The notes under the pieces were generated by a model that saw only the letters and a program-made list of their open reading frames with translations, made no database searches and had not been told where the DNA came from. From Ochromonas danica (taxonomy: Eukaryota > Sar > Chrysophyceae > Chromulinales > Chromulinaceae), in assembly GCA_015146655.1 (NCBI GenBank), contig VKHL01000132.1:16442-80441 (forward strand): a stretch of DNA of 64,000 bases, written 5' to 3'. Below are positions 1 to 64,000 of this stretch, piece after piece. Position 1 is the stretch's first letter; the number at the start of each line of letters is the position of its first letter. The position numbers were made by a program, and so were the translations under genes.

Positions 1-3000
1 ATATCTTCACGATCTTCATCATTTTCATCTTCTTCAGGTACTGTAAAGACTACACCACTATCGGAAGTCTCCATATCTCTTGATTGATCTAACGTTGACA
101 AGAAAGAATGACCTTGAGAAAGACCTAAAATCTTACCTTGACTATAGCGACTGCTACTTGGTAAAGGATGCTTATTCTTGACAACTCGACGTACACGTTG
201 CATATTCAATTTATGACGTGTAATACTAGATGAATTTCGTTCATCTAGTTCTTGCATGGACATATGAATCTTATCACGAATCAAAGGCTCTCCATAAAAG
301 AGTAACTTCTCTTTTAAATCATATTTACCCAATTTGAATTCAGCAGGTTTAAGAGGCATATCCATGGTAGGTAAAGCAGTCCAATCAATACCTTGGAAAT
401 AAGGATGTTCTCGAAGAGCCATAGCTCCTTCAATTGTTCCAATACGATTCTCAGGATTCTTTTGTAATAGTTTCGTTACCAAATCATAAGCAGATTCATC
501 AAATGCTTTGAGAGGAAGTAAATCAGGATCAGAACCAACAATCTTATCTCTCACTTCAGCAGGTCCTTCACCTTGGAAGACATGTTGTCTGACAATACAG
601 ATATAGATGGATATACCAAGAGCCCACCAATCTACTGGTTCACCATATCGATGCTCATGAATAACTTCTGGTGCAATATAATGGATAGTACCTACTACAC
701 TATGTTCTTCTTCACCACCCGCTCGTGGTAGATCAGATCGCAACATTGTTGTAGTACTTGTACTATTACTTGGATTTAGACTATGATTTGGTTCTATAGG
801 ACCTTCTCTTGGCGGTTGAGAAGGTTCATAATGAATATTGAATAGACGACGATAAGTCACTTCATCTAACTCATCTAACATCTCTTCAAAACATTCTTTT
901 GCACCTGCTTCAATCACTTGTAATGCGACATCTGATAATGCATTAACAACATAAATTGGAATATGACTACGTAATGTTGTACAAATATAATGTACAGTAT
1001 CAACAAGATCTTGTGTTTCTAATCGACCTTTCCCACCATCAATAAAGACTGCTTCAATATTCTTATCATGTAATAATGTCACAGCAAATAGACGATCTTT
1101 CACTGTTGTAACATCAATACGTAAATTAGATTCTTCACCAAAGATCTTTTCTGCTGTAACAAAGGAAGTATCACGACCACGTGATGATTTACTTTTATCT
1201 CTTCCACAAAGGATTTGTAAGATAGGAACAATAAAGACTTTCTTTGGAACATCTCTTCCAGCAAGATAAGCTTTAGGTGGTAAATATTTTTGTAATTGTG
1301 CATGAACATCTTCATTAATACCTAATGTACTTAGACCATTAGTAGATGAAGTATCAACTGATTGAGGAGCACCAACAATCTTAGAAAGACCAAAATCTGC
1401 TAATTTCAGATGACCTTTCCCATCTAATGACACATGACATGAGTATGAATATGTTAGCCAATGTCAATGAGATAATAGTAGATAATGACTTACCAATCAT
1501 ACAATTAGCAGGTTTAATATCACGATGAATAATTCCAACACTATGTACATATTCAATAGCTGAAACAAGTTCAGCAAACCATAATTTTAATACATAGAGT
1601 GATGGATTATCACGATCAACAACTTGTTTAAGATTTCCACTACTTAGATAATCCATGACAAGATAAAGTTGATTACGTTCAATAAAAGCACATTTCAAAC
1701 TAACAACATTAGGATGATTCATACGTTGTAAGATAATACATTCTCTTTGCATCATACGTGACATTACTGAATTTTCTTTTAATGGTACAGCTTTAATAGC
1801 ATAGAATTTATTAGTATATTTCTCACATAATAGATGTACAGCACCATATCCACCTTTACCTAACATACCAGAATAGGTAAAATCATTTAATTGCATACCA
1901 TTATAAGTACTATCAATTTGTATCCAATACATATCATTCCATGAATCATCAACTTTTAATCGATGTAATAAATCTTCAGCAGGTAGAATCTTAGCTAATT
2001 CATGTTCTAATTGACTTGAAGCATAAAATGCATCAGCATTATAAGATGCCATACAAACAGCACGATCACGTGCATTACAGTCAATATCAAAATGATAATA
2101 ATTACTTCCTAAGAATCCTAAACATGCTGGACCTACATTAATACCAACACCTACAGCAATATGAATATTATTTTGTTTACAAAATTTATCTAATTGATCA
2201 CGTATAACACGAAAAAATAAAACAGCACGTGCTGAATGACTTGATGGAACACGTAATCCTGTGATACGATCCCATGAAGCATCTTTACATACTGCTGCAA
2301 TATGTATACCAGAGAAATTTGAAACTTTTAATAATCCACTTTCTGCAAACGCTTCATCAACCATTTCATTTACACGATCCATAATATTACAAAAATCTTG
2401 TGGACCTAAGAAACCTGATAATTTATCAGCTGGTTTAATATGTACAACTGCTAATGCTGTATTACGATAGAAATTAGGTTTAAAAATATCTTTATTAAAT
2501 TTAAAAGCTGCTTCCGGTGAGAGAATATGTATGACTTTCCTGGTATTAATAGCTTGTTCACGATATTGTGCTAAGGCATAAGGTAATAATTGATGTTCAA
2601 CAATATAAGAGACAAAAGCTAAATGTTGTATAATCCAAAAGCAAAAATCTAATCCTAATAAAACTAATATAGTAGATAGATGTGCTTGTGGAAACCATAC
2701 TTCATTTTTAATATATTGTCGTATTAGGATAATCACACGACAAATGACACCATCTAATAATGATAAGATAGCATCTTCTCTCATATGACTTGGTACTTGG
2801 AATAGTAAGAATAATAACATATTAACATCACCACCAAAGTCACCATATTCTTTACGTGTAATATCCTTTGAGAAGAGTACATGAAATAAGACATTATCAG
2901 GTAAGGATAAGAAGATTAAAGCACGTAGTATAATCATTACCATACTACCAACACGTCCATAGACTCTTTCTAAAGTTAAGGATAACATATTATGTAATGT

Positions 3001-5865
3001 AAATAATTGTAAAAATCCAATTAAATCAAATCCTTTCGATACAGAAGGTGATAATAGACAATTACGAAGTACAGCATAAGAGACAGCAGCAAAGGCAAAG
3101 TTAATACAGAAGCTGAAAAAGCTATGATGAACAATTGATCGACTATCACCAGCATACTTTGCCCAACTTCGATAATAAGGTAAAGGACCTATTGTATCAT
3201 CATCACTATCATCATCTATTATACCATTTTCAACTTTAGATCGTGCAGATGGAAGAGGTTCAAATCCTGTTGTAGCATGCAAGTTGTTAACCTTGTTATT
3301 GTCATCAGCATAAGATAATTTACTTTCTATGATTTCTTCATTTTGATATAATGTTTTAGACAATGTTGCACCACTTATACCATGATCAGATAATTTCCTT
3401 GTAACTTTACATGACTTTCCATCTTGATGGATAGGATTACAATCATTATTATCAACTGCTACTTTAGAATATTTCATACTATGAAAAGGACTTGAAAACA
3501 TTTTCCACCATTCTTTTTTCTTTCCTTCTAATAACCATCTACATCCAATTAAATCAATTAATTGTGGAACAATTAATAAATTAATTGGACTGGAATTAAA
3601 TAGACGTGTTTGATCTTTTTCACGTATTTTCAATGATGTTTTTGTAGCAAAAATCTCAACATCATCAATACTTTCAGGATGAAATTGTATTGTAAAGAAA
3701 TCTTTTACATTGGCTATAAATAAAGATTGTACAATTTCAAAAATTTCCTTTTCCATTATTTCATGTTTCTTTGCCATTTCTTCTTCATTACATGGTATGG
3801 AATTAGGACACCCTTTAGTATAATCTTCTACATCAAATCCAAATCTTTCACGTACGGTTGTACGAAATTCAATACCTAAATCTTCCATCCAATAGGTAGG
3901 ATCCCAATAAGCATACCAACTATCTTTAGCATGTTGTTGTATGGTAGTACGTCCAGCATTCCATCGATTAATTAAATCAACATAATCTGGACGATAATTC
4001 AAAACATCAAAATCAAATCCACAATCTACAACTCCTATTGAAGGATGTTTTAAAGCACCCATTTTATCCTTGTCAGCAGTAGTAGCAGTTGGTAAGAAAG
4101 CATTTGATTCTTTCTCATTAAATCCATCGAGACCATCACTTTCATGAAATACATCAATTAATTCCACATCAAAACATCTTGATAATAACTTAAATAATCC
4201 TTCTAAATGAGTATCATCTACAGGTTCTTTACGTAATAGATCCATTACATTAGTAACACAATGACAAGAAGTTACAGCACCAGGATTCCAAGGTGGAATA
4301 ACTGCAATACGTTCTGTTGTAACTGTTACAGAAGAATCTTGTCGTAAACGCTTCATTAATGAGATTTGATGACGTGCTGAATCTCCAATAATAATCTTTC
4401 CAAATTGTTGTAAATCTGTCATTTGGAAAACTAAACGAACTTCTTGTCCATAAAGTTCAAAATGTGGAGAATTTACAAATCCACCAATAATATTACCAAA
4501 GTCTAATGCTAAAGCCAGTTCAATATCATACTTCTTTAAAGAAGAAAGGATATAACAACAGAATTGTAAAGCAGCAAAACAATTCATCATATCTGATTGA
4601 AGACTTCGAAAGAATCCCAAACAACCAATCCAAGTACTACCAAAGCGTCGTACTGGAGTAATACAATAATGTTCTGCAACACAATCCATTAATGCAAAGA
4701 TAATATTTCGAATCTTTAAGTCGAGTGCACATTCTGATCCACCACCACCCACACGAATAGCAATAATAGCACTACTTCTACGATCAGAATGATCTAATCG
4801 ACTAAGCATCTCTACAGTCACTTTTCCTTCATCAAAGTCACTAATGATATTATGAGCTAATGCAGATTCAATTAACTTTCCCTTTGGACGACATTCTTTT
4901 TCTGTTTTGATATCATCAATGGTATCAACTACTTTATTTGATAGCAGTGGTTGTACAGTCTTAGCACGAGCTGGTGGGTAACCCAGAAGGTCTGAGGATG
5001 GGATAGAAGAAATTTCATGATAGTTCACGTTATGAGAATTGGTCTGATCGGAAGTGGATCCTTGATCAACAGACCGTTGACTATGTAATTCATGTTCAGA
5101 TTGACTTTTCCGTCCTGCATAGGATCTTTCCTCTGCAGATGATCGATCTTGTACATCTTGTTGAGAAAGATCTGTTGTTGCTTGTTGACATTCTGTCACA
5201 GGAATAGGAAGAGAAATAGAAGAATAGGCTTGATCAATAATATCTTGTGGTAAATGTGCTGATATTAATGCTTCACAACGACTTCTTTCATATTTCATAC
5301 GAGAATTTAATGAAATTAATAATCGTACATGTTGCCATAGACGTAATGCATTTCTCTTGTAAATATGTTGTAAAAACAAAGCAACAAAGAAATAGGACCA
5401 TAACATCAGGTTTGAATTATAATACCAACCTACTTCACCTCTTGTTGTTGCACCAACATTAGATGAAAATGCTAAACAAAGAGCAAAGTTATCAAAGAAA
5501 GTTCGATAGTACATGACCCGGAAAAGGATAATATAGGCCAAATAAGACACCATACATTGTTTTCGACCAATAATAGCTTCCATACAAATTAGACAGACTT
5601 GTAAAGCAATCGCTGTTAATGCAGCTAAACGATTTTTAAATCTTGTAGAATGGAAGAAAGGTAATATGGAGAGAATGACGGAAATGATAATATAGCCAAT
5701 GAGTTTGATGGCAGTCCATTCAAACTCTTTTAATTTCGCAATAACATAGACAATGGTTCCTATAGAAACAACAACTTCAAAATTTAATGGGAAGAAATAA
5801 ACTTTTGGTTTTGTCGCACGCCAATAGGCACTAAAGGAAGTGATAATAGAAGTTCGAGACATCAT
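1..5865 (-). CDS. Twin cyclase-like membrane protein fused to AGC-type kinase with receiver-like insert (3' end beyond window)
   Basis: Coding blocks are 5865-1494 and 1423-1 with a 70-bp GT-AG intron; the frame stays open to the window edge, so more than 1,930 residues. An in-frame TTG at 5895 exists, but ATG at 5865 is the natural start. The order is about six membrane helices, a cyclase-homology-like domain (ends near LYGQEVRLVFQM), about six more helices, a second cyclase-like domain (GVGINVGPACLGFLG), then a kinase. Kinase motifs are GKGGYG, YAIK, HRDIKPAN, LADFG, GTIHYIAPE and DWWALG, with the AGC-like tail start HPYFQGIDW. About 235 residues separate DFG and APE; they hold a receiver-like fold with AVFIDG (Asp codon 1040-1038) and GAKECFEEM. 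Neither cyclase domain shows the usual metal-binding aspartates, so cyclase activity is doubtful. The membrane layout resembles animal adenylyl cyclases; the long DFG-APE insert resembles Greatwall/Rim15 kinases. The role is inferred to be membrane signalling. Confidence 0.85.
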
Positions 5866-5895
5866 CACGAACAATCTAATTATTGATAATAGCAA

Positions 5896-6512
5896 GTAAT
5901 CTTGATTTTATTTTAGGGAAGGAAAATTAAGGTCAGGTAAGGTGAGATAAGATAAGGTAGGAAAAAGAGTTTGAATTAATAATCTGATAATTATAGAATA
6001 GTTCTCTCTATACGACTTGTTTTATAAATATTCTGCTGCTGCCGCTCTCTCTTGATGTCGTTGCGCCAAGGTCGTTCCAGGCCATGGCTTAGGACATGGT
6101 GCGACGCTTGGATAGGCCATGTGGCGGATGGCCTGGGTAGTATGTAGAGATTTGAAACTCGTACTTTTCGACTTTTACTGCTCATCTATCACATAGACTT
6201 CAATAATTTCGATCACTTCCTGTTTACTATTATCAGGTAGTATAGAGCTTTCTGAATTAAGTCTTAGAGAAGGAGTTGTAATCTAAAATTACAACTGCCT
6301 TCATTAGTGAGCTGATTTTGATTGCTCAATGCTTTGCAATTGTGGGTCTTTGCTTTGATAACGCAATGCCAACAAAAATACCATTGAAACAATACCATTG
6401 CCAACAAAAATTCAAACCCAAATTCTATACATCCAATCAAATACTGACCACTTTTACAATTCTCTAGTAATGGTAGAGACGAAGAAGCAATAATCTAAGC
6501 ACTCAAAGCTTG
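5896..6512. other. Intergenic region, cyclase-kinase 5' flank / EBP 3' flank
   Basis: This holds the promoter side of the cyclase-kinase gene and the 3' flank of EBP. Apart from the two hairpins at 6066-6134 I see only a 64-codon ORF on the minus strand (6185-5991) with no recognisable domain, which I do not call a gene. Confidence 0.5.
6060..6140. ncRNA. Candidate structured RNA: two adjacent hairpins in a GC-rich island
   Basis: In otherwise AT-rich intergenic DNA, CCAAGGTCG (6066-6074) pairs with CGACgCTTGG (6102-6111, one bulge). Nested inside, CCATG (6082-6086) pairs with CATGG (6095-6099). Directly after it, AGGCCAT (6114-6120) and ATGGCCT (6128-6134) form a perfect 7-bp stem with a 7-nt loop. 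I recognise no RNA family. It lies in the 5' flank of the cyclase/kinase gene and downstream of EBP, so it could also be a leader or regulatory element. Confidence 0.25.
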
Positions 6513-7432
6513 TTAACTTCTATCTGCAGGGATTTCTTCAGCCTGCGAGAGGACAGCTGGCACAAGAATAAGATAGAGCACAATCAATCCTGCGTGACAA
6601 TTAAAAAAGGAATCAGATCAAACCACGTGAAAGGCTATCATACAAGAAGAGTGATGTTAACTCACCTAAGACAAGGTAATGTACAGTCTGGCTTGGACTG
6701 GTTTTAGGAAAGCCCAAATCTACTGGACGCTCTAATTGCCGCACGGCATCCGTAAGGCGTGCACCAGAATCCCACAGAAGAGCAAGTGGGACAACAACCC
6801 ACAAGCCATTCATAAAGACCAGGTAAATCCAGAGCAACGAGAAAGTGGAACCATCAAGGTTGGGACTGCCTTCCAACCACTCAGGAGCAAAGGTCATCCA
6901 ACCACCATAGAGTTCCGCAACACAGATTACTATCTGTAAAATATGTCTCCAAGGAGTTCTAAGAAATTCAAAATGTCATACAAGCAATGTGATGATATTT
7001 ATCAACAGATGTATAGTGTGAGTACAGTTAGTAGAGATACAGTATAATCAAAAGTAAAGCTTATTCGATAAAATGCTCAATACATGATGAATCATTATCT
7101 TCTCAGTAGGAAACAAGTAATAAATACTAGTATAGAGGTACTAACCTGTAGACTATGCCATAGAGCATAAACAAACATAATACCCCAACTAGAACTGTCA
7201 ATATTTCAATAGATATCACATTAGCATCACGTATCGCCCAACGAGCATCAGCACGGGCATATTCACGCCAGATTTTGCCCATAGCAGTATCAGAACGGCG
7301 CGCAGTGTCCCCCAAGGCCAAGCAGACATAGCCCAGCTCAATGGTCAGGTGAGTAAAAGCATCTATAGAAAACCATAAAAGAGAAACTTTCTCAGCTATG
7401 GTATATCCTCTGGTTATCTTCTTCTCTTCCAT
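6513..7432 (-). CDS. EBP: 3-beta-hydroxysteroid Delta8-Delta7 isomerase (emopamil-binding protein)
   Basis: Coding blocks are 7432-7142, 6933-6666 and 6589-6513, with introns of 208 and 76 bp, giving about 211 residues (human EBP is 230). The enzyme shifts the sterol double bond from C8 to C7 in the ER membrane, downstream of CYP51. Family features are seen in order: an N-terminal helix with FSIDAFTHLTIELGY, the segment IWREYARADARW (compare LWKEYAKGDSRY in animal EBP), the conserved His and Glu of the first helices, a second helix pair, ELYGGWMTF after the first intron, and IYLVFMNGLWVVVPLALL. The donor GTACCT of intron 1 was chosen over GTTAGT because only it preserves frame. The last exon adds one more hydrophobic helix and ends ADRS; that C-terminus is the least certain part. 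Confidence 0.85.
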
Positions 7433-7694
7433 TTGGGTGTAGACTATTTGCTTTTTGTGGCGAAAGAAATAGATTGATTTGAACCAATCAATAAATGAAT
7501 TACACTATTATAGCGTAAATACATTCAATTTAACCAAACACATTCCAAACGCATGTTGACACGCCCAAACATAAAGCAAATGTGTAAAGTGCCGAAATAT
7601 ACAAGGTGATGTCCATCTGACAATTGGATGTTGAAGTATTAATCAGCGAAGCAACGTAATCTGACTTAAACTACACACTTTCCAATAAACATAC

Positions 7695-10600
7695 CTACAT
7701 TACAGGATACGACACTTCATCAGGGTGATGTGGGCGATGGGCAGACTGATCCTCGTTCTTGTCCTTGTTATTTCTCCGTGGGTGTCCTCGTTGCTTCGGT
7801 CTTGGTGATTTCAATTGAGTTTCTACAACAGTCGATTGGTCGTTTTGTTGAGTATGTTGTGATTTGGGAGCTTTAATCTTCCGTGATGGGACCGAGGATT
7901 GACCCATACGAGGCGAAAGTTGCAACGTTGCTTGTTGCTCACTCAGGTGTGAGGATGGTGGGTGCGGTGGATGAACTTGATGTTGAGCTGGAGGAAGGGC
8001 AGGAGAACCACCAGCTTGGTTTGAGTTCAGTTTTTGAGGCTGTGGTTGTGGCTTGTTCCTTGTAGAGCGATTATTGCGCTTGGAAGTTTCTTTGCGCTGT
8101 TTCTGCTCTTGTGGCTCCTGTGACTGAGCGTTCGAGGGAAGAGAATCAATTCCAGAAGGCTGAGGCTGAGTCGGAGTTGGAGGTTGGGATTGCCGCTGTG
8201 GCTGCGGCTTTCTCTTCTTTGCAGAGCTCTCATTCTGCTTCTCAGCCTGGAGAGCCTGTTGAGCTCGCGATGGTGGATCTGGGAGAGCAATTTGCTGAGC
8301 ATCAGAAGAAGGAAAAACAGCCAGAGTAGTTTGAGGTTGCGACTGCCGCTGTAACTTGCTCTTTTTTGAAGATCTTGGGGCTGGTTTCGAGGTTTGAACA
8401 CCCAGTTGTTGCGAAGTTGAAGGTTGAGCATCCGAGGAAAGATGGTCGATTTCAGAAGGTTGAGTTTGAGTTTGAGTTTGAAGTTGGGAATGCAGTAGGG
8501 GCTCCGTCTTCTTCTTCTTTGCAGATCTCTGATTCTGCTTTTCAGCCTCCTGGCGAGCTTGCTGACCGTGCGATGACAGAACCCGCTGAGAAGGATATTG
8601 AGCATCAAAAAGAGATGGGTCAACTCGAGCAGTTTCGGGTTGGGATTGAGGCGGCTGTGGCTTGTTCTTCTTCACAGATCTTGGTGCTTGTTTCGGGGTT
8701 TGAACAGTCAGTTGTTGCGAAGTTGAAGACTTGGAAGGGGTTGTTGGTTGAATTGAATGGTTGGGTTTTGACTCAGCGCGAGAAGGGGTCAGTTGCAGAT
8801 TAACATCTGACTGATTTAAAAACTGCTGGCTTGAAAAGCCCCGGTTGCCGACTTCGACGTCGATCCAACGAGGTTTCATATGTACAATATGTCGCATGGA
8901 AGGATCTTTTATATCTTGGTCACGACCAGCAATAAGTTTAGTCAAAAGGGAACAAACTGATTGAAGATGACCATTCCTTCGACAAATTTTGCACTTAGCG
9001 AATGGGCAAAACTCCTTGACATGACCAACATGATCACAACTGCCGCATACACAAAACCCTCCTTCTGGAAGGCTCAAATTCACTTCGCAAACACAACTCC
9101 ATGCCTCTGACATGCGCGTACACCCTTCAATAGCTAAGATAGTCATACCCCGATGAATCTCTCCAATAAAGTAATTCTGATGGAAAAAACTATCAACCAC
9201 CTTTCCCAAATCTCTTTTATCAAAACAATCTTCAATTTTGATGCACCAAGGGCGTGGACGCGTGCTCCGCTTTCTAGTGAGCGCTGCTATAATAACATGT
9301 TCTGCTTCGTTTTCGCCTTCATCACTACTCGCATTCGAAGAATCATTATCATCGTCTTCGATATTATTGTCTTCGGCGTCGCTATGAACAGTATCATGAC
9401 TTCCAATATGAGCGGATGATGGAGCAGTACCGTCAAGGAGGGAGATTGTCCCCGTTAGATAACTGAAGTTTTGCTCATCCTCACAGCCAAAGTATGTAAA
9501 GAAATGAAGTAGCAATTCACCAGCCGTCACATTATCGGACGATTGGTCCAAGCTAGTTTGTTGCAGATGGAACATCTCATGACCCTCAGTGTGAAAAGCG
9601 ATCTCTTCGGAGGCCCGCTTCAATCGTTCTACCGCGTAATGTGTGAGTGAAAATTCTGGTAAGCGAAAAGCGAAATGACACTTAGCAGCATACAAAGCCA
9701 GAAGACACCACGAGAACGAACTCAGTAGGCCGCTTTTCGCATTGTTGATATAACGTCTACTTGCCCATTGTTTAACTGCCAATAACAGTTTATAGAGACG
9801 AGCATCGGCTTCACCATAGGCTTTCAACAATAAGGTATTTTGACATCCCAACTCATTCCCAACACAAAGATCAATCTGTACAGCAGAAACCATAACAATG
9901 CCAATTGGCTCAAATGTATAATGGTAGGCCTAATACGTTTCACTTACCTCCACTCCCGTTGCCACATGCTTGAAAGTAATAATAGGAATTCGAGACCAGA
10001 AAATAACGTCCATGAATTGAAAATGTCGGGACCCCCGCAGCTCACGTCTAATGTCCTTGAGAACTGAAGTTGTTTTCATGCATCGGTAATTAGGAATCAC
10101 CCCTTTGCTTCTATTATCCATAAACACAGGCACTACAGCAGATCTATCGCCATAACCTTCTGAAAAGGTCAAGCAAACATCCAAATCACTTCCTAAGTCC
10201 CCTAATGCTGAGATGCGGGATCCGAATGGATGGATGTGAGGGATGATCCCTGCATTTCTCCATATTCCATCTAACACATGTCTTAAATCAGACAAAATTC
10301 TATCATTTTGCAAAGAAATTGTAGCATTTATTTCTAATTGTCGAGCATGAAGACTGTCAAGTGACATATTTAATTGACTGAGAGCAAGTGGACAGTTCGT
10401 CGGAAGGGTAAGAAGCTGCTTGCAAAGCATTTGCTCGTGATCTTTCCAGCATTCTTGACATCTCATCAGATTTCTCAGCATTTCTGCGATAGTTGATAGG
10501 ATGTTGGAACCTTCATTAGGAAGTGGCTGAGAGTTCTTCTCTAATCTTTGCTGAATTGAGTTGAGAGCATTAATCCCCAATGGCACGATGCTTCCCGTCA

Positions 10601-11078
10601 AACAGAGGTAAAGGTCGTGTCTTTTATTATAGAAGTCGGGGTTATTGGGAGAAGAAAAATCCAGAATAATTTCATAAATCACTTGACAACAAGACTCAAA
10701 CAAGGCCAAGGCGCTGGTATTAACACAACGAAAAGTGTTTAACAAAAGAGCGACGAGATTCAAGAGCTCACATAAATCATCATCAATATCTAACCCGTTA
10801 GTAGGGCATGATGATGGTTTTAAAGTTGAAATTGATTCAATTATTCGATTTGCACATTTTTCCAGTCTAATCGCAGTTTTCTTGCCAATATGGAAATTGG
10901 TGCAAAGACAACTGCCATTGTGCGCAGGCGAATCATTCTTCACCGATAAGATGCATCCATTAGTTTGTATTAGTCCTTGCTGGCGTTGTAGTTTTTTTGG
11001 GTTTCTTGTTTGCTGTTTAATGGGGAGATTGGTCAAGACCAAATTCGCCAAGTTTTCAATCTTTGCTATCATAACCAT
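7695..11078 (-). CDS. Terminal nucleotidyltransferase (TUTase / Cid1-type poly(A)/poly(U) polymerase) with CCHC knuckles
   Basis: Coding blocks are 11078-9948 and 9875-7695 with a 72-bp phase-0 intron, about 1,103 residues. Enzymes of this family add U or A to RNA 3' ends. The catalytic palm is visible: the helical turn FGSRISALG followed by SDLDV (first two metal-binding Asp) and, after the intron, EIDLCVGNELG (third Asp). The central domain follows, with VKQWASRRYINN and LLSSFSWCLLALY, typical of the PAP/25A core. A PAP-associated segment comes next, then two zinc knuckles, CGSCDHVGHVKEFC and CKICRRNGHLQSVC. The final 300 residues or so are basic and rich in Q, P, S and K, built from about five degenerate 50-residue repeats. 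The N-terminal 250 residues are helical and unrecognised. Adenylation versus uridylation cannot be decided by eye. It is divergent from the RNF213-like gene. Confidence 0.87.
8040..8710. repeat. About five degenerate ~150-bp coding tandem repeats in the TUTase tail
   Basis: The basic motifs KKNKPQPP, AKKKKTEPL, KKSKLQRQ, AKKRKPQPQ and TRNKPQPQ recur every 140-160 bp within the minus-strand coding sequence. Each is followed by a Q/P-rich stretch ending near DAQ or NAQ and by a QLxVQTxKxAPRS or QEAEKQN-like spacer. The region reads as a diverged internal tandem duplication giving a disordered basic tail, a plausible RNA-binding surface. Confidence 0.6.
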
Positions 11079-11939
11079 TCTTCCACTTTGAGAGTACTTA
11101 TCCAGGTTATATTAAGAGGCCAAATTTTAGACACGATAAACTAACTGACTTGAACCGGAATACTATGAAATAAAAATGGAATACCGATGATATTGTGAAC
11201 AAGCGCATGGCTGAAAGCGCTTGCTTTGGGAGAGGATGGGCCAATTCCATGGATAGCATGAAATTCCATGGAATATCTACGACGACCACGGAATAGTCTC
11301 AATTAGAGATGAAAAGAAATTAAACAGAACTAGCCTATTTAATTAAATAAATCAAAAGAGAAGGGATAATGAAATATTTGCTAATTAAGGATTAATGATT
11401 AATTATGGAATAATTAAGGTATTATTCATTAAGTGATAAATTCATTACTGCGCTTGGCAAGTTAGCAATAGCCATCCGAAGCGTGAAGGATGGACTGCCA
11501 CATATAGATATAACCAAAGACGAGAAGACAGAATATCTCTGAAAGGCTATGCCGTCTAATAAAGGTGTTCCTCTGAGGTCGCCCAAACCGTCATGTTTTT
11601 TATATTCCATTAATTCGTAATCGTTTGTCTCCTCATTTATATTTCATTTAAAAAGTAAATTATTAGTCTTTGAACAGAACAATTAATGTCTACAAAATGC
11701 GTTGAAGAAAGGATCGGTTCTCTCACAATTTCTGACAAGTTAAAGCCAACGTCAACCTCAGTGCCAGAGTGTGGCAGTCTGGAAGAGTGCCAGGCTCGGA
11801 CTGCCCCGGATGAAACTCATCTCACAAACAAATCCAAACACTATCTGACAAAGACCCTCTCTGCCTTCTTTTTATTGCCTTAATTTATTAGATTTGTTTT
11901 CCATTTTCTTTATCTGTTAATTTTTTTCTGTAGTAGAAA
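11079..11939. promoter_or_regulatory. Divergent promoter region between TUTase and RNF213-like genes
   Basis: This 860-bp region separates two divergent genes. It contains TTCCATGGAT at 11245 and the full palindrome TTCCATGGAA at 11264-11273. A T-rich stretch ending ttttttctgtag lies just before the RNF213-like ATG and could be the acceptor of an intron in the leader. An ATG-initiated 65-codon ORF at 11686-11883 could be an upstream coding exon, but I find no convincing donor. Confidence 0.4.
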
Positions 11940-14900
11940 ATGTCGGAAGGGAAAAGATTCACTTTCGCCAGCATGTTGCGGGGAAGCTCATTCGATGAAG
12001 AAGCCTTTAAGAACATCGTTCTCGATAGCAAGTTCCTAATACCGAATGGCGATGAAGCTGTCCATAGAGCTTTGAGATATCTCCATCAAATAGACAAGTC
12101 ATATAAAGTTCGTGCATCACGCGTTCTCTTCAAGAGGATGGAAGACAAAGCTCAAGCGACAAGCTTGCCCATTATTTGCAAATGCTTCATGAGAAATACT
12201 TTTGCTGTCGCCCCATTAGCCAATGACTCTGATACTTCTCTGTTGAATTGCTACGAGAGTTTGTGTTCTCGATTGTTTTCGTTTGACCTGCAGGAAGTGG
12301 CGAGCAATTTACTCGCTGTTACTGAGAATCAAATTATTGCTGGAGCGACTGTTCAGGCTCTAGCTCTCATGGTTCAAAGTGAGAATCCATTTTGGTCTCA
12401 ATACCGAAAGCAACCTGAAAATCTGGCCTCTTCGTTGGATAGAATTATTCTACTGGTGATCATCGCGAGAGTCTTTGGTTACCAACAACATGCATCTTTG
12501 AGTGAACTGACCAAAGTTTGGATGCAATATCATGTCAAATCAAGGCCACATCAAGCCAAGCCCTTGAACTGTTTCGAATTATCACAGTACATATTGAAGG
12601 TGTCTTGTTCATTGGGGTTGATGAACCCTGCTGAAACAGCAGATTTCTTGTGTGCTGTGACTGGATATTTCTATAATATTACTATTGTTAATAATCCTAG
12701 GGGTTATTATGATACAGTAATGGCTACTAATGCTGCATACAAGAAACATATTATGGACTTATTTCAGGTTCAGTTGCAACAGTTCTTGGAAGCTGAAGAA
12801 TGTCGCCTTCTGCTGACCAATTATGATGCTATCCCTATGGATGCTGCTCTTTTGGTAAAGTTTGCCAATTGTATTGTGAACAAAACATTTGAAGAAGTTG
12901 ATGCATCTTATGCAGTAGAAGTGCTTTGTGATTTCCTTAAATGTCGAGGTAAGTTACAAAATCGTGGATTACAAAATGCTTATGAACAAATCCTTTCCTT
13001 GCATGTAAGATGTTGGGGCAAAGTTTATCGATAATATTTTCTTTGGCCTTGTTAACAAGATTATATCTTTTCGGGACAAGAGTATTAATGAAATGAGAGA
13101 GATGTGGAAAATCGTCTGCTCCTTGTGTTTACAGAAAGGGAACTTTTCTGACGAACGCATTCAAGATTTTGAATCAATCTTGTTGAGAGCGTTAGCCTCG
13201 CATGGTCGCGATGTTTCCATAATTGATGGAATACCACCAAATGTTATGCTGCAGTTTTGCGAGCGTGAAGGTGTTTTTGACTCTGTGCCGTCTATGAAAG
13301 ACTACTTGCTACGCTATTTCGAAGTTCTTGGTAGAACACTGTACTCCCAGTGTGCCATCCAAGAGAAAACCTTTGATAGCATCCCTTACGACTATACCAT
13401 CTTGTTTAATATATATCTCAAATGTGGTGGCATTGGAAATGGAGAACAAATGATCGATCATTTCCTCAACTCACTTGTGGCAATATTCACAGGAATATCT
13501 AGATTGGCGAGTGCTAATCGAACCAGAGTGGCCTATGAAGGGCCATCATATTGGATCAATTGTGTCATCAAAAGTATTTCTTGGGTTGCTGCAATTCTAG
13601 CGGGAATAGAAAACGATGGGGGTTTTGCGAAAAATGATGTTGTGCTTCTTGAAGATCGAACCAAAACAGCTTTGCGATCAAAGCTATTTCTCAACTCTAC
13701 TTTCCAGCAGATCTTCAGAGACATTGGGGCCAACTCCAAGGGTTTCATAACAACATTTTCGTTGATCCTTGGGCCCATTGAGTTGGGAGGGGAAATGCCC
13801 TTCTTTTATTTATGGTTCTGTGAAGTATTAGCTGAAAGATTGGTGGAGCAAGATCTTCTTAAAGCTGCTGGCCAGAACCAAGATGAATCTTCAATTTGTG
13901 ATACCATCCTAAAGCAATGTATATCAATGCTAAACGGAAGCTTAGAGAGCAGGATGTGTCATCTCAGTGTGAACTATGTTAAGTGTGCTTTTGAACATGC
14001 AACTGGCACATATTTATCACTTAATCCCTTTTCTCCTCCCTCCTCTTTGAAGGAGCTGCCATATTGCTTTGAGCAGCTCTCAAAAGTCAAGCACGAGCAC
14101 AGCTTGACTTCTAATCAGAAGAAGCTTGAAGAATATGCAAAGGAAGTGGTTGAGTCTATTGAAACGAAGAAACTATCAAGAAAAGATGTAAATGTTGCGA
14201 AGCATAATATAGGCTCAATTATTAAAATCGCTGAAGGTTTTAAGATTGAATCTGAAATCAATGCTCAAACAATGGATAAATTATCAGAAGAATTTCTCGA
14301 GTTGGATAAATCAGTTGTGGAGCTTGGAAATACCCTCACCTTCCTTTATAACCGTAAACTGTGTGCTGCGGAGAGCTACAATGACTGGAAGGAAATGCTG
14401 ACAAAATTGGCCGATCCCAGTGTTCAGCTTGTAAAAATGTCAGATGATATTTCTTTGATTTTAACAGAGCTTGGCCTTGGAGATAATATATTGACAATTT
14501 TAAAGACCTTTTCCGGTGAAAGTGATCTATTTGGTGATCGATTTGGCACTTGCGCAAACATCCCTGGAACGCCTGAGGAAGTGATAAATGTTATTACAGA
14601 AAAGACCTTGACTGCCTTTCGAGACCTTGAAATGCTGGTATTTGATGGCAATGTGAGAATAAAGGACTTTGAAGTTAACCTTTCTGGTGTAATTGCAGAG
14701 TTTCAAGGGCACGGCAGAAGACAACGCAAACTAGAGAGAGAGTTGCAAGCTGTGGCTAACTTCTTTGTTTCAAATGCTAATCTTGGAAAGCATTGGATTG
14801 AAGGAGAAGACAGAATGGTACCTCCTCCTAATCAATTGATGGATCATCTTGAAAAGTTGAATTCGGCATTCACCTTGGTGAAGTACCGCGATGTGCTGAT

Positions 14901-17900
14901 CTCCTTCAAAACTGCACTGAAAGGACTGAAAATGGATTATTTAATATCTCCTTCATTGGAAGACCTTGTTAATCAAGTGATGGATAACTTTCTGATCAGT
15001 CGAGCCCCGGATATTCTACGTGCACTGACTTCGAGTCTTGGAGGTCTCGAGCTGTTTGATCTGAAGATCATTGGAAAGCTGGCTTCAGAAAACGAGCTTT
15101 CTGCAGGTCTATTGCTGTTATTCTTTAGGCGATACAACTCTCAAGAGTCCTTTGATACCGCTGTAGAGCATGCGCAGAATCGTTGTGCTGGTAACCCTCA
15201 CGCCTCCAAAGTGTTGATGAAGTTGCATGCCATGCGTAATCTTCTTTCTCCTTTCTGGAGTTCTGCTCTTCAAGTGACTTCTCTGAAAGACATTAAGGAT
15301 CACTTTAAGAAACTGGTTCTCATACACGGAAAGGAGGCCCATGAGCTCACATGTCCAACTTTGGAAGAGCTTTCAAATCTCATTGAGAACTGGGCTGAAT
15401 GTGAAATTTATTTTCGAGATGGAACTGACAGCGGAGATTCAGGCGACATTATTCGTCGAGTTGCTTTGTACCGCAAAACTGGCAAATTTGTCGCAACCTA
15501 TCATGCTCATCTAGGTGGTGCTGTGCTTGCATTTGCATATGAAGGAGCTGCCCAAAAGCATGTTGTGCTCTCTCCAGATGTTTTGCAAGAACATGTTCAA
15601 TGGGCTGTACTATTAGGAGGAGGAGTCGACACAGTGAGAGAAAGTGAAGTTGTTGTTGATGATGCTAATGATGCCCCAAAACAGGATCCATCAATGCTCC
15701 CTGCTAATGAGTCGTCGAACGTTTTAGAAGAGTTTGTTCGTGCCTTTGTTCTGGCCCAAGATATACATTCTTTGCGACTGCAATTAGAGCTTGCAGGCCA
15801 CCCTGATTACCAAGCAACAGCTGATAATCGCTTTAGTCCCATTGCCGACACGTGTCTATGTGCTCATCTGGAAGAGACAGTTCAACACCTGCTGGATGCC
15901 AAAGATCGTTGGGAGCGTGACATTGTGAAAACGTGTGGATTATGCCCCCGATTAAGCCTTCTACCTCAGCGTGCTCGTGTTCATTTTTTGATTGCTTTGA
16001 GAACGTGGCAATCTAACTATCGTGATGGTCACAACGGTACTAATGGTGATTCAACGGTCGTTGACGGCCCAGTTGTCATCTACCCTTATGTTCTGCAATC
16101 CTTTCCTGAAATATTAAGCGAGCGCTCGAAGCTATTCAATGCACTGACCAATGTGATGAATGGCGATCAGCTGAAGAATGATTTTTGTGGAGAGCCTGAC
16201 TACCTCAAGAATGCTATCGCGCTTTTAAGCATGGTAGAGAAAGCTTTGCAGGATGATGGTGTTATTTATGCCGAGGATATCAATAAGCCTGGAACGATTA
16301 GTCGTATTGATGCTTTTGGAGCCGATGAATTGCAAATGTATGTGCATCATCTGGAAGACTTCTTAAGTACAAATAATGCCATGCCTGGCCTCCCAAGTTG
16401 TGTGCTGTGGGGACACCCTTCTGTAGAAATGGAAGCTATACAAGATTTCCTTCGCGCGGTGAGCAGTGGTCTTTGCCCTGTTGCGCATGTCATCGACGCA
16501 GACAAGATCCTTCCCCGTGTCCGCGAGGAATTACTAAGAGGGTTGCAGAACGAATTGGTGAAATGTTCGGTTGTCGTCTTGTTTGCCGACCACAATGGTG
16601 TTGATGCATTTCGCCATTATAGTTCGCAAGTCGCCAGCAAAGACCAAGTCGAAAACCTCGGTGATCGTAAGAATAGCTACTACAAATCGGCTTGGCCTTG
16701 CCGTCTTAGCCTTGTTAACGAAAAGGATAATGATACTTCTTCCTTGAAAATCCACGTTGTAGCGGGAGAGCTGGGTGGAGGGAAGTCCAGATGGATCGAA
16801 GAGGCTTCTCGTTCTTGCGGAGCAACACAACAATATCAGTTGATAGTACATGAGGGATTCCACGTCACTACTTTAATCGATCAATATAAAGTCCATCCTT
16901 TCGAGGATACAACCCTCTATATTAATGTGACTGAGTATGGTGATCTGGCCTTGTTGAACAGGTTTCTACACAATCTTATTGTGCTGGGTCTAATATTGGA
17001 TGAAAAATCGGGTCAATCCATTGCATTGCTCCCGAACTTAAAACTGAGTATATTTGTCGAATTACCCTCTTTATCTGCCAACCCGATAAATAATCAACGT
17101 ATCTGGCCCCCGAGAGAGGAAGCATGGACCGCCATGCAACATCCTTATATCAGCAAGCTTTCTGCACTGGCAGTATTCGTTCCTGCTTCTAATTTTGTGT
17201 CCGTTCGTGCTTGCGATCCATTTATTGCAGATCACCAGGCTCGTTTTGTATGCTTGTGCATGAAGCAATATTATGAACATAATGGCCAAATTGACACAAG
17301 GCTTTTACCCGATCCAGCCGAGGTAGAGACAGCCAGCATTGGAAACGAGGAGTGTGAGTCCATTCTAACCAGACTGTTGAAGGATCACAACGACGCAACA
17401 ACCAAGCGCTTTATAACGTTCATGCTTCGTGTCCTTTACTCCAGATTCGCGTTTTTAGCCAGGATGCAAAGGCTCATGTTTTCCGATTCGCAGTTTGAAT
17501 TTTTTGAGCGCTATCGTGGTCATTTAAATGGGATTTTCATGCTCATGATTCTTGAAGCACTTTCTCTCGTGAAAGAGTCAAATGACGATTGTTCTATATT
17601 CTGCATATTCCCAAGTTGGTCTACTACATCAACCGACTTGGAGTTTGATAACAATGATGATGAGGGAAATGATGAAGAATGGCTTGATTCCTTGCCAGTA
17701 GAAGCTCAACTGGAGATCTTGCTTTGTTGCAAAACAAAGACGTCCCCATACGTACAGAGTTGCATTCGAAAGTTTCCTTCAATTCATGTTCTAGAAACGC
17801 AGTCTGATGTCCCTTCCTCGAAATTGGCTGAAATCAGGGCACTGGTTGCACCTCTGTTTGGTATGAAGGACACAGGAATGATGTTGCGCAACCTTATGGA

Positions 17901-20900
17901 CGCAGGTCATTTGCTGACTCCCGACTCATTGTGGAGCATATTACACTTGAATTTGAGGAAGCACATTCACGCCAACGTTATTTATGAAGGAGAAACTGGT
18001 TGTGGAAAAACGCAGAACCTCAAATTGTTGTCCCATCTTTTGAATTCTGATGCTGAGTTGTTCACAAATCTCAAGCTTCATCTTTTAGCTATCACGCAAG
18101 TTGCTGTGAAGCATCTCAGCGAAAATAATCCTTTAACTATTGGTAATGACGTTACGGAGGAAGATGTGGCTGCCTATGATAATGCTGCTAAGGAAATTTT
18201 GAGCTTCTCCACTTCTTCTGCCTCTTTCGAGAGCAGCTCTACCGAGAAGCTGCTTCAAGCAATCATTTCGTGGGTCCGACAAGGAGAACAAGGGCTCGCC
18301 AATGCATTTGGAAGAATTGTATTTGCATATTTCGCTTTCCTTTTTGGTAAGTTCCCTCTCTATCAAGAAGGATTATCTGAGGTGCAAGTGTTGTTGTTTA
18401 AGCGGTTGCAGCTTTGGCTCTCCAAAAACGATAACGAAAGGAGCATTATTCAAAAGTTGGCTATCGAGGCTTCTTATATGCCTTTTTTATTTGCTGAAGG
18501 CTCGTTATCGGAGCTTGTTTGGCCACTTTCTTTGTCATTTTGCGAAGATGAGCTCGCCGAGAATAATGGACACGAAACTAATGATAATGACGATGATTTA
18601 AAACTATTTGAAACCGAAAATGCACTGGAAGAATGCTTGGAGCAACTTGTCAAAAGAAAGCCGGCCTCTCTTTTCTATCGAATTCTTGCAGATGATGGGC
18701 TAACGGTAGAGAAATGGCGAGACTTTATTTCAAAAGTCGCCACAGCTGCCAAAAGGATATTTGATCTTGATTCTTCGGCGACGGTCTGTATTTTTGTTGA
18801 TGAAACTAACACAGCCAGAGCATTGGGCATGGTGACTGAGGTTTTCGTAACACACTCGCTGGATGGAATTGCTCTCCCGACGAATATTGTCTTTGTGGGT
18901 GCTATTAATCCATTTACTGTTGAGCGTCAGCTTGGTCCGAATATGGACTTCACTAAATATGAATCAAATAGTCCGCATAACAAAAATGGTCCCCGCAATG
19001 ACACCATTGATATACGAAAAGAAGACGATTCCGCCGATTATTTGGCCAGTGTGCCGTATATTGTGAAACCTCTTTCTTCAGGTTTGCACTCCTTGTTAAT
19101 AAAATATCCCAATCTCCATCGTCATGGAGAAGCCATTTTCTTGAGAGACTATTTGCTATTGCATATTTGCATTCCTGCTCCATCGGAATTTAAAGAGCAA
19201 ACAAAGACTATGTGGAGTGATGGGGTTAATACTGAGGACTATTTGAATGAAGCCTTGACCATGATATTGAGAGCTCAGGAGCTTGTTCGAACTTTTAGAA
19301 TTCACCGAGTACATATGTCCATGCGAAACCTTATACGGGCAACTGACTTACTTAAGTTCTATTTGAAGTTTTCTGTGCCTTCAGTAATGTCTGCCCAAGG
19401 TGAACCTGCCAACTACGTCAATGTGTTCCTCCCTAAAGCTAGTATCAAACTATCGGGTGTGCCATACTATCGACAACGTGAAATGATTGAGCAGAGAAAA
19501 GAGCAAATGTTGCATGCTTTGATAATGGCTATTAGCATCACCTATATGCTCCAGCTACCCAATGAAGGTCATGTTGCGGTTAAAAAAGCTTCCGTGAATT
19601 TTAGAGAAGTGTTCCTTCGAGAGATTGTCGAAGGTTGGGGTAGTTGGTATCAGAGTAGCGGGGCAGCTTTTTCATCTTCCCATGTGGAGAAACGATGCAA
19701 TCAATGGCATCAAGTAATGTATGGCAGCTTTGAACACATCTGGTCCTTTGCAACCATTCCTAAAGGGTTGGCAAAGACCAATGCTCTCATGGAAGCTTTC
19801 TATGCCAATATTTTAGTTGCTGAGAATAAAATGGGGCTGCTAGTTACAGGGCCACCAGGTACGCAACCGCTTTTAGAATTAGATTTTGTGTTAAGAAATT
19901 GTTTGACTAAATGTTGTGGATATTTTTCAGGTTGTGGAAAAACCTTGAGTTTCAACCTCGCATGCGAGAATCTGAGAGGACCCAGCCTAAACCACTCCAT
20001 TGTTTTCCAACACCTGAGAAAAGCAGCAAAGTTTATGTATCAATGTTCTGCATCTTCGACTGGACCTGAGCTAGCGGCCAGATTTCACGATGCTTATGTG
20101 CAGCAGGCTTATCTTGATACACAGCAACTGGGAAAACATATCTGCATTGTTGGTGTTGATGAAGCTGGGTTGCCTCCTGAGAATAGACAGGCATTGAAGT
20201 CCGTGCATGATGTTCTCGAAGAAAGAGTGGTAGCAACTACAATGATGAGCAACACCACTTTAGATGCTGCCAAAACATCTCGTATGCTGCAATTATTGCT
20301 AAACCAAGCCAACTTGGAAGATCTGGAGCAGCTCGCATTGGGCATTTTAGTTAATGACGATCAAAGAGTAAGTGAACATAAATTTATATTCGTTCATCTA
20401 GTGTTGTTACATTGTTGCTGCTGTTGCATGATAGTTTTCTCAACCAAAAGATGTTATTCTTCGCTGGGAAGAGCGCATCAAAGGTCTCTGTGCTGCATTT
20501 TACTCTCTGAGCCAAGTTATCTTGTATGACAATTGGTTCCATTCTCGTGATTTTATCTTCCTTTGTCGTTACCTGCGCCGAGCCATTGCAAATTCTCCTC
20601 CTGCACCTTCATTGTTCACGGCAAGCATACTTGTTGAAGGCCTTCGAAGACACTTTCAAACTGTTAATGATGAGCAATTTCCTCAGCTGTCAACTCATTT
20701 CCTTGATCATTGTGGATTCACGGAAATCGACGATCTTCTCCTCAGTTCACGAGTACTTGATACTCTACGTTTAGCTCTTGCTGACAAAGTCGATGAGGAA
20801 ACGGATGCTACGGCGGCTCACTGCAGGTATATCTTGATTGTGGATCCCACAGATTCCGAGAATGCCGCAGACTTGCTATTCACGACGAATCTGTTGGATC

Positions 20901-23900
20901 AAACTCAAACGAAGGTGATAACATTATCTGATTTCAGCGAAGATGCTACTCCTACTCGTCAAACAGCTGTTTTGGCACAAATCAAGCGTGCAATTGAAGT
21001 TGGAGAGTGTCTATTGTTAAAGAACTCAAGTGTGCTTCAATCTGCTTTGTATGATGTTATCAATCGGCATTACGTTATCAACGTGACCGCTGACCCTCTC
21101 CACCCGGGAAAAGTGATCCGTGAAGCTTATGCTAACATTGCGCTTGGTTCATTTTCAAGATATGTGAAAGTGCACCCCAATTTTCGCCTTATTATACATG
21201 TGCCTAAATCTCAGCTGCCATTCACACCTCTACCATTCTTGAATCGACTGGAGAAATACACGTTAAGTGTCCGAAATACTCTTGATGAGAGAATAGAAGA
21301 GTTGTCCAATCACCCTCCAAGTTCATTACGTGCCATTTCCTCTCCTGAACAACGCAAGGCATTTTTTGCGGCCCTAAGAGAAGGAGTGGAGGGTTTTGTA
21401 GATTTCTTGGGTGGAAACTCCACGTTTTACGGCTTTGCGGCCTCTGAAGCAGTCCCTGCCACAATCTTGAATTCTCTGTCGGACTTTTCCTTGGCTTCAT
21501 CATCTTTCTTTCGCGTTCCAAAGACTAAGCTTGAGCTTATCATGCTGCGAGCGAAGCATAATGAAAGCCCGGTCGGACCCAATGAGGATGATGCTGTAGA
21601 GGATTTATACTTCGATCCAAATAATTTGGGTGCGAGAATGAGAGATATAATACGCTCATTTAATTTTCAAGTCCTGCAAAATGCAAAGATTGAGAATATC
21701 TTTCGCTTGCGTAATCGTCTGCCAGCAGTGTATTTAAGAGAGTATTTGGAGCGGCAAGAGCACTTGTCAGTAGCAGCCATTCTAAAAGATGTCTTTTATT
21801 TTATGGCAATGCGAAGAGCTGATCAGAGTGCTGCTTCTTGTTTTGAACCTTTGAAACTGGTAGCTTATACCAGGACAGGTTAGACAACGCATATGAAGCA
21901 CCATGCGTGATGTTTGTACCGATGTAGACATTTAATCTTCTGTGTGTGATGTAGATGCTCTGATCCAAAGGTTGGGGTGCGACAAGAATGCGAATCATCT
22001 TCTGACGGGAACAGTTGGTGATGCCTCTTCGTATGAACACCATTCGGTCAAGACTTTCACAGTTTCCTCGAGCGACGACTTTTCCTTGAAGACAATAAGA
22101 AGCTGCAAAGATCTTGCCTTATGTATCTTCCAACTATCCGCTTTTAAAAGTGGCGGCAGCTGCGAAAAAGCTCTTCGCGCCTGTTTGTCCACCAACAGTG
22201 GTCAAAGGGTTCTTTTGTTGGTCGCTGATATGATGATATGTACCACCAATCAAATCACGTTTTGCAAGCAGATAGTGGATGCAGAAATATCATATTTGCG
22301 TGAGGAAATGCCTCATTTACGCGAAAAGAGAGAGCTTCCAGAAGTTATATTTGTTCTACACGTTCCATCCAACCAGTTAGTGCTTAGACCATGCTACCAA
22401 ACAATCCCTCTGAATGGCTGGAGCTCTGTTTATGTGGATTCATTTTCTTTATTTGAAAGTTCTGAAGAGGATGGTATTGATATTTTGGCAGGCATTCCAA
22501 ATTTGAAGTATGATGCTGCTTCAATAGCAGATGGAGTTCCTGAAAGTAAAGATGAAGAAGCACCAGTGACTTCCTCTGAGACCTCTTTGCAAACTCTTAT
22601 GAATAGTCAGGCAGTTATTTGGCTTCGAGTGGCATTTTCTTTAGAGCTTGTTCCTTCCCTGGAAGATGTCAGACAAGAGTTCAATCAGATTATTCTGTGG
22701 GCTATTGGAGAAGCAGTCAAAAGATGTTCTTTCAACCAGTTGGCTAAAAGAAGTCCTTCGATGCGTAGGTTAAAAGAAGATGACTTTTATTCATTAATAG
22801 GCTTGAGGGATTCAATTCTCGCATATGGAAAAGATGATAAAGAATGGATCACAAACATGATTTGGCAACGAAGTTATCTGGTTGATACATTGCTGCAATC
22901 ATTTTCCGTGGTTTGGGGATGGTTACTGGAGACGACTGTAGAAGACGCGTGTGATCGATTGAGTAGAGGTTCTACCAGTTTGGGATTAGTTGCTTGCATA
23001 CGAACCAGCCATAAATGGTTACTATCGGACTTCATCACTTCTACAATAAGAAGAGACCTCTCTTCTCAGTGGAGTCTGGAAGCGTTGGCACGCTTGCCTA
23101 TTGGAGATCTTTCAGATTTGCAATCAGCAGTCTCAACCGAAAAGTCGGAAGAAGATGAAATATTGTTTCTTCGAGAGTGTGAAGTCCGGGATGGAAATAT
23201 AGCTCTCATGGCCTTCACGATCCATGTTCTTCGATCTTCAGTCTTTATTCGTGCATTGGATGAGGTAACATCCAAGTTATTCTTCACCGGAAATGGCAAA
23301 GTAATTGAGACAATTGATTGCTCGAAATTTGAAAAGGCATCTGCTCTTCCGTTGTTCCACTCTTTCAATCAACAACTCCAACCGTTTTTGCACAAATCAA
23401 AGAACTCCGCTAGGCAAAGCAATCTCGACAATTCTGAGCAACAATTCCTTCTCCATTTAAGGAAGAGCATTTCCGCAACCAACGCAGAACTGTCACATGC
23501 TTTGACTATTGTTGACAAATTGCTCCCAGTTTGGAAAATGTGGCAGAAAGATTTCATCATCCTCAGTTTAGGATTTGCCAGACACAACGAGACAGAACTG
23601 GATATTCTTCTTCATTTGGCTGAGAATTTTGATATTAATCATATAAGACATAGCACAGAGGAGTTTAGCAGTAACGTGCTGTGGTGGGTTTTGCAAGAGA
23701 AAGCTTTGAAAACTTATCTGTTGCTGCCATCAAAAATGTTGTTGACTTGCAGAAGTGTACTACAAGCAGAAGATTTACTGGCTCTGAAGAGTCAAATTTC
23801 AAATGAAAACTATGTTTCGGTATTGTTTAACTGCTGCATCACAGTGCTGTGGTCGAACTTGAAAAAGGCGCTGATTTTGAGAGGGGATGGAGAGCCAGAG

Positions 23901-26900
23901 AAGCTTCAACGGTGGATGGTTTGTATGAGGGATCTGGTGAATCTACAAGAGCTGCCTGTCAAAGAATTGGCAGCCAACGAAGAAATGCTTGTTGTAATCT
24001 CTCATTATTTGATCATGGTTTCATTTTATAAGTGCTTTGGGAATGGTGTTTCGTGCACCCCCAACGCACTACAATGTTACGAGGGGCTTCAAGGTCGTGG
24101 TATCAGCTTGGAATATCCTAATACTATCAAGGTTGTTTTAACTACAGATGACCCATTGAAGGACATTTTATTGGTGCTGCTCATTTGCTCCTACAGCATG
24201 CCCAAAGAGGAAGTACAAGCCACTTTGATAGATATTTTATTGTTGATGATGCAATGGAATCATTGCATTCTATCCTCCTCCTTTAAGGTGGTTGTATTAA
24301 TCGGAATTATTGGTATTCCTTTTGATCACAAAATGATTGACTGGAATAAGTTCCTGGACAAACAGTTCCAAGAACCTTGCATTCCAGCATTATTTGAGAA
24401 AGTTTTCTCCACTCTAACTTTGGAAAGTCGCTCTGAACTGCTGAAACGATTGATTCTATTGAACAGGAACGAAATGGAAGAGATCCTGGAGTCTGTATTG
24501 GAATGTTGTGCTGCAACTGCGGATGAAGCCATCTACATCCCTTCGGTTATATTGGCCGGGATGATTCCTTGGTCAAAGGCTAACGTCTTTGAGGCTCAAC
24601 AACAATCCACACAGTTCCCTATTGATGCTCCAAGCTGGGAGTGGCTTGTCCCTCAAGACTGTGAATATGTTATTATTCGAAGCCTTCGCTTACTTTATCT
24701 TCTCGACAAGAGGAAGGACAATAAATTTGGTATTCACGACGTCGCGAAATCATTGTCCCAGTGGAATGATTCTCGGCGACATGGTCAATTGAGTAGAATT
24801 GTGCAAATGTATCGAATTATTGAAGCAATGGATCTTTTGTCCTTAGCGGCAGATGCTCTTTCTTCTTCGCAGCCCACTCTAGAATCAGAAAGCAGCCGGG
24901 TGAACCTCTTGGCAAATATACACGCTGATAGTCCCATAATAGAAGCCACTCAGAAAGCTGTCGCGATTGCACCCAGAGCGTTGTCTTTGTTTTTACTGAG
25001 TCGTTTAAAGGATTTGATGGTGGTGACCTCTGTGTTGGGAGATTTGATCTTGTTGGAAGCGCTCAATATCAATTGGTGGCATGCCAAATGTGTTCTGAGC
25101 GTGCCCGACAACGTAAGATTGTCTCAAGATGAGATGAACCAGTGCTGGGAGTCACAAAAAGAAGGGCATGCTAAGTTAGTCTGTATTCATGTTGCCAAGG
25201 CCCTAATCAATCAAGAGTTCCTTTTGCAACGCTGGCATCTGCCCAATCGACAACAATTACTCGAAAGTTCTGGCGAGAAAAGTGATGAGCAAGAGGAGAG
25301 TCCTCTTCGGAAGTTATCTCATGATTTTGTCAAGACAATCCTGAATGAAGATCGAGCTTCTTCACTTGCGATGAATAAGCACATTCCTATCATTGCGAAT
25401 ATGACTCAATTTGTACGCGAGAAATTGTCTTATCGCTTGAAGGATGTAGACGAGGCACGAATGATGACTATGGAACAAGCTTTGACTTTATTACCTCCTT
25501 ATGATAGACCGAGAGGTCGTGAGTTGTTCCGCAAGTTTTTAATTGCCTGGGAGCAGTTAAGGCAACAATTTCATTCCTTCAATAACTGCGGCTATGAGAT
25601 TGCAGCAGCAGGGGAGATTCCACAATTAACTGATGAGCGTGGTGCAAATCCCACCCTTCTAGGCCATTTGGTGGAGCTTAGTGGATCCAAGGCTCACGAA
25701 TCTCTCCCTGTAAGAATGTTAGAGCGAAGGTTAATTACACAAACCAATGATGCGCTGCTCTCTGCCGTGGTGGCAAACATACGCAGCCATGAAGCACTCA
25801 ATCCATATGAATGTCTGGCGGAAACTGCTGTGCATGAAGAGATGCTTTCCAGGTTTGGCGTCGATGACACGAAAGACAAAGATCGCCTTTTGACTGGTCC
25901 ATTTAGCTCTCCTGAAGCCATGCAGGCTTTAGATGATTTCTTGGTGTGTCACTCTCAATGGAGGATAAATGGCAGCAAAATTGTCTTGCCTAACCTTGAT
26001 GGAGCTTGGCCTGCAATCGATTTCACTGCAGCTGTTCAGCAGCAACAAGATCGCGAGGCCCGTGAAGCTCAATTAGCAGCCCATTTGAACGGGATAGTGA
26101 TCTGTCCGAATTGCGGATCATTGAGTCAGCGAATAGATGGTTGCAATGTTATGACTTGCGGTAATCCTTCTGACCCACATTCTGGTAGAGCAACCTTGAG
26201 GGTTGGTTGCGGGACAATTATCGATGCCGTCGGAAATCGAGTTCCGGACCCAAAAGATGGAGTCCTACATCCTCGCTTTCAACCAAAAACAGTTCATCTG
26301 CCTAGCGAGATTATTAGAGATTCACTTCCAAAGCTACCTGATATCACTGAGCCATCTGGATACCACGAAGTGAACTTCGTTGCTATGGCTAAGTTCCTCT
26401 TGGCCAAGGTAATTCATGGACGAGTATGCATTAAAGTCGACCAAAGCTATTTTGAGCCCTTGGCTATGCTAGATTCTGTGGAGAACGTAGACAGTGATGC
26501 ACTCCGAATGCTAATCCATCGACTTCCGAAAGAAGAGATTTCCTCAACTCTTCAAAAGGGGCAATCTTGGAAAGATCACATCAGACGCCTTCGCAAAGAG
26601 CAAGATAAGATTACTACATTATGGCTTCCTGCTTCCACGGTGGCAGATGTAAATCTGCGTCTTATTGTGGCGGCTGATCATCTGTCAAACATATTTGATG
26701 ACCAGGTGCAGAATGAAAATAAGGTAGAGTCGAGTTTAGAGGTCTTGAGACAATCCGTCCATCGATTGGATGACAAGCGTTTGGTTGCTTGTTGTGAACA
26801 ACTGCTGGAACTCTGCATTGTGGTGATCAACATGATGTTGGAGATGCAATGCCGCTCGAATCATACTCAAGATGAAGACAGTACAGTTCAAAAGACGGTC

Positions 26901-28505
26901 CAGTCATTGAAGGAAGATGTTTGCGGAACATTGATGAGTGAGCTGACCAGTAATGGAAGAAATTGGGCTCCAGTATTGAAGAAAGACATCGGAAGTCGCC
27001 CTATTTCTTTCTTACCTGCTATTGCTCGGATGTTTGCCCTGGCTGGGATGAAAGGATCGGAAAGTAGCCTCAAGACAGTTTTCCGAAGTTCTCTGTCTAA
27101 GGATGACAGCGAAAGGATGGAAAAGCTAGTAAACAGTATAACCGAAGAGACAAATGAGAGTCGGTGGGATGAAGTTCAAACACAACTAAAGGAACTGGGG
27201 AGCATCTTGGCAAAGAATGAAGAGACAATGACAAGATGTCCTGATCGCAACACTATCAAAGACTTGCCCTTCATGACACAGTTTATACTCTCCAATGAGT
27301 TTAGCAGAGAATTTCTTGGGGTGCTAAAAATTTGTCATTATGGCGAAGTTAAGCGAGCTATTCGACGTTTCATCAGTGAGATTGATTACAAGAAGCTATC
27401 ACGGGACTATCAACCTTCAATGGAGCAAATCTCTTCGGTTTTGCAACACGACAATGCTACTCCGATTGCCGAGGCTCCAAAAAGAGAGACAATTACTGTC
27501 TATATCGAGCATGTTCCGCCGGAATGGATAGAACAAGAGGAGATGTCTGTTGTGGGGAAGAATGAAGAGTATGTTCTGACAGCCCCTGCTATTCTTCGGC
27601 AACAACAACTGGAGCAGCAACAAGAACAACACCATAACGAATATGAAGAAAACGCCAAAGAAGAAACGTATGAAGAAGACAATCGAATCGACGAAGTGAG
27701 TGCAGTGCATCTGACTGATCATCAGCCTACAACTCTTGACTTGGGTGCTGACCTCACTAATTACCGGGCGTGCTTGTCCATAAAAGACGATCTATTACCA
27801 CTGCCCGATCACAGCAACTCGACCAAGACATTGAACCTTATACCAACACCAATATCTTTGCCCCTTGCTCCACTCCTCAATACAAGGTCTCGAACAGATG
27901 AAGCTGGAGACAGTTCTCACGTACTTCAGGATTCTGACGAAGAAACGACTGCCATCGAAGCCCTGCTTCCTCCCTCTCCTCCCCGAATAGAGCCTGCGGT
28001 TGTTAGTCCGGCATCTTCTTCGCATGCCGCAACAGATACAACTTCTAGATCTAATCTCCCCTCGCCTCAAGAACAGAAGAATCCTCTGCGTTATCATCTC
28101 GCATGGCTTGAATTCGAGCAATGGAGAAATGAGGCTCTTAGTAGCTTAATGAAAGATCTTGGTGTAAAAAGTGGAGAAGATCTTCAATACTGCGATGAAG
28201 AAGACATACAAAAAATGGCAGGATGTCTAAAGCAAGTTCCAAAGCAAAAGGTTCTTCAAATAGTGGGCTTTGTCGCTCCTTCTGTGAGTATTCAACATCG
28301 AGAAGAAGTGTGGACTATGCTTCGTGATCCAGAATACCGACTGTCAGATGGTTTGCTTGATCTCCTGGAGGAGTTGGGCGTTGCTAAAGCTGCAGATTTG
28401 CAATACTTGACAATGAATGATTTCGAAGAACTCTTTCGTCATCTAAAGAAAGTGCCAGCAAAGAAGATTCGTGGTCATATCGAAGTAGTTGTTCAGCACA
28501 AATGA
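11940..28505 (+). CDS. RNF213-like: RNF213/mysterin-like giant AAA+ ATPase, candidate E3 ligase
   Basis: Coding blocks are 11940-13004, 13135-19858, 19931-20367, 20435-21878 and 21955-28505; introns of 130, 72, 67 and 76 bp, all GT-AG, join in frame to about 5,406 residues (human RNF213 is 5,207). RNF213 is a dynein-like AAA+ ring joined to a ubiquitin-ligase shell that acts in lipid-droplet biology and defence against intracellular pathogens. Seen here: a Walker-A-like AGELGGGKS (about residue 1562), an AAA unit with GETGCGKT (about 1975) and Walker B FVDETNT, and a second with GPPGCGKT (about 2593) and Walker B GVDEAGLPPE. The C-terminal half is long and helical. Near residue 4606 there is a Cys cluster, CPNCG then GCNVMTCG then GCG. 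Two SAM-like helical repeats (DLQYCDEEDI and DLQYLTMNDF) end the protein. I see no canonical RING. Ligase activity is inference. Confidence 0.85.
19859..19930 (+). other. In-frame 72-nt intron splitting the Walker A motif
   Basis: Unspliced, the reading is GPPG, then 24 odd residues, then GCGKT, with no stop. A GT at 19859 and a TTTTTCAG ending at 19930 bound exactly 72 nt. Removing it restores GPPGCGKT at phase 1. The segment is AT-rich with a pyrimidine tract, like the other introns here. Confidence 0.85.
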
Positions 28506-29222
28506 TCTCATATGACATAATATTGATTTGATCTCATACAGATCTCCCACCTCATCACGGTAGATCTTCATGAAGTTAGTTGATGCCAAGATAGCTGTTA
28601 GACATATTCTTACTATTACTGCGTATGCTACCTCTTAACCCTAACCTAGGCAAGCTACTTGTTATTTTTCCAATTTCATGGAATACTCAAATCCTCCATA
28701 GGCAGAGTTGCGTGTAAAACCCAGAAACCCCGTGGATGTTCAAGAGAACGCTCAGGTGCATAAAGTGCTGCTCAGAGCTGCAGGGTCGGACAAAAATAAG
28801 CATCACCACGCAATTTTCCACAAGCATATTTGACAAGCGATATCTCTTCGAATTTTGCAATTCAGGCTGCTCTAAGTACAGAATCAAATTCTATTTCAAA
28901 TGATACAATGTCCCGGATGTTATTTTCGCAATAATACAGAAATTACGAGAAAAATGCGAAAACCCAACTTTTGGATAGTTGGTGAGACGGATGAGAAGTC
29001 TAGGCTTGTCATTATTATCAAGGCAAAATATGGCTTGTCCTCAGCTTAACCTAGATGTTTCTGCTGTCTTCTTCAATTCGATTTGTGATTGAGAAAGAAG
29101 AAAAGAGAATGAAACGATTTTTTTATATTTAAAATCAATATAGAGGGAGAAGGGATAGCAAAAGGAGCTGCGTAATATGCTGAACAATAATCCATGCACA
29201 CAGTATCTACACATTTTACGCA
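28506..29222. other. Intergenic region between convergent genes
   Basis: The region holds the 3' flanks of the RNF213-like gene (+) and the following minus-strand gene. I see no coding sequence or clear RNA gene. A single CCCTAACC at 28640 is too short to be telomeric. Confidence 0.4.
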
Positions 29223-30830
29223 TCATACAGAGATGATACTGGCAGAATCTTGATAGCCAGTGGGGACTTCGAGATCACCGCGATGAAAGTAGTCTCCATC
29301 CGAGTATCGATCACTGAGGTGGAAAGAGGCCCAAGGATCCTCATCCAAGGCAGAGCCACAAAGTATTCCCTCTCTTTCATCCATATCAAAAGAAAGAGTA
29401 AGAGATCTTTCCGTGACAGCAGCAGTGTGGGGACTGTCCATACTACTAGTGCCATACGAAGGGCAAATACCTAAGCCTGTGCTACTGCTATAACTTGAGC
29501 GACTAACCTCGCTCAGACTCTTTGTGCTTGCGCGACTACTCGCACATTGACTGGCATTACCATCCATAATGCAGGTTTTATTGCCATGAAGTAATCGATG
29601 TGGATGACAACATGGAGAGGTCTTCTTCTCTGAAGTGAGCTGGAGTTGGAATGCTCTAAGCAAGATTTGTACAGGTCCATTAGCTTGGATAAATCTCCTC
29701 ACCACCAAATAATCTCCTTCCTGACAAGAAGAGATTAACTTGGTTGATTTCCCCTTAGAACCACCAGGTAGCTCAGAGAATGAAGAGGAAGAGGAGGAAA
29801 GCTCAGGAGCACGAATTGACGAAAATGAAGATGAAGACGATAGCAAGGAAGATGATGACGTAAGATTGACTTCCAGGTGCTTTTTTATTGATGGCTTGCT
29901 CGCATTGGAACCAACATACTCAAACACTACCTCGGAGGCAATAACTGTACCTTGTCTTACACATGCAATATCAAGAACAAATCGTTTGAGATTCGAAACT
30001 TGCAACAGTTCTAAATCACCACTACATTGCAGATTCTCAATCGAGGTATTCAGAGGAGGACAACTCACCCAGCAAGTAGGTTTTGATGTTCCTCTCTGCC
30101 ACCACCAAGGTCGTGGACTTTTTAATACAAAGAGATTGGGTGGAAGATAGTATTCTTCAAATGGTAATCGAACAGGTGGTGCTTCATTCTGTCCTTCTAT
30201 TGCTACTTCAAAGGATCCAATAGAAAGATCATAAGAAGCTGGACTACGTTTCATCCCTTCACCTAAGGGATAGATAACACGTAGAATAATCTTAAATCTT
30301 GATCCAATCTCTGCAGCACGAATCATCTCATTGTTTTGATCTAGATCTAAGATAAACTTCTCATGATAATCTTGTATGAGAAAGCTTTCAATAATCATCT
30401 GCTTTTCTAGACCAGTATGATGATTGGTTAGAACAAGTAGAAAACATTTTCTGGGACGATTTCCCGTGAATGTAAACGTTGAAGTAGAGAAAGTGAGTTC
30501 TAATCGTTTAATCTTGGCACATAATGGTGGTAAAGAAAATAAGAGATGCTCTGTACTAAGAGAACCTTGTAGAGACTTGCTTCCTTGCCATATCATCTTC
30601 TTCATGATATTGAAGTAATAAATGCCATCATCTTCATTATATTCCGAGACATGATGAATGTTCTCACCTTTCCCATTAGGATGATCAGGATATTCTACAG
30701 GGAAGGAGAAAGGAAAGGCTGTGGTTGTGGTTCTAGTAGAGCTACTACCATTCTTAGTCTTGATGGTAGTCCTAGACCAGTCGTCGTTGTTGTTGTTGAA
30801 ACCTGCTGAATTCGATGCTTGGCAACCCAT
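29223..30830 (-). CDS. Unknown protein with a predicted N-terminal acylation signal
   Basis: This is a single 535-codon frame starting at a good ATG. I do not recognise a family. The N-terminus MGCQASNS fits N-myristoylation at Gly2 (Ser at position 6) with Cys3 available for palmitoylation, so membrane attachment is likely. Residues 60-330 are mixed beta-like sequence (for example KIRLELTF-like and FKIILRVIYPLGEG strands), perhaps a beta-sandwich. Residues 340-370 are almost pure serine with acidic spacers, and the C-terminal third is rich in Ser, Thr and Asp and looks disordered. It has no transmembrane helix. It is in the same orientation as the downstream-facing WDR24 gene, with 646 bp between. 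Confidence 0.7.
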   Translation of the reverse strand: MGCQASNSAGFNNNNDDWSRTTIKTKNGSSSTRTTTTAFPFSFPVEYPDHPNGKGENIHHVSEYNEDDGIYYFNIMKKMIWQGSKSLQGSLSTEHLLFSLPPLCAKIKRLELTFSTSTFTFTGNRPRKCFLLVLTNHHTGLEKQMIIESFLIQDYHEKFILDLDQNNEMIRAAEIGSRFKIILRVIYPLGEGMKRSPASYDLSIGSFEVAIEGQNEAPPVRLPFEEYYLPPNLFVLKSPRPWWWQRGTSKPTCWVSCPPLNTSIENLQCSGDLELLQVSNLKRFVLDIACVRQGTVIASEVVFEYVGSNASKPSIKKHLEVNLTSSSSLLSSSSSFSSIRAPELSSSSSSFSELPGGSKGKSTKLISSCQEGDYLVVRRFIQANGPVQILLRAFQLQLTSEKKTSPCCHPHRLLHGNKTCIMDGNASQCASSRASTKSLSEVSRSSYSSSTGLGICPSYGTSSMDSPHTAAVTERSLTLSFDMDEREGILCGSALDEDPWASFHLSDRYSDGDYFHRGDLEVPTGYQDSASIISV

Positions 30831-31476
30831 TAAGAATATTTCATTTAAAGAGAAAGATTGTATGAGTGGGGAAGAACTATCAAGTACTAAATGTCAAGTA
30901 GTAGTAAATAGAGGTCGTAGATGTTGGTGGTCTCCAAGGTTTGTGAGGAAGGAAGAAGTTCCCAGTCTTGTTTGATTGTTTGTGTTGTTGGTGATGAAGT
31001 AGACGAAGTGCACGCCAATCACACTGCAAGCACACTGCACTGCACGCTACAGAGTAGACTTTGGGAAGAGAGAACATCTAAGAAAACCTCACGAAATGCT
31101 ACTTTTCCAAACCCTCACCCTCAATGCAGGGATGGGCGAGGGTGAGGCTTTTTGAGGTAGAAAGTAGAGAAAAACCTGCAGAAACAACACTTTCCTGAAA
31201 ACACTGGAAGAGTACAAACATAAAATAACAATCGATACGATATACAAATCAATAAGCATCCTCCTCATCGTCGTAATAGACCCAAGAAGAATGGTCTGGT
31301 GGGACTGTTAGAGATGAATAAGAACGACATGGAACAAATCCTCTCTTTCGATACGGGTCGTAACGCACACCCCACTTCACATAATTAAGTACACTAGCGA
31401 ATGTGGAAGAAGGCTTGCAGCAACACTTGCTGGCATAAAGCTGGCAGCTGTCTAATGAATGATAGTAAATTTATTA
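30831..31476. other. Intergenic region with a 10-bp inverted repeat
   Basis: This is the 5' flank of the acylated-protein gene and the 3' flank of WDR24. CCTCACCCTC (31113-31122) and GAGGGTGAGG (31138-31147) form a perfect 10-bp stem with a 15-nt loop followed by a T run. I see no coding sequence. Confidence 0.4.
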
Positions 31477-34188
31477 TTATTTGGCTACAACTTGTTCACA
31501 TGATCCTTTAGAAAGACGAGCTGCCGCAATAGTTCGAATCCTGCTATTGATTTGCTTCGCTACTTGATATCCGCGCCGTCCTTTCATTCTTTCACTGGCA
31601 GTCTTCATTCGCTCTCGATAGCTCTGATCATACTGAGTTGTGCTGATGTCTCTGTTGGAGGCTTCATGCAAGGCTGGAGGCTGAGGGCAGCAGAAATGGC
31701 CACAGCCAAGAGGACAAACTCTACACTGACGAAACCATTGCAGCAGGCAGTCTAGATGACCCCCATGTGTGCACACAGGACACCATTGCATCAGACCAAC
31801 AACAGGTTCTTGACAAATAGAGCAAATGCTAGCGCAAGCTTTGCAAGTTTCACACCAAACCGTTGCATTGCGACAGCTTTTATTGTCCCTTTTTGGTAAT
31901 TCCTTCTTGCAGCGGGAACAACGCATCGTATAGTCTACACCCTTTTGTAAGCTGACAATAAGTTGATTATCATCCAGACCATTGATAATATCACAAGCCT
32001 TGCAATATAGCTGAGCTTTCATAAGGAGATCAAGATAGGCCAGATAAATGCGTCGCATGGAAGTGATGGAAAGCTGAGCCTTGTCCATGAGAGGATTCAA
32101 CAGTCCAACTTTGCGATAGATTTCACAAACAAGCACAAAATGCTGTGAATCTCCCGCTTCAAGCAAATCCTTTAGAAGCTGACAGAGAATATCCAAAGCA
32201 AATGAAAGTTTGTCAGCGCCACATAATGACGACGATGTTGTTTCTTGACCAGGAATGAGGGCAAGCAATGTAGTCCAAACTACTGCACGAGAGTGCAAAC
32301 CTGCTCTGCGAGCAACTCGCATATTGTGCTCGCATACTGCAAGGGCAGTTCGGAAAGAGTGCAACGCCTCATCCTCGTTCATCGCTCGAGCATCATGACC
32401 ATAAGTTGATACTGACCTGCGGGAAACTGGCATGCGAGATAAAGAAGGAGCCTCGCTCATAGTACTTCCAACTTCTAAGGCATCAGTCAGAGCACTTTGA
32501 TCAAAAGCAAAATCTGCGATTTGAGTGCCTGTAGCTTGGTGATTTCGCCTAGAAAGACGATATGGAAGACAATAATGCTCTGCCAAGAGATATATCAAAG
32601 CTGGATCGAATACAGAAGCTTCAGCATTGGCTCGAATAGTACGGACAGAACATACTTGCTCCAGACTACCTAGCTGAGCATGTCCAAGAACTATACGACC
32701 TTTTGTGACCGTTGATAATGCTCGAGGGGGAGTAGATTTCACAGCTCCAACATAAGACATTTTCATCACTTTCTCTGAATTACTAGGAGATGGAGCAACG
32801 CAGGGATCTTTAAAGAGATTGGAGGAAATCGGAGGCAAAGGAGCAGAGTAATGATATGCTGCATGTCCTTGAGATGAAAGTGCAGTGACACAAGGAGCAA
32901 GTTGGTCATTAGGGAAATCTCCAAGACGTGGGTCTTGAATCAACACTTGACTGTCCTTTCCAACAGAGAGTAGAAAACGAGGAAGGAACAACTCTTGTGA
33001 ATTGTCTCGTTGTTGTTTAGACTTCTTATTACGAGCTTTGGATGGAATAACCAGCTTTGGAGGTTCTTCAGAAGCAAGCTTGATAGGACATGCTTCATGA
33101 CAATATATCCATTGAAAGGAGGCACAAGTATCACTATGTCCTCTTAGAACACAGACAGGAACATTAGTTCTTTGTAAATCCCATATAGAAACTAGAGGAC
33201 TATCTTTAGTTGTCATCGTCAAAAACTCAGTATGATTATTATCTCCTATCCATCTCACTTTAATCAACTCACCGGTTGCATGTAATGTATGTAATAATAA
33301 AGGTTCACCTCCCGCGGAAGGACTAGTATCCCATACTTTCACCATTTTATCAACTGAACCTGTGGCAAGCACTGATTCATGAGTAGCACTCCAAGCAATT
33401 GTAGCTACACCACCAATATGTCCAACTTCCTTGTTCGTTGAGGTCTCAGAGAGGAAAGTTCGTAATGAACGTCGATCCCATAATCGCACAACAGCTGAAC
33501 CTTCTAATGCTACAGCAAAGATATCCTGATGGAATGGATTAAATTGAAGATCACCACCTAATTTAGATGAATTTGTTGATAAAGAACGTGCAGAACCTGA
33601 TGGTATAGGACATGCACCAGGTTGTACAGAAGCACGTAAATCAAATAATCGTATACTTCCTTTATTATCTAATGAAGCTAATAGATTAATATCACTAGGA
33701 TGCCAAGTAACAGTATTAATATTCAAATTATTACTACTATCTTCATATTTCACATTCCATTTAATCTCTAAAAGAGATGTTGTTGATGCTAACGTACCAC
33801 AACGAATTTCACCACTTCCATAAGCAATGGCTAAGGTAGGATTGACACTTTCACTATTCCAAGCAAGATCATTCACATTACCACGGGATGTAGTATTAGT
33901 ATAAGAGGTCATCTCAGAGATGTTTCCATTTAAGTCGATTTTAATAATTTTAGTCTCTCCGGTAGATCCTAAGGCAGCAAATCGTTGTTCATGATGGAAA
34001 GCCAATGATGAGATAGATTTACGAATATCATAAGCATTGCGAATGGAAGAGGAAGAAGAAGAAGAATAGGTTGAGGAATGAGATATGCTTAGCATTGTTT
34101 GAATTGAAATTGGAGTGAGAATGAATTGATTTTCAAGCAATCCAAACAACCCATTCAACAACAAGCGCCTCGTGTCTTTCCCACGCAT
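31477..34188 (-). CDS. WDR24: WDR24-like WD40/RING protein, GATOR2 (SEACAT) subunit
   Basis: This is a single frame of about 903 residues from ATG 34188 (an earlier in-frame TTG at 34329 is unlikely to be used); human WDR24 is 790. GATOR2 relays amino-acid sufficiency to TORC1 at the lysosome or vacuole. The N-terminal half is a WD40 propeller: FNPFHQDIFAVAL, VVRLWDRR, SVDKMVKVWD, VSIWDLQR and VLIQDPRLG are blade signatures. A Ser/Pro-rich linker follows, then a helical solenoid segment. The C-terminus is a double zinc element: CSRCKKELP, then WCETCKAC, then CSICQEPVVGLMQWCPVC, THGGHLDCLLQWF and CPLGCGHFC. This arrangement matches WDR24 better than WDR59 or Mios, but a paralogue cannot be excluded. 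Confidence 0.85.
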   Translation of the reverse strand: MRGKDTRRLLLNGLFGLLENQFILTPISIQTMLSISHSSTYSSSSSSSIRNAYDIRKSISSLAFHHEQRFAALGSTGETKIIKIDLNGNISEMTSYTNTTSRGNVNDLAWNSESVNPTLAIAYGSGEIRCGTLASTTSLLEIKWNVKYEDSSNNLNINTVTWHPSDINLLASLDNKGSIRLFDLRASVQPGACPIPSGSARSLSTNSSKLGGDLQFNPFHQDIFAVALEGSAVVRLWDRRSLRTFLSETSTNKEVGHIGGVATIAWSATHESVLATGSVDKMVKVWDTSPSAGGEPLLLHTLHATGELIKVRWIGDNNHTEFLTMTTKDSPLVSIWDLQRTNVPVCVLRGHSDTCASFQWIYCHEACPIKLASEEPPKLVIPSKARNKKSKQQRDNSQELFLPRFLLSVGKDSQVLIQDPRLGDFPNDQLAPCVTALSSQGHAAYHYSAPLPPISSNLFKDPCVAPSPSNSEKVMKMSYVGAVKSTPPRALSTVTKGRIVLGHAQLGSLEQVCSVRTIRANAEASVFDPALIYLLAEHYCLPYRLSRRNHQATGTQIADFAFDQSALTDALEVGSTMSEAPSLSRMPVSRRSVSTYGHDARAMNEDEALHSFRTALAVCEHNMRVARRAGLHSRAVVWTTLLALIPGQETTSSSLCGADKLSFALDILCQLLKDLLEAGDSQHFVLVCEIYRKVGLLNPLMDKAQLSITSMRRIYLAYLDLLMKAQLYCKACDIINGLDDNQLIVSLQKGVDYTMRCSRCKKELPKRDNKSCRNATVWCETCKACASICSICQEPVVGLMQWCPVCTHGGHLDCLLQWFRQCRVCPLGCGHFCCPQPPALHEASNRDISTTQYDQSYRERMKTASERMKGRRGYQVAKQINSRIRTIAAARLSKGSCEQVVAK

Positions 34189-35008
34189 CGTAAGAACAGA
34201 TGACTGGTTGTCCTGATGCTGAAGGTTGCTTAGAAGGTCGACCTGTGACCTGTGTTGCTTAGAAGTTATGAGAACAATGTGTTCTGCTATGGCAGTTGAG
34301 TGGGAGCAGTCTGTTAAGTCCACGTACAATGTTCTGGATTAGTTATTGTTACACGAATCTGTTAATTGATGGTATTTACAACAGAACGCAAGGATTGTGA
34401 TAATCAGTAAGTTGAAGCTGTTTTGATAGCAGTTCAACTAAAACTATGGTTTCGGAGAAACACTTTAAGACAAGACAGTTGACAGACAAGGTGAGGTGAG
34501 ATGAGATGCATGCGCTACTAATCTCACAACATTAGCCAACAGAGTTGGTACATAGCAATAGTACAATATATAAGAGAAGGATTGGTAAGATGAACAGCTC
34601 ATCATCCCACGATACTAAAGAACAAAGTCAGTAATAAGCATCCACAGTAATATATGTTATCAAAGGATTGCAAAGGATGCTCTTGATAACATGATCAATG
34701 ACTTCATTCAAATAAATACTAAAAGCTAAAAGCATCACACAATAATACAATAATAATCAGTTCAGCTATAACACATCCACCTACACAAGGCGGCGGAATA
34801 AAAAGATAAGTAATATAATGTCAGCTTGGAAATGGTTTTTCATCAAAGCTAAGAAATATAACTAACATGAGCCTTATATTCGCATCAATAAATTGAACAC
34901 AAATGCTAAGCTAATTGATGATTGCCCCATCCAGTTCAGATAAAACCTGATTGTTGTAAATGGCTTCGACCGACTACCACTGAAACCCAAAAGAAGTAGA
35001 AGAAGGAC
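34189..35008. other. WDR24 upstream region with a fossil histidine-kinase fragment
   Basis: The region is AT-rich. It contains no ORF of note apart from the receiver-domain remnant at 34936-34989 listed separately. Its right end at 35008 is the left border of the sequence shared by the two histidine-kinase copies. Confidence 0.4.
34936..34989 (-). pseudogene. Fossil fragment of a third histidine-kinase receiver domain
   Basis: This 54-bp stretch matches 35165-35229 of the adjacent histidine-kinase gene (CAGATAAAACCTGATT, then AAATGGCTTCGAC, then GAAACCCA) with a deletion of about 11 nt and several substitutions. That is the codon region of the conserved SKPF and the C-terminus. It is too short to code for anything and reads as the remnant of another paralogue. 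Confidence 0.6.
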
Positions 35009-35140
35009 AAAGTGAAGAAGTAGAAGGACATAATAGGAAATGGGAAAGTCATACTAATGTAAGGCATCAAAGTGCCTAAGTCAAAAAATAAGCACGCACA
35101 ATATAGAGAGCTTGAAATAAGACTATTTGTTAACAAATAA

Positions 35141-37843
35141 TCATAACTTAAGATCGACTCCAAGGTCAGATAAAACCTGATTGAAGGCATTCATGGTAAA
35201 TGGCTTCGACAGACTGCCATCGAAACCCATATCCATCATCGTCAGCCTCGTCTCCTCGTCATCATTTGCTGAGACTCCCAGAATCAAATGGCGCAAACCA
35301 TCGCTCCATTTACTGAAGCTCTCTCCATACTCTTGCTCGATCTGACGAAGACGCTTCGTTGCTTCTAGACCATCCATTATAGGCATGTGCAAATCCATCA
35401 AAATGCAGTCAAAGGCAGCTTGAAGCTTGGTAGCCTCATGACCTGAAACACTACCACCGGGCTCATCCGACTTCTCCAAACCAAACCTCTGATTCTCCAA
35501 CTCCCTCTGGATTATGTCCAACGCATCCGCTCCATTCTCCGCCACCGTCACCGCGAAGCCCTTCTTGCGCAATAGCATCGACGTGATCTTCACCACCGAA
35601 GGAGTATCGTCCACCAGAAGAATGCGCGGTCGAGACGAGCTGCTGCTCACATCGCCCGATGCTGCACGTAATGATGGTTGAATCGGATGTCTTGGCGAGA
35701 GAAGGCGTCGTGTGGCTCCGCCATTGCGCAACTTATCCATGATTTCTGTCATTGATATCGTCACCGCTGAAGTCGCTGGAGCACTGCCATTATTCCCTGC
35801 CACATGCTTAGGTAGTGCTGTGCTCGACGCCGACATGGATAATAGGGACTGGAGAAGCTGACGCTGCTCATCCTCTCGATAAGGAAAGCGAAACCAAAAG
35901 ATCGAACCTCGAAGGCCATCTCTTCGCTTGCTCACTCCACATTGACCTTGCAACGCTTCCAAACGCTTCGCCAATGAAAACAAGCCCAATCCCGTTCCTC
36001 CTGCTAGACGCTGTGTCTGTTTGAAAGGAGAAAACAGATCGGCCATCGCTTCTTCCGACATACCGATGCCTTCATCTTCCACTTCGATGCGCAACATCGT
36101 CACTGAACGCACTAGACAGGTGGTCTGAACTCTAGCCATAGAAAATGCATTGCGTGTAGTTATCGCATTTCTAATGTGCTCGGGGGACACATTCTCAGAC
36201 CTCATCCCTGCCTTAGCGTGGAAAGAACTTCCGCCGTTGTTGTCATTCTTCTTCTGGCTAAACACCATCGACTTACTCTGAACGCTATGAAAACCGCTAC
36301 GTTCACTCTGCCTTCGGCTGCGTCTTGACCACTCCTCCTCCTCAAAACCCTCCTCGCCTTCTTCCTCATCCTTCCCTCCTCCTTCCAATGGGTACACCTC
36401 CACTTCCTCCAAATATACACTCACATTCACACTGCCTGCATTCGAGTACTTCACGGCATTGCTCAACAGACAAAGAAGATTCTCCTGGAGCCATTGCTTG
36501 TCTGTGATGATGTGAGAGCTCACCACCTGGGGAATTGGATTCATTGTGATCGACACGCGCTGCTGGATGTCCTTCATGCAGTTCAACGGTAAAGACAACG
36601 TCGCCAATAAATCGATCGTCTCGTGCTTCGGAACCAGCTTCAAACCCTTGCTGGCTTTCGCATAGTCGATACAACGATGAATCGTCATCAACATGAAGTT
36701 ATTTGTATTTGACATGTTCTCCACACATTCCAAACACCCATCAAGCGTCGACTTCAACGAACTTAGGATGCGCTTCAAGAAAGCTACGCTCTCCGATGGA
36801 TTGCTGTCGTTCTTCTCTTCTCCTCTTCCCTCACAGCCACCACAGTCGTCCACGGTGCCTTCTGCTCGCATCACCTTTGTCTCTAACAGATCAACTCCTT
36901 CCGTCAGCATACACTTGATCGTCTCCAGACCTGTCACAAAAGATGCCAGAGGCTAAGCATCGAACACACAATCCACGGTTTAGTAAGCGCATCAATCAAC
37001 AGCAGATCAAGACAAGTCAAGCAACCACATTCAGCAGCAAACACTAGTACACCCACTCACCGTCTTCAAATCATGAGCCACATTGCCCACCATGCTGCGC
37101 ATATTCTCATCGAATTGGTTGATGTGATGAGCCTTCGACAACTCACGGGCCTCTTCATGATCTGCTTGCAGCTTCTCTTCTCGAACAATACGTTGTTGCA
37201 TGCCATACAAGAACAACAGCACCAGCGAGAAGTAATACAACAATGTCAACGTCATGGGCAAGGACTCAAGATGGATTGTCATCGCTACCAAACAACTAAA
37301 GCTGCAAATGATCATGCCCATGATCACCTTCCAATACACCAGGAAGATCTCATAGAAGACCACACAGAACAATAAAGGATAGAACATGGCTGATAGCATA
37401 GACATGGACATGAACGAAAATCTGTTATGGCTTTCGCCTTCATACCATTTTACCAAAAATACATCTTCTTCTGACAAATTGTGTGCTGCAGAATCTTGCC
37501 ATGGCACATTGTAGCAACATAGATTCGACAAGATACCCACGAAGTACAAAATACAAAATGTGAGAACTTCTTTCACATCCTTATCTACCTCTCCTCTCAT
37601 TGTCATCGATATTGAAACTTTTCTTCGGTGGCCCGCCACAGATAAGCAGTGCTTCGTGAGGGCCATGCAGGCCACAGTTTTGCAGACAGCTGCTAGAATG
37701 GTGAAGGCCAGGTGCCAGTCGCCACAGCCGCTCTTAAGCACCAAGGACATAGGATAGCAGAGATAAATGGAGAGAGGTACATCAATGAACATCAAGAGAA
37801 GGTTCAAGACACAAGATGATCGGACAGGAAAAGAAGTCTTCAT
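35141..37843 (-). CDS. Hybrid membrane histidine kinase, copy 1
   Basis: Coding blocks are 37843-37061 and 36952-35141 with a 108-bp intron, 864 residues. The N-terminal 210 residues contain about six membrane helices. The H box NVAHDLKT|PLASF is split by the intron; the acceptor TGCTTAG at 36953 restores the exact HDLKTPL motif. The ATPase domain shows the N box LLSNAVKYSN, the G1 box DEGIGM, and GGTGLGLFSLAKRLEA. The receiver has LLVDD, phospho-acceptor Asp in LMDLHMPIMDG, VSAND and SKPF, all intact. It should autophosphorylate and pass the phosphate to its own receiver; the signal is unknown. Copy 2 (42509-45184) is virtually identical, including the intron, except for the first 15 or so residues and a patch around 36120-36245. 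Confidence 0.92.
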
Positions 37844-38812
37844 CAATATCAACTTTAGAAATACAAGATCATTAACACAAGATTTTTACAAGTTTATTTT
37901 TTATGGTTTTATTTATTGCGATAATTTTTTCGATTCCTTTCTTTCTTTTTTATTTTACTTTTCCAATCTCTCTTCTAATTTACTGCTTTTGTTTGTTGTC
38001 TTCCGTCTTATTGACTTGAATTGATTTGTTCCGTCTTGTGGAGGCGGAGCAGCGGCAGCACCCCGCAGTTCGTGCTGTTTGAGTTGGTTCCGTTGGGGAT
38101 TGGGATTGATTGTTTGGTTTCTTGAAGTTTCAGAGTTTGGTCTTTGACAACCCAAGAACCGGCCGCACAAGCAGAGAGTTAAAAATAAGAGAGGGCTTGC
38201 GTTTTTGACGAAAGGTACAGTATGCACTCTCCGTAATAGAATCCTGGCATTGGATAGACTAGTGTAAGGCAATCTACAGATATGTATATGTATGTATAAC
38301 GTGAGTTGTTTCATGAGAACAACTTGTGAGCCAATTTGTTGCATTTATTGTCATTTTAATCACTGCAGCTCAGTACTCAGCTCTGAACTCAGCTAACTAA
38401 ACTTAACTGGGAGCCAACTTATACTACAAGCTAGTCACCAAGTTTACCTAACTTCATTCACAACACTACTATGACCCTACTGCAAATTTAACGTAGCATA
38501 TATGAATCATTTCAATATAATGCTCAGCTTGCTTAACCTTCTCCTATATCGGATCACTCGATTCAGATCACGCTTACGCTAAAATTGAGCATTCGGAGTG
38601 ATAGAGCCAGCTCCTTCTCGCATACTCATAAGAATATCGGCAGATATATCGATTTTGATTATTCAGCATGGCTCACCAAAATTAATACCATTCACCACGC
38701 TAACATGGGGAATCTGAAGGTGCATTTGAAGATCTTTCAATAACACATAAGTATACAATATTTCAGAATGAGGGAGAAGGTAGACCCGCCGAGCTGCAGG
38801 TCCAGAGAGAAG
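37844..38812. other. Intergenic region, histidine kinase copy 1 / OYE 3' side
   Basis: This is the 5' flank of histidine kinase copy 1 and the 3' flank of the OYE gene. A 129-codon minus-strand ORF at 38344-37955 has no recognisable domain and low-complexity composition; I do not call it. Pyrimidine-rich runs near 37900-37990 could be leader sequence. Confidence 0.4.
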
Positions 38813-39919
38813 CTATCGAGCTGCAGGTCCATAAGTCAGGTATCCTTCAAGAGTCTTGGAAGGGTCAGCGTCATGGCCATACCAATGAGCAAAAGGAGCT
38901 TCTTCAGCCAAAGGAAGATTATCTTTGAATCGCTCCACAAGATCAGGATTTGACAAATAGGGTCTACCAAAGGCGATCAGATCTGCTGCTCCAGTACGGA
39001 GAGCTCCTTCCGCAGTGTCCTTCGTGTAGGCCACGTTGCCAATGATTGGGCCAGGGAATTCCTTCTTGATATCAAAGAGAGTGACACGTCTACACAAGTT
39101 ATGAAAACCAAAGTCAAGGCCATCCATTACGTGGAGATAGGCAAGACCATAATGAGAGATCTCCTTGGCCAGGAAGGGAAAGAATGTATCATTATCTGCA
39201 CTACCCATACCACTACGAACTCCGTTGGGAGAGATACGCACACCAATGCGATCGTGTGGGAAGACCTTTGCAATAGCAGCAATCACTTCATGAAGAACAC
39301 GCACACGATTCTCAGGACTTCCACCATACTTGTCTGTGCGTAAGTTCGTGCTGGACTGGAGGAAGGTGTCAAGCAGATAGCCGTTAGCAGCATGAATCTC
39401 CACACCATCGAAGCCACTCTCTTTCGCAATGAGTGCACTATGCCTGAATTGTTCCGGCAGTGCCTCAACCTCTTCAGTGGTCAAGGCACGAGGAGTAACA
39501 TATGGAACAGGCTGATCATGAGCATCACGAACATGACCCTCAGTGGTGATCTTAATAGCAGAAGGAGCAACAACGTCATCTACATCATGAAAGGAAGGAT
39601 GAGATAGTCTTCCCATATGCCAAAGTTGGACGAAGATCTTGCCACCTTTCTTGTGTACTGCATCAGTGATAGGCTTCCAACCCTTGGCGTGTTCATCAGT
39701 GTAGAGACCAGGAGCACCAAACCGACCATAGCCTTGTGAACTAATTGCCGAGGCTTCAACGATGATCAAACCGGCACTCGCACGCATTTCATAGTATTGA
39801 CGCATGTAGTCATTTGGCATTCGAGAAGTTCCCGCTCTTGATCTAGTTAGAGGTGCCATGACAACACGGTTGGATAGCTCTAAGCTACCAAGCTTATAAG
39901 GAGTCAACAACAAAGACAT
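38813..39919 (-). CDS. Old Yellow Enzyme-family NAD(P)H:flavin oxidoreductase
   Basis: This is an intronless 368-residue gene starting at ATG 39919. OYE/NemA enzymes are FMN-binding TIM barrels that reduce activated C=C bonds or nitro groups. Diagnostic features are present: LSNRVVMAPLTRSRA at the N-terminus, FVQLWHMGRLSH, the substrate-binding pair in VEIHAANGYLLDTFLQ (H-x-x-N), TDKYGGSPENR with the catalytic Tyr neighbourhood, and the FMN phosphate loop AFGRPYLSNPDLV. The length is typical. The likeness to bacterial NemA/XenB-type enzymes and lack of introns are compatible with an old transfer but do not prove it. The end GPAAR-stop is part of a 27-bp direct repeat (38791 and 38818), so the stop region has been locally duplicated. 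It is divergent from the next gene over 134 bp. Confidence 0.93.
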   Translation of the reverse strand: MSLLLTPYKLGSLELSNRVVMAPLTRSRAGTSRMPNDYMRQYYEMRASAGLIIVEASAISSQGYGRFGAPGLYTDEHAKGWKPITDAVHKKGGKIFVQLWHMGRLSHPSFHDVDDVVAPSAIKITTEGHVRDAHDQPVPYVTPRALTTEEVEALPEQFRHSALIAKESGFDGVEIHAANGYLLDTFLQSSTNLRTDKYGGSPENRVRVLHEVIAAIAKVFPHDRIGVRISPNGVRSGMGSADNDTFFPFLAKEISHYGLAYLHVMDGLDFGFHNLCRRVTLFDIKKEFPGPIIGNVAYTKDTAEGALRTGAADLIAFGRPYLSNPDLVERFKDNLPLAEEAPFAHWYGHDADPSKTLEGYLTYGPAAR

Positions 39920-40053
39920 GATATTCAGAGGAGGAGGATATTATATTTGCCACAAAATCCTGCTGTTGGTTGATGAGTGTTAACTTAAGAAGTAGTTAAC
40001 TTAATAAGATTACAAGTTGCTTTTTGTTATGACTGTAATGACGTTGAAAGTGA
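39920..40053. promoter_or_regulatory. Short bidirectional promoter
   Basis: Only 134 bp separate the divergent ATGs of the OYE gene and the helical-protein gene, so promoter elements must be shared or interleaved. I see no distinctive motif beyond AT-rich sequence. Confidence 0.5.
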
Positions 40054-41928
40054 ATGATAATGAATATGTTATCCCAATCCCAGTCCCAATCTCAATCATC
40101 ACAAGCACCACTACCTCCTGACAATTCTAAGAATAATCTTCTTATCACGAGGGAAGAAAATGATGAGATACTTCAAGGCAAGATCGCCTGGTTGGAAATG
40201 ATCTGTACACAAGTCAAAGAACAATTCCACCGTCTTCTCACTATCACCACCACCACACTGGATACAAACTCTCTTCCATCCTCCATCCCTACTAACATTA
40301 CTAATGCTACCACTAACGCACCTAACACTACAACAACCAACAATCCTCCAATTAGTCATTATTTTCAAACCATGCATGATACTGTGGAACAATTTCTACG
40401 TGCTTTACAAACATTTCAACAATTATTAGTATCTCTATTAGACTTGATCAAGAAGAAAAAGGACAATAACAAAGTCCAACATCTCTCTGTCCTTATAGAA
40501 GAATTCCTCGAGAAGACCTTCTTACCTACAATACAAACATTGCCTATTATCTTTGACATTACAGTTCATGACTTTAGTGTCATCTATTGTCATCTAATTA
40601 CACTGACTCCACTCTTAGAGAGAATACAATCTAAGCATAAAGAAGTGATTCATCAATATACTATTCAATGGCAAGAACATTGTCTGGATGAAATGTTTCG
40701 TCGTCTAGACATGGTCTTTCTTTTTCATACTTTACATAGTGAATGGTCATCTCATAGTATGTTTCAACGAAATAAGAAGTTTTCACCTGGTTTAATTGCT
40801 TTTACAGCCTCAATGCGAAGTCTCTTCTTTCATCTAGCAGAGCATACTAAACGACAAGAACAAGAACTAGGCAGACAATTAAACCAACAGCAACAACAAT
40901 TAGGAGAAGATTCCATGGAAGTTAAAGCTAAAATCTTACCACTCTTAATAGAGATTTCTAATCGATGGATAAGAGAAGTGATTCGTGTCTACTTACAAGA
41001 GATTCTTGCTTCTCGAGTTCGACTCTGGCAAGTGAAAGCAGATCTTATCTATGTCCTATTAGCCTTGTTAACACAGTTTGATTACCTTCGAAGATGGGCT
41101 GGTCCATCTTTATCTCTACAAAGGATGAATACATTAAGTATGGAGAGAGCATGGCAATGTTGGTTTGATCTGATTTATCTACTATGGCAACTTCATCTTC
41201 TCTATTCAACAGATGTAGATATGGTATTAAATCATGTTAATAAGATGTTAGAAGGATGGCAAAGAAGAGAACTCATTATCCCTAAAGAAGGAAGTTGGAC
41301 GTTATCTTCATTCATTGATAGTGTCTATCATATCATCGAGCATTGCACTGCTTTACCTAGTCATGTTGTAGGCATCTTACTTTTCGAGTCAAGCACTGCC
41401 TCATACGATAGTATGGACCATTATCATAATGACCACAATGATGAAGAACATTCACGAGCAGATCATTTCCATTATCCAGCAGATGTCATTTGCCTGTTAG
41501 GTTTACGAAAAGAAAGAAATAGTTCTGATTATCATGCTATCCAAGCTCAATTGATTGAGATTGTCAAGGATTGTGCCTTCTTGAATCCTTTAGTTGATGG
41601 ATCATTAGTTGTGCCTTCAATAGATGATCCTAAAACTGCTATGATGACTATAACGACAAATGATCTCATTGAACACGGATTTAGACTTTCTTCTCCTTCC
41701 ATAGTCTCTTCTGTGGAGAGAAGGTCTGTTGCTATTGTATTTGGTTTAGTAGATGTGAAGAAGAATATCAAAACAACATTGTATAAACGATATGATGTAA
41801 TGGATTGTGAGTATCCAGCCTTGACAGAAGATCAAAAGATTGCTTATGATCGATTTCATGCCTTTATTAAAGAGCATTTATTGCTCTCTTCACAGAACTC
41901 CAAAGTTATTCCAAGTACTTCTACCTGA
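40054..41928 (+). CDS. Unknown helical protein
   Basis: This is an open frame of 624 residues from ATG. I do not recognise it. It starts with a Ser/Gln run (SQSQSQSQSS), has a Thr/Asn-rich loop near residues 65-105, and is otherwise strongly alpha-helical with leucine-rich amphipathic segments (FLRALQTFQQLLVSLLDLI, ALLTQFDYLRRW), as in tethering or scaffold proteins. No catalytic motif or membrane helix is evident. At the 3' end another frame reads plausibly past the stop (LLPEVLVPCLCLLEF, then SDGEETHHLVHCEPY, to 42058), so a last intron may have been missed; GTAATG near 41797 to AAAG near 41873 would join the frames. The C-terminus is therefore uncertain. Confidence 0.65.
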   Translation: MIMNMLSQSQSQSQSSQAPLPPDNSKNNLLITREENDEILQGKIAWLEMICTQVKEQFHRLLTITTTTLDTNSLPSSIPTNITNATTNAPNTTTTNNPPISHYFQTMHDTVEQFLRALQTFQQLLVSLLDLIKKKKDNNKVQHLSVLIEEFLEKTFLPTIQTLPIIFDITVHDFSVIYCHLITLTPLLERIQSKHKEVIHQYTIQWQEHCLDEMFRRLDMVFLFHTLHSEWSSHSMFQRNKKFSPGLIAFTASMRSLFFHLAEHTKRQEQELGRQLNQQQQQLGEDSMEVKAKILPLLIEISNRWIREVIRVYLQEILASRVRLWQVKADLIYVLLALLTQFDYLRRWAGPSLSLQRMNTLSMERAWQCWFDLIYLLWQLHLLYSTDVDMVLNHVNKMLEGWQRRELIIPKEGSWTLSSFIDSVYHIIEHCTALPSHVVGILLFESSTASYDSMDHYHNDHNDEEHSRADHFHYPADVICLLGLRKERNSSDYHAIQAQLIEIVKDCAFLNPLVDGSLVVPSIDDPKTAMMTITTNDLIEHGFRLSSPSIVSSVERRSVAIVFGLVDVKKNIKTTLYKRYDVMDCEYPALTEDQKIAYDRFHAFIKEHLLLSSQNSKVIPSTST

Positions 41929-42376
41929 AGTTTTAGTTCCTTGCCTTTGTCTATTGGAATTTATTATCAGTGATGGGGAAGAAACCCATCACCTCGTCCA
42001 TTGCGAGCCATATGTCACTAAACTAACTATCTTCCTCCAATATGCGAAGAATTGCTAATGCAGGATCTGGAGGTGGAATTACGGCTTTTGAATCAAACCT
42101 AAGTATGTGAGAAGGTTCTTAATTACACGATGAATAATAAACTTTTAATGACATCTTCTAATAAAATGAAAGCTGAGTACAGTTTCATCAATTGCTACAC
42201 TAGTTCGAGGCAAGTTCAACACAGTCATTTGCTCGGTCATTCTTTATTTCTGTAAAGAAGTGATAAACTGTACAGTGTTGTACAATGGAACTGCTCTAGC
42301 TTCTACATGACATGCAACAAGGATACAATACACCATGGTCAGTAATACATAATAACTAAAAATCCAAATCTGTAAT
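41929..42376. other. 3' flank of helical-protein gene to duplication border
   Basis: The first 130 bp may be a further exon of the preceding gene. The rest is AT-rich with nothing recognised. Identity with the histidine-kinase copy 1 locus starts abruptly at 42377 (counterpart 35009). Confidence 0.4.
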
Positions 42377-42508
42377 AAAGTGAAGAAGTAGAAGGACATA
42401 ATAGGAAATGGGAAAGTCATACTAATGTAAGGCATCAAAGTGCCTAAGTCAAAAAATAAGCACGCACAATATAGAGAGCTTGAAATAAGACTATTTGTTA
42501 ACAAATAA

Positions 42509-45184
42509 TCATAACTTAAGATCGACTCCAAGGTCAGATAAAACCTGATTGAAGGCATTCATGGTAAATGGCTTCGACAGACTGCCATCGAAACCCATAT
42601 CCATCATCGTCAGCCTCGTCTCCTCGTCATCATTTGCTGAGACTCCCAGAATCAAATGGCGCAAACCATCGCTCCATTTACTGAAGCTCTCTCCATACTC
42701 TTGCTCGATCTGACGAAGACGCTTCGTTGCTTCTAGACCATCCATTATAGGCATGTGCAAATCCATCAAAATGCAGTCAAAGGCAGCTTGAAGCTTGGTA
42801 GCCTCATGACCTGAAACACTACCACCGGGCTCATCCGACTTCTCCAAACCAAACCTCTGATTCTCCAACTCCCTCTGGATTATGTCCAACGCATCCGCTC
42901 CATTCTCCGCCACCGTCACCGCGAAGCCCTTCTTGCGCAATAGCATCGACGTGATCTTCACCACCGAAGGAGTATCGTCCACCAGAAGAATGCGCGGTCG
43001 AGACGAGCTGCTGCTCACATCGCCCGATGCTGCACGTAATGATGGTTGAATCGGATGTCTTGGCGAGAGAAGGCGTCGTGTGGCTCCGCCATTGCGCAAC
43101 TTATCCATGATTTCTGTCATTGATATCGTCACCGCTGAAGTCGCTGGAGCACTGCCATTATTCCCTGCCACATGCTTAGGTAGTGCTGTGCTCGACGCCG
43201 ACATGGATAATAGGGACTGGAGAAGCTGACGCTGCTCATCCTCTCGATAAGGAAAGCGAAACCAAAAGATCGAACCTCGAAGGCCATCTCTTCGCTTGCT
43301 CACTCCACATTGACCTTGCAACGCTTCCAAACGCTTCGCCAATGAAAACAAGCCCAATCCCGTTCCTCCTGCTAGACGCTGTGTCTGTTTGAAAGGAGAA
43401 AACAGATCGGCCATCGCTTCTTCCGACATACCGATGCCTTCATCTTCCACTTCGATGCGCAACATCGTCACTGAACGCACTAGACAGGTGGGATGCACAA
43501 TAGAAACTCTAGTCATAGAAAATGCATCGCGTGTAGTTATCGCATTTCTAATGTGCTCGGGGGAAGAACTTCCGTCATTGTTGTCATTCTTCTTCTGGCT
43601 AAACACCATCGACTTACTCTGAACGCTATGAAAACCGCTACGTTCACTCTGCCTTCGGCTGCGTCTTGACCACTCCTCCTCCTCAAAACCCTCCTCGCCT
43701 TCTTCCTCATCCTTCCCTCCTCCTTCCAATGGGTACACCTCCACTTCCTCCAAATATACACTCACATTCACACTGCCTGCATTCGAGTACTTCACGGCAT
43801 TGCTCAACAGACAAAGAAGATTCTCCTGGAGCCATTGCTTGTCTGTGATGATGTGAGAGCTCACCACCTGGGGAATTGGATTCATTGTGATCGACACGCG
43901 CTGCTGGATGTCCTTCATGCAGTTCAACGGTAAAGACAACGTCGCCAATAAATCGATCGTCTCGTGCTTCGGAACCAGCTTCAAACCCTTGCTGGCTTTC
44001 GCATAGTCGATACAACGATGAATCGTCATCAACATGAAGTTATTTGTATTTGACATGTTCTCCACACATTCCAAACACCCATCAAGCGTCGACTTCAACG
44101 AACTTAGGATGCGCTTCAAGAAAGCTACGCTCTCCGATGGATTGCTGTCGTTCTTCTCTTCTCCTCTTCCCTCACAGCCACCACAGTCGTCCACGGTGCC
44201 TTCTGCTCGCATCACCTTTGTCTCTAACAGATCAACTCCTTCCGTCAGCATACACTTGATCGTCTCCAGACCTGTCACAAAAGATGCCAGAGGCTAAGCA
44301 TCGAACACACAATCCACGGTTTAGTAAGCGCATCAATCAACAGCAGATCAAGACAAGTCAAGCAACCACATTCAGCAGCAAACACTAGTACACCCACTCA
44401 CCGTCTTCAAATCATGAGCCACATTGCCCACCATGCTGCGCATATTCTCATCGAATTGGTTGATGTGATGAGCCTTCGACAACTCACGGGCCTCTTCATG
44501 ATCTGCTTGCAGCTTCTCTTCTCGAACAATACGTTGTTGCATGCCATACAAGAACAACAGCACCAGCGAGAAGTAATACAACAATGTCAACGTCATGGGC
44601 AAGGACTCAAGATGGATTGTCATCGCTACCAAACAACTAAAGCTGCAAATGATCATGCCCATGATCACCTTCCAATACACCAGGAAGATCTCATAGAAGA
44701 CCACACAGAACAATAAAGGATAGAACATGGCTGATAGCATAGACATGGACATGAACGAAAATCTGTTATGGCTTTCGCCTTCATACCATTTTACCAAAAA
44801 TACATCTTCTTCTGACAAATTGTGTGCTGCAGAATCTTGCCATGGCACATTGTAGCAACATAGATTCGACAAGATACCCACGAAGTACAAAATACAAAAT
44901 GTGAGAACTTCTTTCACATCCTTATCTACCTCTCCTCTCATTGTCATCGATATTGAAACTTTTCTTCGGTGGCCCGCCACAGATAAGCAGTGCTTCGTGA
45001 GGGCCATGCAGGCCACAGTTTTGCAGACAGCTGCTAGAATGGTGAAGGCCAGGTGCCAGTCGCCACAGCCGCTCTTAAGCACCAAGGACATAGGATAGCA
45101 GAGATAAATGGAGAGAGGTACATCAATGAACATCAAGAGAAGGTTCAAGATAGAAGATGATCCAATAGGAAAAGTTGGCTTCAT
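42509..45184 (-). CDS. Hybrid membrane histidine kinase, copy 2
   Basis: Coding blocks are 45184-44402 and 44293-42509 with a 108-bp intron, 855 residues. Domains and catalytic residues are those of copy 1 (six-helix sensor, split HDLKTPL H box, N/G boxes, receiver with LMDLHMPIMDG and SKPF). Differences are confined to the N-terminus (MKPTFPIGSSSIL against MKTSFPVRSSCVL) and a linker patch where this copy has NDGSSSPEH and SIVHPTC and lacks nine residues relative to copy 1. The rest, including the intron, reads identical. Both copies are intact, so both may be expressed. Confidence 0.92.
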
Positions 45185-45626
45185 TCTTCAGCAAGTATAT
45201 CAGCAAAATATTCTCAATTTTCATTCAAATGGTTAAACAGATAACATGATCTTACGAATCTCAAGATGACCTTAGCAATAACAATAATGACCAACACATG
45301 TGATTCACATGCAGACTATCAAAGAGAAATTGACTGATTCTCTTCGCTGTTCTGGTTGACTCTCAACGGAATGCCAATGACGTGTAAGAGGGCAAACACT
45401 GACCAAAACCGCTACCGGTGGGTCTAAACCGGTAAACCCAACCAAACGTCAAGAATGCTGCCCTGCTGGAATAATGTACGGCGTTGAGATGTTCCGACTT
45501 CCTCCTGCTCGCAGTCCTAATGTACAAAATAGCAATGCATTGTCTAGCTAAAGTATGTGCAATATTAATGTTACAGCTGACGAACAGCGCTAACAAGTAA
45601 GTACAAAAGTATAGGTCTGCTTCATA
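45185..45626. other. Intergenic region between histidine kinase copy 2 and helicase
   Basis: This is the 5' flank of histidine kinase copy 2 and the 3' flank of the helicase. The sequence near 45410-45440 has two nearby CCGGT(G/A)-type repeats (gctaccggtg, aaaccggtaa). No coding sequence or RNA gene is seen. Confidence 0.4.
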
Positions 45627-47878
45627 TTAATCCAGTGCTTGTAAAATACTCTCAGCTCCAAATTGTATAATATCATACATCTCCCCTTCTGTGGGAACGC
45701 TTTCACCAGAGTTTGGATCTGCAAACAGGCTATCTCTGTCCAAAATTAACTCAAGTTCTTCATCAGAAATCTCTCGATGCAACCATTCTCCATTTCCATC
45801 TTTCTTCTGTTCTTGTCTTGAGAGATTGCGTACATCGTCTTCGAGAAGATGCTTTAACTCATCCAATGTGATAGCTTTCTTCATGCCCGCTTTACGGAAA
45901 TCCCCTCCTTGGATAGTCAGTCGTTCCAGCTTTTTCTTGGAAACTTGTTTCTTCATCATGTCTATCTCAATAGAGCCCATGGTGAGTAAGCGATAGACTA
46001 CAACGTTCTTTTGTTGGCCAATACGATGACAACGGTCCTATTTACTCATAGCAAACACCGTAAGGATAAGTAAACTCGTTTACACAGTACAGTGAAAAGC
46101 AATACCTGTGCTTGAGCATCAACATGAGGATTCCAATCACTATCAAACAGGATGGCAGTATCTGCAGCAGTAAGGTTTACACCCAAGCCTCCAGCTCGAG
46201 TGGATAACAGGAAGAAGTGCACTTTGCTATTAGGCTCATTGAAAGCATCAATACTTGTCTGTCTATCCGCCAATTTAGTCATTCCATCCAATCGAAAAAA
46301 AGAATAATCCATATAATTCAAGTAGTCTTCAACAAGATTTAATACTTCCGTCATTTGTGAGAATAGAATGACTTTATGACCTTCTTCATAAAGAAGAGGT
46401 AGCATTCGATGTAAGACCTTAAACTTGCCAGATGTAGATATAAGAAGCATAGGGTCATTATCTTGAATTGGTTCACCATTCTTACCAGGAATATCCCCAA
46501 AGAGAAAAGGATGATTACATACTTTTCTTTGTTGCATGGTAGGATTAAGTTGAGAACCAATGGCTTTAGCATTCACTCCCATTGACAATAAGGTCTCACG
46601 AAGTGTTCCATCTAATAATCGACTATAATATTCACTTTGAAGAGGTGTTAACCCACAATAGATTACAATTTCTTTCTTCTCTTTAATCAAATCTTTTAGT
46701 GTATCTCGTTTTAAACGTCTTAATACAAATGGTCTTAAGATCTCATGTAATTTTGTAACAATTTTATCCTTTTCTTCTTCATCCAAAATATCTTCTACTT
46801 TTGTATCTGATCCAATATTCTTAAAGTCAAACCATGAATGAAAGACTTCTAAATCATCAAATATAGCAGGTGAACAAAAGTTTAATAATGACCATAATTC
46901 TTCTAGAGAATTCTGTATTGGTGTTCCAGTTAATAATAAACGTGAAATAGATCGTAGAGATTTCAATTCTCTAAACAACTTGCATTTCCTATTCTTAATA
47001 CGATGACCTTCATCCATGATAATATATTGCCAAAGATATTTCTCTAAGAAAATTCGATCTGCCATACACATTTCAAAACTTGTAATCACAATCGGGAAAT
47101 CTAATGATTTCTGAGAATTAATAGGAAGCTTTTGACGACGAAGATTTGCTCTTTCAGTTTTGTCACCATGATAAAGAAGAATAGGACAATCAGGTAACCA
47201 TTTTTGAAACTCTTTCATCCAATTCCCTAATGTTGCTAAAGGTCCAATGATAAGATATGGTCCAGAGGTATTATGATAGCGTAAATGAGCTATTAGAGCT
47301 ATGATTTGAATTGTCTTGCCTAATCATAACAAACACAACACAAATGATCATATTAACCACCACGGAGAATACAAAAATGACATTTAGTAACTCTTACCTA
47401 AACCCATTTCATCAGCTAAAATACCATTTAAACCATTTTCCCAAAGACTCAATAACCATTGAAGACCTTCTAATTGATGTGTCATTAAACTACCACCACA
47501 TAGATTAGGTGGTTGTTGGAGAGTTTGAACAGTCTCATTTTCTACGGCATCATTCGTGGTAGTTTGTGTTGTTTCTGTCACTTCCGCCTTATGTGAGGCT
47601 TTACTTCGTTTATTTGATTTCTCATTAGCAGCAGGCGATGAACGTTTCTTTGACTTAATATTACTACCACTAATACTACCAGCAGCAGCTTGTCGAGAGA
47701 TCATAACAGCCTGAGATCGCTTTTGATTCTCGAAAATGAATTTAGAATAACTTTCTGCTTTTAATAATAATAAATCCAATTGAGCACTCTCTTTACGACT
47801 CTCATGAGATGGTAGAGATTGAACAAGTTGGTGTTGTTCTTGTTCTTGTTGTGTGGTTGGTTCTTCATTGGCTGTCAT
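45627..47878 (-). CDS. HELLS/DDM1-like: SNF2-family chromatin remodeller of the LSH/HELLS/DDM1 type
   Basis: Coding blocks are 47878-47398, 47319-46106 and 46037-45627, introns 78 and 68 bp, about 701 residues (Arabidopsis DDM1 is 764). These ATPases slide nucleosomes and support DNA methylation and silencing of transposons. Motifs in order: [16 protein letters not shown], motif I DEMGLGKT (the first intron interrupts it between GLG and KT), motif [83 protein letters not shown], and across intron 2 [17 protein letters not shown]. The combination [19 protein letters not shown] is characteristic of the LSH/DDM1 branch. ATG 47878 is used; an upstream in-frame TTG at 47902 is ignored. The N-terminus is Q-rich with a basic nuclear-type segment. 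Confidence 0.92.
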
Positions 47879-48142
47879 GATTGTTCGTGGGGTTAATAAC
47901 AAGTGAACACAATCAATTCATTCATGGAATGACACAGTCCCACAAACCAAAATTCAAACTTCCATGGAATTCCATGGTATTGCATGGAAAAACGACTAAG
48001 TGAAAAAGACGTTTTTGAGAGACGGTTTCATACCCGAAACAACGGCAAGGCGCAAAGAGAACCTCAAATCAACAAGAAATAGAGAAGAGATATATACAGT
48101 GTCTGTGAGTGAGTCAGTGAGTGAATTACCTACTGAGTGAAA
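47879..48142. promoter_or_regulatory. Bidirectional promoter with three tandem 10-bp TTCCATGGAA-like boxes
   Basis: The divergent region holds TTCCATGGAA (47960-47969), TTCCATGGTA (47970-47979) and TTGCATGGAA (47980-47989), spaced exactly one helical turn apart, plus TCATGGAA near 47932. A TGAGTGAGTCAGTGAGTG run lies at about 48107-48124 before the plus-strand ATG. Confidence 0.5.
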
Positions 48143-51100
48143 ATGGATGTTCAATCAGTACAACAATCTATATTTAATACTATCAATCGGGTAGGTTAAT
48201 CCTCATTTTTCAACTTTTTCTGCTATTTATTGATTTTCTTGTTTTTGTTGTTTTTCGTTGTTGTTATCGGGATATGATCTTGATGATGATCATGATGATG
48301 ACTATATGCGATAGACACGCGTTAGTCGTGGTCTGAATGAAGCATTAGACTCAGATGATATTTTCTCTGACACTAATGTCATGACCCAACAATCAGGCAG
48401 TTGCTCTCTGGCTATTCCATCTGATGCACCAGAAGATCTTCTACAATGGACTGAGATGGAAATACAAAAACGATTAGAAAGTCAAGAGCCATTAGAAGAC
48501 ATGACAGAGTTTCTTAATGTTGCATTGGATAAGTAAGTCATTTTCTCTCTTTTCCATACATTTACACTGTGCTGTATGTAATTTGTATATATATTGGCAT
48601 GATTTTTTTGGCCTTTGTGTGTCTTTTGTATATATTCACGGTGTTTGTTTTGATCCCCATTTTTAATTCATATACCTATATGATGTTTGTTTTGACCTTT
48701 GTGTGTGTATATCTTGTTGTGGTGTTTAACAGATCCGCGACACACTTGGGGATTACAGTTTCCTTGGAAGATGTTGAAGTTCGTATTGTAGCACAAGCTT
48801 ATTATTTCTATTTACGTTTAGAACCATTAGGTCCTTTAATTGATGGAAATGTAGCCTGTGAAGGATATGTTGTTGGTACAAATCAATTAAAAGTTGGACC
48901 TGCCTTGGCTATAGTAGAGAAAATGATAGATAATGAATGGCAAGAAATAGTTGTTATTGGACCAGATAAGATGATGATTAATGCTCCTGAAGATGCTAAT
49001 AGTGATGAAGAAATACGCTTTATGATTCCTATTACAGTAAATGTTGAAGAAATAGGTGATAGTCAATCAATGCGTGTACGATTATTTGTCAAAGATTTGA
49101 CAAGTATTAACTATGATGATCCTGTTAGTGATGAAGGAAACATATCACGTGATGGGTTAATTTGTTGTAATCAATCTACATTAGGTGGTGCTGTCTCTTG
49201 GCCTGCATCTCCTGGCAGTCCTGTGGCTGGTGAAGATATCATCCCTCCAGCATCTTCAAGAGGAGAGAAAGAAGAAGGAAATGATAATGATGAAGAAGAA
49301 GATGCAATGGTTCCTGAAACTGGTCGTTTAACCTCTGAAGGAAAGAGTTCTAAAGGAGATGGTGAAGAAGGAGAAGGTAAAAGTGGTCAACGTTCTCCTT
49401 TAGTACCAGAATTTGCAACTTTAACAAATGAAGATGAAGCAGATTTAACATTACAAGAACTACATATTGCTACAGATTATGATGATGTAGTTTCACTTCA
49501 AGCAGAAGGATGTACACTTCAATGTATTATGGTTACACCTCAAGGAATACAAAGTGATCAAGATTTTCTATGGAAATTCCATATTATGGGTCGATATGGT
49601 CGTGCCGGTGTACCTGGGATCGAAGATGTACAATTCATTAAATGTCTTAAATCTTTGGGTACTTTACCTTCTGTACCATTTTATACCATTATGCATGATT
49701 ATGATCTTTCCAATCCTGATGGTGATTATTCAGTCTATTTAGCCTTTCGTAAAGGACCTAATCCACGTTTTAGACAAATCTATATGGTTTGTTGTCAACC
49801 AGAACATGAAGATTCATTGAAATCCTATGTTTCTCAACATAAGGCCACTTTTATACCTGCTCCAGAAGAAGTTGATCGCTCTTTCCCAGGTATTTGTGGT
49901 CTAATGTTATTGACTTTGCAATCAGTTCCCACTCTGGAGAGAAGTTCATCATCTCTTAGTAAGAATTCACATGATCTCTCTGCCTCGAGAGATCATCATG
50001 ATGGTTTACATCAGACTGGTGGAGTGATGAGTGGAGGTAACTTAGAGCATGGTGAAGATGATAATTCCTCATCTGATGGTGATGACTATGATGAAGAGGA
50101 TCTATTATCTGCACTAATGGAACAAGTGCAAGAATTTGAATCTGAGAAGAAGTCATTAATGAGTTTAAATACAGAATTACAGAAGAAAGTAGCCTTATTA
50201 TTAATTCGTGAAAAGGCATTACAAGGGCAAACATTGGGTCGTACATCAGCAGATGTTGCTTCTGCTATAGAAACAACTGATTTAACAGCTGAACAATCAG
50301 TAGAAAAGGAAAAGCAATATCAAGATGTTCTTCAATTAATTGTTGTTGAAAGAGGCAAGCTAAATAAACAATTAAAAGAGTTTGATCAGCTTGCACTGGA
50401 TCTACAAACTCGTCTAGATGACAAAGAATTCAAAGCTAAAGGAATTGCTACATCTTTCAAACAATTCAAACAGTACGTATCCATGTGTCTTTTTCTCTTC
50501 TGTCCTTTTCTTAATATTTTTGCAATAAATGGCATTGTATTGATTGTATGATGATATAGGGAGATTCTACAGAAGGCTCAAAATAGTCGTACAGGACATC
50601 ATCTCCCTGAAAAGCAGATTGCACAAATTGAAGCAACTGAAGCACGATATGAGGAAGAACTTGAAAAAGTGAGATTGCGTAATATTTCATTACGTACTAC
50701 ACATAAGAAATTGGAACGAACTTTAAGAGCACGTGAGCAGTTAGCAGAAGGATTACATATGATTGACTTCGAGCAATTGAAGATTGAAAATCAAACTTTG
50801 AATGAGAAGATTGAAGAGAGAAATGAAGACTTATCTAAACTGAAACGAAAGAAGACAACAACTGTTCAAGTACTAACACATACAAGAGAGAAACTTCGAT
50901 TTGTGGAGGAAGCTAACAGAGGACAACAAACAAAGTTAGCCACTTTGGAGAATGTCATCACAACTCTTCGTAATAATGTTACAGCATTGAAATTGGAAAG
51001 AGATAGTGTTCGTGCTGAGAATACTGAACTCAAAGCAAAACAATCTTTTGCTTCTAGTGACTTGTTACTAAGTGATTTCGAGAAACAAAAGAATTCACTT

Positions 51101-51241
51101 GCTCTACTCGATGCTACCGTTGTGGAGTTGAAACATCGGTATGAGATTCTGGTCAAACAAGTTCAAGCTACACAGCAACTGAATCAATCAAAGCAACCTT
51201 CTGTAGCATCTGGTTCCTCATGGCCATTACCTAAACCTTAA
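48143..51241 (+). CDS. C2-like domain plus coiled-coil protein, function unknown
   Basis: Coding blocks are 48143-48190, 48315-48532, 48733-50472 and 50560-51241, introns 124, 200 and 87 bp, giving 895 residues. Phases match at every junction (0, 2, 2). Residues about 90-205 form a beta-rich module (GITVSLEDVEVRIVAQAYYF, then MRVRLFVKDL) that could be C2-like. An acidic Ser/Glu-rich linker follows. A second beta-rich region (QSDQDFLWKFHIMGRYG to RQIYMVCCQPEHED) could be another C2. A further acidic stretch leads to about 350 residues of heptad-rich coiled coil (LMEQVQEFESEKKSL, KIEERNEDLSKLKRKK) ending at WPLPKP. C2 plus coiled coil suggests a membrane or centrosome/cilium adaptor, but I cannot name a family. 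Confidence 0.75.
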
Positions 51242-51390
51242 TCTTAATTATGTTAATTCCAATAACAACGTCATTTGTATTGGTGACTTGAAGGCATTTA
51301 TGAAGAAGTGAAGGCAGCGGACTAGTCGATTTAATACAGAAAGATCTTCCAAAAGCATATACTAAGACAGCTTTTCTTGCATTGTTGACC

Positions 51391-52614
51391 ATGAAAATGA
51401 TCTTACAAGATAGATCTACTTGCAATCTATTGCTGTATGATTTAAGAAGTCTTCTCTTGCGTGGAAAGACGGTGGAATGGTGTGGCTTGGATGGAATAGA
51501 TTGGGAATGGTTTGGGTGGAAGGAGGAGTGCGTAGGGTGGATGAGCTCGGTTATGATGACAACAGAACAACTCCTGCTGTGTTTTCATATTTCTACCATC
51601 TTATTGAGATTGAGATTGAGAAAACCAGTCATGGAAGTTGTTCCTTATGGAGATAGTCCAGATCAATTCTATCGCTTATATTCACCTGCTCATACAAATC
51701 TTTCTAATAGTAAAGGACTCCTACCTGTTGTTGTGATCATACATGGTGGTTATTGGAAGCAACAATATGGTCTTGATTCTGCTTTGATTAGTACTTTACC
51801 ACCTTTCTTTGTTGAAGAAGGTTATTATACAGCTCATATTGAATATCGTAGAGGAAATAAGGAGTTAGATGGTGGTGAAGGTGGATGGCCACAGACAAAC
51901 GAGGATGTCTTGTCCATGCTTACTTCCTTATCATTGTTAGCCAATAGAGAGAAGGTATGTTTTCGATGAATGATCATGTTCACTCGATCATACCTTCAAA
52001 CTAATCTATTTGATGCATTCTTGTTGGAAAGATTGATCTTGACAGAGTGGTTCTGTTAGGACACTCCGCTGGAGGCACGTTAGCCCTTTGGCCATGCTGT
52101 GAACACACCAAAATGAGGACTTTACCTTTTGCTCCCCGTCTATGTGTTGCAATTGCACCAATTGGAGACTTGGAATATGCTTTCTTGCGAAAGTAAGTCT
52201 AGATGTGTTTTGATTTGCTCTTAAAGTTACTGATCGTTTATTTTGCGGATATGTACATTTTGCTTCAGATTGAGTGATAAAGGTGATGCTGTACAAAAGT
52301 ATCTAGGAGTTTGTCCTGAATATGATCCTACAAGTGGGAAGTTGTCGGAGTCGTCGCCTTATCTTTTAGCATCGCCAAAAGAACTATTACCGTTGAAAAC
52401 ACCCTGTCTTATTGTAATGGGTAGTAAAGATGATGTTGTTCCGCCAGATTGTGTAGAGGGTTTCTTTGAGGCTGCACAACAGCTTCAACGATCTCAAGTT
52501 CAATTGGAGTTACTACAAGTAGATGGTGCAGATCATTTCGATTTGGTTAATGCAGAGTCCCAAGCATGGAAAAATATATTTCCCGCACTACAAGCAATGC
52601 TGCATAATCAGTGA
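51391..52614 (+). CDS. Alpha/beta hydrolase, kynurenine-formamidase type
   Basis: Coding blocks are 51391-51954, 52032-52192 and 52269-52614, introns 77 and 76 bp; about 356 residues from ATG 51391, or about 276 from ATG 51631 (MEVVPYGDSPDQF). The second start fits family length better, and the extra N-terminus is Trp-rich and odd (EWFGWKEECVGW). Kynurenine formamidase hydrolyses N-formylkynurenine in tryptophan breakdown. Seen: oxyanion-hole motif HGGYWK, nucleophile elbow GHSAGGT (split from the first block by intron 1), acid GSKDDVVPP, and His in GADHFDLV, a complete triad. HGGYWK is typical of formamidases, but related esterases share it, so the substrate is inferred. It lies 150 bp downstream of the coiled-coil gene. 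Confidence 0.85.
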
Positions 52615-53392
52615 GAAGACAGTGTTTTAGCAATTAGATATTTTGGTATTGATCCAGACTATCTGGATCATGTTCATACTCTTTCTTTGATCAAGTTTAG
52701 CATAAATAGATGATGGGAAAAGGAGATATGGAATAATAGCACACAGTTATATAAATTAGTAATCATTTACTAAACCCTAATTTCTTGCTTGTGTGATAGA
52801 CTTTTTTCTGAATGGTCTTGCAAACTTGGCGCGACATATATACAAACTTACACCTCTAGCTAGCGCTTAACCCCTAAAAATCTCCAGCCGAAGTTAACTC
52901 AAACAATCTAAGCGCAACACGAGACAATCACTTCTAACAGGGGTTATTTATCCATCCACCAATGAAATTTGCCATTTGTGATAGTGACCGTTATATTTCC
53001 AAGTACGAGTACAAACAAACCATTCAATCCAAGAAGACAAAGAAAGTGCAGGAAGTCGTTTGCGACGTCATTCCATGGAATGTTTGAGTGAGTCTAGAGG
53101 ATGAGGACGGAGTGTCCACTGTGTGCTCCATGCACAAGCCAGCAGAGCGGACAGGAGGGCAGGCAGTGAGTGCAGAGTGAGAGAGCCAGCGGCAGGCCAG
53201 GTGGTGTTGATGATGGATGACCGCCTCTGCTGCTAGTGCTGGGGAATCCAATCCTCCTTCTCTTCATAAACAAAATCAAATCCTGATCGATCTTTTCGAC
53301 TTGGATAACTTCTCTTCTTCATCTTCTTGTTGTTGTTGAGATTGTATTTTTTGGTTGTTTATTTTTCTTGTTCAATTCTATAGAAAACAGAA
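52615..53392. promoter_or_regulatory. CYP51 upstream region with CATTCCATGGAATG palindrome
   Basis: This 778-bp region precedes the strongly codon-biased CYP51 gene. It contains a 14-bp perfect palindrome at 53069-53082 (core TTCCATGGAA 53071-53080), immediately preceded by GACGTC. A plant-type telo-box-like AAACCCTAA lies at 52772. A TATAAA-like element is not obvious near the ATG. Confidence 0.45.
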
Positions 53393-54838
53393 ATGCTTGT
53401 TGTTGTCTTGGTTGTAGCTTTGGCGATCGGTTACTTCGTCCTGATCCATAAGTCTAAGCGTCCTGCTGGCGCTCCTCCTATTGCTCATGTTGGATTGCCC
53501 ATCGTTGGTAACTACCTGGCTTTTGCCTCAAATCCTGTGGACTTCATTCAAACTTGTTTGGATAAGTTTGGTACCATCTACACTGTGACCATGCTTGGCA
53601 AGCATTTGACCTTTTTGCTTGGTCCTGAGGCCTGTGCTCCTTTTTATCAACTTTCTGATGAGAAGATGTCTCAAGCTGAGGTCTACTCTTTCATGACCCC
53701 CATCTTTGGCAAGGGTGTTGTCTATGATGCTGAACCTCGTAAGAGACAACAGCAGATGCAAGCCATGGCTGGTGCTTTGAAGTCTAACCGTCTTAAGGAT
53801 TACATTGGAAAGATTGAACGAGAGACTTTAGAGTATACTAAGAAGTGGGGCGAGTCTGGTGAAGTCGATCTGTTGGAGGCCATGTCTGAGTTGACCATTC
53901 TCACTTCTTCTCGATGCCTTCATGGTGACGATGTTCGTGAGAACCTTTTCGAGGATGTTGCTCGTATCTATCGCGATCTTGATAAGGGTGTCACTGCTTT
54001 GTCTTTCTTCTTCCCTTATGCTCCTACTCCTGCTCACAAGAAGCGTGACGATGCCAGAGCTGAGATGGTTCGCATCTTCTCCAAGATTATTCAGCAGCGT
54101 CGTGCTTCTGGTGCTACTGCTGATACTCGAACTGATATCTTGCAAGTCTATATTGACTTCAAGTACAAGGAGGATGGTACCGGCTTGAGTGATGATCAAA
54201 TTGTTGGTCTCTTGATCGCTCTTCTCTTTGCTGGTCAGCACACCTCGACTATCACCTCCACTTGGACTACTATGCTTCTCCTTCACAATCCTGAGTGCAT
54301 GGCGAAGGTCTTGGAAGAGCAGGAGAAGATTCTCAAGGACGGTCGCTCCTTTGATTTCGATGCCGTCTCTGAGATGGAGTATTTGACCAACTGCACCAAG
54401 GAAACTCTTCGCTTGTTCCCACCTTTGGTTATGCTCATGCGTCAGGCTTTAGATGACATTGAAGTTACTTCTAATGGCAAGAAGTTTGTTATTCCCAAGG
54501 GAGATATGGTGTTCTCTTCTCCTGCCGTGCAGAGCCGCATGGAGAGCGTCTTCAAGAATGCCGACAAGTTCGAACCTGATCGCTTTGGCCCTGAGCGCAA
54601 TGAGCACAAGGTTCCTTTCGCTTACCTGGGTTTCGGTGCTGGTCGCCATGCTTGCTTGGGTCAGCAGTTTGGTATCTTGCAGGTTAAGACTTTGATGTCT
54701 GTTCTGTTGCGTAACTTCAAGTTTGAGGCAGTGGACAAGGAACTTCCAGAGCAGGATTTCCAGGCTATGGTTGTGGGTCCTAAGAACCACACCAAAGTTC
54801 GCTACCAGAGACTGCCCACCTCTGCCCTCAACAAGTAA
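53393..54838 (+). CDS. CYP51: Sterol 14-alpha-demethylase, cytochrome P450 family 51
   Basis: This is an intronless 481-residue gene. CYP51 removes the 14-alpha methyl group of obtusifoliol or lanosterol-type sterols in the ER. A single N-terminal helix (MLVVVLVVALAIGYFVLI) anchors it. The proline-rich hinge is RPAGAPP. The CYP51 B'-helix region reads YSFMTPIFGKGVVYDA, close to the family signature. The I helix is LLFAGQHTSTIT (FAGQHTSS-type, specific to CYP51), the K helix ExxR is KETLRLFPP, and the heme loop is FGAGRHACLGQQFG with the Cys thiolate. The length is normal. Codon use is strongly biased (AAG for Lys, GGT, GCT, CTT, CGT), unlike its AT-rich neighbours, implying high expression. 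It works in the same pathway as EBP at 6.5-7.4 kb. Confidence 0.97.
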   Translation: MLVVVLVVALAIGYFVLIHKSKRPAGAPPIAHVGLPIVGNYLAFASNPVDFIQTCLDKFGTIYTVTMLGKHLTFLLGPEACAPFYQLSDEKMSQAEVYSFMTPIFGKGVVYDAEPRKRQQQMQAMAGALKSNRLKDYIGKIERETLEYTKKWGESGEVDLLEAMSELTILTSSRCLHGDDVRENLFEDVARIYRDLDKGVTALSFFFPYAPTPAHKKRDDARAEMVRIFSKIIQQRRASGATADTRTDILQVYIDFKYKEDGTGLSDDQIVGLLIALLFAGQHTSTITSTWTTMLLLHNPECMAKVLEEQEKILKDGRSFDFDAVSEMEYLTNCTKETLRLFPPLVMLMRQALDDIEVTSNGKKFVIPKGDMVFSSPAVQSRMESVFKNADKFEPDRFGPERNEHKVPFAYLGFGAGRHACLGQQFGILQVKTLMSVLLRNFKFEAVDKELPEQDFQAMVVGPKNHTKVRYQRLPTSALNK

Positions 54839-55142
54839 ACGTTATAGACCTACCAAGTCACTCTACTACTCACCGTTGTGCATAGCTAGTCTAGTTCTTG
54901 TCCTGTTCATTTCCCTTCTAGCATGATCTCTCCTGTTTGTTTCAGGACTCCTTGGAGATGTATTTGTGTAAAAGATTATTGCTGTCCTACACCTTCAACC
55001 ATTTTACTTTCTCCTTGAATTGTTTTCTTTTCTGTGTCCATTTCCATGAGAAAGAAAGAGAGATTTGATTGTGACAAGACTTAGCAACATTTTACAGCAT
55101 GCACATAGATTGACACCAGTAAATGAGGTCAGTCGCATTTAT
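54839..55142. other. Convergent 3' region between CYP51 and sigma factor
   Basis: This contains both 3' flanks in 304 bp. T-rich stretches follow the CYP51 stop. No recognised terminator or RNA. Confidence 0.4.
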
Positions 55143-56390
55143 TTAAATTGAGCTAACAGGTGAACTAACACGTTCAATGTTTTGAATTTGAATGAAATTT
55201 CCTATTTCTTCACTCTGCAAAAGTTTGGACATCGCCGCCTTCTCTACACTGCGCACTTGTTTCCAGGAGATCTTGAACCGCCGTCCAACCTCCTTTACCG
55301 GCTTGATACGACCATCATCCAGACCTAGACGCAGACGCAAAATATCTCTTTCAACATCATTGAGATGTGTCTGCATCATTAGCTCCATTCCTCTGTGAAG
55401 ATCCTTTCGATCAATATTTCCCATGGGAGTAGTATGGGATGATGGAATAGCATCTGCAAGTGTTCGGACTTGATTTTCTCCCTGTTTGTGACTATCTTTT
55501 TGTTGGGGACTGGTAAAGAGTAGTGTAGGATAGGATTGCATAGAGAGAACTTTCATAATATCATAATGAGATTGCCCTAAATCTGTAGCCATTTGTGAAA
55601 CAGATGGCATAGTTCCTTCCTTTTGCTTGTATTCCTTGCAATATTGCTTCACTTTACGTTGTAAAAGCAAGTATCGCGAGGGCATTTTAGCAAGATGTTT
55701 CCGCCATCGAACATATTCAGCAACAGCTTGATGGACATACCAAGTAGCATAGGTTGCAAAGCGAAAGCCTTTAGAATAATCATAGCGTGTCACGGCTCTT
55801 GCAAGACCTCTTGATCCTTCAGAAATGAGTTCCGTGTTAGGAATATTAGTAGTGCGATATCGAGAAACAATGGCAAGGACAAGCTTCAAATTGCTATTTA
55901 ATAATCGCATTTTAGAAATTTCCGCATATTTAGTCATCTTCTGCAATGTTGCAACAGTACATCCAATGGCTTTGGCCAAGTCTTCATCACTAATTGGTTC
56001 ACAAGGATCTTCTCTTTTGCATCGTAATCGTGCACGAACTTTTTCAATCGCCTGCCAAATCTTTAATGTTTTTCCTAATTGTAATTCTTGTTCCGCTGTT
56101 AGTAAAGGTTGAGCTTCAACAAAGGTAAAGAAAAGATCCAATTCAGCTTCAAACCAACGAACATTCTTATTACGGGAACGAGTTGTGAACGGATTGAAAG
56201 CTTTACGAGTCATTGCAAAGCTCATCATAATTCTTCTACCATTGATAGAGGATGGACTTTCATAAGAGAGAGGACCATTGTTAGTAATTTGTACTACAGA
56301 ATGGAAAGCTCTGGTACAAGCAAGAAAGAGAGAGACCAATTGCAAGAGGAAAAGAAATGTGGACCAAAGATGTTGCTTTCTGTGAACCAT
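55143..56390 (-). CDS. sigA-like: Plastid RNA polymerase sigma-70 factor with bipartite targeting sequence
   Basis: This is a single frame of 415 residues from ATG 56390 (an in-frame TTG at 56420 is ignored). It directs the bacterial-type plastid polymerase to promoters. The first 28 residues are a signal peptide (hydrophobic FLFLLQLVSLFLA) ending CTRA|FHS; the Phe right after the cleavage site is the hallmark of plastid proteins in algae with complex red plastids. A basic, Ser/Thr-rich transit stretch follows. The sigma core shows region 1.2 (LTAEQELQLGK), region 2 (NLKLVLAIVSRY, ELISEGSRGLARAVTRYDYSKGFRFATYATWYVHQAV), region 3 and region 4 (LNDVERDILRLRLGLDDG, helix-turn-helix VGRRFKISWKQVRSVEKAAMSKL). 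No region 1.1 is seen, as usual for plastid sigmas. Confidence 0.93.
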   Translation of the reverse strand: MVHRKQHLWSTFLFLLQLVSLFLACTRAFHSVVQITNNGPLSYESPSSINGRRIMMSFAMTRKAFNPFTTRSRNKNVRWFEAELDLFFTFVEAQPLLTAEQELQLGKTLKIWQAIEKVRARLRCKREDPCEPISDEDLAKAIGCTVATLQKMTKYAEISKMRLLNSNLKLVLAIVSRYRTTNIPNTELISEGSRGLARAVTRYDYSKGFRFATYATWYVHQAVAEYVRWRKHLAKMPSRYLLLQRKVKQYCKEYKQKEGTMPSVSQMATDLGQSHYDIMKVLSMQSYPTLLFTSPQQKDSHKQGENQVRTLADAIPSSHTTPMGNIDRKDLHRGMELMMQTHLNDVERDILRLRLGLDDGRIKPVKEVGRRFKISWKQVRSVEKAAMSKLLQSEEIGNFIQIQNIERVSSPVSSI

Positions 56391-57207
56391 ATTTGTCACT
56401 AGAATAGTTATCTTGTTCAAATTTCACTGCCACGGGATGGGAGAAGATTGGATAAGGCAGCAATAAGTCCAATCTAAAGGAATGAATGAACAATTGCTAT
56501 TGTTTCAATCACTATCTCTCTGGATAAAGAGAAGGAATATTGCTAGAAAGAATGCTTTGTCAACTAGTTAATCAAGTCAGATTTTAAATATAATCGCAAG
56601 AATAGAAGAATTTGCAACTTTTCTTGCAGGAAGATTGACAGAATCAGAATGGAAACCAAACTAGATAATTCGTCCAAAATATTACACAATTTTAATCCAC
56701 TTCAATGAATTCAATATCAAATCCAAGAATAAGACTAACTAGTAATGACACAGAATTATATTATCTTTATTTTAATTGATTTTCTATTCCTTTCATATAC
56801 CAACAGGTACAAATACGTCTCGTTGTCCTCACCGTCTCGTCTGACTGACTCTCTCTGCTCGCTGCTCACTCACTCACTCACCCTGCTGCTGCCAGCCAAA
56901 ACACACACACACAGCAGAGTTGGGAGCACAAGAGCAGCTTGACTTGAACCCGAATCATCTTCTGACGCGGCAGGATATATTGGCATTTTCGCAATTTTGA
57001 AGTTCTGGGGGGAAACGAGAAAACGAAAATTCAAAATATGCAAAGTGGCTTTTCAACTTGTTTTTTGTTATCCCACGCAAAACAATAATAGTTTATCTTC
57101 TCTCTCTCTGCTGTTCATGTCATTTCAAATTGAAAATCCTCCCTATCTCTAGTTAGATAGGACCATATTCTTCATTACGTTCTTCTTATTCTAGCTGTTA
57201 TTAAATC
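56391..57207. promoter_or_regulatory. Divergent promoter region between sigma factor and coiled-coil genes
   Basis: This 817-bp region contains a tandem ACTCACTC run (about 56867-56880) followed by CTGCTGCTGCC, and an ACACACAC tract. Similar (T)GAGTGAGT runs occur upstream of CYP51 and of the 48.1-kb gene. No TTCCATGGAA is present here. Confidence 0.35.
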
Positions 57208-58359
57208 ATGGATAGACTAGATTCTTTAGCTAATAACTTATCTGTTATACGTCGTCTTAATCGTGAACGTGTCGTTGCATTTGAATTAGAATTAACACAG
57301 AAATTACAAGTACTTGATCAAACAGAATTGAAAATACAAGCAACAAGTCAACAACGTCAAGCATGGTTAAAGAATATCTCTTCCACCTATCACTCTGAGT
57401 CAGCTATTCATAACAAAATGATTCAAGTCATTCAAGCAGAAGGTGAATTAGCTGCTTTACAATTCCAATTAGATCTATTAAGAATGGAAGGACATTATGA
57501 TGGACAGAAATTACAATTATTAGTAGAAGCAACAAAGCCTTTACAAAATGATGAAACACAAGAAACAAGAAATCTTCTCTTACAACGTAAAGCACGTGAA
57601 AATAGTGATTTACTATGTACTGCCTTAGAACAGTCATTGGCTATGCGAATGAGATTAGTTGATCATTGTCATGATTTAAAGCTTACTCTTGCCAAGATTG
57701 AAGCACAAGCAATGACTGAGTTAAAAGTACAAACAGAAGATGTTCAACGTAAGTTAGAGAGTTATCAAGTGAAGATGCGAGAATCCGCCGATCGATCCAG
57801 CACATTATATCAAGAAGTCTTGCATGACTATCTTGTCCTTCGACATAATGCTACCGTAGCAGAAGAAATTTTACAAAGAAGTCAATTAGATGCACGTAAA
57901 GCACGTTCTGAATTACAAGATTGTCTACAACGTTTTCTTGCTGCAGCTGATGAAGAACGGCAGAAATTACAAGTTGAGGCAGCGAGAGAAATCAATTTAC
58001 AAACTGCTGATTTACGTAAAGAAGTGATGACACGTGAACAAGAGCTTGAAACACTTCGTTTACGAGTACAACGATTAAGTAAGCAACGAGTACGATCGCG
58101 GATTGATTTGCTCGATCGATTGGCTCGCCTGGAACAATCATATCGAACTCTTGAACAACAACGTCGTGAGGCTTTAATTGTAGTACGTGAAGAACTTGAT
58201 CATCTTCGCTCTTCATTGCTACAAGGTCAGAAAAAGCTATTAGGTAATCAAGATCTTCCAGTACCATTCAAAGCTGCCAATCAAGCTGGAATCGATCATC
58301 TACATGAGTTATTACAAGGACTATCTCTCTATGGACAAAAGATAGCATCTATTCCGTAG
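57208..58359 (+). CDS. Coiled-coil protein of unknown function
   Basis: This is an intronless frame of 383 residues from ATG. Almost the entire length is heptad-patterned coiled coil rich in Leu, Gln, Glu and Arg (LEQSLAMRMRLVDHCHDLKLTL, split by few helix breakers; LARLEQSYRTLEQQRREALIV). No globular domain, membrane helix or Cys cluster is visible; cysteines are rare. It resembles ciliary, basal-body or cytoskeletal coiled-coil proteins in composition, but coiled coils match many unrelated families, so no name is given. The C-terminus is short (YGQKIASIP). Confidence 0.75.
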   Translation: MDRLDSLANNLSVIRRLNRERVVAFELELTQKLQVLDQTELKIQATSQQRQAWLKNISSTYHSESAIHNKMIQVIQAEGELAALQFQLDLLRMEGHYDGQKLQLLVEATKPLQNDETQETRNLLLQRKARENSDLLCTALEQSLAMRMRLVDHCHDLKLTLAKIEAQAMTELKVQTEDVQRKLESYQVKMRESADRSSTLYQEVLHDYLVLRHNATVAEEILQRSQLDARKARSELQDCLQRFLAAADEERQKLQVEAAREINLQTADLRKEVMTREQELETLRLRVQRLSKQRVRSRIDLLDRLARLEQSYRTLEQQRREALIVVREELDHLRSSLLQGQKKLLGNQDLPVPFKAANQAGIDHLHELLQGLSLYGQKIASIP

Positions 58360-58828
58360 ATAGTTGGAGTGGTAATATATAAAAAGCATGAATGTGTATA
58401 TGCTCCTACACTCTCTTCATGCTGGACCAACTCATGTATCAGATAAACCTAGCCTCAACTAAACTATTAGCATGGTTAAATTGCCAATCATCGCCATAAT
58501 CGTACTCTGTACACACTAATACTACGGACACACAAACAAACAAAAAGCACCCAATTACACCCATTTCCTTATTTTAAGTCGACTAAGAGGTTTTGCGAAT
58601 TAATGTCAGAAAAAAAGAGCCTTGAAGGGCGAGAAAAAGAACAGTAAAACATAAACTATCCCGCAATAAAGTCCAAAGAAGTGATATCTCGCAATGAAAA
58701 AGCAGAAAGATAGACAGGGAATTGCACAAACGTAACCAGTGAGATCATAACATGTATGTGAATAAACTGATGTTTAACAGATTCAAAGAGTAGAAACACA
58801 GGAGATAACGAAGAAGATAGAACGGTAA

Positions 58829-58993
58829 CAATCGCATCGCTTTGGTGCACGAAGTAAGTCAAAGCGATGCTTGGAAGAACTTCCAGGCTACGAGGCTCGC
58901 TGTTTGATCAAGGGCGTGTTGAAGCGTAATCCTCTTAAGCGCTTGGACATTGAAGAATGTCTGTCTCATCCTTGGCCGAAGTTGGCGGAGTAG
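58829..58993 (+). pseudogene. Protein kinase C-lobe fragment
   Basis: The frame encodes YEARCLIKGVLKRNPLKRLD followed by IEECLSHPWPKLAE and a stop. LIKxxLxxNPxxRL...ECLxHPW is the end of the catalytic domain of CAMK/AGC-like kinases. No start, no nucleotide-binding lobe and no catalytic loop precede it; an in-frame stop lies at 58826. It could be the last exon of a decayed gene or a transposed fragment. Confidence 0.6.
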
Positions 58994-59246
58994 GGCAAGA
59001 TGGTGTTGGGAGATGAGAAAGGTGTGGCATTGATGGTGGCCTTCCTTTATCATGATTTTCGAGTAGGTCTTCTTCTGCTGGCTCTGGCGATCTCTTGCGT
59101 TTCTGCAATAAGGACTCGGGGTAGCTGTCTACCTCTCTCTGGACCTCAGCAGGAGTAACGGGAGAAAATGTGTCTACTGGTGGTTGAGTCTTCTCAACAA
59201 CGGTCTCATTATTCTTCGCATTATTATTTTTTACGTAATGAACACT
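58935..59246 (-). pseudogene. Open coding-like fragment, Pro/Glu-rich with a basic patch
   Basis: This 103-codon stretch has no ATG near its start, so it would need splicing from upstream. It reads coding-like: PVDTFSPVTPAEVQREVDSY, then LLQKRKRSPEPAEEDLL (nuclear-localisation-like) and a Pro-rich end. It overlaps the kinase fragment on the other strand by 59 bp, so at most one of them is likely to be functional. I cannot name a family. Confidence 0.3.
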
Positions 59247-59686
59247 TTACTTTGTCAGCATGTGCTTTTCCGCCGAGTAGAGCGGCTTCTCGACATTGTC
59301 TCCGCCGCCTGGCAATTGAATAAGAATAAGGTTGGCGCAATCCAGGAGTTTAACTAGTTTGGAGACTGATTACTCAACACACAATAGATAGTAGAAAGCT
59401 TACGATAGCGCGTTAGAACCGCAATAAAATTTTTTCTAAGATACAGAAGTTTTAAGTCAACCTGAGGACATACATATTTCTTGGATTTCTATAGAGGAAT
59501 TCCATGGAATCCATTGATTTTCAAAGGAAATCCGATATCATTTTCATGAAAGAAGATGGAATGGAGTGGTAAAAGCCGTAGAAAAGCAGCAGGAAGAACC
59601 AGAACGAAGCATTTGAAGCATGCGAGGTTGATCCCGAAAGCCACGACCATCATTCAGTCAGTGGCTGTACTCATTAATGTGGTGCC

Positions 59687-60157
59687 ATGCTAGTGAGTGA
59701 GAATCCACCGCAAACGGCTCGAGATTTCACATCTATCGTGAACCCTTATTTTAATTGGAACATATCATGTTGGTTAGCACAATTATGGCCTAATGAGTTA
59801 GGATACAAGTACCGTTCAACATCTACTACAATGGAGATGTACGAAGGTGTACACAATGCTTACAAGAATACATCCATCAATTCAAGATCCTCGAGGCTGA
59901 TTGTCAACAAGACCGTCCCATTGCCTTTCACTTCCAAGAGGAGCCTAGGAGAGGATGAAGAAGAAGATTTACAGGCCGATTCAATCCTACCTCTGGATGC
60001 TGCCAGAGAAGCAGAGAAGAATGATTACGAAGACGATGATGAGATGGCCGTGGACAAGCATGATATCGCAGAAGAAGCAGAGGAAGAACAAAGCTTAATC
60101 GCGGCCTTTCTTCAGGCAACTTCGACAGTTTTTGAGAATACGGTAGAGGAGGATTGA
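59687..60157 (+). CDS. Small acidic protein of unknown function
   Basis: This is an ATG-initiated frame of 156 residues. The first 80 residues look globular, with Trp and Tyr (FNWNISCWLAQLWPNELGYKY). The second half is highly acidic (LGEDEEEDLQ, YEDDDEMAVD, EEAEEEQ) and ends VEED. No domain is recognised. GTGAGT occurs right after the second codon (ATG CTA), so the start may be part of a splice site of a different gene model. It may be real or a gene fragment. Confidence 0.4.
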   Translation: MLVSENPPQTARDFTSIVNPYFNWNISCWLAQLWPNELGYKYRSTSTTMEMYEGVHNAYKNTSINSRSSRLIVNKTVPLPFTSKRSLGEDEEEDLQADSILPLDAAREAEKNDYEDDDEMAVDKHDIAEEAEEEQSLIAAFLQATSTVFENTVEED

Positions 60158-61027
60158 ATGGATTGAATACAAAGCCTCTCAGTAGACGAAATAGCCATCT
60201 ATTTTACTATAAATAACTCAAATAATGATCAACAAAGATTAATAGAATAGTTGTTGCACCTCTTTTATGCATGTTGATCTTCATCTCTCTCGGCGATGGC
60301 AGCTGGAAAGTGACAGACCAGCCATACGACGATTGCATGCTCGGGTTTCAGCGATCCACAGCCCACAAAACACTTCCAATAGCAAGCCAATCTATTAATA
60401 GAACTGTTAGAATCTTAATATCAAGAAAATTGAAGAGCAATTTACCTCAAAGGACCAACAATCAATTTTTCGGATGATCCAGATCACTCGTGCAGTTCGA
60501 TAGCCACAACCACTCAATATCTCCAAATAATCTCTACGAATAAGTTAATAATACTTAACTAAGAATAGAATGACGCGGGGGATTTTCTTCTTTCGGTCTC
60601 GATCTTGCTCTTGACCCAAAGATACTTGCGAAAAGATTGCTTGGACTAGATTTCAGATTTCTCCTCTCAAAGGGAATGAATCAAAAAAAGCCCACGTCAT
60701 TCTATTCTTCAAGAAATGCTTGTTCAAATGAGCAGTCGAAGAGCTCCTATCGTTGTTTCTGTGAAGCTGGCGAACTGCACGAAAATTGCATACTTTTGGC
60801 AAAATAGTTTTGTGAGAATCTGGGATTCTGGACTGCTTTTACGCGTACGTCACTGCTTCTTCGCTTCTGGAAACTCTTTCGATCCAAAGCCTCCGTCACA
60901 ATCTATAGTCAAAGGCTTACTCTATTGCGGCTTATAAAGTGACTCATTAGGAGTTGTTGTTGTAAGGTTAAGAGAGATCACCTACAGCATCTATCAGCCT
61001 TGCGCTGTTGCTTAACACAATAGAGTT
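60158..61027. other. Intergenic region containing an imperfect inverted repeat
   Basis: Nothing coding is recognised. It holds the 19-bp inverted repeat listed separately and ends at the first higher-order repeat unit. Confidence 0.4.
60561..60709. repeat. 149-bp element with 19-bp terminal inverted repeats (possible MITE)
   Basis: AAGAATAGAATGACGcGGG (60561-60579) and the complement of CCCaCGTCATTCTATTCTT (60691-60709) match at 18 of 19 positions. The 111-bp interior has no ORF. I see no clear target-site duplication, so a miniature transposon is only one option. Confidence 0.45.
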
Positions 61028-63629
61028 GTAGCAGGAAGTTATCCCTGCTTAGTATATTACATAACTCTTAGTGTATTACATATCTCTCCTACGCACCATA
61101 CTAATAGTTCATAGTTATCTCTCCCCATGTAACACAACCATTCTAACTAATGACTACATCAACAACTGCTTCATAGCACACTTCCGCATCACTCAGTGCG
61201 CAGCTCTCGTCTCAACCTTCTTCTCATCCGAGTGCAAGACCTGCTCAACAACCTTCCGCATCCCTCAGTGCGCAGCTCTCGTCTCAACCTTCTTCTCATC
61301 CGAGTGCAAGACCTGCTCAACAACCTTCCGCATCACTCAGTCCGCAGCTCTCGTCTCAACCTTCTTCTCATCCGAGTGCAAGACCTGCTCAACAACCTTC
61401 CGCATCACTCAGTGCGCAGCTCCCGTCTCAACCTTCTTCTCATCCGAGTGCAAGACCTGCTCAACAACCTTCCGCATCACTCAGTGCGCAGCTCTCGTCT
61501 CCACCTTCTTCTCATCCGAGTGCAAGACCTGCTCAACAACCTTCCGCATCACTCAGTGCGCAGCTCTCGTCTCAACCTTCGTCTCATCCGAGTGCAAGAC
61601 CTGCTCAACAACCTTCCGCATCACTCAGTGCGCAGCTCTCGTCTCAACCTTCTTCTCACCCGAGTGCAAGACCTGCTCAACAACCTTCCGCATCACTCAG
61701 TGCGCAGCTCTCGTCTCAACCTTCTTCTCATCCGAGCGCAAGACCTGCTCAACAACCTTCCGCATCACTCAGTGCGCAGCTCTCGTCTCAACCTTCTTCT
61801 CATCCGAGTGCAAGCCCTGCTCAACAACCTTCCGCATCACTCAGTGCGCAGCTCTCGTCTCAACCTTCTTCTCATCCGAGTGCAAGACCTGCCCAACAAC
61901 CTTCCGCATCACTCAGTGCGCAGCTCTCGTCTCAACCTTCTTCTCATCCGAGTGCAAGACCTGCTCAACACCCTTCCGCATCACTCAGTGCGCAGCTCTC
62001 GTCTCAACCTTCTTCTCATCCGAGTGCAAGACCTGCTCAACAACCTTCTGTAGCAGGAAGTTATCCCTGCTTAGTATATTACATAACTCTTAGTGTATTA
62101 CATATCTCTCCTACGCACCATACTAATAGTTCATAGTTATCTCTCCCCATGTAACACAACCATTCTAACTAATGACTACATCAACAACTGCTTCATAGCA
62201 CACTTCCGCATCACTCAGTGCGCAGCTCTCGTCTCAACCTTCTTCTCATCCGAGTGCAAGACCTGCTCAACAACCTTCCGCATCCCTCAGTGCGCAGCTC
62301 TCGTCTCAACCTTCTTCTCATCCGAGTGCAAGACCTGCTCAACAACCTTCCGCATCACTCAGTCCGCAGCTCTCGTCTCAACCTTCTTCTCATCCGAGTG
62401 CAAGACCTGCTCAACAACCTTCCGCATCACTCAGTGCGCAGCTCCCGTCTCAACCTTCTTCTCATCCGAGTGCAAGACCTGCTCAACAACCTTCCGCATC
62501 ACTCAGTGCGCAGCTCTCGTCTCCACCTTCTTCTCATCCGAGTGCAAGACCTGCTCAACAACCTTCCGCATCACTCAGTGCGCAGCTCTCGTCTCAACCT
62601 TCGTCTCATCCGAGTGCAAGACCTGCTCAACAACCTTCCGCATCACTCAGTGCGCAGCTCTCGTCTCAACCTTCTTCTCACCCGAGTGCAAGACCTGCTC
62701 AACAACCTTCCGCATCACTCAGTGCGCAGCTCTCGTCTCAACCTTCTTCTCATCCGAGCGCAAGACCTGCTCAACAACCTTCCGCATCACTCAGTGCGCA
62801 GCTCTCGTCTCAACCTTCTTCTCATCCGAGTGCAAGCCCTGCTCAACAACCTTCCGCATCACTCAGTGCGCAGCTCTCGTCTCAACCTTCTTCTCATCCG
62901 AGTGCAAGACCTGCCCAACAACCTTCCGCATCACTCAGTGCGCAGCTCTCGTCTCAACCTTCTTCTCATCCGAGTGCAAGACCTGCTCAACACCCTTCCG
63001 CATCACTCAGTGCGCAGCTCTCGTCTCAACCTTCTTCTCATCCGAGTGCAAGACCTGCTCAACAACCTTCTGTAGCAGGAAGTTATCCCTGCTTAGTATA
63101 TTACATAACTCTTAGTGTATTACATATCTCTCCTACGCACCATACTAATAGTTCATAGTTATCTCTCCCCATGTAACACAACCATTCTAACTAATGACTA
63201 CATCAACAACTGCTTCATAGCACACTTCCGCATCACTCAGTGCGCAGCTCTCGTCTCAACCTTCTTCTCATCCGAGTGCAAGACCTGCTCAACAACCTTC
63301 CGCATCCCTCAGTGCGCAGCTCTCGTCTCAACCTTCTTCTCATCCGAGTGCAAGACCTGCTCAACAACCTTCCGCATCACTCAGTCCGCAGCTCTCGTCT
63401 CAACCTTCTTCTCATCCGAGTGCAAGACCTGCTCAACAACCTTCCGCATCACTCAGTGCGCAGCTCCCGTCTCAACCTTCTTCTCATCCGAGTGCAAGAC
63501 CTGCTCAACAACCTTCCGCATCACTCAGTGCGCAGCTCTCGTCTCCACCTTCTTCTCATCCGAGTGCAAGACCTGCTCAACAACCTTCCGCATCACTCAG
63601 TGCGCAGCTCTCGTCTCAACCTTCTGTAG
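61028..63629 (+). repeat. Higher-order tandem array: 1,022-bp units of a 158-bp spacer plus twelve 72-bp repeats
   Basis: Unit 1 is 61028-62049, unit 2 is 62050-63071, and unit 3 starts at 63072 and is cut short at about 63629. Each full unit has a 158-bp spacer (begins TGTAGCAGGAAGTT) and exactly twelve 72-bp copies (first copies at 61181, 62203, 63225; 12 x 72 + 158 = 1,022). The units appear identical base for base, including private substitutions. All three forward frames are open through each 72-bp block; the minus-strand frames are all closed. One forward frame encodes a Ser/Pro/Gln repeat with SSQPSSHPSARPAQQPS, like the PSSQPS-type repeats of stramenopile surface proteins, but has no ATG and stops in the spacer. 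Confidence 0.95.
61181..62044 (+). repeat. Twelve-copy 72-bp minisatellite, first block
   Basis: Copies begin at 61181, 61253, 61325 and so on every 72 bp to 61973. Copies 1 and 12 are consensus. Copies 2-11 each differ from consensus by exactly one base, at unit positions 11, 18, 27, 34, 41, 47, 53, 59, 65 and 71 respectively. Nine changes are to C and one to G. The same series recurs in the block from 62203 and, for its first five copies, in the block from 63225. Confidence 0.97.
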
Positions 63630-64000
63630 TATTGCTGGCAATACTTATTTAATTCATGCTATTTTCTCTGTCTTTTCCCTCTGTCAATGATTGGAATTCC
63701 ATGGAATTAGATGGAAATATGAAATTCCTTAAATTATATTTATGTATTTGCTTTAGTGTAGAAGAACTTCAACGTTATAATCAGAATTAATTACAGTTAA
63801 AAGAACAATCTTCCTGACTTTGCTTTCAAAGAAAATCCCTTTAAAGCGTCAAGGATTAGGGAATTCCCCGAGTCCTTAAAGATCCCTTTTTAAAATAATT
63901 AGTTCAATTTAAAATTTCTCACACTCTTTCTGGAGCTGATTTGTTTCTCTTTCTCTTGCCTTTCTTCTGTTGCAATACGTACTTTGTTCGATCATTGTGC
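63630..64000. other. Flank after the minisatellite
   Basis: AT-rich, no ORF. It starts with the small hairpin GTATTGC-tg-GCAATAC and carries the 14-bp palindrome AATTCCATGGAATT at 63695-63708. Confidence 0.4.

Follow-up and report, generated by a model that had tools for sequence, protein, structure and literature searches.

The tandem array that begins at position 61181 of this window (the whole stretch of Ochromonas danica DNA that was analyzed, 64,000 nucleotides in length) raises the question of what process could introduce one base change into each successive repeat unit and move it steadily along the unit. The array at 61181-62044 consists of twelve 72-bp copies, of which units 1 and 12 are identical and units 2-11 each have one differing base; these changes are at phases 11, 18, 27, 34, 41, 47, 53, 59, 65, and 71, in strictly rising order, and are separated by nine spacings of 79, 81, 79, and 79 followed by five of 78. 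In all of these particulars, the initial annotation of the locus proved to be exact. The units run head to tail with a period of 72 bp, within the 10-100 bp range that defines natural minisatellites. Based on the sequence and on simulation, we conclude with high confidence that the walking changes are an artefact of de Bruijn graph assembly, with a probable word length (k) of 77, and that the ordered one-letter changes are most likely not the result of a biological process.

The array is part of a larger repeat that is absent from the initial annotation. A 1022-bp block (61027-62048) is composed of a 154-bp spacer (61027-61180) with the first letters TGTAG and the array itself (61181-62048), comprising 12 units plus 4 bp. 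The left flank (60000-61026) is outside the repeated block, because the match to the copy 1022 bp downstream starts only at 61027, at the beginning of the spacer; from this point, 61027-62602 is identical to 62049-63624 with no mismatch across 1576 bp. The ten changes are private inside the block, but all are found again in an exact second copy of spacer and array (62049-63070), and the first four recur in an exact partial third copy (63071-63624). In the right flank (63625-64000), base 63625 still agrees with the consensus unit, from which the sequence departs at 63626. The copy number given by Tandem Repeats Finder for 61181-63625 is 33.6, a figure that takes in the spacers. When the whole window was searched with a 30-base stretch of the unit, allowing up to 3 mismatches, all 29 matches were inside 61206-63567, and the same stretch had no exact match in the viral_contigs and genome_contigs collections.

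The 5-mer TGTAG is present at every junction between left flank, spacer, array end, and right flank (61027-61031, 62049-62053, 63071-63075, and 63625-63629), and on inspection by eye, CAACCTTC-TGTAG is the sequence at array ends of both kinds. It might represent a target-site duplication or part of the end of an element, and the spacer-plus-array could therefore be an inserted element. The left flank also contains an inverted repeat (60561-60709) with 26-nt arms that are 85% complementary and separated by a gap of 97 nt, which resembles a small inverted-repeat element.

The spacings of the changes provide a signature of word length. If the entry to the array (61180, the last base that does not fit the unit) and the exit from it (62049) are counted as differences, there are eleven spacings of 83, 79, 81, 79, 79, 78, 78, 78, 78, 78, and 78; all eleven are 78 or greater and six, including the exit, are exactly 78. 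If units 2-11 each carried one change at an independent phase drawn uniformly, the chance of finding none of the eleven intervals below 78 would be 9.4e-14, or 6.6e-7 given the rising order, but it should be noted that the threshold of 78 was picked after the data had been seen. If a minimum spacing of 78 is required, no order of the ten changes could give a total length below the observed 869 bp; 20,000 random orders under the same minimum had a mean of 1193 bp and a lowest value of 941 bp. However, the observed order is also the shortest at minimum spacings of 70, 73, 76, and 77; the shortness is therefore another expression of the rising order and, taken alone, does not distinguish 78 from these values.

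The same word length emerges from the repeat content of the block. No 77-mer occurs twice in 61027-62048, whether this is read as linear or circular, and exactly one 76-mer does so; the longest exact repeat within the block is the 76 bp shared by 61973-62048 and 61181-61256. A 77-mer would otherwise recur for the first time at 62049, the exit base, and in copy 3 the departing base, 63626, is located 80 bp past the last change at 63546. Represented as a 77-mer graph, 60000-64000 has one merge node (at 61027, 62049, and 63071) and one fork node (61504-61580), from which the next base is either G, leading round the loop again, or T, leading out to the right flank. The region is thus a single loop, which is passed twice in full and once in part. 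The 78-bp floor, the lack of 77-mer recurrence, the exit position, and the single-loop structure support the artefact option that was among those raised in the initial annotation, and do not support its alternatives of a biological templated process or something undescribed. Its expression "a step slightly longer than the repeat" was nevertheless apt, in that the smallest step is the inferred word of 77 plus one, as opposed to the 72-bp period.

These features can be accommodated by a mechanism in which the real locus would most likely be an ordinary, near-homogeneous 72-bp minisatellite, accompanied by one or more 154-bp spacers and beyond the span of short reads, whose assembly made use of a de Bruijn graph with k = 77. 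A homogeneous array whose period of 72 is below this word length is reduced to a ring of just 72 words. Each single-base variant, whether rare but truly present or an error in reads of high depth, would form a side path off this ring and could rejoin it only once 77 unchanged bases had passed, 78 bases on and 6 phases further. A path would advance 1 phase for each plain base and 6 for each variant, so that a path making one lap with no reuse of words would encounter variants that rise strictly and are at least 78 bp apart. At most 11 variants fit between entry and exit, and ten are present. The loop would then have been written out two and a half times; loops may appear written out several times in an assembly. 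The array and spacer are probably real DNA, with copy number and variant order being products of the assembly, as perhaps are the variants themselves. Since most assemblers work with odd word lengths and 78 is even, the floor fits a graph with (k+1)-mer edges and k = 77. Odd k is a rule among assemblers, the edges of SPAdes graphs are (k+1)-mers, and 77 is a common last k in SPAdes for 150-base reads. A SPAdes-type multi-k assembly carried to k = 77 with paired or long reads would resemble the present locus in that an edge-based graph of this word length has a floor of k + 1 = 78.

Simulation indicates that the pattern can be obtained from a truth with no variants, together with read errors, if the graph is edge-based, but not from a node-based graph at k = 77. 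The simulated truth consisted of two arrays of 60 plain units plus a partial unit, from which 10,367 reads of 150 bases were generated with 0.4% errors, 70% of them toward G; random walks were made from entry to exit with no node reused, branches being chosen at random and coverage ignored. With the count threshold set at 4, edge-based graphs of k = 77 allowed 252 of 60,000 walks to be completed, with a mean of 11.4 changes; all of these contained at least two changes and had 78 as their minimum spacing, and strictly rising order held in 242. Raising the threshold to 8 reduced the completed walks to 15 of 60,000, all of which rose with a minimum spacing of 78 (mean 10.3 changes); the phases in one of these walks were 6, 14, 20, 26, 32, 38, 45, 53, 63, and 69. 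The floor moved with the word length, to 80 at k = 79 (rising in 287/300 walks at threshold 4 and 4/4 at threshold 8) and to 82 at k = 81 (217/230 and 60/60, respectively). For k = 73 and 75, two or more changes were present in only 5 of 1,200 completed walks, none of the five being strictly rising, and the walks that were printed, two for each k, wrap beyond the end of the unit. Walks in a node-based graph at k = 77 had means of 0 and 0.195 changes in two settings; with k = 55, none of 200 rose and the printed examples fall, whereas with k = 91 all 200 rose, with 3 changes. It should be recognized that the edge-based version replaced the node-based one after results had been seen, because 78 then equals k + 1 for an odd k.

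The sequence features, the single-loop graph, and the reproduction of the pattern by simulation are demonstrated directly, but we infer the identity of the assembler, its reason for retaining variant over plain branches, and the status of the variants as read errors. The variant branches may have been retained because the plain branch has 6 steps and the variant branch 78, lengths that would be too unequal for treatment as a bulge. The description of bulges in PMC6736328 is relevant here: error bulges are marked by similar lengths, and rnaSPAdes collapses only those that differ by less than 10% in length. The same description states that genome assemblers typically use coverage in bulge removal, which speaks against the survival of variant branches; an assembler that weighs coverage should favor the plain branches, contrary to the artefact interpretation. 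Alternatively, variants may have been retained if the assembler had to span the repeat with a path of a set length. It also counts against an artefact that few of the random simulated walks at k = 77 were completed, that rising walks with two or more changes were lacking at k = 73 and 75, that the node-based graph gave almost no changes at k = 77, and that an identical contig would be expected if the DNA truly had this sequence.

The account of tandem-repeat misassembly and collapse in de Bruijn graphs in PMC6868369 parallels the present case in that a repeat longer than the word length is unresolvable and a contig is one traversal of the graph, but what is described in that account is collapse and breakage, and ordered substitutions at k + 1 spacing are a feature of the present locus. 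Among the papers listed on assembly artefacts, k-mer defaults, and tandem-repeat misassembly, judged nearly all by title, none has a title that describes ordered substitutions with k + 1 spacing, and we make no claim that the pattern is unpublished. A different default k set for SPAdes (25, 33, 55, 127) is given in the relevant text of PMC12160505 and omits the value of 77 inferred for the present contig. An example of a pipeline in a chrysophyte, which has no link to this window, is that for Poteriospumella lacustris, where the portion of PMC6738136 on assembly describes SPAdes with 150-base Illumina reads and PacBio contigs.

The alternative that survives best is a sub-case of the artefact explanation and not exclusive of it: the ten variants may be genuine minority units that are scattered in a long natural array, the assembler being responsible only for their order and spacing. 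We consider this possible but rather doubtful. A strong bias toward C, to which nine of the ten changes are made (p = 4.9e-6 against random substitutions, computed after the data had been seen), is not an obvious outcome of read errors and favors real variants; none of the ten is to A or T (p = 7.4e-4 against random substitutions). The simulations pooled C and G and so have no bearing on the bias toward C. Eight of the ten changes copy the base on one side or the other (p = 0.035). A bias toward the preceding base is common in Illumina data according to the relevant section of PMC8002175, but is inconsistent and slight on HiSeq X Ten and NovaSeq; no clear dye signature is reported in that section. 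Two-color "to G" read errors were considered as a source because all ten changes are to C or G, but by reasoning, not computation, such errors occurring on both strands would not be expected to produce nine C with one G.

Additional simulations, in which variants were placed in the truth and reads had no errors, bear on the same alternative (ten settings, 240 walks each, with random choice of branches). At 0.1 changes per unit, the floor was kept in 181/240 walks with 60 copies and 157/240 with 200 copies, and among walks with two or more changes, 149/154 and 222/240, respectively, were rising, but these walks carry few changes (means of 2.0 and 4.9). At 200 copies and 0.3 changes per unit, there were 110 walks with 8-12 changes, of which 14 rose with a 78 floor, yet the only other setting to give this combination was 200 copies with 0.6 changes per unit (1/89); none of the 8 walks with 8-12 changes at 200 copies and 0.1 per unit did so. 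Linked changes, less than 78 bp apart, appeared in 162/240 and 201/240 walks at 0.3 per unit and in at least 228/240 in each of six settings at 0.6 and above, but there are none at this locus. Their absence favors rare independent errors on a deep homogeneous array over rare real variants.

We regard as very improbable the view that the walking array is real DNA, arising from a templated copying process that advances about 78 bp at a time (template switching, or rolling copying of fixed footprint, being examples), with the 1022-bp block duplicated afterward. The sequence as given does show a walking array, and exact block duplication does occur in real genomes. On this view, a copying process with a footprint of about 78 bp would have left one change in each 72-bp unit with rising phase, and the match to a 77-letter word graph would be accidental, a combination to which we give hardly any credence. 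Templated copying leaves unexplained why the exit is exactly 78 bp past the last change, why the spacings have a floor at 78 and yet no fixed value, and why no 77-mer recurs in the block and the contig forms a single 77-mer loop. Reads simulated from variant-free arrays yield a like picture with no templated copying, whereas only 1 of 120 simulated true arrays with random changes walked with the floor, and this was in the sparsest setting (60 copies, 0.1 per unit). Least credible of all is an engineered array with a marker change in each unit: one marker per unit at near-regular steps is what design might produce, but the array is in a contig with many ORFs, some having eukaryotic-type domains, design offers no obvious reason for the uneven steps of 83, 81, and 79 or for a third copy that is only partial, and the 30-base unit stretch lacks an exact match in either collection that was searched.

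Other features of the window can be considered separately from the origin of the changes. The 72-bp unit has no stop codon in any of the three frames of the + strand and at least one in each of the three frames of the − strand. ORFs of 285 and 340 residues in the array therefore arise from the lack of + strand stops in the unit, and a coding minisatellite was rejected as an interpretation because these ORFs are already accounted for in this way. A Pfam scan of 10 of the 24 listed ORFs gave matches in 8, the domains including, among others, sigma-70 factor, cytochrome P450, SNF2, WD40-type, and protein kinase. These domains point to a eukaryotic source, perhaps one with plastids. The ORF at 55143-56420 (− strand) has regions 2 and 4 of a sigma-70-type factor (Pfam) and an N terminus that appears hydrophobic by eye, in a window that is otherwise eukaryotic in appearance; its product is perhaps a plastid-targeted sigma factor. 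A 2.8-kb direct duplication (35009-37843 and 42377-45184) has 97.9% identity, including stretches of 1573 and 1115 bp that match exactly, and histidine-kinase ATPase and response-regulator domains (Pfam) are encoded by an ORF in the copy at 35009-37843. Long exact repeats in one contig suggest that long-range data were used or that graph edges were shared. An imperfect 300-bp tandem duplication (8125-8728; 72.7% identical) is inside the ORF at 7695-9893.

In arrays of this kind, long reads are needed before variants, copy number, or open frames can be relied upon. A diagnostic is suggested by the present results, based on one locus and simulation: where the period of an array is less than the assembler word k, walking substitutions whose smallest spacing is k + 1 would point to a path through a word graph and would reveal the value of k. 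If the interpretation of the walking changes as an assembly artefact holds, an apparent biological oddity is removed.
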